A stretch of 45,768 nt of DNA, from the NCBI GenBank assembly GCA_019635485.1, contig JAHBZL010000040.1, positions 1 to 45,768 on the forward strand. Direction: 5' to 3'. The notes beneath the pieces are model-generated. The model did not search any database. It was not told the origin of the DNA and saw only the letters and a list, made by a program, of their open reading frames with translations. Position 1 is the first letter of the stretch. Each line of letters starts with the position of its first letter. This DNA is from Piscinibacter sp. (GTDB lineage: Bacteria; Pseudomonadota; Gammaproteobacteria; Burkholderiales; Burkholderiaceae_C). Shown here one piece after another: positions 1 to 45,768 of the stretch. Both the position numbers and the translations under genes were made by a program.

Positions 1-89
1 GAGCGAAGCGCAGACCGCCCGGCTCCGCGCGCCGCCACCCGCCCGGGTGCGGCTCGGTTCGCTCGAACCCTCGCAGGAAGCAGCCGTCC

Positions 90-119
90 AAGGGCCGCTC
101 GGGGCCGAGAGCGGCCTTT
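90..119. terminator. Hairpin downstream of the xylose operon
   Basis: GGCCGCTC (93-100) and GAGCGGCC (109-116) form a perfect 8-bp stem around an 8-nt loop. It lies about 40 bases after the stop codon of xylH. A short T run follows on the plus strand; on the minus strand the tail is not T-rich, so this is at best a weak intrinsic terminator for the operon. The rest of 1-156 holds no gene that I can recognise. Confidence 0.4.
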
Positions 120-156
120 GATGCCCTGCCGGCGATGCGCCGAATGACCCGATCCA

Positions 157-1362
157 TCACGTCCTCTTCTGGTACACGACGTCGAACCACACCGAGACGA
201 TGAGCACGATGCCGATGAAGATCTGGCGCATCGGGCTGGAGACGTCCAGCAGCACCATGCCGTTGTCCAGCGTCTGGATCAAGAGAGCCCCCAGCACCGC
301 CCCGGGCACCGAGCCCGTGCCGCCGGCGAACGAGGTGCCGCCGATCACCGCCGCCGAGATCACGTACAGCTCGGCGAGCTGGCCGATCGAGTTGGCGCCC
401 GAGCCGAGGCGGGCGGTGGTGATGATCGCGGCCACCGCCGCCAGCACGCCGGTCAGCATGAACAGCGACCAGACCAGCCAGGTCGTCGGCAGGCCCGACA
501 GCAGCGCCGCCTCGGGGTTGCCGCCGTAGGCGAACACGTAGCGCCCGTAGCGCGTGCGCTGCGCGACGAAGGTCATGAACGCGACGATCGCGAGCAGGAT
601 CAGCACCGGGACGCCGATGCCGCGGCCGCGCGGGTTGCCGGCCTCGTCGACATTGGTGAAGTCCGGCGCCAGGCACATGGTCCAGATGAACGCCGCGATC
701 GCCGCGCACAGCAGCGCGCTCTTCAGCGCGTCGACCCAGACGGGCGGCGGCTCGAGGCCGTAGCGGCGCTGGTCGCGCCGCACGGTCCAGGCGTGCCAGA
801 CGACCCAGCTCGCGGCCAGCAGCCCGAGCACGATGCTCGCGGCCACGCCGATCGCGCCGTTCACGCCGCCGCCCAGCGCCTGGTAGGTTGGGTGCAGCGG
901 TGCGAGCGTCTGGCCGTCGCTGACCAGGAAGGCCGCGCCGCGGAACATCAGGTAGCCGGCCAGCGTGACGATGAAGGCCGGAATGCGCATCACCGAGACC
1001 AGCGCACCCTGCAGCGCCCCGACCAGCGCGCCGAGCGCCAGCGCGGCGCCGATGCTGGCCACCCAGCCGAGCGTCGAGTCCGGCGGGAAGGCGCGTGTCT
1101 GCACCCAGGCCGCCGCCATGCCGCTGAAGGCCAGCAGCGAGCCGACCGACAGGTCGATCTGGCGCGCGACGATCACGTACACCATGCCGCAGGCCATCAC
1201 CGCGATCACGCAGGTCTGGATCGACAGGTTGTAGAGGTTCTCCGGGGAGAGGAACAGGCCCCCCGTCATCACGTTCAGCACGATCGCGATGACGACCAGC
1301 GCGGCGACCATCGACGTCAGCCGAGGATCGAGGCGCGCTCGCGCAAGCAGACCCGACAGCAT
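157..1362 (-). CDS. xylH: D-xylose ABC transporter permease XylH
   Basis: This 401-residue, highly hydrophobic protein would be the inner-membrane permease of the high-affinity D-xylose ABC importer. The opening helices, the QIDLSVGSLLAFSG segment near residue 70 and the GGTSFAGGTGSVPGAVLGA loop near residue 345 are typical of the ribose/xylose permease family (BPD_transp_2). The length is close to E. coli XylH (393 aa). A hydrophilic insert around residues 190-210, with RRYGLEPPP, separates two membrane blocks as in XylH rather than RbsC. An AGGAG ribosome-binding site stands 5 nt before the ATG. The gene follows xylF by 72 bases, and a strong hairpin sits in that gap. The xylG ATPase gene that normally stands beside it is not in the window. 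Xylose specificity is inferred mainly from the neighbours. Confidence 0.92.
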   Translation of the reverse strand: MLSGLLARARLDPRLTSMVAALVVIAIVLNVMTGGLFLSPENLYNLSIQTCVIAVMACGMVYVIVARQIDLSVGSLLAFSGMAAAWVQTRAFPPDSTLGWVASIGAALALGALVGALQGALVSVMRIPAFIVTLAGYLMFRGAAFLVSDGQTLAPLHPTYQALGGGVNGAIGVAASIVLGLLAASWVVWHAWTVRRDQRRYGLEPPPVWVDALKSALLCAAIAAFIWTMCLAPDFTNVDEAGNPRGRGIGVPVLILLAIVAFMTFVAQRTRYGRYVFAYGGNPEAALLSGLPTTWLVWSLFMLTGVLAAVAAIITTARLGSGANSIGQLAELYVISAAVIGGTSFAGGTGSVPGAVLGALLIQTLDNGMVLLDVSSPMRQIFIGIVLIVSVWFDVVYQKRT

Positions 1363-1393
1363 TCGGACTCCTGGGGTGGGGGCGGGGTGGAGA

Positions 1394-1417
1394 GCCCGCC
1401 GGGCAGGCCCGGCGGGC
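1394..1417 (-). promoter_or_regulatory. Intercistronic hairpin between xylF and xylH
   Basis: GCCCGCCGGG (1394-1403) and CCCGGCGGGC (1408-1417) form a perfect 10-bp all-GC stem with a CAGG loop. The stem starts 17 bases after the xylF stop and ends before the xylH start. Such stems often protect the upstream binding-protein message from 3' decay, so that more binding protein than permease is made. That role is inferred. No U-run follows, so it is not a standard terminator. Confidence 0.55.
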
Positions 1418-1434
1418 GAGGGCGCGACGAAGGA

Positions 1435-2472
1435 CTACTTGCAGGCCGGCGGCGCCTTGGCCGCGTCGACCCCGGCGCAGACCTCCTCCTTGGTGATCCA
1501 CTTCGCGTCGATCACGGTCTTCAGGTTGGCCTTGGTGATCGGGATCGGCGCGAGCAGGATGGCCTGCTGCGGGATCTTCTTGCTGCCGTCCTTGAAGATC
1601 GTGGTGTTGGCGGGCTTCTTCTTCGCGACCAGCGCGGCGGCGACCTCGCCGGCCACCTTGCCGAGCTCGCGCGAGTCCTTCCAGACCGAGACGGTCTGCT
1701 CGCCGCGCGCGACGCGGTTCAGCGCCGCCTTGTCGCCGTCCTGGCCCGAGACCGGGATGCCGACCATGTTGTGCGCCTTCAGCGCCGCGACCACGCCGCC
1801 GGCGGTGCCGTCGTTGGAGGCGACCACCGCGTCGACCTTGCCGCCGGTCTTCGTCAGGATCTGCTCCATGTTCTTCTGCGCGTTCTCCGGCGCCCAGCCG
1901 TCGGTGTACTGCTCGCCGACGTTCTTGATGTCGCCCTTCTTCATCGCCGCGTCCAGCACCTCCTGCTGGCCGCCGCGCAGGAAGTCGGCGTTCGGGTCGG
2001 TGGCCGCGCCCTTGATGAACACGTAGTTGCCCTTGGGCTGGACCTTGAACACCTCGCGCGCCTGCATGCGGCCGACCTCGACGTTGTTGAAGGTGAGGTA
2101 GGTGACGTCCTTGTCCTGGATCAGGCGGTCGTACGCGATCACCGGGATGCCGCGCTGCTTGGCCTTCTGCACCGAGGGCAGGATCGCGTCCTGGTCCCAG
2201 GCGAGGATGATCAGCGCCTTGGCGCCCTTGGTGATCAGGCTCTCGACGTCGGCGGCCTGCTTCTCGGCCGAGCCGGCCGCGTCGGCGCTGATGTACTTCA
2301 GCCCGGCCTTTTCGAGTGCGGCCTTGATGGCGGCCTCGTCGGTCTTCCAGCGCTCCTCCTGGAAATTGGACCAGGACACGCCGACGGTCTCGCCGGCGGC
2401 CCGGGCGGCCTGGGTCGCGGTCAGGACGCCGGTGGCGACCAGGACCGCTGCAACGATCGGTTTGCAGTTCAT
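1435..2472 (-). CDS. xylF: D-xylose periplasmic binding protein XylF
   Basis: This 345-residue protein is the periplasmic sugar-binding subunit of the xylose ABC importer. Residues 1-26 form a signal peptide ending in ATQAARA, and the mature part opens with GETVGVSWSNFQEERWKTDE, as in XylF/ribose-binding proteins (Peripla_BP_4). WAPENAQKNMEQIL and VVASNDGTAGGVVAAL are family segments of the second lobe, and the C-terminal tail has two cysteines that could form a disulfide. The start was placed at 2472 because of the signal peptide and a GGAGA ribosome-binding site 5 nt upstream; the same frame stays open far upstream only as the antisense-like shadow of xylA. It follows xylA after a 155-bp gap and precedes xylH. 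Confidence 0.95.
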   Translation of the reverse strand: MNCKPIVAAVLVATGVLTATQAARAAGETVGVSWSNFQEERWKTDEAAIKAALEKAGLKYISADAAGSAEKQAADVESLITKGAKALIILAWDQDAILPSVQKAKQRGIPVIAYDRLIQDKDVTYLTFNNVEVGRMQAREVFKVQPKGNYVFIKGAATDPNADFLRGGQQEVLDAAMKKGDIKNVGEQYTDGWAPENAQKNMEQILTKTGGKVDAVVASNDGTAGGVVAALKAHNMVGIPVSGQDGDKAALNRVARGEQTVSVWKDSRELGKVAGEVAAALVAKKKPANTTIFKDGSKKIPQQAILLAPIPITKANLKTVIDAKWITKEEVCAGVDAAKAPPACK

Positions 2473-2508
2473 GTTGTCTCCGTGTAGTCGCGCGCCCGCC
2501 GATGGGTC

Positions 2509-2528
2509 GAACGATCGGTCGATCGTTC
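2509..2528. promoter_or_regulatory. 20-bp inverted repeat upstream of xylF
   Basis: GAACGATCG and CGATCGTTC are perfect 9-bp arms around a 2-base centre (8-bp arms if read as a 4-base loop). The site is 37 bases upstream of the xylF start in the 155-bp xylA-xylF gap. It could be an operator for a second xylF promoter or an mRNA hairpin. A partial echo, GAACGAT, occurs at 2581-2587. The LacI-like site in front of xylR has a different sequence, so I do not assign this one to XylR. Confidence 0.4.
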
Positions 2529-2627
2529 CCGCCGGGCATCTGCGGGACGCGTCTCGCCCCCGCGGACTGCAGGCGGGAGCGAACGATGCCGGCGGTGGTG
2601 AGGGGTGTGATGCGGGTGGTGGGCCTC

Positions 2628-4001
2628 TCAGAAGTAGCTGTTGACGAGCGCCTCGAGCGCCTCCTGGCGCCCGGAGCGCGGCCGCGGCTCGATCGATTCC
2701 TTGTCGACCAGGGCGGCGAGGTCCGCGAGGGACCGCTTGCCGCCGAGGATGCCGCGACCGAGCTTGCCGTCCCATCCGGAGTAACGCTGGCGCAGTTGTT
2801 GAGCGAGCGCACCGTCGGCGATCATCTTCTCGGCTATGAGCAGCGCGTGCGCGCACAGGTCCATCGCCTCGGCGTGCGCGATGACCAGGTCGTCCGGGTC
2901 GATCGACTGGCGGCGCAGCTTGGCGTCGAAGTTCAGCCCGCCGGTCGTGAAGCCGCCGCCCTGCAGGATGTGGAACAGCGCCAGGGCCACCTGCGGCAGG
3001 TTGTTGGGGAACTGGTCGGTGTCCCAGCCGAGCAGTTCGTCGCCGCGGTTCATGTCGATCGAGCCGAAGATGCCCAGCGCCTGCGCCAGCGAGATCTCGT
3101 GCTCGAAGGTGTGGCCGGCCAGCAGCGCGTGGTTGGCCTCGATGTTGACCTTGATCTCCTTCTCGAGGCCGTGCGCCTTCAGGAAGCCGAACACCGTCGC
3201 GACGTCGTAGTCGTACTGGTGCTTGGTGGGCTCGGCCGGCTTCGGCTCGATCAGGATCGTGCCCTTGAAGCCGAGCTTGTGCTTGTGCTCGACGACCAGG
3301 TTCATGAAGCGGCCGAGCTGCGCCAGCTCGCGCTTCAGGTCGGTGTTCAGCAGCGTCTCGTAGCCCTCGCGCCCGCCCCACAGCACGTAGTTCTCGCCCT
3401 TCAGCTCGTGCGTCAGTTCGAGCACGTTCTTCACCTGCGCGGCGGCATAGGCGAACACCTCGGGATCGGGGTTGGTCGCCGCGCCGGCCATGTAGCGCCG
3501 GTTCGAAAAGAGGTTCGCCGTGCCCCACAGCAGCTTCACGCCGGTGGCGGCCATCTTCTTCTCGAACAGCTCGCCGATGCGGCGCACGTTCAGGTTCGAT
3601 TCGCGCAGCGTCGCGCCCTCGGGGGCGATGTCGCGGTCGTGGAAGGTGAAGTAGGGCGCGCGCAGCAGCCGGAACAGGTCGAACGCCACCTCGGCCTTCT
3701 GGCGCGCCTGCGCCATCGGGTCGCCGCCGGCGGCGTGCCAGGGGCGCTGGAAGGTGTCGCCGCCGAACGGGTCGCTGCCCGGCCAGACGAAGCTGTGCCA
3801 GTAGCACACCGCGAAGCGCAGCTGGTCCTCCATGCGCCGTCCCAGCACCAGGCGGTCCGGCTCGTACCAGCGGTAGCCGAGCGGCCGCTGCGCGCTCGGC
3901 TTGAAGCGGGGACCGGCGAAGCGCAGCGGCTCCTGCAGCGTGAAGTAGCCGCTGCCGGCGGCGGGAGAGGCGGTCTTGCGCTTGGGTTTGGACTTGGCCA
4001 T
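2628..4001 (-). CDS. xylA: Xylose isomerase XylA (class II)
   Basis: XylA converts D-xylose to D-xylulose, the first intracellular step of the isomerase pathway. The 457-residue protein aligns by eye with E. coli XylA along its length. Recognisable stretches are [28 protein letters not shown] (catalytic His and Asp), [33 protein letters not shown], the metal-binding [15 protein letters not shown] and [14 protein letters not shown] longer N-terminus than the short class I enzymes makes it class II. About the first 15 residues form an extra basic, Ala/Ser-rich lead. The start was placed at the ATG 23 bases after the xylB stop; no strong ribosome-binding site is visible there, so translational coupling to xylB is likely. 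Confidence 0.97.
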
Positions 4002-4024
4002 GGGGTGCAGGGTGTCGGGGGTGA

Positions 4025-5479
4025 TCAGCGCGCGAAGTCGCGCGCCAGCGGATAGAGGCGCTGCCAGTGGGCATGCCGTTCGCGGTGCAGCGCCACCTGC
4101 GCCGCGCGCGGTTCGAAGCTGCGCAGGCGGTGCGCCGGCCGCGCCACGGCCAGCCCTTCGCCGGCGGCCATGCGCGCCAGTCGGGCTGCGCCGAGCGCAC
4201 AGCCGATGTCGCTCTCGGCCACCTGGTGCAGCGTGATGCCGAGCACGTCGGCGATGATCTGGGCCCAGCGCGGCGAGCGCGCGCCGCCGCCGATCAGCGC
4301 CGCTTCGTGCAGCTCGGTGCCGGCGGCGGCGAGCGACTGCTGCGCGTCGGCCAGCGCGTAGGCCACGCCTTCCAGCACCGCACGCGTCAGGTCGGCACGC
4401 GTGGTCTCTGCGGCCAGGCCGAGGAAGCCGCCGCGCACGCGGGTGTCGTTGTGCGGCGTGCGTTCGCCGGACAGATAGGGCGCGAACCAGACCGGGCTGG
4501 GCGCATCGGGTGCCGCCTCCAGTTCGGCCAGCAACTCGGGCTCGTGCCGCCCGGTCACCTGGGCCCACCAGGCCAGGCTGGAGGCGGCCGACAGCAGCAC
4601 GCCCATCTGGTGCCAGGTGCCGGGCACGGCGTGGCAGAACGCGTGCACCGCGCGGGCCGGATTGGGGGCGAAGCGGGCAGTGGTGGCCCACAGCACGCCG
4701 GACGTGCCGAGCGACACGAAGGCATCGCCCGGGTGCACTGCGCCGACGCCGACGGCGCCGGCCGCGTTGTCGCCCGCGCCGCCGGCGATCAGCGGCACCT
4801 GGGTGAAGCCCCAGCGCGCCGCCAGATCCGGCGCGAGCCGGCCGGCCACCTCGCTGCCTTCCACCAGGCGCGGCATCTGGTCCGGCCGCAGGCCGCACGC
4901 GGCCAGCGCGTCGGCCGACCAGCGCCGCGCACCGACGTCCAGCCACAGCGTGCCCGAGGCGTCGGACATGTCCTCGGCGTACTCGCCGCTGAGCCGGTAG
5001 CGCAGGTAGGCCTTCGGCAGCAGCACCTTCGCGACGCGCTCGAACAGCGCCGGCTCGTGCTTGCGCACCCACAGCAGCTTCGGCGCGGTGAAGCCGGGCA
5101 TCGCGATGTTGCCGGTCACCGTGCGCAGTGCGGGCCAGCTGCGCTCGAGCTCGGCGCATTCGACGTCGCTGCGGCCGTCGTTCCACAGGATGCAGGGGCG
5201 CAGCACGCGGCCCTGCGCGTCCAGCAGCGTCGCGCCGTGCATCTGGCCCGACAGGCCGATCGCCGCGGTGGCGGCCAGCTCGGCCGGGTGGGCGGCATGC
5301 AGCGCATCGAGCCCGGCGCAGGTGGCCTGCCACCAGTGCTCCGGGTCCTGCTCGCTGAAGCCGGGCTGCGGGCGGCTCACCACCAGCGGCTGGCTGCTGT
5401 GGCCGATGACGTGGTCGTCCTCGCCGACCAGCGCGACCTTCACGCCGGACGTGCCGATGTCGATGCCGAGCGTGATCAT
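4025..5479 (-). CDS. xylB: Xylulokinase XylB
   Basis: XylB phosphorylates D-xylulose to xylulose 5-phosphate, feeding the pentose phosphate pathway. It is 484 residues long, the same as E. coli XylB. The N-terminus [17 protein letters not shown] is the FGGY-kinase phosphate-1 motif. Further family segments are [53 protein letters not shown] and the nucleotide-binding [16 protein letters not shown]. The start codon overlaps the xylR stop (ATGA), and xylA follows after 23 bases, so the three genes are probably one transcript with coupled translation. Confidence 0.96.
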
Positions 5480-6510
5480 GGCAGGTTGTCCTTCAGGAAC
5501 ACGTCGATGCGGATGCGCTCCTGGTCGGGCAGCACCCGCTCGCCGGACAGCGCCGCCAGCGCGAGGCGGCAGGCCGAGCGCATCTCGTGGCCGGCGTCCT
5601 GGTTGATGACCGCATCGGCCACGCCGTCGAGCAGCGCGCGGCGCGTGTACGGCGTCAGCTCGTGGCAGACCCAGGTGACGTGGCGGGCGCGGCCGCTGGC
5701 GGCCAGCGCCGCGCCGATGCCGCGGTTGCCGGCGCCGATGCTGTACAGGCCGGCGAGGTCCGGCTCGCGCCGCAGCAGCTCCGCGACCAGCGGTTCGGTG
5801 CGTTCGGAGCGGTCCTGGCCCTCGATCGGGGCGAGCAGCGTCAGGTGCGGGTGCTCGGCGGCCATCACCTGCTCGAAGCCGAACAGGCGCTCGGCATGGT
5901 CGCGCAGCGCGCGGCTGCCCATCACGATGCCGACCCGGCCTTCGCGCGGCCCGATGAAGCGCCCCAGCAGCGTGGCGGCGGTGCGCCCGGCGGCCACGTT
6001 GTCGATGCCGACGAAGTGGCTGCGCCGCGCGGTCGGAACGTCCGAGACGAGCGTGACGACCACCGTGCCGTGCGCGGCCAGGTCGTCGATCGCGGCGCGC
6101 ACCAGCGGGTGGTCCAGCGCCATCACGACGACGGCGTCGACCTGGCCCTGCAGGCCGGCCAGGTGCTGCGCCAGGTCGACCGGCGAGAACACGTCGACGG
6201 ACTGCACCGCCGCCGCGGCACGCTGTTCGGCCAGCCAGGGCGCGAGCGCCTGGACCTGCTGGCTCAGCAGGCCGACGAAGCTGTTGGTGCCGGCCGGCAG
6301 CACCACGGCCAGGCGCGCGCTGCGCTTGCGCGCCAGGCGGGTCGCGGCCGGATCGGGCCGGTAGCCGAGCTGCTCGACGGCCGCATGGACACGCTCGACG
6401 GTGCGCGCGCGCACGCCGGCGCGGCCGTGCAGCACGCGGTCGACGGTCGCCAAACTGACGCCGGCGGCGCGCGCGACGTCGTGCAGGCTGGCCCGGGGAC
6501 TGTGCTCCAT
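5476..6510 (-). CDS. xylR: LacI-family regulator of the xylose operon
   Basis: This 344-residue DNA-binding repressor has a LacI-type helix-turn-helix at residues 7-55 ([20 protein letters not shown], then [10 protein letters not shown] and [15 protein letters not shown]), followed by a periplasmic-binding-protein-like effector domain ([16 protein letters not shown] to the end). I chose the ATG at 6510 because it puts the helix-turn-helix at the usual distance; the frame extends 12 codons further upstream. It is the first gene of the xylR-xylB-xylA-xylF-xylH operon, and an 18-bp palindrome just upstream is a likely autoregulatory site. The gene name follows the operon context. E. coli XylR is an unrelated AraC-type activator, and the effector (D-xylose) is inferred. 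Confidence 0.88.
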
Positions 6511-6533
6511 GGGACCGATGCTATTGAGGCGAA

Positions 6534-6551
6534 ATGAGGTACGCAACTCAT
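6534..6551. promoter_or_regulatory. Probable XylR operator
   Basis: ATGAG-GTACGCAA-CTCAT is an 18-bp imperfect palindrome centred on CG, the usual architecture of LacI-family operators. It lies 24 bases upstream of the xylR start codon. A second, wider inverted repeat, CCGATGC (6515-6521) and GCATCGG (6554-6560), encloses it with a slightly different centre. Control of the whole xyl operon from this site is inferred. Confidence 0.5.
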
Positions 6552-6592
6552 CTGCATCGGATTCGGCTCATGGCTTTCCCGGGGCGGGGAAT

Positions 6593-6640
6593 CCCTGGTG
6601 ACTTGAGCCAGGGCAAGACACGCGTGCCGCGATCGGCACG
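6593..6640 (-). terminator. Tandem hairpins after the roadblock operon
   Basis: CGTGCCG (6623-6629) and CGGCACG (6634-6640) form a 7-bp stem with a 4-nt loop, 55 bases after the stop codon of the last roadblock gene. A second stem, CCCTGG (6593-6598) with CCAGGG (6608-6613), follows. Neither is followed by a clear U-run, so they may terminate weakly or simply stabilise the transcript end. The remaining bases of 6552-6695 carry the xylR promoter region and no gene. Confidence 0.35.
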
Positions 6641-6695
6641 GGTCGGGCGCGGCGGCGACCGCGTGGCCGCACCGGCGCGCGCCGCGGTGCGGACC

Positions 6696-7055
6696 TCAGA
6701 GCGTCATCTCGCGCTCGACGTCCTGCGTCTTGCGGCGCGCCAGCGCCAGGTTGGACTTCGCCTTGTCGAGCACGAAGTAGAGGAACACGCCTTCCTTGCG
6801 CGACATCGGGCGGATGATGTGGTACTGCTTGCCCAGCGTGATCAGGATGTCGTCGATCACGTCGTTCAGGCCAAGCTGGCGCATCACCTTGGCCTTGGCG
6901 CGCACCACCTCGGTGTTGCCGGCGGCGGCGACCTCGAGGTCGACGCCGGCGCCGGCCGAGCCGAGCATCATGCCGCTGTTGGAGTCGACCACCGCGGCGC
7001 ACATGGCACCGTCGACGGTCAGGAGTTCTTCGAGGCTCTGGCGGATGTTGGCCAT
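6696..7055 (-). CDS. Roadblock/LC7 domain protein (MglB-like)
   Basis: This 119-residue protein fits a single roadblock/LC7 fold: an N-terminal helix (IRQSLEELL), a strand pair (MCAAVVDSNSGMMLGSAG), a long helix (AAAGNTEVVRAKAKVMRQL) and C-terminal strands (DILITLGKQYHIIRPM, VFLYFVLDK). Roadblock proteins act as regulators or GAPs of small Ras-like GTPases, as MglB does for MglA in Myxococcus. It is the last of five minus-strand genes that include a small GTPase (7921-8445), which is its likely partner. An 83-base gap separates it from the gene before. The function in this organism is inferred. Confidence 0.8.
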   Translation of the reverse strand: MANIRQSLEELLTVDGAMCAAVVDSNSGMMLGSAGAGVDLEVAAAGNTEVVRAKAKVMRQLGLNDVIDDILITLGKQYHIIRPMSRKEGVFLYFVLDKAKSNLALARRKTQDVEREMTL

Positions 7056-7138
7056 GTCAGTCGGTCACTTTCTTCAGTCGAGGGGCAGGAGGCGGGGCGG
7101 ACTGCCCCTTCGGAAAATCCTTGGCGGTGCCGGCGGGC

Positions 7139-7516
7139 TCAGGCATGGCCGGCGACCAGTTCGCCGACGCGCAGCCCCATGCGCTGCAGCGTCGGCCAGT
7201 CGACGGCGCGGTGCCGCCCGACGGCGACAAACAGCAGCTCCGGGTCGGCCGCGCAGCGGAACACCGCCATCACGCCGTCCGCGTGATAGGTCGCGACGGC
7301 GCCGAACTTGCCGAGCGTGCTGAAGTGGGCCTCGTTGCGCACGTGCAGCCGCCAGTGGTCGGCGGCGGCTTCCCAGAGCGACTGGCTGGCCGCGAGCTCG
7401 CCGTGCGCGGTCCAGATCATCCCAGCGGCGGCATCGACCACGGCGCAGCCGCGGATGCCCGGTCGCGCGGCGAGCTGCGCGACGGCGTCGGCCAGCGTGG
7501 CCTTGTCGATCTTCAT
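7139..7516 (-). CDS. Roadblock-like protein of the GTPase cluster
   Basis: The protein has 125 residues. It begins MKIDKATLADAVAQLAARPGIRGCAVVDAAAGMIW, a helix followed by a strand pair as in roadblock/LC7 proteins. A helix around LWEAAADHWRLHV and two strands (FGAVATYHADGVMAVFRC, LLFVAVGRHRAVDW) follow. The domain call is weaker than for its neighbours because family motifs are few. Its start codon overlaps the stop of the preceding roadblock gene (ATGA), so the two are translationally coupled and may form a heterodimer. The start at 7516 is set by this overlap. Confidence 0.68.
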   Translation of the reverse strand: MKIDKATLADAVAQLAARPGIRGCAVVDAAAGMIWTAHGELAASQSLWEAAADHWRLHVRNEAHFSTLGKFGAVATYHADGVMAVFRCAADPELLFVAVGRHRAVDWPTLQRMGLRVGELVAGHA

Positions 7517-7905
7517 GCGCTCGCCAGCGCTCGCTCGGCCTGGGCGAGCTGCGACCAGACCAGACCCAGCAGCACGCTGGTGTCGGTCAGCACCGCGACG
7601 ATCAGCGCGTGCCGGCCGACCGAGAAGCAGCGCACGACCAGCCGGCCCTGCGTCGATTCGACGACCAGGCAGCGCGGCTCGCCGATGCCGGTCTCGCGGC
7701 TGGCAGCCGCGCCGAGCGCACCGATCGAGCTGACGATCGCGGCCAGGCGGTCCGCATCGACGGACTTGCGCTGCGCATGGGCGAGCGAGAAGCCGTCGAC
7801 GGTCGCGACCAGCACGGCCTGGGCGCCGTCGACGCCGGACAGCAGGTTGCCGGCCGCCTGTTCGGCCTGCGAGGAGAGGGGATGCGTCGGAGTCGAGGTG
7901 TTCAT
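7513..7905 (-). CDS. Roadblock/LC7 domain protein
   Basis: This 130-residue protein shows the roadblock/LC7 pattern: a helix (SSQAEQAAGNLLSGV), a strand pair (AQAVLVATVDGFSLAHAQ), a long helix (VDADRLAAIVSSIGALGAAAS) and C-terminal strands (CLVVESTQGRLVVRCF, ALIVAVLTD). TVDGFSLAHA and the RLAAIVSSIGALG helix resemble CvnB proteins of actinobacterial conservons, which also sit beside a small GTPase. It starts 15 bases after the GTPase stop and its own stop overlaps the next start. It probably acts on the adjacent GTPase, which is an inference from context. Confidence 0.8.
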   Translation of the reverse strand: MNTSTPTHPLSSQAEQAAGNLLSGVDGAQAVLVATVDGFSLAHAQRKSVDADRLAAIVSSIGALGAAASRETGIGEPRCLVVESTQGRLVVRCFSVGRHALIVAVLTDTSVLLGLVWSQLAQAERALASA

Positions 7906-7920
7906 CGGGGTGCGGTCGGG

Positions 7921-8445
7921 TCAGGCGGCCGCCTCGGCCTGGGCGATCACGGCGTCCACGAGCAGCAGCACGTCGCTGCGCTCGCGCACGTCGACCGCCA
8001 GGGTGGGGAAGGCGAGTTCGCGCTCGGCCAGCAGGTCGGCGAAGTCGTCCAGCGTCGGCAGCGGGCATTCGAGCGTGCGGCCGACGCCGATCACGCAGTT
8101 CATGCCGCGCAGCATGTCGCTGAAGTGGTCCAGGTAGACGCGCAGGTCCGCCAGCGGGTCGGGGCGTGAGTTGTCGATCAGGATGACGAGGCCGAGCGCC
8201 TGCGCGGCGATGATCCGCCACATGAAGTCGAAGCGCTGCTGGCCGGGCGTGCCGAACAGCCGGATGCGCACGCCGTCGCCGAGGTCGACATGCCCGTAGT
8301 CCAGGCCGACGGTGGTCAGCGCCTTGTCCAGCGAGGCATCGGTGTTGGCGACGTCGGTGACGACGGGCGGAATGTCGCTCAGCGCCGCGATCGCGGTGGT
8401 CTTGCCCGCGCCGGGCGTTCCGGTGAAGACGATCTTCAGGTCCAT
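7921..8445 (-). CDS. Small Ras-like GTPase (MglA/COG2229 type)
   Basis: This is a cytoplasmic 174-residue P-loop GTPase. The G1 motif is TGTPGAGKTT at residues 8-17, a switch threonine lies near residue 30, and the G3 motif FGTPGQQRF is at residues 64-72. The expected G4 motif (N/TKxD) is absent: the corresponding strand reads VIGVGRTLECP at about residues 118-127, so guanine recognition may be unusual. COG2229-type GTPases pair with roadblock proteins in MglA/MglB and conservon systems, and two roadblock genes follow directly. The gap to the upstream gene is 3 bases. The process it controls (polarity, motility, signalling) cannot be read from the sequence. Confidence 0.85.
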   Translation of the reverse strand: MDLKIVFTGTPGAGKTTAIAALSDIPPVVTDVANTDASLDKALTTVGLDYGHVDLGDGVRIRLFGTPGQQRFDFMWRIIAAQALGLVILIDNSRPDPLADLRVYLDHFSDMLRGMNCVIGVGRTLECPLPTLDDFADLLAERELAFPTLAVDVRERSDVLLLVDAVIAQAEAAA

Positions 8446-8448
8446 GGG

Positions 8449-9282
8449 TCAGCGGGGGCCGTGGCCGATGCCCAGCTTGCTGCGCAGGCTGGTGAGCAGG
8501 CTGCGGCCGGGGCGCGCGGCGCCGGCATCGGCCGGCGCCGCCGCCGGTGCGGGCGCGCCAGCCACCGCATCGGCCGCGCGCGGCGGGGCCGCGGTGTCGA
8601 GCGGTTCGACGCGCAGCAGGGTCGAGTCGATCAGGGTCGAGACGAAGCGGGCGCACTCCTGTTCCTCCACGCCGCTGAGCTGAGAGAGCTCGCGCAGGGA
8701 GAGGAAACGCGCCGACATGAAGCTCGCCATGCGCAGGCCGTAGCGCGAGGTCTGCAGCAGGTTCGCGCCGGGCCAGCGGCGCAGGCGGAAGCGCCCGGTC
8801 GCGAGCTCGGCCGGCGTGGGGCGTGCGGCCGCGGCAGGTTCGGGAGCCGATGGCCACGGTGCGGGCGCGACGGCACGCGCCGCCGGTGCGGCGCCGACCG
8901 GACGCGTTGCGGCCGAAATGGGGATGGCCGCCGAAGTCGCCGGCGCTGCAAGCTGGCGTTCGGCCGCGACCAGTGCCTCGACGAAGGCGTCGAACTGCAG
9001 CGGCCGTGCGAGCAGGGTCACGTCGGCCGCGTCCGGGGAACTTTCGGTGACTCGCAGCTGCACCGGCGCGCGCGTCAGGCTGCCGGGGATGGTCGGCGGG
9101 TCGTCGGCATCATGGATGTACACGTCGACCGGCGCCTGCGAGACCAGCGACCAGCGGCCGCGCAGCCGATCGCTGCGCACGCCGATGAAGACCTCCAGGC
9201 GCAGCAGGTCGTTCTTCGACAGGCCGGCCGGCATGATGCGCAGCGCCGGGCCGCCGTCCGCGTCGACGGGCGGCGCGCTCAT
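8449..9282 (-). CDS. Uncharacterised first gene of the GTPase cluster
   Basis: I do not recognise a named family for this 277-residue protein. Residues 1-120 hold a predicted alpha/beta region (LRLEVFIGVRSDRLRGRWSL, VDVYIHDADD, DVTLLARPLQFDAFVEALVAAERQL). A low-complexity Ala/Pro linker follows at about 125-165. A compact helical domain comes next (FRLRRWPGANLLQTSRYGLR, ASFMSARFLSLRELSQLSGV), possibly winged-helix, then another Ala/Pro stretch. There is no signal peptide. It lies 3 bases before the GTPase gene and probably works with it, perhaps as scaffold or output. The start is uncertain: ATG at 9282 was taken, but GTG at 9339 in the same frame is possible. Confidence 0.62.
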   Translation of the reverse strand: MSAPPVDADGGPALRIMPAGLSKNDLLRLEVFIGVRSDRLRGRWSLVSQAPVDVYIHDADDPPTIPGSLTRAPVQLRVTESSPDAADVTLLARPLQFDAFVEALVAAERQLAAPATSAAIPISAATRPVGAAPAARAVAPAPWPSAPEPAAAARPTPAELATGRFRLRRWPGANLLQTSRYGLRMASFMSARFLSLRELSQLSGVEEQECARFVSTLIDSTLLRVEPLDTAAPPRAADAVAGAPAPAAAPADAGAARPGRSLLTSLRSKLGIGHGPR

Positions 9283-9626
9283 CGGTGCACCGGCGCGTCG
9301 GCCGCGCGGACCGCGATCGACGTGAATGAGTGAAGCCACTGGAGCATTCGGCGAACGCTTGTTGTTCTTGGAGAAGAAACGACGGCGAAGTCTACGTAGC
9401 AATCACTTAGCTTTCTTGTCGATGATTTGTGTCATTGACAGTCGTGTGCGCTTTCACACGGCACTCCTTCGGGCCCGCGCGCGGATGTGTGTTGCGCGGG
9501 TGATCGCCGCAAGGAGGCGCGCTGGCGTTCGGGCGCTCCCGAGTGCGGCGAGTGCGGCGGGTGCAGCGCGCCGCCGGGAGACTGCCGCTGGCCCTGGGGT
9601 CGGGCCGACGCCGAGATTCGCTCCGG
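9283..9626. other. Intergenic region upstream of the GTPase cluster
   Basis: There is no convincing gene in these 344 bases. The part at about 9355-9440 is clearly more AT-rich than its surroundings and probably carries the promoter of the GTPase cluster on the minus strand. CGTGTG (9443-9448) and CACACG (9455-9460) form a perfect 6-bp inverted repeat with a 6-base spacer, a possible operator. Reading minus-strand start codons into this region gives only a non-standard ATT or a GTG at 9339. Confidence 0.4.
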
Positions 9627-10043
9627 CTAGAGCTGGCCTTCGGTCAGCGTGTCGAGCTGGAAGCGGCCGCTCTTGTCGACCAGCCAGACGTCCAGGTACC
9701 TTGTGCCGCCGAGCCGTGTCGGCGCCGGCAGAGGCGAGGCCTGGCGGATCATCTCGCGTACCCGCACGACGACGTCCGGCGCGTGGCTGGGCACGCGCAC
9801 CATCTGCACGTTGCGCACGTTACCCTGCGCGTCCAGTTCGACCTCCGCGATCACGATGGCGTGGATCAGCGGCGGCAGCTTGCCCTTGTAGATGCGGTCG
9901 GCGTACTTCGCGTAGATGTGCCGCGCACCGTCGACCCGGTAGGCCTTGGCGTCGGTGGCCTGGGAGGCCACCGGCAGCGTCTGCGCATGCAGCGCGGGCG
10001 CGGCCAGGGCGGCCGCCAGGGTCAGGGCAGACAGCAGTCGCAT
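9627..10043 (-). CDS. Secreted TonB C-terminal-like protein
   Basis: This 138-residue protein has a signal peptide at residues 1-21 (MRLLSALTLAAALAAPALHA). The mature part resembles a TonB C-terminal domain: LIHAIVIAEVELDAQGNVRNVQMVR is the typical strand pair, DVVVRVREMIRQASPLP the helix, and YLDVWLVDKSGRFQLDTL the last strand. It lacks the membrane anchor and proline-rich spacer of true TonB, so it is unlikely to energise receptors itself. The start at 10043 is preceded by AGGAG with good spacing. It is 95 bases from the DUF2189 gene upstream. The function is unknown. Confidence 0.75.
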   Translation of the reverse strand: MRLLSALTLAAALAAPALHAQTLPVASQATDAKAYRVDGARHIYAKYADRIYKGKLPPLIHAIVIAEVELDAQGNVRNVQMVRVPSHAPDVVVRVREMIRQASPLPAPTRLGGTRYLDVWLVDKSGRFQLDTLTEGQL

Positions 10044-10138
10044 CGCGCGGCTCCTGGGATGGGCTGCGGCCACTCTGCCCGTGGCGCCGGCGCCGCAGGG
10101 GTGAGGAAGTCACGCGGCGCTCCCGCCGCCGTGCCGAT

Positions 10139-10933
10139 TTACCCGGCCGGCGTCGAATCGTGCACACCGACCGCACTGCGGTAGGCGTGCCAGGACGCGT
10201 GGCCAAGCACCGGCCCGACCAGCAGCAGCCCGAGGAAGGCCGGCGCCAGCGCCAGCGCCACCAGCAGCGTCAGCGTGGCGCCCCACAGCAGCATCACGCC
10301 CGGCTGCGTGAGGCACAGGCGCAGGCTGGTCAATCCGGCGGTGATCGCGTCGGTCTGCCGGTCCAGGATCATCGGCATCGAGACCACGCTGACCGCGAAG
10401 ATCAGCCCGGCAAAGACGGCGCCGACGCCGAGGTAGGCGACGATGAAGCCGAGGTTGTCCGGGTCGAGCAGCGCCATCAGCGAGCCCTTGAAGTCGGGCA
10501 TGCCGTCGAAGCTGACCGCGAAGATGACCAGCGACGCGCGCCCCCACAGCATCTCGAGGATCAGCAGCACGCCGCCGAAGATCGCCATCGTGCCGATGCG
10601 CGTGTCCCAGGCGGTCAGCGAATCGCCGAAGTCGGGCGGCTCACCGCGCTCCAGCTTGCGGCTCACGTCGTACAGCCCGAGGCACAGGAACGGGCCCATC
10701 AGCAGGAAGCCCGCGGACAGCGCGAGCGTCCACGCCGGCGCGTTGCGGAACACGACCAGCAGCAGCCAGCCCATCACCGCGAAGCAGCCGCCGTAGAAGA
10801 GTCCGATGCCCGGCGCGCGCCGGAAGTCGGCCCAGCCCAGGCGCAGCCAGCGCACGATGTCGGCGGCCCGCAGCGGCTGCAGCGGCAGGTCGAACACGGT
10901 GGGGGGCGGGGGCGCCTCGGCGGGTTCGGTCAT
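10139..10933 (-). CDS. DUF2189 multi-pass membrane protein
   Basis: This 264-residue inner-membrane protein has about six hydrophobic segments. The N-terminal stretch PLRAADIVRWLRLGWADFRRAP followed by GIGLFYGGCFAVMGWLLLVVF is the signature opening of DUF2189. Later segments include LSAGFLLMGPFLCLGLYDVSR and the C-terminal LLVGPVLGHASWHAYR. DUF2189 proteins have no established function; some annotations link them loosely to cytochrome oxidase-like membrane proteins, which I cannot confirm here. It lies 15 bases downstream of the UbiB-family gene, so the two are probably cotranscribed. Confidence 0.85.
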   Translation of the reverse strand: MTEPAEAPPPPTVFDLPLQPLRAADIVRWLRLGWADFRRAPGIGLFYGGCFAVMGWLLLVVFRNAPAWTLALSAGFLLMGPFLCLGLYDVSRKLERGEPPDFGDSLTAWDTRIGTMAIFGGVLLILEMLWGRASLVIFAVSFDGMPDFKGSLMALLDPDNLGFIVAYLGVGAVFAGLIFAVSVVSMPMILDRQTDAITAGLTSLRLCLTQPGVMLLWGATLTLLVALALAPAFLGLLLVGPVLGHASWHAYRSAVGVHDSTPAG

Positions 10934-10948
10934 GGTCGTCCTCCGGGG

Positions 10949-12643
10949 TCAATGTTCATCGCGCGGGTGCTGGCTGCGCCAGATCGACCGCAGCAGCCAC
11001 AGCCCGCCGACCACGGCGCCGCAGAAGCCGAGCAGGCCGAACGCGGGCAGGCCGAACAGCGTCGGCCCGCCGCTGACCGTCATCACGATCGACGAGCCGA
11101 TGATCAGCGCGGCGATCACGAGTGCGAGCGAGAGCCGGTTCGCGGCACGGTCGATCTGGTCGCCCACGCGCTTCAAGTGCGCGAGCTCGATGTCCAGCTG
11201 CAGGTGGCCGTGGCGCAGCCGGCGCAGCAGCCGCGCGACGTCCCGCGGCAGCTGCCCCGCGCCGTCCAGCACCCGGCGCAGGCCGCCCCAGGCACGCTGC
11301 CCGAGCGCGCGCGGCTGATAGCGGGCCCGCACCACCTGGCGCAGCAGCGGCAGCGCCTCGCCGGCCATGTGGAAACCCGGGTCGAGCCCGCGGCCCATGC
11401 CTTCCAGCGAGATGAAGGCCTTGATCAGCAGCGCCAGGTCGGCCGGCAGCGCGAGCCGGTGTTCGCGCAGGATCGTGGTCACGTCGGCGAGCATCTGGCC
11501 GAGGTTCAGCTCGGCCAGCGGCGTGCCGTGGTACTGGTCGACGAAGGCCTCGATCTCGCCCTCGAGCTGCGCCAGCGCGGCGCCGTGGTCGTTGCCGGCC
11601 CAGTCGAGCAGCACGTCGGCCACCGGCTGCGGCTCGCTCTGCACGAGGCCGAGCAGCAGCTGCAGCAGTTCCTCGCGGCGCCGCGCCGAGAGGCGGCCGA
11701 CCATGCCGAAGTCGATGAAGGCGAGCCGGTTGCCCGGCAGGTAGAACACGTTGCCCGGGTGCGGATCGGCGTGGAAGAGGCCGTCCTCGACGATCATCTT
11801 CAGCACCGCCTGGGCGCCGCGCCGGGCCAGCAGCACCCGGTCCAGCCCTTCGCGCGTCACGCGCTCCAGGTCCTCGCCGGGAATGCCGTCCACGAAGTCC
11901 TGCACGTTGACGCGCTCGCGCGTGTGAACCCAGTGCACCCGCGGGATCTGCACGTGCGGCAGCACGGCGAGGTTGGCCGCGATGCGCTCGGCATGGCGGC
12001 ATTCCGCGCCCAGGTCCAGCTCGCGCCGCAGCGAGCGGCCGAACTCGCGCACCAGCTGGCGCGGCCGGTACGGCGCGAGCTGCGGCAGCTCGCTCTCCGC
12101 GACGGCCGCGAGGCGCTCGAGCAGGCGCAGGTCGGCCTCGATGACCTCCTCGATGCCCGGGCGCCGCACTTTCACGACCACCTCGGTGCCGTCGTGCAGC
12201 GTCGCGCGGTGCACCTGCGCGATCGAAGCCGCGGCGAGCGGTTCCGCGTCGAAGCGCGCGAACACCGTCTCGGGCTCGCCGCCGAGGTCCTCGCGCAACT
12301 GGGGGCGCAGGGCCTCCATCGGCACCGCCGGTACGCGGCTGTGCAGGCGGCCGAACTCCGCGATCCAGTCGGGGCCGAACAGGTCGGCTCGGCCGGCCAG
12401 GATCTGGCCCAGCTTCACGAAGGTCGGCCCCAGTTCCTGCATCGCGAGCCGCACCTGCACCGGCGGCGCGAGGCGCGCGAGATCCGCCGCGTGCTCGTGG
12501 CGCAGCGCCCGCCCGGCGCGCTCCAGTGCATCGGCCAGACCGAGGCGCCGGACGGCATCGCCGAAGCCATGCCGCACCAGCACCCGCGCGATCTCGTGCA
12601 GCCGTCCGATGTCGCGCGCCGCGCCGAGGGTCTCGATCAGCAT
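10949..12643 (-). CDS. UbiB/ABC1/AarF-family protein kinase-like protein
   Basis: This 564-residue protein belongs to the atypical kinase family that supports ubiquinone synthesis or lipid-soluble metabolite handling. LGPTFVKLGQILAGRADL holds the KxGQ motif near residue 85. AAASIAQVHRA is the Ala-rich nucleotide loop and TEVVVKVRRPG holds the strand lysine. FHADPHPGN is the catalytic-loop equivalent and LAFIDFGMVGR the DFG equivalent. The C-terminus has two membrane helices (ALVIAALIIGSSIVM and a Gly/Leu-rich segment near the end). I took the ATG at 12643 (MLIETLGAARDIGRLHEIA), a typical family opening; a GTG nine codons upstream is possible. It may be a second UbiB-like paralogue rather than UbiB itself, because ubiE/ubiJ are not adjacent. 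Confidence 0.87.
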   Translation of the reverse strand: MLIETLGAARDIGRLHEIARVLVRHGFGDAVRRLGLADALERAGRALRHEHAADLARLAPPVQVRLAMQELGPTFVKLGQILAGRADLFGPDWIAEFGRLHSRVPAVPMEALRPQLREDLGGEPETVFARFDAEPLAAASIAQVHRATLHDGTEVVVKVRRPGIEEVIEADLRLLERLAAVAESELPQLAPYRPRQLVREFGRSLRRELDLGAECRHAERIAANLAVLPHVQIPRVHWVHTRERVNVQDFVDGIPGEDLERVTREGLDRVLLARRGAQAVLKMIVEDGLFHADPHPGNVFYLPGNRLAFIDFGMVGRLSARRREELLQLLLGLVQSEPQPVADVLLDWAGNDHGAALAQLEGEIEAFVDQYHGTPLAELNLGQMLADVTTILREHRLALPADLALLIKAFISLEGMGRGLDPGFHMAGEALPLLRQVVRARYQPRALGQRAWGGLRRVLDGAGQLPRDVARLLRRLRHGHLQLDIELAHLKRVGDQIDRAANRLSLALVIAALIIGSSIVMTVSGGPTLFGLPAFGLLGFCGAVVGGLWLLRSIWRSQHPRDEH

Positions 12644-12699
12644 GGCGCGGAGTATCGCCCGCGTCGTCACGGCAGGCGCCGGGAACGCCGGGGCTAGGT

Positions 12700-12715
12700 G
12701 TTGACACCCGTCAAC
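12700..12715. promoter_or_regulatory. Inverted repeat in the divergent promoter region
   Basis: GTTGAC-ACCC-GTCAAC is a perfect 6-bp inverted repeat with a 4-base spacer. It lies between the start of the UbiB-family gene (minus) and the DUF4399 gene (plus), 47 bases before the latter. It contains TTGACA, which could serve as a -35 box on the plus strand, but no good -10 follows at 17 bases. It is a candidate repressor site. Confidence 0.35.
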
Positions 12716-12761
12716 TCAGCCGGCGGAATGCGCGCCATCCCGTCACCGACCGAGCTCTGCC

Positions 12762-13658
12762 ATGCCGATCCGCTTCGCCTGTGTGCTGCTCGCCACCACG
12801 TTGCTGGCCGGCCCAGCGTCCGCTGCCGACCCGCTGCCGCGCGACGAGCTCGAACGCCAGTGCTGGCAGCGCCACACGCGCGAGCGCACACGCATCGACC
12901 TGAAGGAGCCGACCGCGGTGTACTTCTCCAACCTGCGCAACGGCTACCGCGTGCGCAGCCCGTTCATGGTCGAGTTCGCCGTGCGCGGCATGGGCGTGGT
13001 CCCGGCCGGCAAGGCACTTGCCGGCACCGGGCACCACCACATCCTGGTCGACACGCCGTTGCCGCCGAGCGTGACCGACAAGCTGCCGTTCAACGACGGC
13101 CATCGCCACTTCGGCAAGGGCCAGACCTTCGCGGTGCTGGACCTGCCCGAAGGCGAACACACGCTGCGGCTGCTGTTCGCCGACCATGAACACCGCCCGT
13201 ACTTCGTCTTCAGCCCGGAGATCACCGTGCGGGTGACGGGCAGGCGCAGCGCCGAGCCGGTGAAGATCGATCCCGCGACGTTCGAGGCGAACTGCGAGGC
13301 CTGGTACCAGGACGAGCTCGCGCGACCGCGGGGTCCGGGCCAATGGGTCACGGTGAGCAACGTGCGCGACGGCGAGGCGCTGGTGAGTCCGTTCTCGCTG
13401 CGTTTCGGCGTCGAGGGCTACGGCGTCTGCGCGGCCGGCCAGAGTGCCGAGAAGACCGGCCACTTCATGCTCGATGTGCTGCGCGAAGGCCGCGTGCAGC
13501 AGGCGGTGGACCTCAGCAACGGCGCGACGCAGGCCAACCTGTTCGTCGGCCCAGGGGCCTACCACCTGCGGCTGCGCTTCGTCGACGGCGCGACCAAGCG
13601 CGACCTGCTGCCGCCGAACGAGCAGGCCGTCCTGGTGACGGCGCAGGAACGGCTGTAG
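12762..13658 (+). CDS. Secreted protein with two DUF4399 repeats
   Basis: This 298-residue exported protein has a signal peptide at residues 1-22 (LLATTLLAGPASAA). It is an internal duplication. Residues about 51-155 hold a DUF4399 unit with NLRNGYRVRSPFMVEF, GHHHILVD, the LNDG-like PFNDGHRHFGKGQT and HTLRLLFADHEH. Residues about 195-295 repeat the pattern with SNVRDGEALVSPFSLRF, TGHFMLDV and YHLRLRFVD. The histidine cluster of the first unit is lost in the second. DUF4399 has no firm function; the His-rich loop would suit metal binding, which is speculation. It is convergent with the coupling-ATPase operon, only 12 bases apart. Confidence 0.82.
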   Translation: MPIRFACVLLATTLLAGPASAADPLPRDELERQCWQRHTRERTRIDLKEPTAVYFSNLRNGYRVRSPFMVEFAVRGMGVVPAGKALAGTGHHHILVDTPLPPSVTDKLPFNDGHRHFGKGQTFAVLDLPEGEHTLRLLFADHEHRPYFVFSPEITVRVTGRRSAEPVKIDPATFEANCEAWYQDELARPRGPGQWVTVSNVRDGEALVSPFSLRFGVEGYGVCAAGQSAEKTGHFMLDVLREGRVQQAVDLSNGATQANLFVGPGAYHLRLRFVDGATKRDLLPPNEQAVLVTAQERL

Positions 13659-13670
13659 CGGCTCGCCGCG

Positions 13671-14243
13671 TCAGCGGGTCAATCCCTTGCCGGCCGCCGT
13701 CTCGGGCGGCGGAGGCGGTGGCGGTGGCGCGACTCGGTTGAAGTCGGCGCGGACGTCGGGCAGCGGTGTGACCGGTGGCGCCAGCGCACAGGACTGCGCC
13801 AGCCCGGCCGGACACGAGAAGGTCTCCACGGCGCCGGTCTCGAATCTCGACGGCTGTTCGTGGACCACCTCGAAATGCTCCCCGGTGGCCGCCTTCCAGC
13901 CGTCGCGGGCCGCGTGCGCGCAGTTGTTGCCGCGCGTCGCGTACTGGTGCGGCTGATCTGCCCAGGCCTCGAACTGGCTCAGCTGCTGCGCCGTCAGCGT
14001 CTTCTCGCGCGCCACCTCGCCCTGGCCCTGCCAATGCGCGTCGCAGTTGCGGCGCAATTCCGTGCGCTCGCCGGTCGAGGTGTGCGGCTGGGCCTGGTCC
14101 GTGCCGTCGACATACGGGCTGCGGTCGCCTTGCAGGCTGTAGGTGGTCGTCTGGCCGTTCTGCTCGAGGCTGAGCCAGGCGTGGCTGCCGCGCGGATCCT
14201 GGGGGTCGGGCACGCAGGTGTGCAGGCGCAGGATGCTGGCCAT
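13671..14243 (-). CDS. Predicted papain-like fold protein with polyproline tail
   Basis: This 190-residue protein is the last gene of the six-gene coupling-ATPase operon. It has an early GSHAWLSLEQNG segment (His21) and a later RGNNCAHAARDGWKAATG segment (Cys108). The His-before-Cys order with a G-H-x-W strand and an NNC helix start is the pattern of circularly permuted NlpC/P60 or LRAT-like enzymes, so a cysteine hydrolase or acyltransferase is plausible. The C-terminus is DF (167-168), a run of eight prolines (173-180), then ETAAGKGLTR, similar to the tail of the 261-residue protein of the same operon. There is no signal peptide. The start at 14243 is 28 bases after the preceding stop. The fold call is by eye and moderate. 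Confidence 0.65.
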   Translation of the reverse strand: MASILRLHTCVPDPQDPRGSHAWLSLEQNGQTTTYSLQGDRSPYVDGTDQAQPHTSTGERTELRRNCDAHWQGQGEVAREKTLTAQQLSQFEAWADQPHQYATRGNNCAHAARDGWKAATGEHFEVVHEQPSRFETGAVETFSCPAGLAQSCALAPPVTPLPDVRADFNRVAPPPPPPPPETAAGKGLTR

Positions 14244-14271
14244 GACGCGCGGGTGCGAGGTTCGCCTCGGC

Positions 14272-14697
14272 TCAGCGCGGCACCAGCCGCACGAGCCGCG
14301 GACGCAGCGGCAACTGCACCGCCAGGTACGGCATCTGACGCAGCGGCTCGGGCAGGCGGCCGGGATGGGCGGCTTCCCATTCGTGCCGGCGCAGCACCGG
14401 GAAGTCGCCGGGCTCGACCCGCCAGCGTGCGCGCGGATGGTCGGCGAACTCCGCGCGGATGGCGATCTCGACCGTATCGCCGTCCACCACCCGCACCCGC
14501 GCCGCGGCACCGGGATAGAAGAGGAAGTCGGGACGCAGCGCCGCCAGGTCGACGCAGGCCCAGGGCCGGCCCTCGCGGTCGTCGATCACCGCCAGCACGG
14601 CGGGACGGCCGGGATCGACGGCGACGAACTCGGGTGGTCCGAAGCGCCGCAGGAAGTCGGCTTCGGGCAGGGTGTCGAGGTCGATGACGCGGGGCAT
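14272..14697 (-). CDS. Uncharacterised 141-aa protein of the coupling-ATPase operon
   Basis: I do not recognise this family. The protein is soluble and basic at its C-terminus, with predicted strands (PEFVAVDPGRPAVLAVIDD, PWACVDLAALRPDFLFYPG, ARVRVVDGDTVEIAIRAEF) and a C-terminal strand (MPYLAVQLPLRPRLVRLVPR). It has no signal peptide or membrane segment. It lies 12 bases after the coiled-coil gene and 28 bases before the papain-like gene. A chaperone, adaptor or immunity protein for the next gene would fit the position, but nothing in the sequence proves it. Confidence 0.62.
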   Translation of the reverse strand: MPRVIDLDTLPEADFLRRFGPPEFVAVDPGRPAVLAVIDDREGRPWACVDLAALRPDFLFYPGAAARVRVVDGDTVEIAIRAEFADHPRARWRVEPGDFPVLRRHEWEAAHPGRLPEPLRQMPYLAVQLPLRPRLVRLVPR

Positions 14698-14709
14698 GGG
14701 GCAGCGGCG

Positions 14710-15495
14710 TCAGCGCGCGAGCCGGTGTTCCTGCTCGGGCGGGGGCGGAGGCGGCGGCGGGGGAGGCGGAAGCGGCGCGGCGAAGTCCCTGGCGAAGCGG
14801 CTTTGCGACACATCGGCCTGCGGCGTGTTGTCGTTGGCGGGCACGGCAGCGGCTGCTGCCGGGGCACCGCCGCCGCGGCCGGGTGGTTCGTTGTCGTTGG
14901 CGGGAACGCGCGACGGGGTGACCTCGGCCGGATCAGGGCCGGGACCTTGCCCTGCGGGCCGGTTCCGCTCGGCGTTGACGGCCTCCGAGACTTCGCGGAC
15001 GCTCTCCTGGGTCTGCCGCCGGATCTCCTCCGGCCGTTGCTGCAGCGGCAGCTCGTGGTGCGGTGGCGGTGGTGCGGCGAAGGCCTCGGCCACCGGCATG
15101 GCGGGCAGGTCGGGCGACAGCGACTGCGCGACCACGCCGGCGATCCGCGCGGTGTTCTTGGCCTGTTCCATCAGCGAGGGCGAGGGATCCTTCGGTGCGA
15201 TGTTCTGTTCCAGCGCCTCGGCGTGTTCGGGATGTCGCAGCTGGAGCTGCGCCACGGCGGTCTGCGCCTGCACGTACCGGTCGGTCTTCTGTTCCAGCGT
15301 GGCCTGGGTGTCGAAGTAGTTCTTCTCGAGCTCGCGGCGCTGGTCCGGCGTCGCGGTGTCGCGACCCTGCTCGAGGTTCTGTTTCGCCAGGTCGTGGTCG
15401 ACCTGGGCCATCTTCTTCTCGCCGGCCGCCAGCTGCTGCTCGCGCATCAGCGCCTGATGCGTCTTCCAGATCTCCCCGTAGCTCGGGTCGGACAT
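14710..15495 (-). CDS. Coiled-coil protein with polyproline tail
   Basis: This 261-residue protein is of unknown family. Residues 10-95 are charged and helical with Gln/Glu/Lys heptads (KTHQALMREQQLAAGEKKMA, RRELEKNYFDTQATLEQK), probably a coiled coil. Residues 105-180 are a mixed region. The rest is low complexity, with two copies of VPANDN (197-202, 218-223). The end is DF (237-238), an 11-proline run (243-253) and EQEHRLAR. The DF-polyproline-E-x-L-x-R ending resembles that of the 190-residue protein encoded two genes downstream. No signal peptide is present. It may be a substrate or structural partner of the operon's ATPase, which is an inference. Confidence 0.65.
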   Translation of the reverse strand: MSDPSYGEIWKTHQALMREQQLAAGEKKMAQVDHDLAKQNLEQGRDTATPDQRRELEKNYFDTQATLEQKTDRYVQAQTAVAQLQLRHPEHAEALEQNIAPKDPSPSLMEQAKNTARIAGVVAQSLSPDLPAMPVAEAFAAPPPPHHELPLQQRPEEIRRQTQESVREVSEAVNAERNRPAGQGPGPDPAEVTPSRVPANDNEPPGRGGGAPAAAAAVPANDNTPQADVSQSRFARDFAAPLPPPPPPPPPPPEQEHRLAR

Positions 15496-15510
15496 CGCGC
15501 TGACCTCGAC

Positions 15511-16155
15511 TCAGCGTGGCGCCCACACGCCCTTGGCGGATGCCTTGGCCTGCCGCTCCGCCTCCTGGTACAGCGGCGGCGCGTCCGAAGTGGCGCGGCC
15601 CAGGCCGTTCAACAGCACCACCTGGGCCACGTCCTTGCCGGTGGCGGTCAGGCATCGGTGGCGCGCACCTTGCGGCGTGCAGGTCACCTGGTTGCCGTTG
15701 CTCCGCAGCCATTGGGCCATGCTGGGCAGGGCCGGCCCCGTGATGCCGTCCAGGCCCGCCAGGCGCACGCGCCGCCCGCCGACCATCAGCGTGTCGGTGG
15801 CGACGACCGAGTCGACGCTGCCTGACACGGGCGTCGCAGCGGTCTCGGCGGGACGCGTGGGGGCCGGCGATGCCGGCGCTACCGGCGGAGCAGGTGCGGG
15901 TGCAGGGGCCTCGGCGGGCGGCGATGCCGGCGCCGTCGTGGGTGGCGATGGAGCGGGTGGCGGCGGGGGGGCGGGCGGGGGCGACGGGGCCGGCGGCGTC
16001 GCCGCGGCCGGTGCGGCGGCGGAGGCCGATCCCTCGACCGCAGCCGGCTTGCGCTTGTTCTTGTAGAACGTGCCTTCGGCGCCGGCCTCGGCCAGCAGGC
16101 CGGCGGCCAGCAGCATCGTCGCACCGAGGGTGCGCAGTCGCTCAGCTGAAGTCAT
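15511..16155 (-). CDS. Exported SNase-like domain protein, probably inactive
   Basis: This 214-residue protein has a hydrophobic signal sequence (GATMLLAAGLLAEAGAEG), an Ala/Pro linker at about 42-108 and a thermonuclease-like domain at 116-214. The domain shows DTLMVGGRRVRLAGLDG, DVAQVVLLNGLGRA and a closing YQEAERQAKASAKGVW, the normal SNase ending. The active-site context is eroded: the usual D-G-D-T is A-T-D-T (only Asp121 kept), and the D-A-P-E after VRLAGLD is replaced by GITGP, so the catalytic Glu seems missing. A non-catalytic nucleic-acid- or protein-binding role is likely. The start overlaps the ATPase gene by 14 bases. The linker is encoded by G-rich tracts, including a 7-G run at 15965-15971. 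Confidence 0.72.
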   Translation of the reverse strand: MTSAERLRTLGATMLLAAGLLAEAGAEGTFYKNKRKPAAVEGSASAAAPAAATPPAPSPPPAPPPPPAPSPPTTAPASPPAEAPAPAPAPPVAPASPAPTRPAETAATPVSGSVDSVVATDTLMVGGRRVRLAGLDGITGPALPSMAQWLRSNGNQVTCTPQGARHRCLTATGKDVAQVVLLNGLGRATSDAPPLYQEAERQAKASAKGVWAPR

Positions 16156-18829
16156 GGTCCACCGCGATGATGTCCTGGCGCACGGCACCGGCCCGCTGGA
16201 TCTGCGCAAAGGCATGCCAGCGGCCCATGTGGATCAGGTCCGAAATCGACAGCGCGTCGGCCAGTTCGTTGCCGGACTTGCGGTAGTCGCGCTCCAGGTC
16301 CTCGGCGCGCCAGGCCGCCGCCTGCAGCGACTGGATCTGCGCCACGTCGCCGCCTTCGCCGCTGGTGACCTTGGGGATGAAGCGCGTGTCGTCGCTGTAG
16401 GCGCGCTGCGCGTGCGCGACGCCCAGCGAGAGCCGTTCCGGGCTGAGCAGGCCGAGAGCCGAGCGGAAGAACACGCTCGCACCGCCCCCGACGCCTTCGG
16501 TCTCGTCGACCGGCAACAGCGGGTCCCAGCCGTCGATCAGGCCGCGGTACTCGATGCTCTCGCGGTGGCCGTCGTCGTAGACGCGGTTGCGTTCGTATTG
16601 GCCGGCACACCAGCAGGCGTACTCGACCGTGTCCCGGTCCTCGGTGCGGAAGAACACCTTGGAGCGGGCCTGCTGCATGAAGTTGGTGGCCGAGTCGTGG
16701 CCGACCGCCTGGTACAGGCCGGCCGCCGTCTGGGTCGCGAAGATGCCGGCCACGCCGGTCGAGCGGGCCACGTTCCAGAACGTCGCGTCGCTCAGGCCCG
16801 AGGTCGGGTCGACGGTGACGATCTCCTGCACCTCGTCCATCACGACGATGCAGGGGCGGTCCTGCGGTTTGACGGTGACCTTGCCCTGGCGGAACGCGGC
16901 CTCCCGTACGCGGGCCTCGCGGTACAGGTTGGTCTTGATCAGCACGGTGACGATGCGCGCGGGCAGACCGTCCTCGACGGACGACAGCGCGTTCAACACC
17001 ACCTGGCCGTCGAGCGCCGCGGCAATCGAGATGGTGTCGGCCGGGTTTCCGCTCGCGAAGCGCTCGCGCAGCACCGCCGCGCCGGCGAAGCCGTCCAGCA
17101 GCTGCGTCACGTTGGCGACGATGCCGGTGCGCGTCTCGCTGGCCATGTCGCGCCAGCTCGACTCGAGGTACACCATGCTGTCGTAAACCTCCTTCGTGGT
17201 CACCCGGTCGTAGGTGCGCTTCAGCGCCGCATAGGCTTCCGGCTGGTCGAGCAGCTGCTGGGCGCGGTCGGCCGCGCCGCCGATCCACTCGCGCAGGGCG
17301 CCGGTGGCCTCCAGGATGCGCTCCTGCCGCAGCACGGCCTGGTAGGCCCACCACAGGCTGTACGGCGACATGCCCTCCCGCGTGACCACCGCCTGGCCCA
17401 GCTCGGTGAGCGCGTAGGCCTGGGCGACACTGAGCACGTTGCGCAGCACATTGGCAGCCATGTCGGGCCAGAAGCTGTCGCCGCCCGAGCCGCCGGACAG
17501 CTGCGTCATCACCGAGCGCAGGGTGCCGGCGATCTGCGTCGGCGTCAGGCCGGCGAACACGTCGACACCCTTCTGTCCCGGGCCGGTGCCGATCACGATC
17601 GGCTCCACGCCGGGCCGCTCGCTGCGCACCACCGAGGCGACGTCGTTCCACAGCACACCCTTCGCGTCGCAGACGTACATGCCGAACTGCGGCCGGCGCA
17701 GCAGCTGGCGGATCAGCGGCTTCAGCAGCGCCGTGGTCTTGCCTTCGCCGGTGCCGCCGAACACGAGCAGGTGCTGGAACAGCGATTCCTGATCCAGGCG
17801 CAGCGGCTGCCCGGGGGTCGGCGCGGACAGGTCGCCGCGGGCCCGCAGCGTGCCGCTGGCGCGGCCGATGTCGAAGCTCGGCACGCCGCGCAGGTAGTCC
17901 GTGGCCAGCAGCACCTGTTGCCGGTAGGTGCGCCGGACCAGGTTGCGCGTCTCGGTCCGGTAGGCCCAGCGCACGTCCGCATCCTTGGACTGCCATTCGT
18001 AGGGCGCGGCCTTCTGGCGCTGCCAGTTGCGCAGCAGCAGCAGCAGCGCGAGCAGTCCGAGGCCGAGGCAGGCGATGGCGATGCCGGGCAGCATCACCGC
18101 GACATTGCCGGCCGTGCGCAGCAACGTCGGCCCGATCACCGACAGCGAGGCGCTCGCGATCCAGGTCGTCGGCACCGGCACCGGTTCCTGGCCGGGCCAT
18201 TGCTCGACGCGCAGCGCGTCGCCGCCCTTGAGCTGGCCGAACGCATCGGCCACGCCGCTGAACGCACTCAGCAGGGCTGCCAGCGTCAGCGCGACGAAGG
18301 CCAGGCCGGCCATCGTTGCCGCGACCCGCGCCGACGAGCGCAGCGCCGCGTCGGTCATGTGCCGATCGCCGAGCCAGTCCAGCCGCATGCCGCCGATCAG
18401 CCGCCCATCGTCGAAGGGCGGGCGTGCGACGTCATCCGGCACATCCCGGTAGAGATCCGGGAACACGCTCTCCGGCCAGAGCTGCAGTGCGGCCTCGCGC
18501 CGGTCGCCGCGGACCAGCAGCGCCGGCAGGTCGGTGCGCGCAGGGGCGAGGCGCCACTGCGACAAGCGGTCGACCAGGCCGGCCACATGGCGGTCCAGCG
18601 GCACGACGCGCAGCAGGCGTGCCATCAGCCAGTCCATCGGCCGCCAGAAGACGATCGCGACGAAGCCGACGGCGAACAGCAGCACGGCGGGCAGCAGGTT
18701 CAGCGCGCGCAGCGCGATGCGGCGCACGAACGGAACGGCCAGGGCCACCGCGAAGGCGACGCCGATCAGCAGCACCGTGCCGATCACGCTGCCGAGTCCG
18801 CCGCCGAGAAGTCGAAGGGCATCGAGCAT
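16142..18829 (-). CDS. VirD4/TraG-like type IV coupling ATPase
   Basis: This 895-residue membrane ATPase of the HerA/FtsK-VirD4 superfamily is the core of the operon. Membrane segments lie at about 10-30, 42-62, 170-192 and 243-268. The ATPase domain has a Walker A FGGTGEGKTT at 357-366, a Walker B IVVMDEVQEI at 661-670 and an ATQT sensor near 698-701. YVCDAKGVLW and the C-terminal FFRTEDRDTVEYACWCAGQ segment match TraG/TraD-type coupling proteins (TraM-recognition region). Coupling proteins hand DNA or proteins to type IV secretion machines, yet no relaxase, VirB4 or pilus gene is nearby. It follows the single-pass protein gene by 18 bases. Substrate and partner channel are unknown. Confidence 0.88.
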   Translation of the reverse strand: MLDALRLLGGGLGSVIGTVLLIGVAFAVALAVPFVRRIALRALNLLPAVLLFAVGFVAIVFWRPMDWLMARLLRVVPLDRHVAGLVDRLSQWRLAPARTDLPALLVRGDRREAALQLWPESVFPDLYRDVPDDVARPPFDDGRLIGGMRLDWLGDRHMTDAALRSSARVAATMAGLAFVALTLAALLSAFSGVADAFGQLKGGDALRVEQWPGQEPVPVPTTWIASASLSVIGPTLLRTAGNVAVMLPGIAIACLGLGLLALLLLLRNWQRQKAAPYEWQSKDADVRWAYRTETRNLVRRTYRQQVLLATDYLRGVPSFDIGRASGTLRARGDLSAPTPGQPLRLDQESLFQHLLVFGGTGEGKTTALLKPLIRQLLRRPQFGMYVCDAKGVLWNDVASVVRSERPGVEPIVIGTGPGQKGVDVFAGLTPTQIAGTLRSVMTQLSGGSGGDSFWPDMAANVLRNVLSVAQAYALTELGQAVVTREGMSPYSLWWAYQAVLRQERILEATGALREWIGGAADRAQQLLDQPEAYAALKRTYDRVTTKEVYDSMVYLESSWRDMASETRTGIVANVTQLLDGFAGAAVLRERFASGNPADTISIAAALDGQVVLNALSSVEDGLPARIVTVLIKTNLYREARVREAAFRQGKVTVKPQDRPCIVVMDEVQEIVTVDPTSGLSDATFWNVARSTGVAGIFATQTAAGLYQAVGHDSATNFMQQARSKVFFRTEDRDTVEYACWCAGQYERNRVYDDGHRESIEYRGLIDGWDPLLPVDETEGVGGGASVFFRSALGLLSPERLSLGVAHAQRAYSDDTRFIPKVTSGEGGDVAQIQSLQAAAWRAEDLERDYRKSGNELADALSISDLIHMGRWHAFAQIQRAGAVRQDIIAVDHDFS

Positions 18830-18847
18830 GGGGATCCCTCCGTCCGC

Positions 18848-19477
18848 TCAGCGTTCGTCGGGCAGCAGCGGTGCCAGCGACAACGGGATGTCGCGTGCCC
18901 GCAGCGACGGGTACGGCCGCGGCTGGTACAGGCCCGGTCCCTGCAGCGACCCGTACTGCCACTTGTCGCCGAATTTCTTGAACACGCCGATCCAGCGCGC
19001 GGCCTGCGCGCGCGTGGGCTGCCCGACATTGACGTTGGCCGCGACCACGTAGAGGTCGCCCGCCTTCAGGTAGTGCAGCTGCTCGCTGTGCCAGTCACCC
19101 TTCCACAGTGCGTCGCGTTCCGTCTCCGTGAACGTGAAGGTGTCGGTGGGCAGTTCACCGGAGCGGTCGAGCGAGTGCAGCACGGCGTCGATCACCTCCG
19201 ACAGCTCGGCGACAGGCGGCAGCGCGGCCAGCTCGGACGCGCCGAGCGTCGGCCGCTGCAGCGGTGTGACAGCCGCTTCGGCGCGTGTCTGCGCCTTGGC
19301 GAGGCGCTGCTGCACGATCGATGCGACCGACGCTTCCGGCCGCGTTCCGGGGGCCAGGCTCGCCACCCAGGCGCCGACCCAGATCAGCAGCAAGCCGCTA
19401 CCGACGAACCACGGCTGGAGACGGCGCAGCCGTGCGGCACGCACGTGGCCGTCGCTGACCAGTGACTCCCACAGCAT
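18848..19477 (-). CDS. Single-pass membrane protein, first gene of the coupling-ATPase operon
   Basis: This 209-residue protein is of unknown family. One membrane helix lies at about 24-44 (FVGSGLLLIWVGAWVASL) after a short, basic cytoplasmic N-terminus. A helical stretch follows (ASIVQQRLAKAQTRAEAA), then a probable periplasmic alpha/beta domain with FTFTETERDALWKGDWHSEQ, YVVAANVNVGQPTRAQAARW and GVFKKFGDKWQYGSL. The layout resembles bitopic partners of type IV secretion ATPases (VirB8/IcmL-like). I see no motif that proves that relation, so it is only a guess. It starts the operon, with a possible promoter just upstream. Confidence 0.66.
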   Translation of the reverse strand: MLWESLVSDGHVRAARLRRLQPWFVGSGLLLIWVGAWVASLAPGTRPEASVASIVQQRLAKAQTRAEAAVTPLQRPTLGASELAALPPVAELSEVIDAVLHSLDRSGELPTDTFTFTETERDALWKGDWHSEQLHYLKAGDLYVVAANVNVGQPTRAQAARWIGVFKKFGDKWQYGSLQGPGLYQPRPYPSLRARDIPLSLAPLLPDER

Positions 19478-19513
19478 CCCGTCGCCCCCGCGTTCTTACT
19501 TTTGGTTGCATCT

Positions 19514-19542
19514 ATTGTGGGAGGGATTCGGAACGTCTGCAA
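19514..19542 (-). promoter_or_regulatory. Possible promoter of the coupling-ATPase operon
   Basis: On the minus strand TTGCAG (19537-19542) and CACAAT (19514-19519) are 17 bases apart in a locally AT-richer stretch, 37 bases upstream of the first start codon. The match to the sigma-70 consensus is only partial (3/6 and 4/6). No ribosome-binding site stronger than a G-rich stretch is seen. Confidence 0.3.
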
Positions 19543-19577
19543 GCCGTGACGCGACGCGCGGGCGGCGGCCGGCCGCG

Positions 19578-20066
19578 TCAGCCGCGCCGCACGCGGCGCA
19601 GTTCGTCGAGGATCAGCAGGGCGGCGCCGATGCTGATCGCGCTGTCGGCGACGTTGAAGGACGGGAAGTACCAGCCGGCGTGGTGCACCTGGATGAAGTC
19701 GACCACGTAGCCGTGCAGCAGGCGATCGACCACGTTGCCGAGCGCGCCGCCGAGGATCAGCGCCAGTGCGGTGGCGAACAGCCGCTGGCCGGCATGCCGG
19801 CGCAGCAGCCAGACGATGAAGACCGCGGCGGCGGCGCCGAGCACGACGAAGAACCAGCGCTGCCAGCCGGACGCGCCGGCGAGGAACGAGAACGCGGCGC
19901 CCGCGTTGTGCACGCGCACGAGGTTGAAGAACGAGGTCACCATGTGGCTGTCGCCGAGTTCGAACATGCGCAGCACGAGCGTCTTGGTGAGCTGGTCCAG
20001 CAGGATCACGAGCAGCGCGATGCCGAGCCACGGCAGCAGGGTGGAGGAACGGGAGGAGGCGGACAT
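19578..20066 (-). CDS. lspA: Signal peptidase II (lipoprotein signal peptidase)
   Basis: LspA removes the signal peptide from prolipoproteins at the inner membrane. The 162-residue protein has four membrane helices and the family motifs DQLTKTLV near residue 25, [35 protein letters not shown] (first catalytic Asp) and [12 protein letters not shown] (second catalytic Asp). The length is normal for the family. In most Burkholderiales lspA directly follows ileS; here a hybrid kinase gene and a convergent acyltransferase gene lie between them. It therefore must have its own promoter in the 107-bp divergent region. Confidence 0.96.
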
Positions 20067-20173
20067 GGGGTGGCGTCGAAAGCGGGCGTGACTGTAACCG
20101 AGCAGGGGAAAGCGCCCGCTTGGCGCCCCTATTCACGGCACTGCCGTGCCGTCCGCGCCGCGACCATGCGCCT

Positions 20174-20845
20174 GTGCCCACCGCCCCGCTCAGCTTCACC
20201 CTCCGCGTGGCGCGCAGCGCGGCCGACCTGGCCGACGCCTGCCGCGTGCGCAGCGCCGCCTACGGCCGCCACCTGCCGGCGATGGCCCAGCCGCTGGGCC
20301 GGCCGGACGCGCTCGACGCGCAGCCGGGCACCGCGGTGCTGCTGTGCCGCGACAAGGCGAGCGGCGCTGCGGTCGGCACGCTGCGCATCCAGCGCAACCA
20401 GCACGGCCCGCTGCTGCTGGAGCAGCGGCTGATCCTGCCGCGTCACCTGGCGGAGCGGCCGCGCGCCGAGATCACGCGCCTGGCCGTGCTGCCGGGGGCC
20501 GACGCGCAGGTCCGGCTGGCCCTGATGAAGGCGAGCTACCTGTACGGGCTCGCCAGCCAGGTGCGCCACCTCGTGATCGGCGCGCGCAGCGAGCCGCTGA
20601 TCCGCATCTACCGCCGTCTCGGCTTCGAGGACGTGCTCGGCCCCGACGTGCGCGTGCCGCTGGCGCACGCGGGGGGCCTGCCGCACCGCATCCTCGCGCT
20701 CGACATCGTGGCGGCGGAGCGCACCTGGCTCGCCGCCGGCCACGGGCTCTACCCGTTCATGGTCGACACCTGGCATCCGGACCTCCAGCTGTTCGACGAG
20801 ACCCCGCCGATCGGCGCCGCGCTGCCGCTCGAGGCCGCGGCCTGA
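20174..20845 (+). CDS. FeeM-like N-acyl amino acid synthase
   Basis: This 223-residue GNAT-like acyltransferase resembles the catalytic core of FeeM and AHL synthases, which join a fatty acyl chain from acyl-ACP to an amino acid. The core shows ADACRVRSAAYGRHLPA, VGTLRIQRNQHGPLL, the RAEITRLAVLPGA strand with the conserved E-x-x-R, and VIGARSEPLIRIYRRLGFEDV. The start was placed at GTG 20174; the frame is open upstream to a TTG at 20120, but that lead has no family similarity. It is divergent from lspA and ends 18 bases from the convergent hybrid kinase. The product (signal lipid or membrane aminolipid) is unknown. Confidence 0.78.
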   Translation: MPTAPLSFTLRVARSAADLADACRVRSAAYGRHLPAMAQPLGRPDALDAQPGTAVLLCRDKASGAAVGTLRIQRNQHGPLLLEQRLILPRHLAERPRAEITRLAVLPGADAQVRLALMKASYLYGLASQVRHLVIGARSEPLIRIYRRLGFEDVLGPDVRVPLAHAGGLPHRILALDIVAAERTWLAAGHGLYPFMVDTWHPDLQLFDETPPIGAALPLEAAA

Positions 20846-20863
20846 GCGCCGTCCGGGCGCGCC

Positions 20864-22678
20864 TCAGCCGCCGGGCCGCCCGCCCCAGCGCGCCAGCGCG
20901 TAGGCCAGCTGCGCCTGCGTGAAGGGCTTGGCCAGCACCTCGTCCATGCCGGCGGCGAGACACTGTTCGCGCTCGCTGCTCGAGGTGGTCGCGGTCAGGG
21001 CCAGCACCGGCACGCGGGGCAGGCCGAGCAGCCGCTCCTGCGTGCGGATCTCGCGTGTCGCGGCCAGGCCGTCCATCGCCGGCATGCGCCAGTCCATCAG
21101 CACCAGTTCGGGCCGCCCGGTCTCGCGCAGCGCATGGCCGACCGCCTGCTTGCCATCGCCGACGCGCTCGAAGGCCACGCCGAGCGCGCCGAGGTAGGCG
21201 CCGACGATCAGCGCGTTGACCTCGTCGTCCTCGGCCACCAGCACGCGGCGCGGCAGCAGCGCGCCGCCCGGCTCGGCCGGGCGCGGGCCGTCGGGCGCGC
21301 TGCCGGCGGGCATGCGCGCGGTGAACACGAAGCGCGAGCCGCGGCCGAGCCGGCTGGTGGCGGTGATGTCGCCGCCCATCGACTGCGCGATCTCGCGCGC
21401 GATGGTCAGCCCGAGTCCCGCGCCCTCGGCCGGGTGCAGCGGTGCATGGTCGCTCTGCTCGAAGGCCTGGAAGACCCGCTCCAGTTCGTCCTCGGGGATG
21501 CCCGGGCCGCTGTCGATCACCTCGATGCGGAACTCGTCCGCCGCGTCGCCGCGCGCGACGCGCAGCCGGATGCCGCCGCGCTCGGTGAACTTCACCGCGT
21601 TGCCCAGCAGGTTGTGCAGCACCTGCCGGAAACGTGCCGCGTCGCCAAGCACCCAGCTCGGGCGCGGCAGCGCGAGGTCGACCGTCATGCCCAGGCCCTT
21701 GTCCTGCGCGCGCACCGCGAACACGTCGGCCAGCTGCTCGCACTGGTCGACCAGGTCGAACGACTCGCTGCGCGTCTCGAAGCGCCCGGCCTCGATGCGC
21801 GACAGGTCCAGCAGGTCGTTGATCAGCGCCAGCAGGTGCACGCCGGAGGCCTCGATCAGCTCGACGCGGCGCTGCAGCGCCGGCTCCTGCAGCTCCAGGT
21901 GCACGAGGCGCGCCAGCCCGAGGATGCCGTGCAGCGGCGTGCGCAGCTCGTGGCTGATCTTGGCCAGGAACTCGGACTTCACCGCGCTCTGCGCATGCGC
22001 GAGCTGCAGCGCGGCCACCTTCTCGCGGGCCAGCGTCTCGGCCTGCACGCGCACCAGCACGCTGGCGACGAAGCGCCGCTGCGCCGCGACGGCGGTGGCC
22101 ATCTGCAGCGCCAGCAGGATCAGCATGCCGATGCTGCCGACCAGGCCGGCCTCGTCGCCGCGCAGCGCCAGCCCGAAGCCGGTCAGGGCCAGGATCGGGC
22201 CGACGTAGGCCAGGGTCGCCAGCGTGCGCACCTGCAGCCCGAAGGTGGCGACGCAGGTGACACAGGCCATCACGGCAGCGATCAGCGACGCCAGCGCGAC
22301 GGACCCTTCGACGAGGTACAGGCCGGCGGCGCCCCAGACGATGCCGTCCAGCGCGAGCAGGGCGTAGGTGGCGGTGCGCCAGCCGGAGGCCGGGCTCTGG
22401 CCGCGCCGTGACCAGGACAGCGCGAGCGCCATGCGGGCCGCCGCGACCGCCAGCTTGACGCCGACCCAGGTCTGCACGAGCAGCGGGTCGACGGTGGTGG
22501 TGAGCAGCCAGGCGGCGATCAGCGCGAAGACGGTCGCCGCCAGCGTGCCGAAGCGCGTGTGCGACAGCACCATGCGCAACTGGTCGAGTGCGACCGCCGT
22601 GCGGTCGCGTGCCTCCAGCGGCAGGCCCAGCTCGCGGGCCACCGCTGCCTCCATCGCCGACCGGTCGAGCCCCAGCAT
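20864..22678 (-). CDS. Hybrid sensor histidine kinase/response regulator
   Basis: This 604-residue inner-membrane signalling protein has about six membrane helices at 45-200 forming an integral sensor (no periplasmic domain of note). A short coiled linker leads to a HisKA domain with phosphoacceptor His243 in ISHELRTPLHG. The HATPase domain has an N box HNLLGNAVKF (355-364), DSGPGIPEDE and GLGLTIAREI. The C-terminus is a receiver domain (478-600) with Asp529 in VLMDWRMPAMDG and the conserved Lys in VLAKPFT. The architecture is that of phosphorelay kinases needing an external Hpt protein. It lies 25 bases downstream of ileS on the same strand, so read-through is possible. Confidence 0.93.
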   Translation of the reverse strand: MLGLDRSAMEAAVARELGLPLEARDRTAVALDQLRMVLSHTRFGTLAATVFALIAAWLLTTTVDPLLVQTWVGVKLAVAAARMALALSWSRRGQSPASGWRTATYALLALDGIVWGAAGLYLVEGSVALASLIAAVMACVTCVATFGLQVRTLATLAYVGPILALTGFGLALRGDEAGLVGSIGMLILLALQMATAVAAQRRFVASVLVRVQAETLAREKVAALQLAHAQSAVKSEFLAKISHELRTPLHGILGLARLVHLELQEPALQRRVELIEASGVHLLALINDLLDLSRIEAGRFETRSESFDLVDQCEQLADVFAVRAQDKGLGMTVDLALPRPSWVLGDAARFRQVLHNLLGNAVKFTERGGIRLRVARGDAADEFRIEVIDSGPGIPEDELERVFQAFEQSDHAPLHPAEGAGLGLTIAREIAQSMGGDITATSRLGRGSRFVFTARMPAGSAPDGPRPAEPGGALLPRRVLVAEDDEVNALIVGAYLGALGVAFERVGDGKQAVGHALRETGRPELVLMDWRMPAMDGLAATREIRTQERLLGLPRVPVLALTATTSSSEREQCLAAGMDEVLAKPFTQAQLAYALARWGGRPGG

Positions 22679-22703
22679 GTTGCAGCCTTCCGGGGCGGCT
22701 GCG

Positions 22704-25550
22704 TCAGGCGATGCGGCGTGTCTCGCCGTCGCCGAACAGGTTCGCCGTGCAGCGGCCGCACAGCGTCGGGTGGGCCGCGTCGTGGCCGACGTCGTCGCGC
22801 CAGTGCCAGCAGCGCTCGCACTTGGTCGCGGCCGACGGCGTCACGGCGACCGCCAGCGCCGGGCCTTCGGCCAGCGCGGCCCGCGAGGTGATCGTCACGA
22901 AGCGCAGGTCATCGCCGAGCGAGGCCAGCAGCGCGTGATCGTCCCCGTCGGCGGAGATCGTCAGGTCGGCCTGCAGCGACGAGCCGACGCGGCCGTCGGC
23001 GCGCACCGCCTCGATCTCCTTGTTGGCGAGGTCGCGGATCGCGCGCAAGCGCGCCCACCGGGCCAGCAGGGCCTCGTCCGGCGTCTCGAACTTCCACCAG
23101 GTCTCGGTGAAGATCGACGGCGAGGTGCCCGGCGCGAACACCTGCCAGGCCTCCTCGGCGGTGAAGCTGAGGAACGGCGCCATCCAGCGCAGCATCGCGT
23201 GCGTCAGCTGCCACAGCACCGTCTGCGCCGAACGGCGCGCGAGCGACTTCGGCGCGGTGGTGTAGAGCCGGTCCTTCAGCACGTCGAGGTAGAACGCACC
23301 CAGGTCCTCGCTGCAGAACACCTGCAGCTTCGCGACCACCGGGTGGAACTCGTAGACCTCGTAGTGGCGCAGCACCTCTTCCTGGAACTGGGCTGCGCGC
23401 GCCAGCGCCCAGCGATCGATCTCGAACAGCTGGTCTGCGGGCACGGCATCGCGGGCCGGGTCGAAGTCGCTGGTGTTCGCGAGCAGGAAGCGCAGCGTGT
23501 TGCGGATGCGCCGGTAGGCGTCGACCACGCGCGCCAGGATCTTGTCGTCGCCGGCGATGTCGCCCGAGTAGTCGGAGGCCGCGACCCAGAGCCGGATGAT
23601 CTCGGCGCCGAGCTTCTTGCTCACGTCCTGCGGGTCGATGCCGTTGCCGAGCGACTTGCTCATCTTGCGGCCCTGGCTGTCGACCGTGAAGCCGTGCGTC
23701 AGCAGGCCGCGGTAGGGCGCGCGGCCCTCCAGCGCGCAGGCGATCAGCAGCGAGGAGTGGAACCAGCCGCGGTGCTGGTCGTGGCCTTCGAGGTACAGGT
23801 CGGCCTCCGGGCCGCTGGCGTGGTGGCCCTCCGGATGCGTGCCGCGCAGCACGTGCCAGAAGGTCGAGCCCGAGTCGAACCACACCTCCAGGATGTCGCT
23901 GCTCTTGGTGTAGTGCGGCGCGTCCGCGGCGCCGAGGATCTCCTCCACCGTCGCGCGGCTCCAGGCCTCGATGCCGCCGGCCTCCACGATGTCGGCCGCG
24001 CGGTCCAGGATCTCCATCGTGCGCGGGTGCAGTTCGCCAGTCTCCTTGTGCAGGAAGAAGGGCAGCGGCACGCCCCAGCTGCGCTGCCGGCTGATGCACC
24101 AGTCGGGCCGGTTGGCGATCATGTCGCGCAGCCGCGCCCGCCCGTTCTCCGGGTAGAAGCCGGTCGCGTCGATCGCCTCCAGGGCCATCTGGCGCAGCGT
24201 CTTCGGCGCCTTGTCCTTCGTGAAGACACCTTCGCCCGCGTCCATGCGCACGAACCACTGCGCGGCGGCGCGGTAGATCACCGGGCTCTTGTGGCGCCAG
24301 CAGTGCGGGTAGCTGTGGGTGATGGTCTCGGTGGCGAACAGCCGCCCGGCGTTCTTCAGCGCCTCGATGATCACCGGCGCGGCCTTCCAGATGCCCATGC
24401 CGCCGAACAGCGGGAAGTCGGCCGCGTAGGCGCCGTGGCCCTGCACCGGGTTGAGGATCTCGTCCGGCTTCATCCCGTGCGCGAGGCAGGAGTTGAAGTC
24501 GTCCAGGCCGTAGGCCGGCGAACTGTGCACGATGCCGGTGCCGTCCTCGGCGGTCGCGTAGTCGGCCAGGTAGACCGGCGAGAGCCGGTCGTAGCCGGGG
24601 TCGACGTGCGCGAGCGGGTGGCGGAAGTTGATCCCGCCGAGCTTCTCGCCCGGTGTCGTCGCGACGACGCGGCCCTGCTGGCCGTAACGCTCGAGGCACT
24701 TCTCGACCAGCGTCGCGGCCAGCACGAGCAAGCCGCGCTCGGTGTCGACGAGTGCGTATTCCAGCGCCGGGTTCAGGTTCAACGCCTGGTTGGCGGGCAG
24801 CGTCCAGGCCGTGGTGGTCCAGATGACGGCGAAGGCGTCCTTGTCCAGGCGCGGCAGGCCGAACGCGGTGGCGAGCCGGTCGGGCTCGGCGCAGAGGAAG
24901 CCGACGTCGACGGTGCTGCTCTTCTTGTCGGCGTACTCGATCTCGAACTCGGCCAGCGACGAGCCGCAGTCGAAGCACCAGTACACCGGCTTGAGTCCGC
25001 GGTAGACGAAGCCGCGCTCGATGACACGCTTGAAGGCGCGGATCTCGCCGGCCTCGTTGCGCGGGTCCATCGTCGCGTAGCGGTGCGCCCAGTCGCCCAG
25101 CACGCCCAGGCGCTTGAAGTCGGCCATCTGCAGCGCGATCTGCTCGGTGGCGTAGGCGCGGCTCTTCGCCTGCATCTCGTCGCGGCTCAGGTGGCGGCCG
25201 TGTTTCTTCTCGATCGCGTTCTCGATCGGCAGGCCGTGGCAGTCCCAGCCCGGCACGTACTGCGCGTCGAAGCCCGCCAGCTGGCGCGCCTTGACGATCA
25301 TGTCCTTGAGCACCTTGTTGACCGCGTGCCCCATGTGGATCTGGCCGTTCGCGTACGGCGGGCCATCGTGCAGCACGAACAGCGGCGCCCCGTGGCGCGC
25401 GTCGCGCAGCTTCTTGTACAGCCCCTGGTCCTCCCAGGCCTTGACCCAGCCCGGCTCGCGCTTGGGCAGGTCGCCGCGCATCGGGAACGGCGTGTCGGGA
25501 AGATTCAGCGTCGATCGGTAGTCGACGGCGTCGGCGGTCTTGTCGTTCAT
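22704..25550 (-). CDS. ileS: Isoleucyl-tRNA synthetase
   Basis: IleS charges tRNA-Ile with isoleucine. The 948-residue protein has the class I signatures HMGH at 72-75 (in [13 protein letters not shown]) and KMSKS at 629-633. [10 protein letters not shown] lies in the catalytic core, and WWSQ-type editing-domain segments lie between. The C-terminal zinc finger is present as [10 protein letters not shown] followed by CGRC, as in the bacterial-type (mupirocin-sensitive) enzyme. The start [18 protein letters not shown] is the normal family opening. It follows ribF after 200 bases. That spacer holds no gene, only a GC-rich leader without clear structure. Confidence 0.97.
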
Positions 25551-25750
25551 GGCAAACGCGCACCGGTCAGGCGCGCCGGATCGGGACGGGCCGGCGCGTC
25601 GCGCGCGCGCCGGGGCTCGCTAGGGACGCGGCGAGCGCTGAATTCGGTCGCGCGTGGTCTGCCGGCGCAGCGCGGCGTGTCCGTGCGTGAAGGGCGGCGG
25701 CAGGGGGCACGTGGCCATGCGGCGCATTCTACCGGGGCGGCCCGGCGGCC

Positions 25751-26713
25751 TCAGGAGCGCTCGGCGAAGTAGGCGCGCGCCTGGTCCACGTCGTGCTGGA
25801 TCGCCTCGCGCAGCGCCTCCAGCCCGTCGTAGCGCGCCTCGTCCCGCAGCTTGTGCAGCAGTTCGACGCGCACGATCTTTCCGTACGCGCCTTCCCTGCC
25901 GAGCGCCGCCGGCCAGTCCAGGCAGTGCACTTCGAGCAGCACGCGGCCGCTGTCCTCGACCGTCGGACGCCGGCCGAGGCTCGCGACCCCCGGCACCGGC
26001 CCGTCGGCCAGGCCGTGCGTCTGCACGACGAAGATGCCCAGCGCGGCCGGCTTGGGATGCGAGAAGCCGAGGTTCAGCGTGGCAAAGCCGAGTTCGCGCC
26101 CGAGCTTGCGGCCGTGCCGCACGTGGCCGCTGATGCTGTAGGGACGGCCGAGCAGCATCGCCGCCGTGCCCATGTCGCCGCGCACCAGGGCGTCGCGCAC
26201 CGCCGAGCTCGAGACGCGCAGGCCGTGCACCTCGTAGCTCAGCATGCGCGCGACGTCGAAGCCGGCGGCAGCCCCGGCCGCGTCGAGCATCGCGTAGTCG
26301 CCGGCGCGCCGGGCGCCGAAGCGGAAATCGTCGCCGACCAGCACGACCTTTGCGCCCAGGCCGCGCACCAGCACGTCATCGATGAAGGCCTGCGGCGGCT
26401 GCGCGGCAAAGGCGCGGTCGAAGCGCAGCACGATCGCCTGGTCGACGCCGCAACGCTCCAGCTCGCCGAGCTTGTCGCGCAGCGTCGCGATGCGCGCCGG
26501 CGCCGTCTCCGGCTTGCCCGCCAGCACCGCGAAGTAGTCGCGCGGGTGCGGTTCGAACGTCATCACGCAGGCCGGCAGGCCGCGGTGCCGGGCCTCCGAG
26601 CGCAGCAGCGCCAGCATGGCCTGGTGGCCGCGGTGCACGCCGTCGAAGTTGCCGATGGTCAGCGCGCAGGCGGCGGCGATGCCCGGGTGGTGGAAGCCGC
26701 GGAAGACTCGCAT
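25751..26713 (-). CDS. ribF: Bifunctional riboflavin kinase/FMN adenylyltransferase
   Basis: RibF phosphorylates riboflavin to FMN and adenylates FMN to FAD. The 320-residue protein has the N-terminal nucleotidyltransferase motif TIGNFDGVHRGHQAML and FDRAFAAQPPQAFIDDVL. The C-terminal riboflavin-kinase domain begins GRPYSISGHVRHGRKLGRE, with FATLNL and the GVASLGRRPTVEDSG segment. The length is normal. It is in the typical ribF-ileS order, 9 bases downstream of rsuA. No FMN riboswitch is visible upstream. Confidence 0.96.
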   Translation of the reverse strand: MRVFRGFHHPGIAAACALTIGNFDGVHRGHQAMLALLRSEARHRGLPACVMTFEPHPRDYFAVLAGKPETAPARIATLRDKLGELERCGVDQAIVLRFDRAFAAQPPQAFIDDVLVRGLGAKVVLVGDDFRFGARRAGDYAMLDAAGAAAGFDVARMLSYEVHGLRVSSSAVRDALVRGDMGTAAMLLGRPYSISGHVRHGRKLGRELGFATLNLGFSHPKPAALGIFVVQTHGLADGPVPGVASLGRRPTVEDSGRVLLEVHCLDWPAALGREGAYGKIVRVELLHKLRDEARYDGLEALREAIQHDVDQARAYFAERS

Positions 26714-26722
26714 GGCCCGTGA

Positions 26723-27427
26723 TTATCCGGGCGCCGCCTCGACCGCCTCGGGCGAGTCCAGCCAGCACCACTGGCCCGGCGCGAGGCCGGCCGGAAGGAC
26801 GAGCGCACCGAACGCGCTGCGGTGCAGCGCCTCGACGCGGTTGCCGGCCGCCGCGACCATGCGCTTGACCTGGTGGTAGCGGCCCTCGGTGAGCGTCAGC
26901 CGCAGGGTCCGCGCGCCGGTCGCCTCGCAGGCGGCAGCACGCACCGGCGCCGGGTCGTCGTCGAGCACGACGCCATCGCGCAGGGCCGCGACCTGGGCGT
27001 CGTCGACCGGGTGTTTCGTCGTCACCTCGTAGACCTTGGGCAGGTGGCGCTTCGGCGAGGTCCAGCGGTGGATCAGCGCGCCGTCGTCGGTGAGCAGCAG
27101 CACGCCGGTGGTGTCCTCGTCGAGCCGGCCGACAGGCTGCACGCTGCGCGTGCGCAGCGGCGCCGGCAGCAGGCCGAGAACGCTCGGGTGGTGGCGCGGC
27201 TTCTGCGAGCACTCGTAGCCGGCCGGCTTGTGCAGCAGGATCAGCGCCTTCTCGTGCACCGGCCAGTCGACGCCGCGCACGGTCAGCACCAGGCCCGGCG
27301 GTGCGACGTCCTCGAAGGGGTCGTCGCAAGTCCGCGTGCCGAGCCGTACATGGCCCGAGGCGACCAGACCCTCGCACTCGCGACGCGTGCCGAAGCCTTG
27401 TGTGAAGAGCAGCCGGGCGAGCTGCAT
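26723..27427 (-). CDS. rsuA: 16S rRNA pseudouridine-516 synthase RsuA
   Basis: This 234-residue RNA-modifying enzyme has an N-terminal S4 domain (RLLFTQGFGTRRECEGLVASG) and a RsuA/RluB-type catalytic domain. KALILLHKPAGYECS opens the core, QPVGRLDEDTTGVLLLTDDG carries the catalytic aspartate, and EGRYHQVKRMVAAAGNRVEAL is the closing motif. The KHPVDD segment also fits the 16S U516 enzyme rather than RluE. The start codon shares one base with the stop of the P1 peptidase gene. The frame is open far upstream, but only as a shadow of that gene. Confidence 0.92.
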   Translation of the reverse strand: MQLARLLFTQGFGTRRECEGLVASGHVRLGTRTCDDPFEDVAPPGLVLTVRGVDWPVHEKALILLHKPAGYECSQKPRHHPSVLGLLPAPLRTRSVQPVGRLDEDTTGVLLLTDDGALIHRWTSPKRHLPKVYEVTTKHPVDDAQVAALRDGVVLDDDPAPVRAAACEATGARTLRLTLTEGRYHQVKRMVAAAGNRVEALHRSAFGALVLPAGLAPGQWCWLDSPEAVEAAPG

Positions 27428-28395
27428 CAGGGCACCAGGTCGGCTGCGGCCGGCAGCCCGGGCAGCGCGACGGCGGCACGCACCGCGCGCAGCACGGCAC
27501 GCGCCGTGACCTCCGCGGCCAGCGCCCCCAGCAGCGTGGTGTTCGCGGATCGGCCCGTGGCGCCGGTGCCGAGCGCGAACAGCGTGTCGCCGTCGCCCAT
27601 CGTGTGCACCGGGTTGATGCTGCGTGCCAGGCCGTCGTGGGCCATCTGCGCGATCTTGTTGGCCTGGGCCTTGGTCAGCACGGCGTCGGTGGCGATCACG
27701 CCGATCGTCGTCGCGCCGCCGGGCTGGGACGGCGCAGGCAGTTCGCCGCGCAGCAGCGCGCCCAGCGTGCCCAGCAGGCGCGTGCCGTCCGTACTGCGGG
27801 CACCGGCGACCGGTGCGCCGCCCGTTGGGTCGACCACGTCGCCGAGCGCGTTCACGGCGATGAGTGCCCCCACGGTGATGCCCTGCACGCTGATCGAAGC
27901 GCTGCCGAGGCCACCCTTCATCGCCCGCTGGATGCCGAACAGCTTGCCGACCGTCGCACCGGCGCCGGCGCCGACGTTGCCCTGCGCGGACGGCGCGCGC
28001 TCGGCGGACGCACAGGCCGCGTAGCCGGCCGCGGCATCGGGCCGGATCGCCGGGTCGCCGACCCACAGGTCGAACAGGATCGCCGCCGGCACGATCGGCA
28101 CGCGCGCCGGGCCGACGGGCACCCCGATGCCCTGTTCCTCGAGCCAGCGCATCACGCCGCCCGCCGCGTCGAGGCCGTAGGCGCTGCCGCCGGACAGCAG
28201 CACTGCGTGCACGACCTCGACGGCGTTCAGCGGGGAGAGCAGTTCGGTCTCGCGCGTGCCGGGCGAGGCGCCGCGCACATCGACACCGCCGACCGCACCG
28301 CCCTCGACACGCACCACCGTGCACCCGGTGGGTCGGCGCGTGTCGGTGTGGTGGCCGACACGCACGCCGGCGACGTCGGTGATCGAGTCGTTCAT
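27427..28395 (-). CDS. P1-family (DmpA/BapA-like) N-terminal-nucleophile peptidase
   Basis: The protein has 322 residues and belongs to peptidase family P1/S58. Members cleave themselves and then act as aminopeptidases or beta-peptidyl hydrolases. Family segments are ITDVAGVRVGHHTDTRRPTGCTVV, TELLSPLNAVEVVHAVLLSGGSA split over two strands, GNVGAGAGATVGKL and GGLGSASI. The probable self-cleavage point is before the threonines in GGATTIGVIATDA (about 226-237), where DmpA has Gly-Ser. No signal peptide is present. Substrate unknown. It overlaps rsuA by one base (TGATG), so the two are probably cotranscribed. Confidence 0.86.
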   Translation of the reverse strand: MNDSITDVAGVRVGHHTDTRRPTGCTVVRVEGGAVGGVDVRGASPGTRETELLSPLNAVEVVHAVLLSGGSAYGLDAAGGVMRWLEEQGIGVPVGPARVPIVPAAILFDLWVGDPAIRPDAAAGYAACASAERAPSAQGNVGAGAGATVGKLFGIQRAMKGGLGSASISVQGITVGALIAVNALGDVVDPTGGAPVAGARSTDGTRLLGTLGALLRGELPAPSQPGGATTIGVIATDAVLTKAQANKIAQMAHDGLARSINPVHTMGDGDTLFALGTGATGRSANTTLLGALAAEVTARAVLRAVRAAVALPGLPAAADLVP

Positions 28396-28438
28396 GCCGG
28401 CATCGTAGCCGGCATCCTGGTTGCCTGAAGCGGCTGGC

Positions 28439-29554
28439 TCAGGCGAACACGCCGGCCGTGTCCTGCATGCGCGAAGAGACCTCGCCGAGGTGGTGCAGCG
28501 TGTCGCCGAAGGTCATCTCGAGCACCGTCAGGCGCTTGAAGTAGTGGCTCGCGATGTACTCGTCGGTCACGCCGATGCCGCCGTGCAGTTGGATGCACTG
28601 CTGGCCGACGAAGCGCATCGACTGCCCGAGCTGCACCTTGGACTGCGACAGCGCACGGCGCCGCGCCGGGGTTGCCTCGCCGAGCTTGAGGCTGGCGAAG
28701 TAGCTCATCGAGCGCGCCAGCTCGAGCTGCATCTTCACGTCGGCCATGCGGTGGCGCAGTGCCTGGAAGCTGCCGATCGCGACGCCGAACTGCTTGCGTG
28801 TGTTCAGGTACTCGGCCGTCACCGCCACCAGCCTGTCCATCGCGCCGACCGCCTCCGCGCACACCGCCGCGATGCCGACATCGACGGCCTGCTCGAGCAG
28901 GGCGGTGCCGTCGGCGGTGATCAGGGCCGCCGGCGTGGCCTTCAGGGTGATTTCCGCGGCGCGTGCGCCGTCCTGCGTCGGATAGCCGCGCACCGCGAGG
29001 CCGGCCGCGCGCTTCTCGACCAGGAACAGGCCGGTGCCCTGCGCCGTGCGCGCCGGCACGACGAAGGCATCGGCCTCGTCGCCGGCCGGCACCACGCTCT
29101 TGGCGCCGTTCAGCGTCCAGGAGCCGCCGTCCTGGCTCGCCTGGGTCTCGACGCGGTCGAGCCGGTAGCGTGCCGCGCGTTCCTGGTGCGCGAGCACGAT
29201 CAGCGCCGAGGCATCGGCCACCTTCGGCAGCCAGGCCGACTGCAGTGCGGCAGGCGCGGCCGACAGCAGCGTCGGCGCGATCAGCGCACCCTGCGCATAC
29301 GGTGCATTGACCAGGCCGCGGCCGAGCTCCTCATTGACCACCATCGCCTCGATGGCACCGAAGCCGAGGCCGCCGTGCGCCTCGGGCACGGCCAGGCCGG
29401 TCAGGCCGAGCTCGGCGAGCTCGGCGTAGACCGGCCGCGTGAAGCCGCCGGCCTTCGCCAGGCCGTGTCGGCGCTCGAACGAGAAACCCTTCTCGACCCA
29501 GCGCGCGACGGCGTCGCGCAGGGATTGCTGATCGTCGGTGAAGTCAAAATCCAT
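28439..29554 (-). CDS. Acyl-CoA dehydrogenase, PimD-type small subunit
   Basis: This 371-residue FAD-dependent acyl-CoA dehydrogenase-like protein opens MDFDFTDDQQSLRDAVARWVEK and contains AELGLTGLAVPEAHGG, the middle-domain WTLNGAKSVVPAGDEAD and the C-terminal KQFGVAIGSFQALRHRMAD and CIQLHGGIGVTDEY. It resembles PimD of the pimelate operon of Rhodopseudomonas. In the last helix the usual GG-x-N-E-x with catalytic Glu is replaced by FGDTLHHL, so catalysis may need the partner subunit. It starts one base after the stop of the PimC-like gene, implying a heteromeric enzyme. The substrate, a dicarboxylic or other acyl-CoA, is not determined. Confidence 0.88.
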   Translation of the reverse strand: MDFDFTDDQQSLRDAVARWVEKGFSFERRHGLAKAGGFTRPVYAELAELGLTGLAVPEAHGGLGFGAIEAMVVNEELGRGLVNAPYAQGALIAPTLLSAAPAALQSAWLPKVADASALIVLAHQERAARYRLDRVETQASQDGGSWTLNGAKSVVPAGDEADAFVVPARTAQGTGLFLVEKRAAGLAVRGYPTQDGARAAEITLKATPAALITADGTALLEQAVDVGIAAVCAEAVGAMDRLVAVTAEYLNTRKQFGVAIGSFQALRHRMADVKMQLELARSMSYFASLKLGEATPARRRALSQSKVQLGQSMRFVGQQCIQLHGGIGVTDEYIASHYFKRLTVLEMTFGDTLHHLGEVSSRMQDTAGVFA

Positions 29555-29555
29555 G

Positions 29556-30737
29556 TCAGCTCCCCAGCACCGTCTGGGCCACGATGTTGCGCTGAACTTC
29601 GTTGGACCCGCCGTAGATCGTCGTCTTGCGGTAGTTGAAGTAGGTCGAGGCGAGCGGCGCGCAGTGCGCCGCGCCGACCTGGTCGCCCTGCCAGCCGGCC
29701 TCCATCGCCTCGCGGATGAAGGGCACGGCGTAGGGCCCGGCGGCCAGCATCATCAGCTCGGTGTAGCGCTGCTGGATCTCGCTGCCGCGGATCTTCAGCA
29801 GCCCGGCGACGTCGAGCGACTGCTTGCCGCTCTTCTCGGCTGACAGCACGCGCAGCACCATCATCTCGAGCGCGACGACGTCGACCTCCAGCTTCGCGAT
29901 CTCGTCGCGGAAGCGCGTGTCCTCGTAGACGCCCTCGGCTTTCGCGATGCGCTTGAGCCGCTCGAGCTCGCGCTTGGCGCGGTTCACGTCGGCGATGTTG
30001 GTGCGTTCGTGGGCCAGCAGGTACTTGGCGTAGGTCCAGCCCTTGTTCTCCTCGCCGACCAGGTTGTCGGCCGGGACCTCGACGTTGTCGAACCAGACCT
30101 CGTTCACCTCGTGGCCGCCGTCCAGCATGATGATCGGGCGCACGCTGACGCCCGGGCTCTTCATGTCGATCAGCAGGAAGCTGATGCCGGTCTGCGGCTT
30201 GCCCTCGTTGCTGGTGCGCACGAGACAGAAGATCCAGTCGCCGTACTGGCCGAGCGTGGTCCAGGTCTTCTGGCCGTTGACGATGTAGTAGTCGCCGCGC
30301 CGCTCCGCACGGCATTTCACCGACGCCAGATCGGAACCCGAGCCCGGCTCGCTGTAGCCCTGGCTCCACCACACCTCGCCGCTCATGATGCCGGGCAGGT
30401 GGCGGCGCTGTTGCTCGGGGCTGCCGAAGGCCATGATCACCGGGGCCACCATCACCGGCCCGAACGGGATCACGCGCGGCGCCCCGGCCAGCGCGCATTC
30501 CTCCTCGAACAGGTGGCGCTGCACGGCGTTCCAGCCCGGCCCGCCGAACTGCTTCGGCCAGGCCCAGCCGTGCCAGCCCTTCTTGCCGAGGATCTTGGCC
30601 CAGCGCTGCATGTCCTCGCGCGTCAGGTGCAGCGCGTTGTGCACCTTGTGGCTGATGTCCTTGGGCAGGTTCTCGGCGACCCAGGCACGGATCTCCTGGC
30701 GGAACGCCTGTTCCTCGGGCGTGAAATTCAGGTCCAT
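29556..30737 (-). CDS. Acyl-CoA dehydrogenase, PimC-type large subunit
   Basis: This 393-residue acyl-CoA dehydrogenase has a complete set of motifs: MDLNFTPEEQAFRQEIRAW, WHGWAWPKQFGGPGW, the flavin-binding QGYSEPGSGSDLASV, NGQKTWTTLGQYGDW and the C-terminal YGGSNEVQRNIVAQTVLG carrying the catalytic glutamate. It matches PimC-type large subunits. An AGGGAGA ribosome-binding site precedes the ATG. It is first in a two-gene operon with the PimD-like gene and has a perfect 12-bp palindrome in its promoter region. A role in beta-oxidation of a medium-chain or dicarboxylic acyl-CoA is inferred from the family. Confidence 0.93.
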   Translation of the reverse strand: MDLNFTPEEQAFRQEIRAWVAENLPKDISHKVHNALHLTREDMQRWAKILGKKGWHGWAWPKQFGGPGWNAVQRHLFEEECALAGAPRVIPFGPVMVAPVIMAFGSPEQQRRHLPGIMSGEVWWSQGYSEPGSGSDLASVKCRAERRGDYYIVNGQKTWTTLGQYGDWIFCLVRTSNEGKPQTGISFLLIDMKSPGVSVRPIIMLDGGHEVNEVWFDNVEVPADNLVGEENKGWTYAKYLLAHERTNIADVNRAKRELERLKRIAKAEGVYEDTRFRDEIAKLEVDVVALEMMVLRVLSAEKSGKQSLDVAGLLKIRGSEIQQRYTELMMLAAGPYAVPFIREAMEAGWQGDQVGAAHCAPLASTYFNYRKTTIYGGSNEVQRNIVAQTVLGS

Positions 30738-30780
30738 CGATGTCTCCCTGGCGACGGCATCGCAGCAGGGGAGCGTTTTA

Positions 30781-30792
30781 GCACGATCGTGC
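30781..30792. promoter_or_regulatory. Palindromic operator candidate upstream of the acyl-CoA dehydrogenases
   Basis: GCACGATCGTGC is a perfect 12-bp palindrome flanked by AT-rich bases, 44 bases upstream of the PimC-like start. On the minus strand a TTGTCA box (30814-30819, 5/6 match to -35) lies just upstream, so the palindrome would overlap the -10/start region and could bind a TetR-type fatty-acid repressor. No such regulator gene is adjacent. Confidence 0.45.
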
Positions 30793-30862
30793 CATTTTGC
30801 TCTGTCTCAGCGGTGACAAAGATCCTGGCAGGACCTTCTGCGATGACCCCGTGGTGGCTTCC

Positions 30863-31312
30863 TCACGGCGTGCGGTTCCGCGCGCGTCGCCGGGGTTGGG
30901 TGGCCTTCCAGGCGTCCCGCACCTGCGCCAGGAATCGCTCGCGGTCGGTGCGCATCGCGTGCACGACTTCCGGAGGCGCATCCGTGTCCGCGTGCGTCGC
31001 CGACCAGACCACCAGATCCACGAGGACCGGTGCCAGGTCGATCCCCTTGTCGGTCAGGCGGTAGACGAAGCGGCGCGCGTCGTCGGCGTCGCGTTCCTTG
31101 CTGACGATCGCATTCGCTTCCAGGCGGGCCAGGCGGTCGGCCAGCACGTTCGTCGCGATGCCTTCCCCGGCCCGCAGGAAATCGTTGAAGGTCTTGCCGC
31201 CCTTGAACATCAGATCGCGCACGATCAGCAAGGTCCACGGGTCGCCGATCACGTCGAGCGCGATGCCGATGGGGCACCCCGACCGCGGCGGCTGCGCCTG
31301 GTTTCTCCGCAC
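30863..31312 (-). CDS. HxlR-family transcriptional regulator
   Basis: This 149-residue winged-helix DNA-binding protein has the HxlR core CPIGIALDVIGDPWTLLIVRD, in which the cysteine and W-T-L-L-I-R-D helix are family hallmarks. KTFNDFLRAGEGIATNVLADRLARLEANAI is the recognition helix region, and RRFVYRLTDKGIDLAPVL the wing and dimer helix. The N-terminal cysteine may sense redox or electrophiles, as in some HxlR members. The C-terminus is a basic tail. It is divergent from a small membrane protein gene, with an operator-like palindrome between them, and probably represses it. There is no gene between it and the PimC-like start (30738-30862). Confidence 0.92.
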   Translation of the reverse strand: MRRNQAQPPRSGCPIGIALDVIGDPWTLLIVRDLMFKGGKTFNDFLRAGEGIATNVLADRLARLEANAIVSKERDADDARRFVYRLTDKGIDLAPVLVDLVVWSATHADTDAPPEVVHAMRTDRERFLAQVRDAWKATQPRRRARNRTP

Positions 31313-31330
31313 GCGGGCATCCTACCAGTT

Positions 31331-31363
31331 CACTTGCATAGTGAAAGTGGATTCGCGTAGGAT
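31331..31363 (+). promoter_or_regulatory. Promoter with HxlR operator candidate
   Basis: CACTTGCATAGTGAAAGTG (31331-31349) is a 19-bp palindrome with one mismatched pair. It overlaps a TTGCAT -35 box (31334-31339). TAGGAT (31358-31363) stands 18 bases downstream as -10, followed by the membrane protein gene at 31404. A second short inverted repeat, CTTGC (31365-31369) and GCAAG (31375-31379), lies after it. Position between the divergent genes suggests autorepression and control of the target by the HxlR protein. Confidence 0.5.
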
Positions 31364-31403
31364 GCTTGCACAACGCAAGTCAACGCACCATCGAACCCGG
31401 ACC

Positions 31404-31817
31404 ATGAAGAAACCCTTCGCGCTGGCGGTGCTCGCCTACCTTGTGCCGACCTTCCTCACCGGATTCCTCTGGCACCTGGTGTTCCTCCACGACGCCTACG
31501 CGCGGCTCGCCATCTACCGGCCGGATCCGGTCATTCCCCTCGGATTCGGCTCGATGCTCGTGCAGGGCCTGCTGTTCGCCTGGGCCTATCCGAGGCTGTT
31601 CGACACCGGCGCCGGTGCATGGAAGCGCAGCGCGCTGCGCGCCGGCGTGTCGTACGCCGCGCTGTCCTGGTCGTTCACGACCCTGGCGGTGTCGGCCAAG
31701 CATCCGATGGCGTCGGTGCCGGAGTACGTCGCGATCGAGACGGCCTTCACGGCGCTGCAGTTCCTGCTGGTCGCTCCGCTGATGGCGCTCGCCTGGCGCG
31801 GACGACTGCAGACCTGA
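31404..31817 (+). CDS. Small four-helix membrane protein
   Basis: This 137-residue protein of unrecognised family has four predicted membrane helices (FALAVLAYLVPTFLTGFLW, FGSMLVQGLLFAWAY, AALSWSFTTLAVSA, FTALQFLLVAPLMALAW) and short loops with HDAYARLAIYR and KHPMASVPEYVAIE. The start is the ATG after the HxlR-type promoter; the frame continues upstream across the hxlR gene only as a shadow. Membrane proteins next to HxlR genes are often detoxification or envelope proteins, but no function can be assigned here. Confidence 0.78.
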   Translation: MKKPFALAVLAYLVPTFLTGFLWHLVFLHDAYARLAIYRPDPVIPLGFGSMLVQGLLFAWAYPRLFDTGAGAWKRSALRAGVSYAALSWSFTTLAVSAKHPMASVPEYVAIETAFTALQFLLVAPLMALAWRGRLQT

Positions 31818-31864
31818 ACTCGCGCCGATGGCCAGGGCGAACCCGGTCCGGCAGGCTCTCGCCT

Positions 31865-32833
31865 TCAGTCGAGCGACAGGCCGATCCGCCTGGCGACCTC
31901 GCCCCACTTCCTGCTGGTCGCGGCCAGGGCCGCGGCCGCCTCTGCCGGCGTGCTCGCGACGACGCCCTGGTCGGTCAGGCGGAGCTTGTCGACCACGTCG
32001 GGCAGGCGCAGCGCGTCGACCATCGCCTTGTGCATCGCGGCGACGATGGGCTCCGGCGTACCGTGCGGCGCGAACAGCACCAGCATGAAGGTGGCGTCGT
32101 AGCCCGGGTAGCCGGCCTCGGCGACGGTGGGCACCTCGGGCAGCATCGCCGAACGCGTCGCGCCCGACACCGCCAGCCCGACGAGCCGGCCGCTGCGGAT
32201 GTGCGGCAGCACGGTCGGGCCGGCGAGGAAGCCGCACGGCACCTGATTGCCGATCACGTCCTGGGTCGCCGCGGCCGGACCCTTGTACGGGATGTGCAGC
32301 ATGTCCAGCCCGGCCGTGGCGAGCAGCAGCTCCATCGCGAGGTGGCCGGGCACGCCGGCGCCGCCCGAGGCGTAGCTGAGCTTGCTCGCGCGCGCCTTGG
32401 CCACGAACTCGCCGAGCGTCTTCACGCCGAGCGAGGGGTGGCACACCAGCACCTGGCTGAAGCTGCTCGCGATCGTGACCGGGACCAGGTCGTCGACGCG
32501 GTAGGGGAGCTTCTTGTAGACGTGCGGATTGATCGTGACCGTGTTGTCGGTCGACCAGAACCAGGTGTAGCCGTCCGGCGCGGAGCGGGCCGCCTCCGAG
32601 GCGCCGAGCGTGCCGCCCGCGCCAGGCTTGTTCTCGAGCACGATCGGCTGCTTGAGCACGGGCTGCATCTTCTCGGCCGCCGAGCGCAGCACGATGTCGC
32701 TCGGCCCGCCCGGCGGGTAGGGCACGACGACACGGATCGGCTTGTCCGGCCACGCCTGGGCGGACGAGACGCTCGAGACGAGCAGGGCGGCGATGCCGAG
32801 GCCGATGCGGACGAAGCGGTCGAGAGTCGTCAT
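31865..32833 (-). CDS. Bug/TctC-family periplasmic binding protein
   Basis: This 322-residue exported solute-binding protein has a signal peptide ending near residue 26 (SSVSSAQA). The Bug-family pattern is clear: KPIRVVVPYPPGGPSDIVLR, QPIVLENKPGAGGTLGA, HIPYKGPAAATQDVIGNQV, VPTVAEAGYPGYDA and the C-terminal helix pair. Bug proteins capture carboxylates such as citrate, amino acids or aromatic acids. No TctA/TctB membrane genes are nearby, so it is an orphan receptor that shares a channel or only senses. It is the last gene of the sulfatase-bug-bug group, after a 93-base gap. Confidence 0.93.
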   Translation of the reverse strand: MTTLDRFVRIGLGIAALLVSSVSSAQAWPDKPIRVVVPYPPGGPSDIVLRSAAEKMQPVLKQPIVLENKPGAGGTLGASEAARSAPDGYTWFWSTDNTVTINPHVYKKLPYRVDDLVPVTIASSFSQVLVCHPSLGVKTLGEFVAKARASKLSYASGGAGVPGHLAMELLLATAGLDMLHIPYKGPAAATQDVIGNQVPCGFLAGPTVLPHIRSGRLVGLAVSGATRSAMLPEVPTVAEAGYPGYDATFMLVLFAPHGTPEPIVAAMHKAMVDALRLPDVVDKLRLTDQGVVASTPAEAAAALAATSRKWGEVARRIGLSLD

Positions 32834-32926
32834 GGGCGGTCTCCTGGTGGAACGTCCGCGACCGGGTCGACGTGCCCGGCGGACGGGGATCGTGTCGACG
32901 GGCGGGGTGGCGCGTGGCGGGAATGC

Positions 32927-33916
32927 TCAGTCGCCCTGGAAGCCGGACGCCTTGATCGGCGGGCCCCAGCGCTCGTAGTCTTCCTTCAGCGCGGCGGCCA
33001 GGCGGTCGGGGCCCTGGCCGGTCGGCTCCAGGCCCATCTCGACGAGGCGCTTGTGCAAGGCCGGATCGGTGATCGCCGCGACCGCCGCCTTCGAGAGCCG
33101 CTCGACGGTGGCCGGCGGCGTCCCGGCGGGGGCGAACAGGCCGTACCAGGGTTTGGCGACCAGGTCGTAGCCGAGTTCGCGGAACGTGGGCACCGACGGG
33201 AAGCTGGCGTCGCGCTGTTCGCCGGCCACCGCGAGCAGGCGCGCCTTGTCGGCCTGCACGAGCGCGCGGATGTCCGCGGCGACCGTGGAGATCGCACTGA
33301 CCTCGCCGCCGGCGATCGCCGTCATCGCGGCGGCCGTGCCCTTGTAGGGCACGTGCGTGAGGTTCAGGCCGGCCGACCTGGCGAACATCACGCCGAAGAA
33401 ATGCGGAATGCTGCCCGACGCGGCGGAGGCGTAGAAGCCGTTCTTCGCCGGATCGGCCTTGACCCAGGCGACGTACTCGGCGAGCGTCTTCGCCGGCACG
33501 TTCGCCCCGACGCCGAGGCCGACCTGGAAGTTGCTCAGGTGCGCGACCGGCACGAAGTCCTTGAACGGGTCGTAGCGCAGCTTGCCGGCGTACGAGTGCG
33601 GGAAGATTGCCATCGTCGCGACCGGCGTCATCACCAGCGAGGTGCCGTCGGCCGGGGCGGCCTTGACGAGTTCGTTGGCGATGCGCCCGCCCGCCCCGAC
33701 CTTGTTCTCGACGATCACGGCCTGCTTGAGCGTGTTCTGCATGTGCTCGGCGACGACGCGCGCGAGCGCATCGGACGTGGCGCCGGCCGGATAACCGACG
33801 ACGATTCGGATCGTGCCTTCCTGGGCGACGGCCGGGCCGGCCAGGCCGGTGGTGGCGGCTGCGAGCGCGGCGGCGAGGAGGCCGGCGCCGAAGCGGCGGC
33901 GGGGGAGGTGGGTCAT
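32927..33916 (-). CDS. Bug/TctC-family periplasmic binding protein, second copy
   Basis: This 329-residue exported binding protein is a distant paralogue of its neighbour. It has a signal sequence (RRRFGAGLLAAALAAATTGLAGP) with a twin-arginine-like RRRF start, and a mature part with IRIVVGYPAGATSDALARVV, QAVIVENKVGAGGRIANELV, THVPYKGTAAAMTAIAGGEV and FPSVPTFRELGYD. The start at 33916 was chosen from the signal peptide; the frame stays open upstream as a shadow of the sulfatase gene. It begins 28 bases after the sulfatase stop, so it is probably cotranscribed with it and may bind the ester or its product. Confidence 0.92.
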   Translation of the reverse strand: MTHLPRRRFGAGLLAAALAAATTGLAGPAVAQEGTIRIVVGYPAGATSDALARVVAEHMQNTLKQAVIVENKVGAGGRIANELVKAAPADGTSLVMTPVATMAIFPHSYAGKLRYDPFKDFVPVAHLSNFQVGLGVGANVPAKTLAEYVAWVKADPAKNGFYASAASGSIPHFFGVMFARSAGLNLTHVPYKGTAAAMTAIAGGEVSAISTVAADIRALVQADKARLLAVAGEQRDASFPSVPTFRELGYDLVAKPWYGLFAPAGTPPATVERLSKAAVAAITDPALHKRLVEMGLEPTGQGPDRLAAALKEDYERWGPPIKASGFQGD

Positions 33917-33944
33917 CGTCGTCTCCTGAAGTTGTCGGGTGGGC

Positions 33945-35495
33945 CTACCACTGGCCGAAGAACACGCCGGCCTTCTTGTACTGGTTGGTGCGCTGTTCCA
34001 CGAAGGTGTCGCTGACGGTGGTGCGGTGCTTGCGGCGCACGAGGAAGTCGAGCAGGCGGTCGCGCAGCCCGGCGCGCACCGTAGCGTGACCGGGGTCGCG
34101 CCCCAGGTCCTGCATCTCCTGCGGATCGTTCGCCAGGTCGTAGAGCTGCTCCGGCTCGTCGACCCAGTGCACGTAGCGCCAGCGGTCGGTGCGGATCGAG
34201 AACGCGCGGGCCTGCTGCGGCGTCTTGCCGCGCAGCAGGCGCGCCAGGCGGAAGCTGTAGTCGAGCTCCGAGTAGGTGAAGTCGCGCCAGGCCGGCGCGT
34301 GACCCTCGAGCAGCGGCAGCAGGCTGCGCCCTTCGATGCGGTGCGGCGCCGCGGCGACGCCGAGCCAGTCGAGCACGGTGGGCACGACGTCGACACATTC
34401 GACGAAGCGGTCGTCCACCGTGCCGCGGGTCGCATCCGCCGCGGGCCGCGGGTCGGCCACGATGAACGGCACCTTCTGCACGGTGTCGTAGAAGAGCTCC
34501 TTCTCGCCGAGCCAGTGGTCGCCGAGGAAGTCGCCGTGGTCGGCGGTGAAGATCACGAGCGTGTTGTCCAGCAGCCCCTGGCCTTCCATGTGGTCGAACA
34601 GGCGGCCGAGGTGGTCGTCGAGCTGGTGGATCAGCCCCTGGTACGCCGGGCGCACGGTGCGGATGCAGTCGTCGCGCTGGAAGCTGACGCACTCCTCCTG
34701 CTGCCGGTAGGCCGCGACGACCGGATGGGCGTCCGCGCGCTCGGCCTCGCTGCGCACCACCGGCAGGCACTGGTCGGCCGTGTACATCGCGTGGTAGGGC
34801 GCGGGTGCCATGTAGGGCCAGTGCGGCTTCACGTAGCTCAGGTGCAGCACCCACGGCCGGCCGCCCTGCTCGCGCATGAAGCGGATCGCCTGGTCGGTCA
34901 TGTAGGCGGTTTCGGAATGCGCCTCCTTGACGCGCGCCGGCAGGTGCACGTTGCGCATGTGCCAGCCGCTGACGACCTGGCCCGATTCGTCGATGCCGGC
35001 GATCACGTGTTCGGTCCACGGGTCGGCCCCGTCGTAGCCGTGGGCGCGCAGGAAGGCCGGGTAGCCGCTCTCGTGGCCGGGCGTGTGGTGGCCGTCGTAG
35101 CGGTCGATCTCGACGAAGCCGCCGCGCTCCAGGAACGTGCCGAGCTCGGAGCCGCCATCGATCGCCAGGCGCGCCAGGCCCTCGTGGTCCGGCATCACGT
35201 GGGTCTTGCCGGCGAGCGCCAGCGTGCGGCCGCTGCCCTTCAGGTACTCGCCGAGCGTGACCTCGCCGATCGCCAGCGGCACGCGGTTCCAGGTCGCGCC
35301 GTGGCTGATCGGATAGCGCCCGGTGTAGTAGCTCATGCGGCTCGGGCCGCACACGCCGCTGTTGACGAAGGCGTTCGCGAAACGCACGCCGCGGCGCGCC
35401 AGGGCATCCAGGTTCGGCGTACGCAGGTACGGGTGGCCGCTGCACGAGAGATGGTCCCAGCGCAGCTGGTCGGCCATGATGAAGAGCACGTTCAT
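33945..35495 (-). CDS. Sulfatase/phosphonate monoester hydrolase-family enzyme
   Basis: This 516-residue alkaline-phosphatase-superfamily hydrolase is close in length to phosphonate monoester hydrolases (about 514 aa). MNVLFIMADQLRWDH holds the first metal aspartate. SGVCGPSRMSYYTGR carries the C-x-P-S-R sulfatase signature whose Cys49 would become formylglycine. LAGKTHVM and FTADHGDFLGDH hold the other metal and active-site residues. No signal peptide is seen, so it acts in the cytoplasm and its Cys needs a maturase elsewhere. An ATG four codons upstream (35507) is possible, but an AGG spacing fits 35495 better. The substrate (sulfate ester, phosphate diester or phosphonate ester) is unknown. 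Confidence 0.87.
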   Translation of the reverse strand: MNVLFIMADQLRWDHLSCSGHPYLRTPNLDALARRGVRFANAFVNSGVCGPSRMSYYTGRYPISHGATWNRVPLAIGEVTLGEYLKGSGRTLALAGKTHVMPDHEGLARLAIDGGSELGTFLERGGFVEIDRYDGHHTPGHESGYPAFLRAHGYDGADPWTEHVIAGIDESGQVVSGWHMRNVHLPARVKEAHSETAYMTDQAIRFMREQGGRPWVLHLSYVKPHWPYMAPAPYHAMYTADQCLPVVRSEAERADAHPVVAAYRQQEECVSFQRDDCIRTVRPAYQGLIHQLDDHLGRLFDHMEGQGLLDNTLVIFTADHGDFLGDHWLGEKELFYDTVQKVPFIVADPRPAADATRGTVDDRFVECVDVVPTVLDWLGVAAAPHRIEGRSLLPLLEGHAPAWRDFTYSELDYSFRLARLLRGKTPQQARAFSIRTDRWRYVHWVDEPEQLYDLANDPQEMQDLGRDPGHATVRAGLRDRLLDFLVRRKHRTTVSDTFVEQRTNQYKKAGVFFGQW

Positions 35496-35525
35496 GTCGA
35501 GCGGCATCCTAGGTGGCGCAGAATC

Positions 35526-35542
35526 GATTGTTCTAAACAATC
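35526..35542. promoter_or_regulatory. MarR operator between sulfatase and marR
   Basis: GATTGTT-CTA-AACAATC is a perfect inverted repeat with 7-bp arms and a 3-base centre, the size and AT-rich character typical of MarR-family sites. It stands 10 bases before the marR start and about 30 bases before the sulfatase start, so one bound dimer could control both directions. Confidence 0.65.
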
Positions 35543-35552
35543 CATCTCGGTG

Positions 35553-36104
35553 ATGACCCTGACGACGCCGAGCCGGCTGCGCCAGCCGCAAGGGCTGGAC
35601 GACCTGCTGAACTACCGGCTGCTGCGCCTGTTCGCCGTCAGCGGGGCGCCGGTCATCCGGCTGTGCGAGGGCCGCTACGGCATCGCGCGGCGCGAGTGGC
35701 GGCTGCTCGCCTTGCTGGCGGCACACGGGCCGCTCTCGCCCTCGGAGCTGGCCGATCGCGGCGACCTGGACCGGGCCCGCACCTCGCGCGCGATCGGATC
35801 GCTGGTCACCAAGCGGCTCGCGCTGCGCGTGGCCCGCCCGGGCGACGCGCGGCGCGCGGTCGTCACGCTCACCGACGAGGGCCGCGCGCTCTACGACGAA
35901 CTCTTCCCGCAGGTGGCTGCCATCAATCGCGCGGTGCTCGCCGCGCTGGACGACCCGCTGCTCGCCGCGCTCGACGAGGCGCTGCAGCGGCTGACCGCCC
36001 ATGCCGCGCAGCTGAACCAGCAGCTCGTGCCCGACGCCCAGGCCGACCGCCACCGCGGCGGCAGCCGCCGCCGCTGGCCGACCCATGACGTCCCCGGCGG
36101 CTGA
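35553..36104 (+). CDS. MarR-family transcriptional regulator
   Basis: This 183-residue winged-helix repressor shows ARREWRLLALLAAHGPLSPSELADRG, the recognition helix RARTSRAIGSLVTKRLALRV and the wing RPGDARRAVVTLTDEGRALYDEL, all standard MarR features. Helices at both ends form the dimer interface. A basic Arg/Gly tail (DRHRGGSRRRW) ends the protein. The gene overlaps the following MFS gene by 20 bases and is divergent from the sulfatase gene. MarR proteins typically release DNA on binding an aromatic or other small acid, so the pathway substrate is a likely ligand. Confidence 0.93.
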   Translation: MTLTTPSRLRQPQGLDDLLNYRLLRLFAVSGAPVIRLCEGRYGIARREWRLLALLAAHGPLSPSELADRGDLDRARTSRAIGSLVTKRLALRVARPGDARRAVVTLTDEGRALYDELFPQVAAINRAVLAALDDPLLAALDEALQRLTAHAAQLNQQLVPDAQADRHRGGSRRRWPTHDVPGG

Positions 36105-37287
36105 GGCGCCGCAGGGAGCGGGGTTCCGTGCCACGGTCGCCGCGCTGGCCGCCGGCCAGCTGGTGTGCTGGGCGGCGTTGTACTACGCGTTCACCTCCTT
36201 CGTGCTGCCGATGCAGCGCGCCTTCGGCTGGAGCAAGCCGGCGCTGATGGGGGCCTTCACGCTCGGGCTGGCGGTCTGGGGCGGCGCCTCCTACGCGGTC
36301 GGGGCGGCCATCGACCGCGGCCGGGGCCGCGCCGTGCTGACGCTGGGCTCCGCGCTGGCCGGCATCGGGCTGCTGCTCTGGTCGTTCGCCGACTCGCTGG
36401 CGCTGCTGTACGCGGCCTGGGCGCTGCTCGGCGCGGCGATGGCGATGACCCTGTACGAACCGGCCTTCAACGTGCTGACGCGCCGCTTCCCGGAGCACTA
36501 CCGGCAGGGCATCACCACGCTGACGCTGGTCGGCGGCTTCGCCAGCACGCTGTCGTTCCCGGCCGTGGCCTGGCTGCTCGACGTGCTCGGCTGGCGCGGC
36601 GCGCTGCAGGTCGCCGCGGCCGTGCTGCTGCTCGGCGTGACGCCGCTGCATGCCTGGGCGCTGCGCGGCACGCCGACGCAGCTGGTGCGTTCGGCGCACG
36701 AGGACGGGGCGGATGACGCCACCCTGCACGAAGCCCTGCGCGGTTCGGCCTTCTGGCTGCTCGTGCTGACCTTCACGCTGTACTCGTTCGCGGCCGCGGC
36801 GCTGTGGGCGCACATCATGCCGGCCTTCGCGGCGCGCGGCATGGGCGAACCGGCGGCGCTGGCGGTGGTGGTCTGGTTCGGCCCGGCGCAGGTGGCCGGG
36901 CGCTTCGCCTACCTGCTGTTCGGCCGCTGGGTCGGCTCGCGCACGCTGGGCCTGGCGGTGCTGGCCGGGCTGCCGCTCTCGCTGACGATCTTCGCGCTTG
37001 CGCAGGGCACGCTGGCGCTGCTGCTGTTCGCGTTGCTCTTCGGGCTCGCCAACGGTCTCGTCACCATCGTGCGCGGCAGCCTGGTGCCGGAGTATTTCGG
37101 GCGCGCGCATGTCGGCCGCATCAGCGGCGCGATGAACGTCGTCGCGCTGCTGGCACGCGCCGCTGCGCCGCTGGCCACCGCCTGGCTGCTGCTCGCGCTG
37201 CCGGGCTACCGCGAGGTGCTGCTGGTGCTCGCCGGGCTCGGCGGCATCGCGGTGATCGCCTTCGCACTGGCCCGGCCGCCGCGCTGA
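36085..37287 (+). CDS. MFS transporter
   Basis: This 400-residue major facilitator protein has 12 predicted helices. The N-half has WAALYYAFTSFVLPMQRAFGW, a motif-A-like GGASYAVGAAIDRGRGRAVL between helices 2 and 3, and the helix 4-6 block with YEPAFNVLTRRFPEHYRQG. The C-half repeats the pattern with LFGRWVGSRTLGLAVLAG and VRGSLVPEYFGRAHVGRISG. The sequence resembles monocarboxylate/OFA-type permeases, so an organic acid is a reasonable guess. It overlaps marR by 20 bases and is certainly cotranscribed with it. Confidence 0.92.
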   Translation: MTSPAAEAPQGAGFRATVAALAAGQLVCWAALYYAFTSFVLPMQRAFGWSKPALMGAFTLGLAVWGGASYAVGAAIDRGRGRAVLTLGSALAGIGLLLWSFADSLALLYAAWALLGAAMAMTLYEPAFNVLTRRFPEHYRQGITTLTLVGGFASTLSFPAVAWLLDVLGWRGALQVAAAVLLLGVTPLHAWALRGTPTQLVRSAHEDGADDATLHEALRGSAFWLLVLTFTLYSFAAAALWAHIMPAFAARGMGEPAALAVVVWFGPAQVAGRFAYLLFGRWVGSRTLGLAVLAGLPLSLTIFALAQGTLALLLFALLFGLANGLVTIVRGSLVPEYFGRAHVGRISGAMNVVALLARAAAPLATAWLLLALPGYREVLLVLAGLGGIAVIAFALARPPR

Positions 37288-37529
37288 GCGCCCGCCAGCA
37301 CGTCGTGCGCCGCCGCGCGCAGGTCCTCGGCCAGGCTGCGCTGGCCGGGCTCGTAGAGCTCGGCCAGGGCCATCAGCCGGCGGGCCGCCTGCAGCGTGCG
37401 CCGGCGCGCGACGCGCTCGTTCAGGGCGGCGATGACCCGCCTGATCCACACCGCTCCGAACACAGCCGTTGCGGCGGGGGTGATGGGGCTGGGGCAGGCC
37501 AGATTCAGGGGCGCACATGGATGGGTCAT
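37206..37529 (-). CDS. Possible small basic protein
   Basis: This is a 107-residue open frame of doubtful status. The middle (WIRRVIAALNERVARRRTLQ, then LMALAELYEPGQRSLAEDLRAAA) looks like a genuine helical, Arg-rich small protein of the sort common in Burkholderiales. The last 25 residues are encoded antisense to the 3' end of the MFS gene and look like frame noise. No ribosome-binding site is visible. It is divergent from the LysR gene 88 bases away, as LysR targets often are. The 330-base stretch between the MFS and LysR genes otherwise holds only promoter-like sequence, such as a TATGAT box at 37569-37574. Confidence 0.42.
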   Translation of the reverse strand: MTHPCAPLNLACPSPITPAATAVFGAVWIRRVIAALNERVARRRTLQAARRLMALAELYEPGQRSLAEDLRAAAHDVLAGAQRGGRASAKAITAMPPSPASTSSTSR

Positions 37530-37617
37530 GGGCCGAATCTAGGCGGCTGATTGCATCCTGATAAGCACTATGATTCGACTTCAGTAAAAACCACCAGTTG
37601 TCAATTCAAGGCGCCGG

Positions 37618-38586
37618 ATGGACCACTTTCGTGCCATCACGTTGTTCGAACGGGCCGCTGCGGCGGGCAGCTTCCAGCGTGTCGCGGTCGAACTGGCGAT
37701 CAGCCCGCAGGCCGTCGGCAAGGCCGTCCGGCAGCTCGAGACGCATCTGGGCGTGCGGCTTTTCCATCGGACCACGCGCAGCAACAGCCTGACGGCCGAG
37801 GGGCGGGCCTTCCTGGAGGCGGTGCGGCCCGGCCTCGCCACCATCGCGGCCGCCGTCGGGCAAGTGCGCGCCACCACCGAACAGATCGAAGGACCGATCC
37901 GCATCACCGCGGCGCATTCGGCGCGCAAGGTTCTCACCGGGCCGCTGGCCGAGTTCAACGCCCGCTACCCGCAGGTGCGCTTCGACCTGCTGATGGACGA
38001 CGGATTCACCGACATCGCCGCCGCGCAGATCGACGTCGGTTTTCGTGCCGGCGGCGAGCCGACGGGACAGCTGATCGCGCGGCGCCTGTTCGGCGTGCAG
38101 GAGGTGCTCTGTGCGTCACCGGCCTACCTCGTCCGCCACGGCCTGCCGCGCAGCCTGGGCGAGCTCGCCGCCCACCGCTGCACGGGCTTCCGGCAGCGCG
38201 AGAGCGGGCGCCTTCTGCCGTGGCAGCTGATGATCGACGGCGAACTGCGCCGCCTCGACGTGGCCGTCGCCTTCTGCGCCAACGACCCGGAGGCCGAGCT
38301 CGATGCGGTGCTGGCCGGCATGGGGATCGGGCTGATCGACGGCATCAACGCGGCGGCCGCGCTGCGCGACGGACGGCTCCAGGCGGTGCTGACCGAACAC
38401 GCCGTCGACCGGCTCGGCTTCTACGTGTACTACGCGCAGCGCACCGCGATGCCGCGGCGCGTGCGTGCCTTCATCGACTTCATCGTCGAGCGGCTGCAAG
38501 GGTCGGAGGCGTTCCGGCTGCGGCCGCAGGATCTGGCGCGAACACCGCGGCAACGCGGCCGAACCGCCGGGACCCGGCGCGCCTAG
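37618..38586 (+). CDS. LysR-family transcriptional regulator
   Basis: This 322-residue regulator has an N-terminal winged helix at residues 1-60 (ITLFERAAAAGSFQRVAVEL, AISPQAVGKAVRQLETHLGV, RLFHRTTRSNSLTAEG) and a LysR substrate-binding domain from about 90 (IEGPIRITAAHSARKVLTGP, then DVGFRAGGEPTGQLIARRLF, GMGIGLIDGINAAAALRDG). The C-terminal 25 residues are a basic tail. A TATGAT -10-like box lies at 37569-37574 upstream. It is divergent from a doubtful small gene and convergent with the aspartic protease, overlapping its 3' end by 4 bases. The target and ligand are unknown. Confidence 0.93.
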   Translation: MDHFRAITLFERAAAAGSFQRVAVELAISPQAVGKAVRQLETHLGVRLFHRTTRSNSLTAEGRAFLEAVRPGLATIAAAVGQVRATTEQIEGPIRITAAHSARKVLTGPLAEFNARYPQVRFDLLMDDGFTDIAAAQIDVGFRAGGEPTGQLIARRLFGVQEVLCASPAYLVRHGLPRSLGELAAHRCTGFRQRESGRLLPWQLMIDGELRRLDVAVAFCANDPEAELDAVLAGMGIGLIDGINAAAALRDGRLQAVLTEHAVDRLGFYVYYAQRTAMPRRVRAFIDFIVERLQGSEAFRLRPQDLARTPRQRGRTAGTRRA

Positions 38587-39317
38587 AGGCGCTTGTCCAG
38601 CACCAGCACGTCGGCATCGCGCTTCATCTGGAAGCGCGACAGGAAGCTGTTGCCGAGCAGCACGACCTCCATGCCGGCCGGCACGACCACCGCCTCGACT
38701 TCGTAGACGGTGACGTCGCCGATGCGCACGCTGGACAGCGAAACGCGGTGCGCCACCACCGCGCCGTTGGCCGTGCGCGCGAGGCCGCGCTGGCCGCGGC
38801 TGTAGTCCAGGCCGATGCGCTTCGCCTCCGCCTCGCTCATCGCGACGCTGGTGGCGCCGGTGTCGACCATGAAGCGCACCACCTTGCCGTTGATCGCGCC
38901 GTCGGTGATGAAATGGCCGCCGCTGCCGGCCGCGATGACGATCTGGGTGCCGCCGCCGGCGCTCGCCGCGCCCCCGAGATTGACCTGCGCGCCGCCGAGC
39001 GGCAGGGTCTGGCGCTGGCCGCGCAGTTCGACCACGGTCGCGCTGCCGGTCACGCTCAGCACCTTGATGCCCTGCACCGTCTGGCCGGCCGCGACGGTGC
39101 GCGGAGTGCCGTCGATGATCAGCAGCGCCTTGTCGCCCAGGCTGCCGCTCATCGAGACCGACTGCGCCACGGCCGCGCCGGCCAGCAGGCACGCCGCGAC
39201 GAACGTCGCCAGGCGACCAGCGAGCCACCGAGCGGACGCCGCGGATCCGGCCCCGCCGGTCCGCTGGCGTCGCCCCCCTGGGGGGGAGGCGCCGAAGGCG
39301 CTCCGGGAGGGAGCCAT
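38583..39317 (-). CDS. Retropepsin-like aspartic protease (TIGR02281 type)
   Basis: This protein of up to 244 residues has the single catalytic motif FMVDTGATSVAMSEAEAKRIG and the family closing segment VVLLGNSFLSRFQMKRDADVLVL. The TIGR02281 clan AA family is annotated as an aspartic protease, but its activity has rarely been shown. A hydrophobic export signal lies at about 35-51 (LATFVAACLLAGAAVAQS). About 20 residues before it are encoded inside a GC-rich intergenic-type repeat, so the ATG at 39317 may not be native; no better in-frame start is visible downstream. It begins one base after the yajQ stop. Confidence 0.8.
   Translation of the reverse strand: MAPSRSAFGASPPGGRRQRTGGAGSAASARWLAGRLATFVAACLLAGAAVAQSVSMSGSLGDKALLIIDGTPRTVAAGQTVQGIKVLSVTGSATVVELRGQRQTLPLGGAQVNLGGAASAGGGTQIVIAAGSGGHFITDGAINGKVVRFMVDTGATSVAMSEAEAKRIGLDYSRGQRGLARTANGAVVAHRVSLSSVRIGDVTVYEVEAVVVPAGMEVVLLGNSFLSRFQMKRDADVLVLDKRL
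39273..39301. repeat. GC-rich intergenic-type double hairpin
   Basis: CCCCCC-T-GGGGGG (39273-39285) is followed by GCGCC-GAA-GGCGC (39289-39301), two hairpins in tandem. From memory, elements of this composition are frequent between genes in Burkholderiales, but only one copy is present in the window, so its repeat nature is not shown here. It overlaps the 5' end of the aspartic protease frame and follows the yajQ stop, where it may act as a transcript end. Confidence 0.5.
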
Positions 39318-39318
39318 C

Positions 39319-39807
39319 TCAATCGCGCAGGTTGGTGAAGGACAGCGGCGCGTCCGGCGCCGTCTTGCGGATCAGCTGCATCGCGGCCTGCAGGTCGTCG
39401 CGCTTGGCGCCGGTGACGCGCACGGTGTCGCCCTGGATCGCCGCCTGCACCTTGAGCTTGCTCTGCTTGATCGCAGACTGCAGCTTCTTCGCGGTGTCGG
39501 TGTCGACCCCGCTCTTGACCGTCAGCGGCTGGCGCACCTTGTCCCCGCCGATCTTCTCGATCTTCGCGCTGCGGTCGACGAAGCGGATGTCCACGCCGCG
39601 CTTGGTCAGCTTGGCGAGCAGGATGTCGGTGACCTGTCCGATCTGGAAGTCCGAGTCGCCGAACAGCGTGACGGTCTTGTCGGCCAGCTCGATGCCGGCC
39701 GAGGTGCCCTTGAAATCGAAGCGTGTTCCGATTTCCTTGGCTGTCTGGTCGACCGCATTGCGGACCTCGACGAGATTGGGCTCGATCACCGTGTCGAAAC
39801 TGGGCAT
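39319..39807 (-). CDS. yajQ: YajQ-family nucleotide-binding protein
   Basis: This 162-residue cytoplasmic protein opens [21 protein letters not shown] and continues [49 protein letters not shown] and [21 protein letters not shown], the full YajQ pattern of two ferredoxin-like domains. YajQ homologues bind cyclic di-GMP in Xanthomonas and bind nucleotides or RNA in other species. The length is normal. It is divergent from murB with only 14 bases between the two start codons, so at least one promoter must lie inside the opposite gene. Confidence 0.96.
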
Positions 39808-39821
39808 GGGAAAATTCTCGC

Positions 39822-40838
39822 ATGCAAATCGAGTCGGGCGTGAGCCTGAAGCCGTTCAACACGTTCGGATTGCCCGCCGTCGCCCAGCAGCTGGTGCGCA
39901 TCGCGGGCGATGCCGACGTGCGGCGTGTCGTCGACCACCCGCAGCTCGGCCGCGCGCCGAAGTTCATCCTCGGCGGCGGCAGCAACATCATCCTGACGCG
40001 CGACATGCCGCAACTGGTGCTGAAGGTCGAGGTGACCGGCCGGCGGCTGGTCGAGGAACGGCCGGACGCGTGGATCGTCGAGGCCGGCGCCGGCGAGAAC
40101 TGGCACGAGTTCGTCGCCTGGACGCTGGCGCAGGGCTGGCCGGGGCTCGAGAACCTGGCGCTGATCCCCGGCACGGTGGGAGCCGCGCCGGTGCAGAACA
40201 TCGGCGCCTACGGCGTGGAGCTGAAGGACCGCTTCGAGTCGCTCGACGCGGTCGACCTCGTCACCGGCCGCAGCGTCGTGCTCGGGCCTTCGATCTGCGC
40301 GTTCGGCTACCGCGACAGCGTGTTCAAGCAGTCGCTGGCCGGGCGCTCGCTGATCACGCGCGTGCGGCTGCGGCTGCCCCGGCCCTGGGCGCCGGTGCTG
40401 GGTTACCTCGATCTCGAGCGCAAGATGCGCGAGACGGGCATCGGCGCACCGTCGCCGCAGCAGCTGTTCGACTGGATCTGCGCGATCCGCCGCGCCAAGC
40501 TGCCCGACCCGCTGCAGCTCGGCAACGCGGGCAGCTTCTTCAAGAACCCGGTGGTCACGCCGGAGCAGTGCCGCGACATCATCGGGCGCGACCCCGAGGT
40601 GGTGCACTACCCGCTGCCGGACGGCAGCGTGAAGCTCGCCGCCGGCTGGCTGATCGACGCCTGCGGCTGGAAGGGCAAGGCGGTCGGTGGCGCGGCAGTC
40701 TACGAGAAGCAGGCGCTGGTGCTGGTCAACCGCGGCGGCGCGATCGGCTCCGAGGTGATGACGCTGGCGCGCGCGATCCAGGAAAGCGTCTACGGCCGCT
40801 TCGGCATCCGGCTCGAGCCGGAACCCGTGGTGGTGTAG
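39822..40838 (+). CDS. murB: UDP-N-acetylenolpyruvoylglucosamine reductase
   Basis: MurB reduces the enolpyruvyl group to make UDP-MurNAc for peptidoglycan. The 338-residue flavoprotein has the FAD motifs [32 protein letters not shown] and [22 protein letters not shown], the FGYRDSVFK segment, and the catalytic region [12 protein letters not shown] with the serine proton donor. The C-terminal FAD/lid domain places it in the type I (E. coli-like) group. The start at 39822 ([10 protein letters not shown]) was chosen because the longer frame overlaps yajQ. Confidence 0.96.
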
Positions 40839-40922
40839 TCGCCGCGGCCGTCACGCCCCTGTCATCGTCGTGTCGCACACTGCCCGCAAACAAGTAGAAG
40901 ACGACAAGAAGAAGAAGGGAGG

Positions 40923-41693
40923 ATGACGATGAATCACATGACGACGCTGCTGCCGCGCGGCCTGCTGCTGGCGGTGCTGGCGGCGGCCTGGTGGCAGATG
41001 TTCCGACCGCACGGCTCGGCGGGCCTCGCGATGGTGACGACGCTGCTCGTCGTCGCGCTGCTGGTGGTGCACGGCCGCTGGCTGCGGTCGATGGCGCGCC
41101 GCACGATCCTGGCCTTCGAGTTCCCGCGCTTCCTGCGCGGCAAGGTGCACGAGGCCTACCCAGCCCTCGATGACCGGCAGCTCACCGACGTCGAACGCGG
41201 ACTGCGCCAGTTCTTCATCGCCAGCGCGAGCGCGCGGGGCCGCTTCGTCGCGATGCCCTCCAAGGTGGTGGATGCGCTCTGGCACGAGTTCATCCTGCAC
41301 ACGCGCGCCTACGAAGGCTTCTGCCGGCGTGCCTTCGGCCGGCTGCTGCATCACACGCCGGCCGAGGCGCTGCCACCCGGCGCGTCGGCGCGCGACCAGC
41401 GCTTCGCCGGCCTGCGCCGCGCCTGGTACTGGAGCTGCCGGGAAGAGGGCATCGACCCGCGCCGGCCGAGCCGCCTGCCGGTGCTGTTCGCGCTGGACGC
41501 CGCGCTGGCGATTCCCGGCGGCTATCACTACGTGCCCGACTGCCGCCTGCTCGGCGCCGACCGCGGCGACACGCACTGCGGCGACGCCTTCGGCTGCGGG
41601 TCGTCCTGCGGGTCTTCGGGTGGATCGGACGGCGGGTCGGACGCCAGTGGCGACGGCGGTGGGGACGGGGGCGGCTGCGGCGGCGGGGATTGA
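40923..41693 (+). CDS. Membrane protein with GRDP-like domain and Gly/Cys tail
   Basis: The 256-residue protein has two N-terminal hydrophobic segments (LLAVLAAAWWQMF, LAMVTTLLVVALLVVHGRW). A soluble domain with PSKVVDALWHEFILHTRAYEGFC and FGRLLHHTPAEAL follows, reminiscent of the plant and bacterial glycine-rich domain protein (GRDP) family with its W-H-x-F-x-L-H motif. The last 40 residues are Gly/Ser/Asp with paired cysteines (GCGSSCGSS, GGGCGGG), like tails of TIGR04222-type membrane proteins. A purine-rich AAGGGAGG stands right before the start, so the second ATG (40929) may be used. It ends 5 bases before the convergent ppnP gene. The function is unknown. Confidence 0.75.
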   Translation: MTMNHMTTLLPRGLLLAVLAAAWWQMFRPHGSAGLAMVTTLLVVALLVVHGRWLRSMARRTILAFEFPRFLRGKVHEAYPALDDRQLTDVERGLRQFFIASASARGRFVAMPSKVVDALWHEFILHTRAYEGFCRRAFGRLLHHTPAEALPPGASARDQRFAGLRRAWYWSCREEGIDPRRPSRLPVLFALDAALAIPGGYHYVPDCRLLGADRGDTHCGDAFGCGSSCGSSGGSDGGSDASGDGGGDGGGCGGGD

Positions 41694-41698
41694 ACCGT

Positions 41699-42013
41699 CT
41701 ATCCGAAGTGGCAGATGTAGTGCAGCGCCTGCGTCACCTCGATGTCGAAGGAGGTGTTGCCCGGCACCGAAAACGACTCGCCACCACGGTAAGCCTGCCA
41801 GGCCGGCTGGCCGGCCAGGCGCACGCGGCAGGCGCCTTCGATCAGTTCCATCACCTCCGGTGCGCCGGTGCTGAAGGTCAGCGTGGCGGGCAGGATCACA
41901 CCGACGCTCTTCTTCGTGCCGTCCGGCAGTTCGAGGCTGTGCGAGACGCACTTGCCGTCGAAGTAGACGTTGGCCTTGGTGCGCACCTGCGCCTGGATGG
42001 TCTCGGTCGCCAT
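41699..42013 (-). CDS. ppnP: Pyrimidine/purine nucleoside phosphorylase PpnP
   Basis: This 104-residue cupin-fold enzyme of the DUF1255 family phosphorolyses a broad range of nucleosides to base and ribose 1-phosphate. The segments QVRTKANVYFDGKCVSHSLE, SVGVILPATLTFSTGAPEVM, ELIEGACRVRL and FSVPGNTSFDIEV followed by LHYICHFG cover the whole family length. The start MATETIQ was taken 5 bases after the argG stop; the open frame continues upstream over argG as a shadow. Close spacing suggests readthrough from argG, a pairing that is common in this order as far as I recall. Confidence 0.95.
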   Translation of the reverse strand: MATETIQAQVRTKANVYFDGKCVSHSLELPDGTKKSVGVILPATLTFSTGAPEVMELIEGACRVRLAGQPAWQAYRGGESFSVPGNTSFDIEVTQALHYICHFG

Positions 42014-42018
42014 CGCGT

Positions 42019-43290
<1,272 letters not shown>

Positions 43291-43319
43291 GGCGTGTTGC
43301 GCAAAGGTAAAAGTCGCGG

Positions 43320-43325
43320 ATTTTA
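43320..43325 (-). promoter_or_regulatory. -10 element of argG
   Basis: On the minus strand TAAAAT matches the -10 consensus at five of six positions and lies 30 bases upstream of the argG start, implying a leader of about 20 bases. No recognisable -35 box is found 16-18 bases upstream, so an activator may help. No ARG box was recognised. Confidence 0.4.
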
Positions 43326-43421
43326 GGTCCCGCGGCGCGGCGATCCTCTCCGGTCGCGACTTCCTGACTCGCCGCCGCCGGCGCCGCCGGGCATACTGGC
43401 CGCTCCCCATCCGAGGCGGCC

Positions 43422-44522
43422 ATGCCCCGACTCCTGCAGCGCAACCAGCGCGCGATCGCCAACACCGTCGATGCCGAGCAGCGCGCACGGCTGCTCGCGC
43501 AACGTGTGCTGCTGCTTGCGCGCCACTGGCGTGTCGGCGAGCTGCCGGCGGCGCTGGCGCACGCCGAGGCGGCCGTGGCGGCCTGTGCCGACCAGCGCGC
43601 GCGGGCCGAGCTGGAACTGGCACGCGGCGTCGCGATGTACTACGGAGCCGAGGTGGCCCAGGCGGCGCTGCCGCTGGAGCGCGGCCGGGAGGAAGCGCGT
43701 GCCGCCGGGGATGCCGGCGTGGAGGCCGAATGCGAGGCCTGGCTGGGCTGCATCGGCGCGACGCTGCAGCACGAGCCGGAGCTGGTGCTCGGCCACCTGC
43801 GCCGCGCGGTCGAACTCGGCCTGCCGGCGCGCCCGTTGGCGGCGGCGCGGGCGTTCTACGTGGCCGCCACGCTGTTCCAGGAGGCCGGGCTCGCGGACCA
43901 GTCGACGGCGCTCTACCGCCGCGCCAGCGGCATCGCACGCGACCACTTCGACGAGCAACTGCTGGCGGCCATCCTGCGCTACATGACGCTCGCGCAGGTG
44001 CAGCAGGTGCGCCGCGCGCAGGCCGCCGGCACGCTGGACACCGATCTGCGCCGCCAGGCGCTGGCCGCGCTGGGCAGCGCGCAGCAGGTCGCGCAGGCGC
44101 TCACCGACGACGAACAATGTCTGCAGATCGGCCTGCGCCTGGGCGAGATGCATCGTGTCGGCGGCGACCATGCCGCGGCGCTGCGGGCGTTCGGGCCGCA
44201 CCTGGACAGCGCGGAGCAGCGCGGCATGACCTGGGAAGCGGCGATCGCCCGGGCCGACCAGGCCGTCTGCCTCGCGGCGGCGGGCCGCCGGGAGGAAGCC
44301 CAGGCCGCGGCGCAACGGGCGCGGGCCGGCCTGGACGACGTGCACGACTCCTACAGCCGGGCGCTGATCCACAGCGCACTGGCCGAGGTCGCTGCGCTCA
44401 CGGGCGGGGCCGAAGCGGAGGCGCTTGCCGAGCAGGCGCGCGACTGCTGGACGCAGGACCGCGCCTACTGCGGGCGGCTGCAGCAGGCGCTGCTCGCCCA
44501 GCCGTCGCTCCTGCACGCTTGA
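43422..44522 (+). CDS. Helical-repeat (TPR-like) protein
   Basis: This 366-residue, almost entirely helical protein is rich in Ala, Arg and Leu, with paired helices about 34-40 residues apart ([97 protein letters not shown]). This is the pattern of a tetratricopeptide solenoid. It resembles the N-terminal sensory part of TPR-containing diguanylate cyclases but has no GGDEF domain, and its stop is clean. It is divergent from argG and 108 bases upstream of the kinase gene, for which it could be a scaffold or substrate. Family not certain. Confidence 0.7.
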
Positions 44523-44630
44523 TCTGACCCCGCACCCCCGGGAGTGTGTTGCGGCGGCGCCAAGGCCGTGGGGTAAGCTCCGCGCTGGTCCCAGCCAGGG
44601 GTCCCGTCCGGGGCCCAAGTCTCCCGCAAC

Positions 44631-45768
44631 GTGCCTCCCGCCCCCGACAAACCCGCCCCCGGCAGCGCCATCCAGCACGAGGCGCTGCCGCCCGGCATGC
44701 GCTTCGGCGAGCTGGAGATCCTGCGCGTCCTCGGCGTCGGCGGCTTCGGCATCGTCTACCTGGCCCGCGACCACGCCCTCGAGCGCGACGTCGCGCTGAA
44801 GGAGTACATGCCGGCCTCGCTCGCCTCGCGCGGCGAGGGGGCGCAGGTCAGCGTCCGATCGGGCGGCTTCGCCGAGACCTACGCGGTCGGCCTGCGCTCG
44901 TTCGTCAACGAGGCCCGGCTGCTGGCGAAGTTCGACCATCCGTCACTGGTCAAGGTCTACCGCTTCTGGGAGGCCAACGGCACCGCGTACATGGTGATGC
45001 CGTACCTGCAGGGGCGCACGCTGCGCGACGCGCGCAAGGCGCTCGGCAAGGCGCCGGACGAGGCCTGGCTGCGCAACGTGCTGGATCCGATCCTCGGCGC
45101 ACTCGAGGTGCTGCACCGGGAAGGCGTGTTCCACCGCGACATCGCGCCGGACAACATCTGGCTGCAGAACGACGGGCCGGCCATCCTGCTGGACTTCGGC
45201 GCGGCACGGCGCGTGATCAGCGACCGCACGCAATCGCTGACGGCGATCCTGAAGCCGAGCTACGCGCCGATCGAGCAGTACGCCGAGATGAGCGCGCTGC
45301 GCCAGGGCCCGTGGACGGACATCTACGCGCTCGGTGCGGTGACGCACTTCCTGCTCACCGGCGCGCCGCCGGGGCCGTCGACCGCGCGCGCGCTGCAGGA
45401 CGAGATGGTGCCGCTGTGGATGCGCCACTTCCCGGGTGTCTCGCCGCGTTTCCTGGCGGCGGTCGACTGGGCGCTGCAGGTGCGCCCGAAGGAGCGCCCG
45501 CAGGGCGTCGAGGAGCTGCGCGCGGCGCTGGATGGCCGAATCGAGCCGCCGGCCGTCGAGCGCCACGACAACGTGCACACCGCCAGCGCTCCGGCGCCGC
45601 TGGCCGCCGACGCGGCCACCGAGTTCGAGCCGACGCGCCGCGTCGCGGGGCCGGGGGTCTCGACCACCTTCGAGCCGACCATGCGCGTGGCGCCGCCGCG
45701 GCCCGCGCCGACGCAGGCCCGGCCCGTGGCGGCCGTGCCGCCGTCGGCCGTTACCGCCGCCGCGCGGC
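44631..45768 (+). CDS. Ser/Thr protein kinase, 5' part
   Basis: This Hanks-type protein kinase is cut by the window end after 379 codons. The kinase domain starts near residue 25 with a Gly-rich loop LGVGGFGIVYLARD. The catalytic Lys is in VALKEYMP (about residue 57), the HRDIAPDN catalytic loop at about 168-175, and LLDFGAARR at about 186. The activation segment contains PSYAPIEQYAE and the domain ends near 300. The loop HRD-I-A-P-D-N, with Ala instead of Lys, is a known bacterial variant. After the domain come two FEPT-x-RVA motifs (about 330 and 346) in a Pro/Ala linker. The start is GTG 44631; ATG 44697 would cut into the domain edge. Confidence 0.85.
   Translation, partial: MPPAPDKPAPGSAIQHEALPPGMRFGELEILRVLGVGGFGIVYLARDHALERDVALKEYMPASLASRGEGAQVSVRSGGFAETYAVGLRSFVNEARLLAKFDHPSLVKVYRFWEANGTAYMVMPYLQGRTLRDARKALGKAPDEAWLRNVLDPILGALEVLHREGVFHRDIAPDNIWLQNDGPAILLDFGAARRVISDRTQSLTAILKPSYAPIEQYAEMSALRQGPWTDIYALGAVTHFLLTGAPPGPSTARALQDEMVPLWMRHFPGVSPRFLAAVDWALQVRPKERPQGVEELRAALDGRIEPPAVERHDNVHTASAPAPLAADAATEFEPTRRVAGPGVSTTFEPTMRVAPPRPAPTQARPVAAVPPSAVTAAAR

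Follow-up and report, generated by a model that had tools for sequence, protein, structure and literature searches.

The window, by which we mean the whole 45,768-base stretch of DNA analysed here, carries six minus-strand genes (A to F) between lspA and the gene for a DUF4399 protein. The segment separating these two host genes spans 5,919 bases (13659-19577). Its features, together with the short direct repeat found at its borders, are as follows.

13665-13675: left copy of the 11-bp direct repeat GCCGCGTCAGC, which includes the stop codon of F
13671-14243, minus strand: gene F, 190 aa, putative permuted NlpC/P60-type enzyme
14272-14697, minus strand: gene E, 141 aa, no family assigned
14710-15495, minus strand: gene D, 261 aa, hydrophilic, probably coiled-coil
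15511-16155, minus strand: gene C, 214 aa, thermonuclease-like C-terminal domain
16142-18829, minus strand: gene B, 895 aa, VirD4/TraG-class coupling ATPase
18848-19477, minus strand: gene A, 209 aa, bitopic partner of the coupling protein
19478-19571: the one longer non-coding segment in the island; it lies upstream of A and is presumably regulatory
19572-19582: right copy of the 11-bp direct repeat GCCGCGTCAGC, which includes the stop codon of lspA

A preliminary description of this DNA had placed six tightly spaced minus-strand genes at 13671-19477, and this layout was confirmed: the gaps measure 18 (A-B), 15 (C-D), 12 (D-E) and 28 bases (E-F), and C overlaps B by 14 bases. Long open reading frames are cheap at a GC content of about 72%, since an order-3 Markov simulation yielded 22.6 ATG-initiated frames of at least 261 aa per 45 kb by chance. 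Thus, the reality of A-F rests on their codon-position bias and on their tiling of the insert. The six genes have a GC3 of 0.85-0.93 versus a GC2 of 0.48-0.69, and a codon-model gene caller recovered every one of them at full length except C, which it shortened. The overall GC content of the insert genes (0.70-0.76) matches that of the host. The GC3 of B (0.93) is near the host value, and that of A and C-F (0.85-0.90) lies slightly below the 0.94-0.97 of the four neighbouring host genes measured, as expected of arriving DNA. Scans of the island for sigma-70-like sites, promoters and terminators gave nothing above shuffled sequence. Elsewhere in the window, a minus-strand run at 6696-9282 resembles, by eye, roadblock/LC7-type proteins beside a small-GTPase-like gene and is perhaps an MglA/MglB-like polarity cluster.

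The same locus was compared in seven genomes of the same genus. In five of them lspA is followed, after a short gap and without any insert, by the DUF4399 gene, and in the remaining two it is followed directly by ubiB. No match to A-F was found at the lspA locus of any of the seven, and B is absent from all seven genomes as a whole. The six genes had been thought chromosomal in character, an opinion that their absence from every same-genus genome contradicts. The lack of an attachment repeat had also been noted; here the 11-bp direct repeat bounds the operon, and GCCGCGTCAGC occurs only twice in the window, once at each border. Two random 26-bp windows have at least 10 bases in common in 0.25% of draws. 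Of 100 shuffles of the sequence, 8 contained at least two copies of the repeat and 22 at least two copies of its 10-base core, so that the repeat sequence itself is not rare and only its placement at the borders is telling. Joining the two flanks gives a plausible empty site resembling those of the congeners. The locus thus displays the bounded insertion, flanking repeat and empty site by which an IME is recognised. These data show that the operon is acquired DNA, an island of about 5.9 kb inserted at the 3' end of lspA.

The largest protein of the island, B, matches two coupling-protein domains, TrwB (PF10412, 5.5e-10, 39.1 bits, cut-off 20.5) and TraG-D_C (PF12696, 4.7e-6, 27.0 bits, cut-off 22.0). 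Its Walker A (GGTGEGKT) and Walker B (VVMDE) motifs are intact, with G361, K364, T365, D665 and E666 invariant in 18 of 18 aligned relatives. The two Pfam domains and the invariant motifs bear out the previous identification of B as an 895-aa VirD4/TraG-like ATPase with intact Walker A and B. VirD4/TraG coupling proteins usually have two membrane segments; a hydropathy scan placed four in B (residues 14-32, 43-61, 169-187 and 247-265), giving it an N-terminal membrane anchor. DotL/IcmO was the sole PDB sequence-profile match of the B family (7.5e-8), and the ATPase core resembles Mad8 of the MADS defence system (2.6e-8, PADLOC models). In A, the same kind of scan revealed a single membrane segment (residues 24-42), in agreement with its description as bitopic. 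A carries an N-terminal motif, W..LV..GHV.A.R, common to its relatives, and W3 and G10 are invariant in an alignment with 12 IME relatives and five plasmid proteins. The structure model of A (pLDDT 87) found no convincing fold match in the PDB, a VirB8/NTF2-like fold having been considered. Homologues of A detected by tblastn (25-31% identity) lie directly upstream of B in 13 of the 15 loci described below. Taken together, these comparisons show A and B to be a predicted coupling-protein module akin to the modules of IMEs.

Relatives of B were collected by a pattern scan of an 84,980-species genome collection with six exact peptides, which returned 15 loci (L034-L048), a number to be read as a lower bound. 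Thirteen of the proteins are 45-48% identical to B along almost its entire length; the other two are partial, with 51 and 54% identity. Thirteen of the loci are titled Alphaproteobacteria, including Sphingopyxis indica, Hyphomonas polymorpha and Glycocaulis sp. The B proteins of L036 and L037, from MAGs labelled Nitrospinaceae and Bacteroidota, lie near that of L034, a Robiginitomaculum MAG from the same project (branches of 0.04-0.05). Because of this closeness these two loci are probably misbinned; they were kept in all counts over 15 loci.

As judged from BLAST clusters of called genes, relaxase and NikA/MobC genes lie downstream in 13 of the 15 loci, and a tyrosine integrase is present in 11. 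Of the two loci lacking a relaxase cluster, one lies on a contig that stops about 1 kb beyond B, and the other has a truncated B. A Pfam check of relaxase, integrase, NikA and cargo was made on 29 proteins, the remaining assignments being those of the BLAST clusters. It recovered a relaxase in 4/4 proteins tested, NikA in 1/1 and a phage integrase in 3/3, one of these slightly below the cut-off. Restriction-modification-type domains were found in proteins of eight loci (L035, L037, L040, L041, L042, L044, L046 and L047), the cargo comprising type I, type III and MmeI-like proteins. VirB components were not found among the 29 proteins scanned. The preliminary description had proposed that co-occurrence only with relaxase and VirB4 would mark an ICE remnant: a relaxase does accompany the A-B pair, in 13 of the 15 relatives, but no VirB protein was seen among those scanned. 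The presence of a relaxase without VirB genes points to an IME rather than an ICE as the origin. VirB4 occurs in 10 of the 15 host genomes, counted genome-wide irrespective of position relative to the loci, suggesting that helpers are common. The left ends of L035, L038, L039, L046 and L047 resemble, by eye, tRNA-Leu anticodon regions.

On this gene content, L034-L048 are a predicted family of chromosomal IMEs with their own coupling protein, its A partner, a MobA-type relaxase and interchangeable cargo; we found no published description or name for it in the literature searched. A tree of B placed the window protein within the IME clade, apart from the plasmid clade (100/100), with its position inside the IME clade left unresolved. 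Both the tree and the alignment (A2) use 11 of the 15 IME relatives, those other than L041, L044, L045 and L048; in the tree, several of the plasmid proteins have long branches. The window island shares with these IMEs the A-B order, its nature as a chromosomal island and the lack of VirB genes noted above. It differs from them in having no integrase, NikA/MobC or relaxase gene, no restriction-modification-type cargo and no tRNA-Leu-like end, and in carrying C-F, of which D, E and F have no counterpart in any of the 15 loci.

More distant relatives of B, at 24-34% identity, are found on plasmids. None of the 25 matching plasmid records is typed as conjugative. In six records a MobF relaxase is annotated or typed, and in all six a protein is encoded directly before B; no T4SS genes are listed for them in the PLSDB gene tables, which are incomplete. 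Five of the six upstream proteins were aligned to A (18-21% identity, W3 and G10 kept), and the sixth, from L006, was judged by eye only. MOBF plasmids such as pKAM643_3, pNYY1_6 and pRphaN841a thus resemble the island in having an A-like gene directly before a VirD4-like coupling protein and no T4SS, and several also encode exported proline-rich or hydrophilic proteins after the coupling protein. They differ from it in the low identity of B and in being replicons with a MobF relaxase.

On three Rhizobium plasmids (L005, 18441-21651; L071, 12372-15603; L072, 12446-13566), the coupling-protein gene is followed closely by two or three genes whose products, otherwise unlike one another, carry the motif F-A-x-M-A-[DE]-R-A-x-x-A-A at a distance of 28-31 residues from the stop, with a second copy in one protein per plasmid. 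In the other loci analysed, none of 2361 stop-to-stop frames of at least 100 aa had the motif within its C-terminal 60 residues, and the same pattern did not match D or F. The motif may serve as a shared signal for docking or secretion, used by the coupling protein of a T4SS-less MOBF plasmid.

The complete island is known from one assembly only. B was not found in 39 other close relatives, and in 398 other Burkholderiales genomes it occurs only as one 65-residue partial match. Among 369 genomes of the class, 14 others gave partial matches at 24-41% identity; no relatives were found in phage records or viral contigs. The preliminary description had named conservation of the six-gene block in many genomes as support for a distinct system; this single short match and the lack of convincing relatives of D-F speak against such conservation.

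The remark that neither a relaxase nor a VirB gene accompanies the ATPase proved correct. No relaxase or integrase family was detected in A-F, and the insert has no other gene. VirB4 (PF03135) had no match in the assembly, an absence that is provisional, as it depends on one Pfam model and an assembly that is 84% complete in 81 contigs. On this VirB4 result the island does not count as an ICE or other self-transmissible element, which would need VirB4 and mating-pair formation genes. TrwC (PF08751) had no match in the assembly either, and the same was true of T4SS-DNA_transf (PF02534), a weak test in that the model misses even B. The only PF03432 relaxase in the genome lies on contig C56, within a second mobile-looking region (L069, 15000-34000) that has a MobA/VirD2-type relaxase, a ParA-like gene and, by eye, genes resembling SSB and an RHS-type giant protein. 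Neither this relaxase nor 10 other genes called beside it matched the IME proteins.

Turning to the accessory genes, C has a signal-peptide-like start (by eye) and a proline-rich linker. Its residues 114-212 match plasmid-borne proteins by tblastn (best E 4e-8, 34-41% identity), several of which are annotated as thermonuclease family, these at E 2e-3 to 4e-3; the SNase-like character ascribed to C was thereby supported. No Pfam family matched C at E 1 or better. By eye, against the usual thermonuclease motifs, its catalytic residues look degenerate. D matched no family and had no relative in plasmids or in 387 other genomes; close to its C-terminus stand 11 consecutive prolines, followed only by a short tail. 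E likewise matched no family and had no relative in plasmids. Four weak matches of E in the 387 other genomes (E 3e-4 to 5e-4) were taken as chance: realignment left two of them without significance (E 0.18 and 3.4), a third covers 65 residues, and the fourth falls in what is presumably an MltA-type gene, judged by eye.

No relative of F was found in plasmids, 348 other genomes or viral contigs. His21 and Cys108 are candidate catalytic residues, and an 8-proline run lies near the end of the protein. The low-confidence structure model (pLDDT 57), for which Foldseek returned no match at E 0.001, is in line with the papain-like fold predicted before, and F may be a permuted NlpC/P60-type (YiiX/TseH-like) enzyme. 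A common secretion tail of D and F was looked for and not supported, as nothing beyond polyproline was significant (1269 of 2000 shuffles scored as high).

We favour the explanation that the island is a relaxase-less, IME-derived element whose coupling module, A and B, serves the T4SS of a helper, and on balance we consider it probable. With no relaxase or integrase of its own, the island is called IME-derived and not an IME, and its movement would have depended on a recombinase provided in trans. B would form the usual hexameric inner-membrane motor, and A might help B to dock. Once a helper conjugative element had brought a T4SS, B would act as the receptor that feeds substrates to its channel, either replacing the helper's coupling protein or working alongside it. 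A relaxosome provided in trans would be the substrate; with lower probability, the soluble island proteins D and F would take this role. C is a putative exported accessory. Against this explanation stand the ordinary frequency of the repeat sequence, the lack of D-F counterparts in the IMEs, the mismatch between the C56 genes and the IME proteins and the restriction of the island to a single assembly. So do the relaxase and integrase missing from the island and the failure to find VirB4 in the 84%-complete assembly, which make any present-day activity hypothetical.

These same absences are what one would expect of a decaying remnant, that is, of an IME that landed here and then lost its integrase, its relaxase and most of its cargo, leaving A-B and the other genes out of use. 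We hold this to be possible, if rather unlikely. In its favour, both missing genes are present in most relatives (relaxase in 13/15, integrase in 11/15), and the island occurs in one genome only. Its difficulty is the good state of what is left: the six reading frames are unbroken and closely packed, and codon bias and Walker residues have been kept. Six uninterrupted genes with conserved Walker residues argue against advanced decay. Moreover, with the two repeat copies placed directly at the outermost genes, a simple internal loss must have spared both ends.

A more doubtful alternative is that the module loads the island's own proteins, chiefly D and F, into the T4SS of another element. As an effector-delivery cassette of this kind, an island with no channel would inject its own substrates into neighbour cells through the T4SS of a co-resident element, which we likewise regard as improbable; F would be an NlpC/P60-type enzyme active in the recipient, while the producing cell may be shielded by C or E. 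Several observations weigh against it: the model of F is of low confidence, the tails of D and F have no significant likeness beyond proline and lack the Rhizobium motif, and the relatives of A-B, judged by gene content, all handle DNA mobilization.

The preliminary description had proposed an undescribed, self-contained export, contact-dependent or defence system. The compact operon, the orphan genes and the Mad8-like ATPase core could be cited for such a system. However, the island has no outer-membrane or channel component, the A-B pairs of relatives are always associated with mobile elements, and the six-gene block is not conserved. The gene content also falls short of any PADLOC system, as A, D, E and F matched no PADLOC family and C matched one only at E 0.23. 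We therefore consider this proposal very improbable. That the contig is an assembly chimera joined to foreign DNA is scarcely conceivable: the assembly is fragmented (81 contigs, 84% complete), but both flanks are host genes in congener order, the GC content of the insert matches, and a target-like repeat stands at the borders.

Mobilizable elements normally have their own relaxase and borrow a coupling protein. The present island is unusual in that its bounded DNA includes a coupling module but no relaxase; with the module come four accessory genes, of which three (D, E and F) are orphans. Coupling proteins carried by mobilizable elements have been described before. A coupling protein of their own, which probably replaces that of the helper, is reported for two Streptococcus IMEs and for MOBC1 plasmids, CloDF13 among them (PMC7434980, PMC5704250), and in a Mesorhizobium survey mobilizable plasmids and IMEs without traACD are reported to carry virD4-like genes (PMC8627217). 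Like the window island, these elements have no channel and are thought to dock on a helper T4SS; they differ from it in that all those described in these accounts have a relaxase too (PMC7434980, PMC8627217, PMC5704250). Relaxase-less mobilizable islands (MGIs) are similar in being non-autonomous and borrowing helper machinery, but those in the account of PMC5704250 contribute a transposase, an oriT or components of the channel, and none there combines a coupling protein with the lack of a relaxase.

The interaction between coupling protein and channel is called not yet defined in a 2025 review (PMC12857230). A, which is conserved beside the B lineage in both IMEs and plasmids, is a candidate for the docking step. 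If effector delivery were true after all, a DNA-mobilization module would have become a protein-delivery hitchhiker. If the relaxase-less, helper-dependent module that we favour is functional, it would follow that the substrate receptor of type IV secretion can be exchanged and can move on its own, and the island would offer a compact model of the way in which coupling proteins interact with foreign channels.
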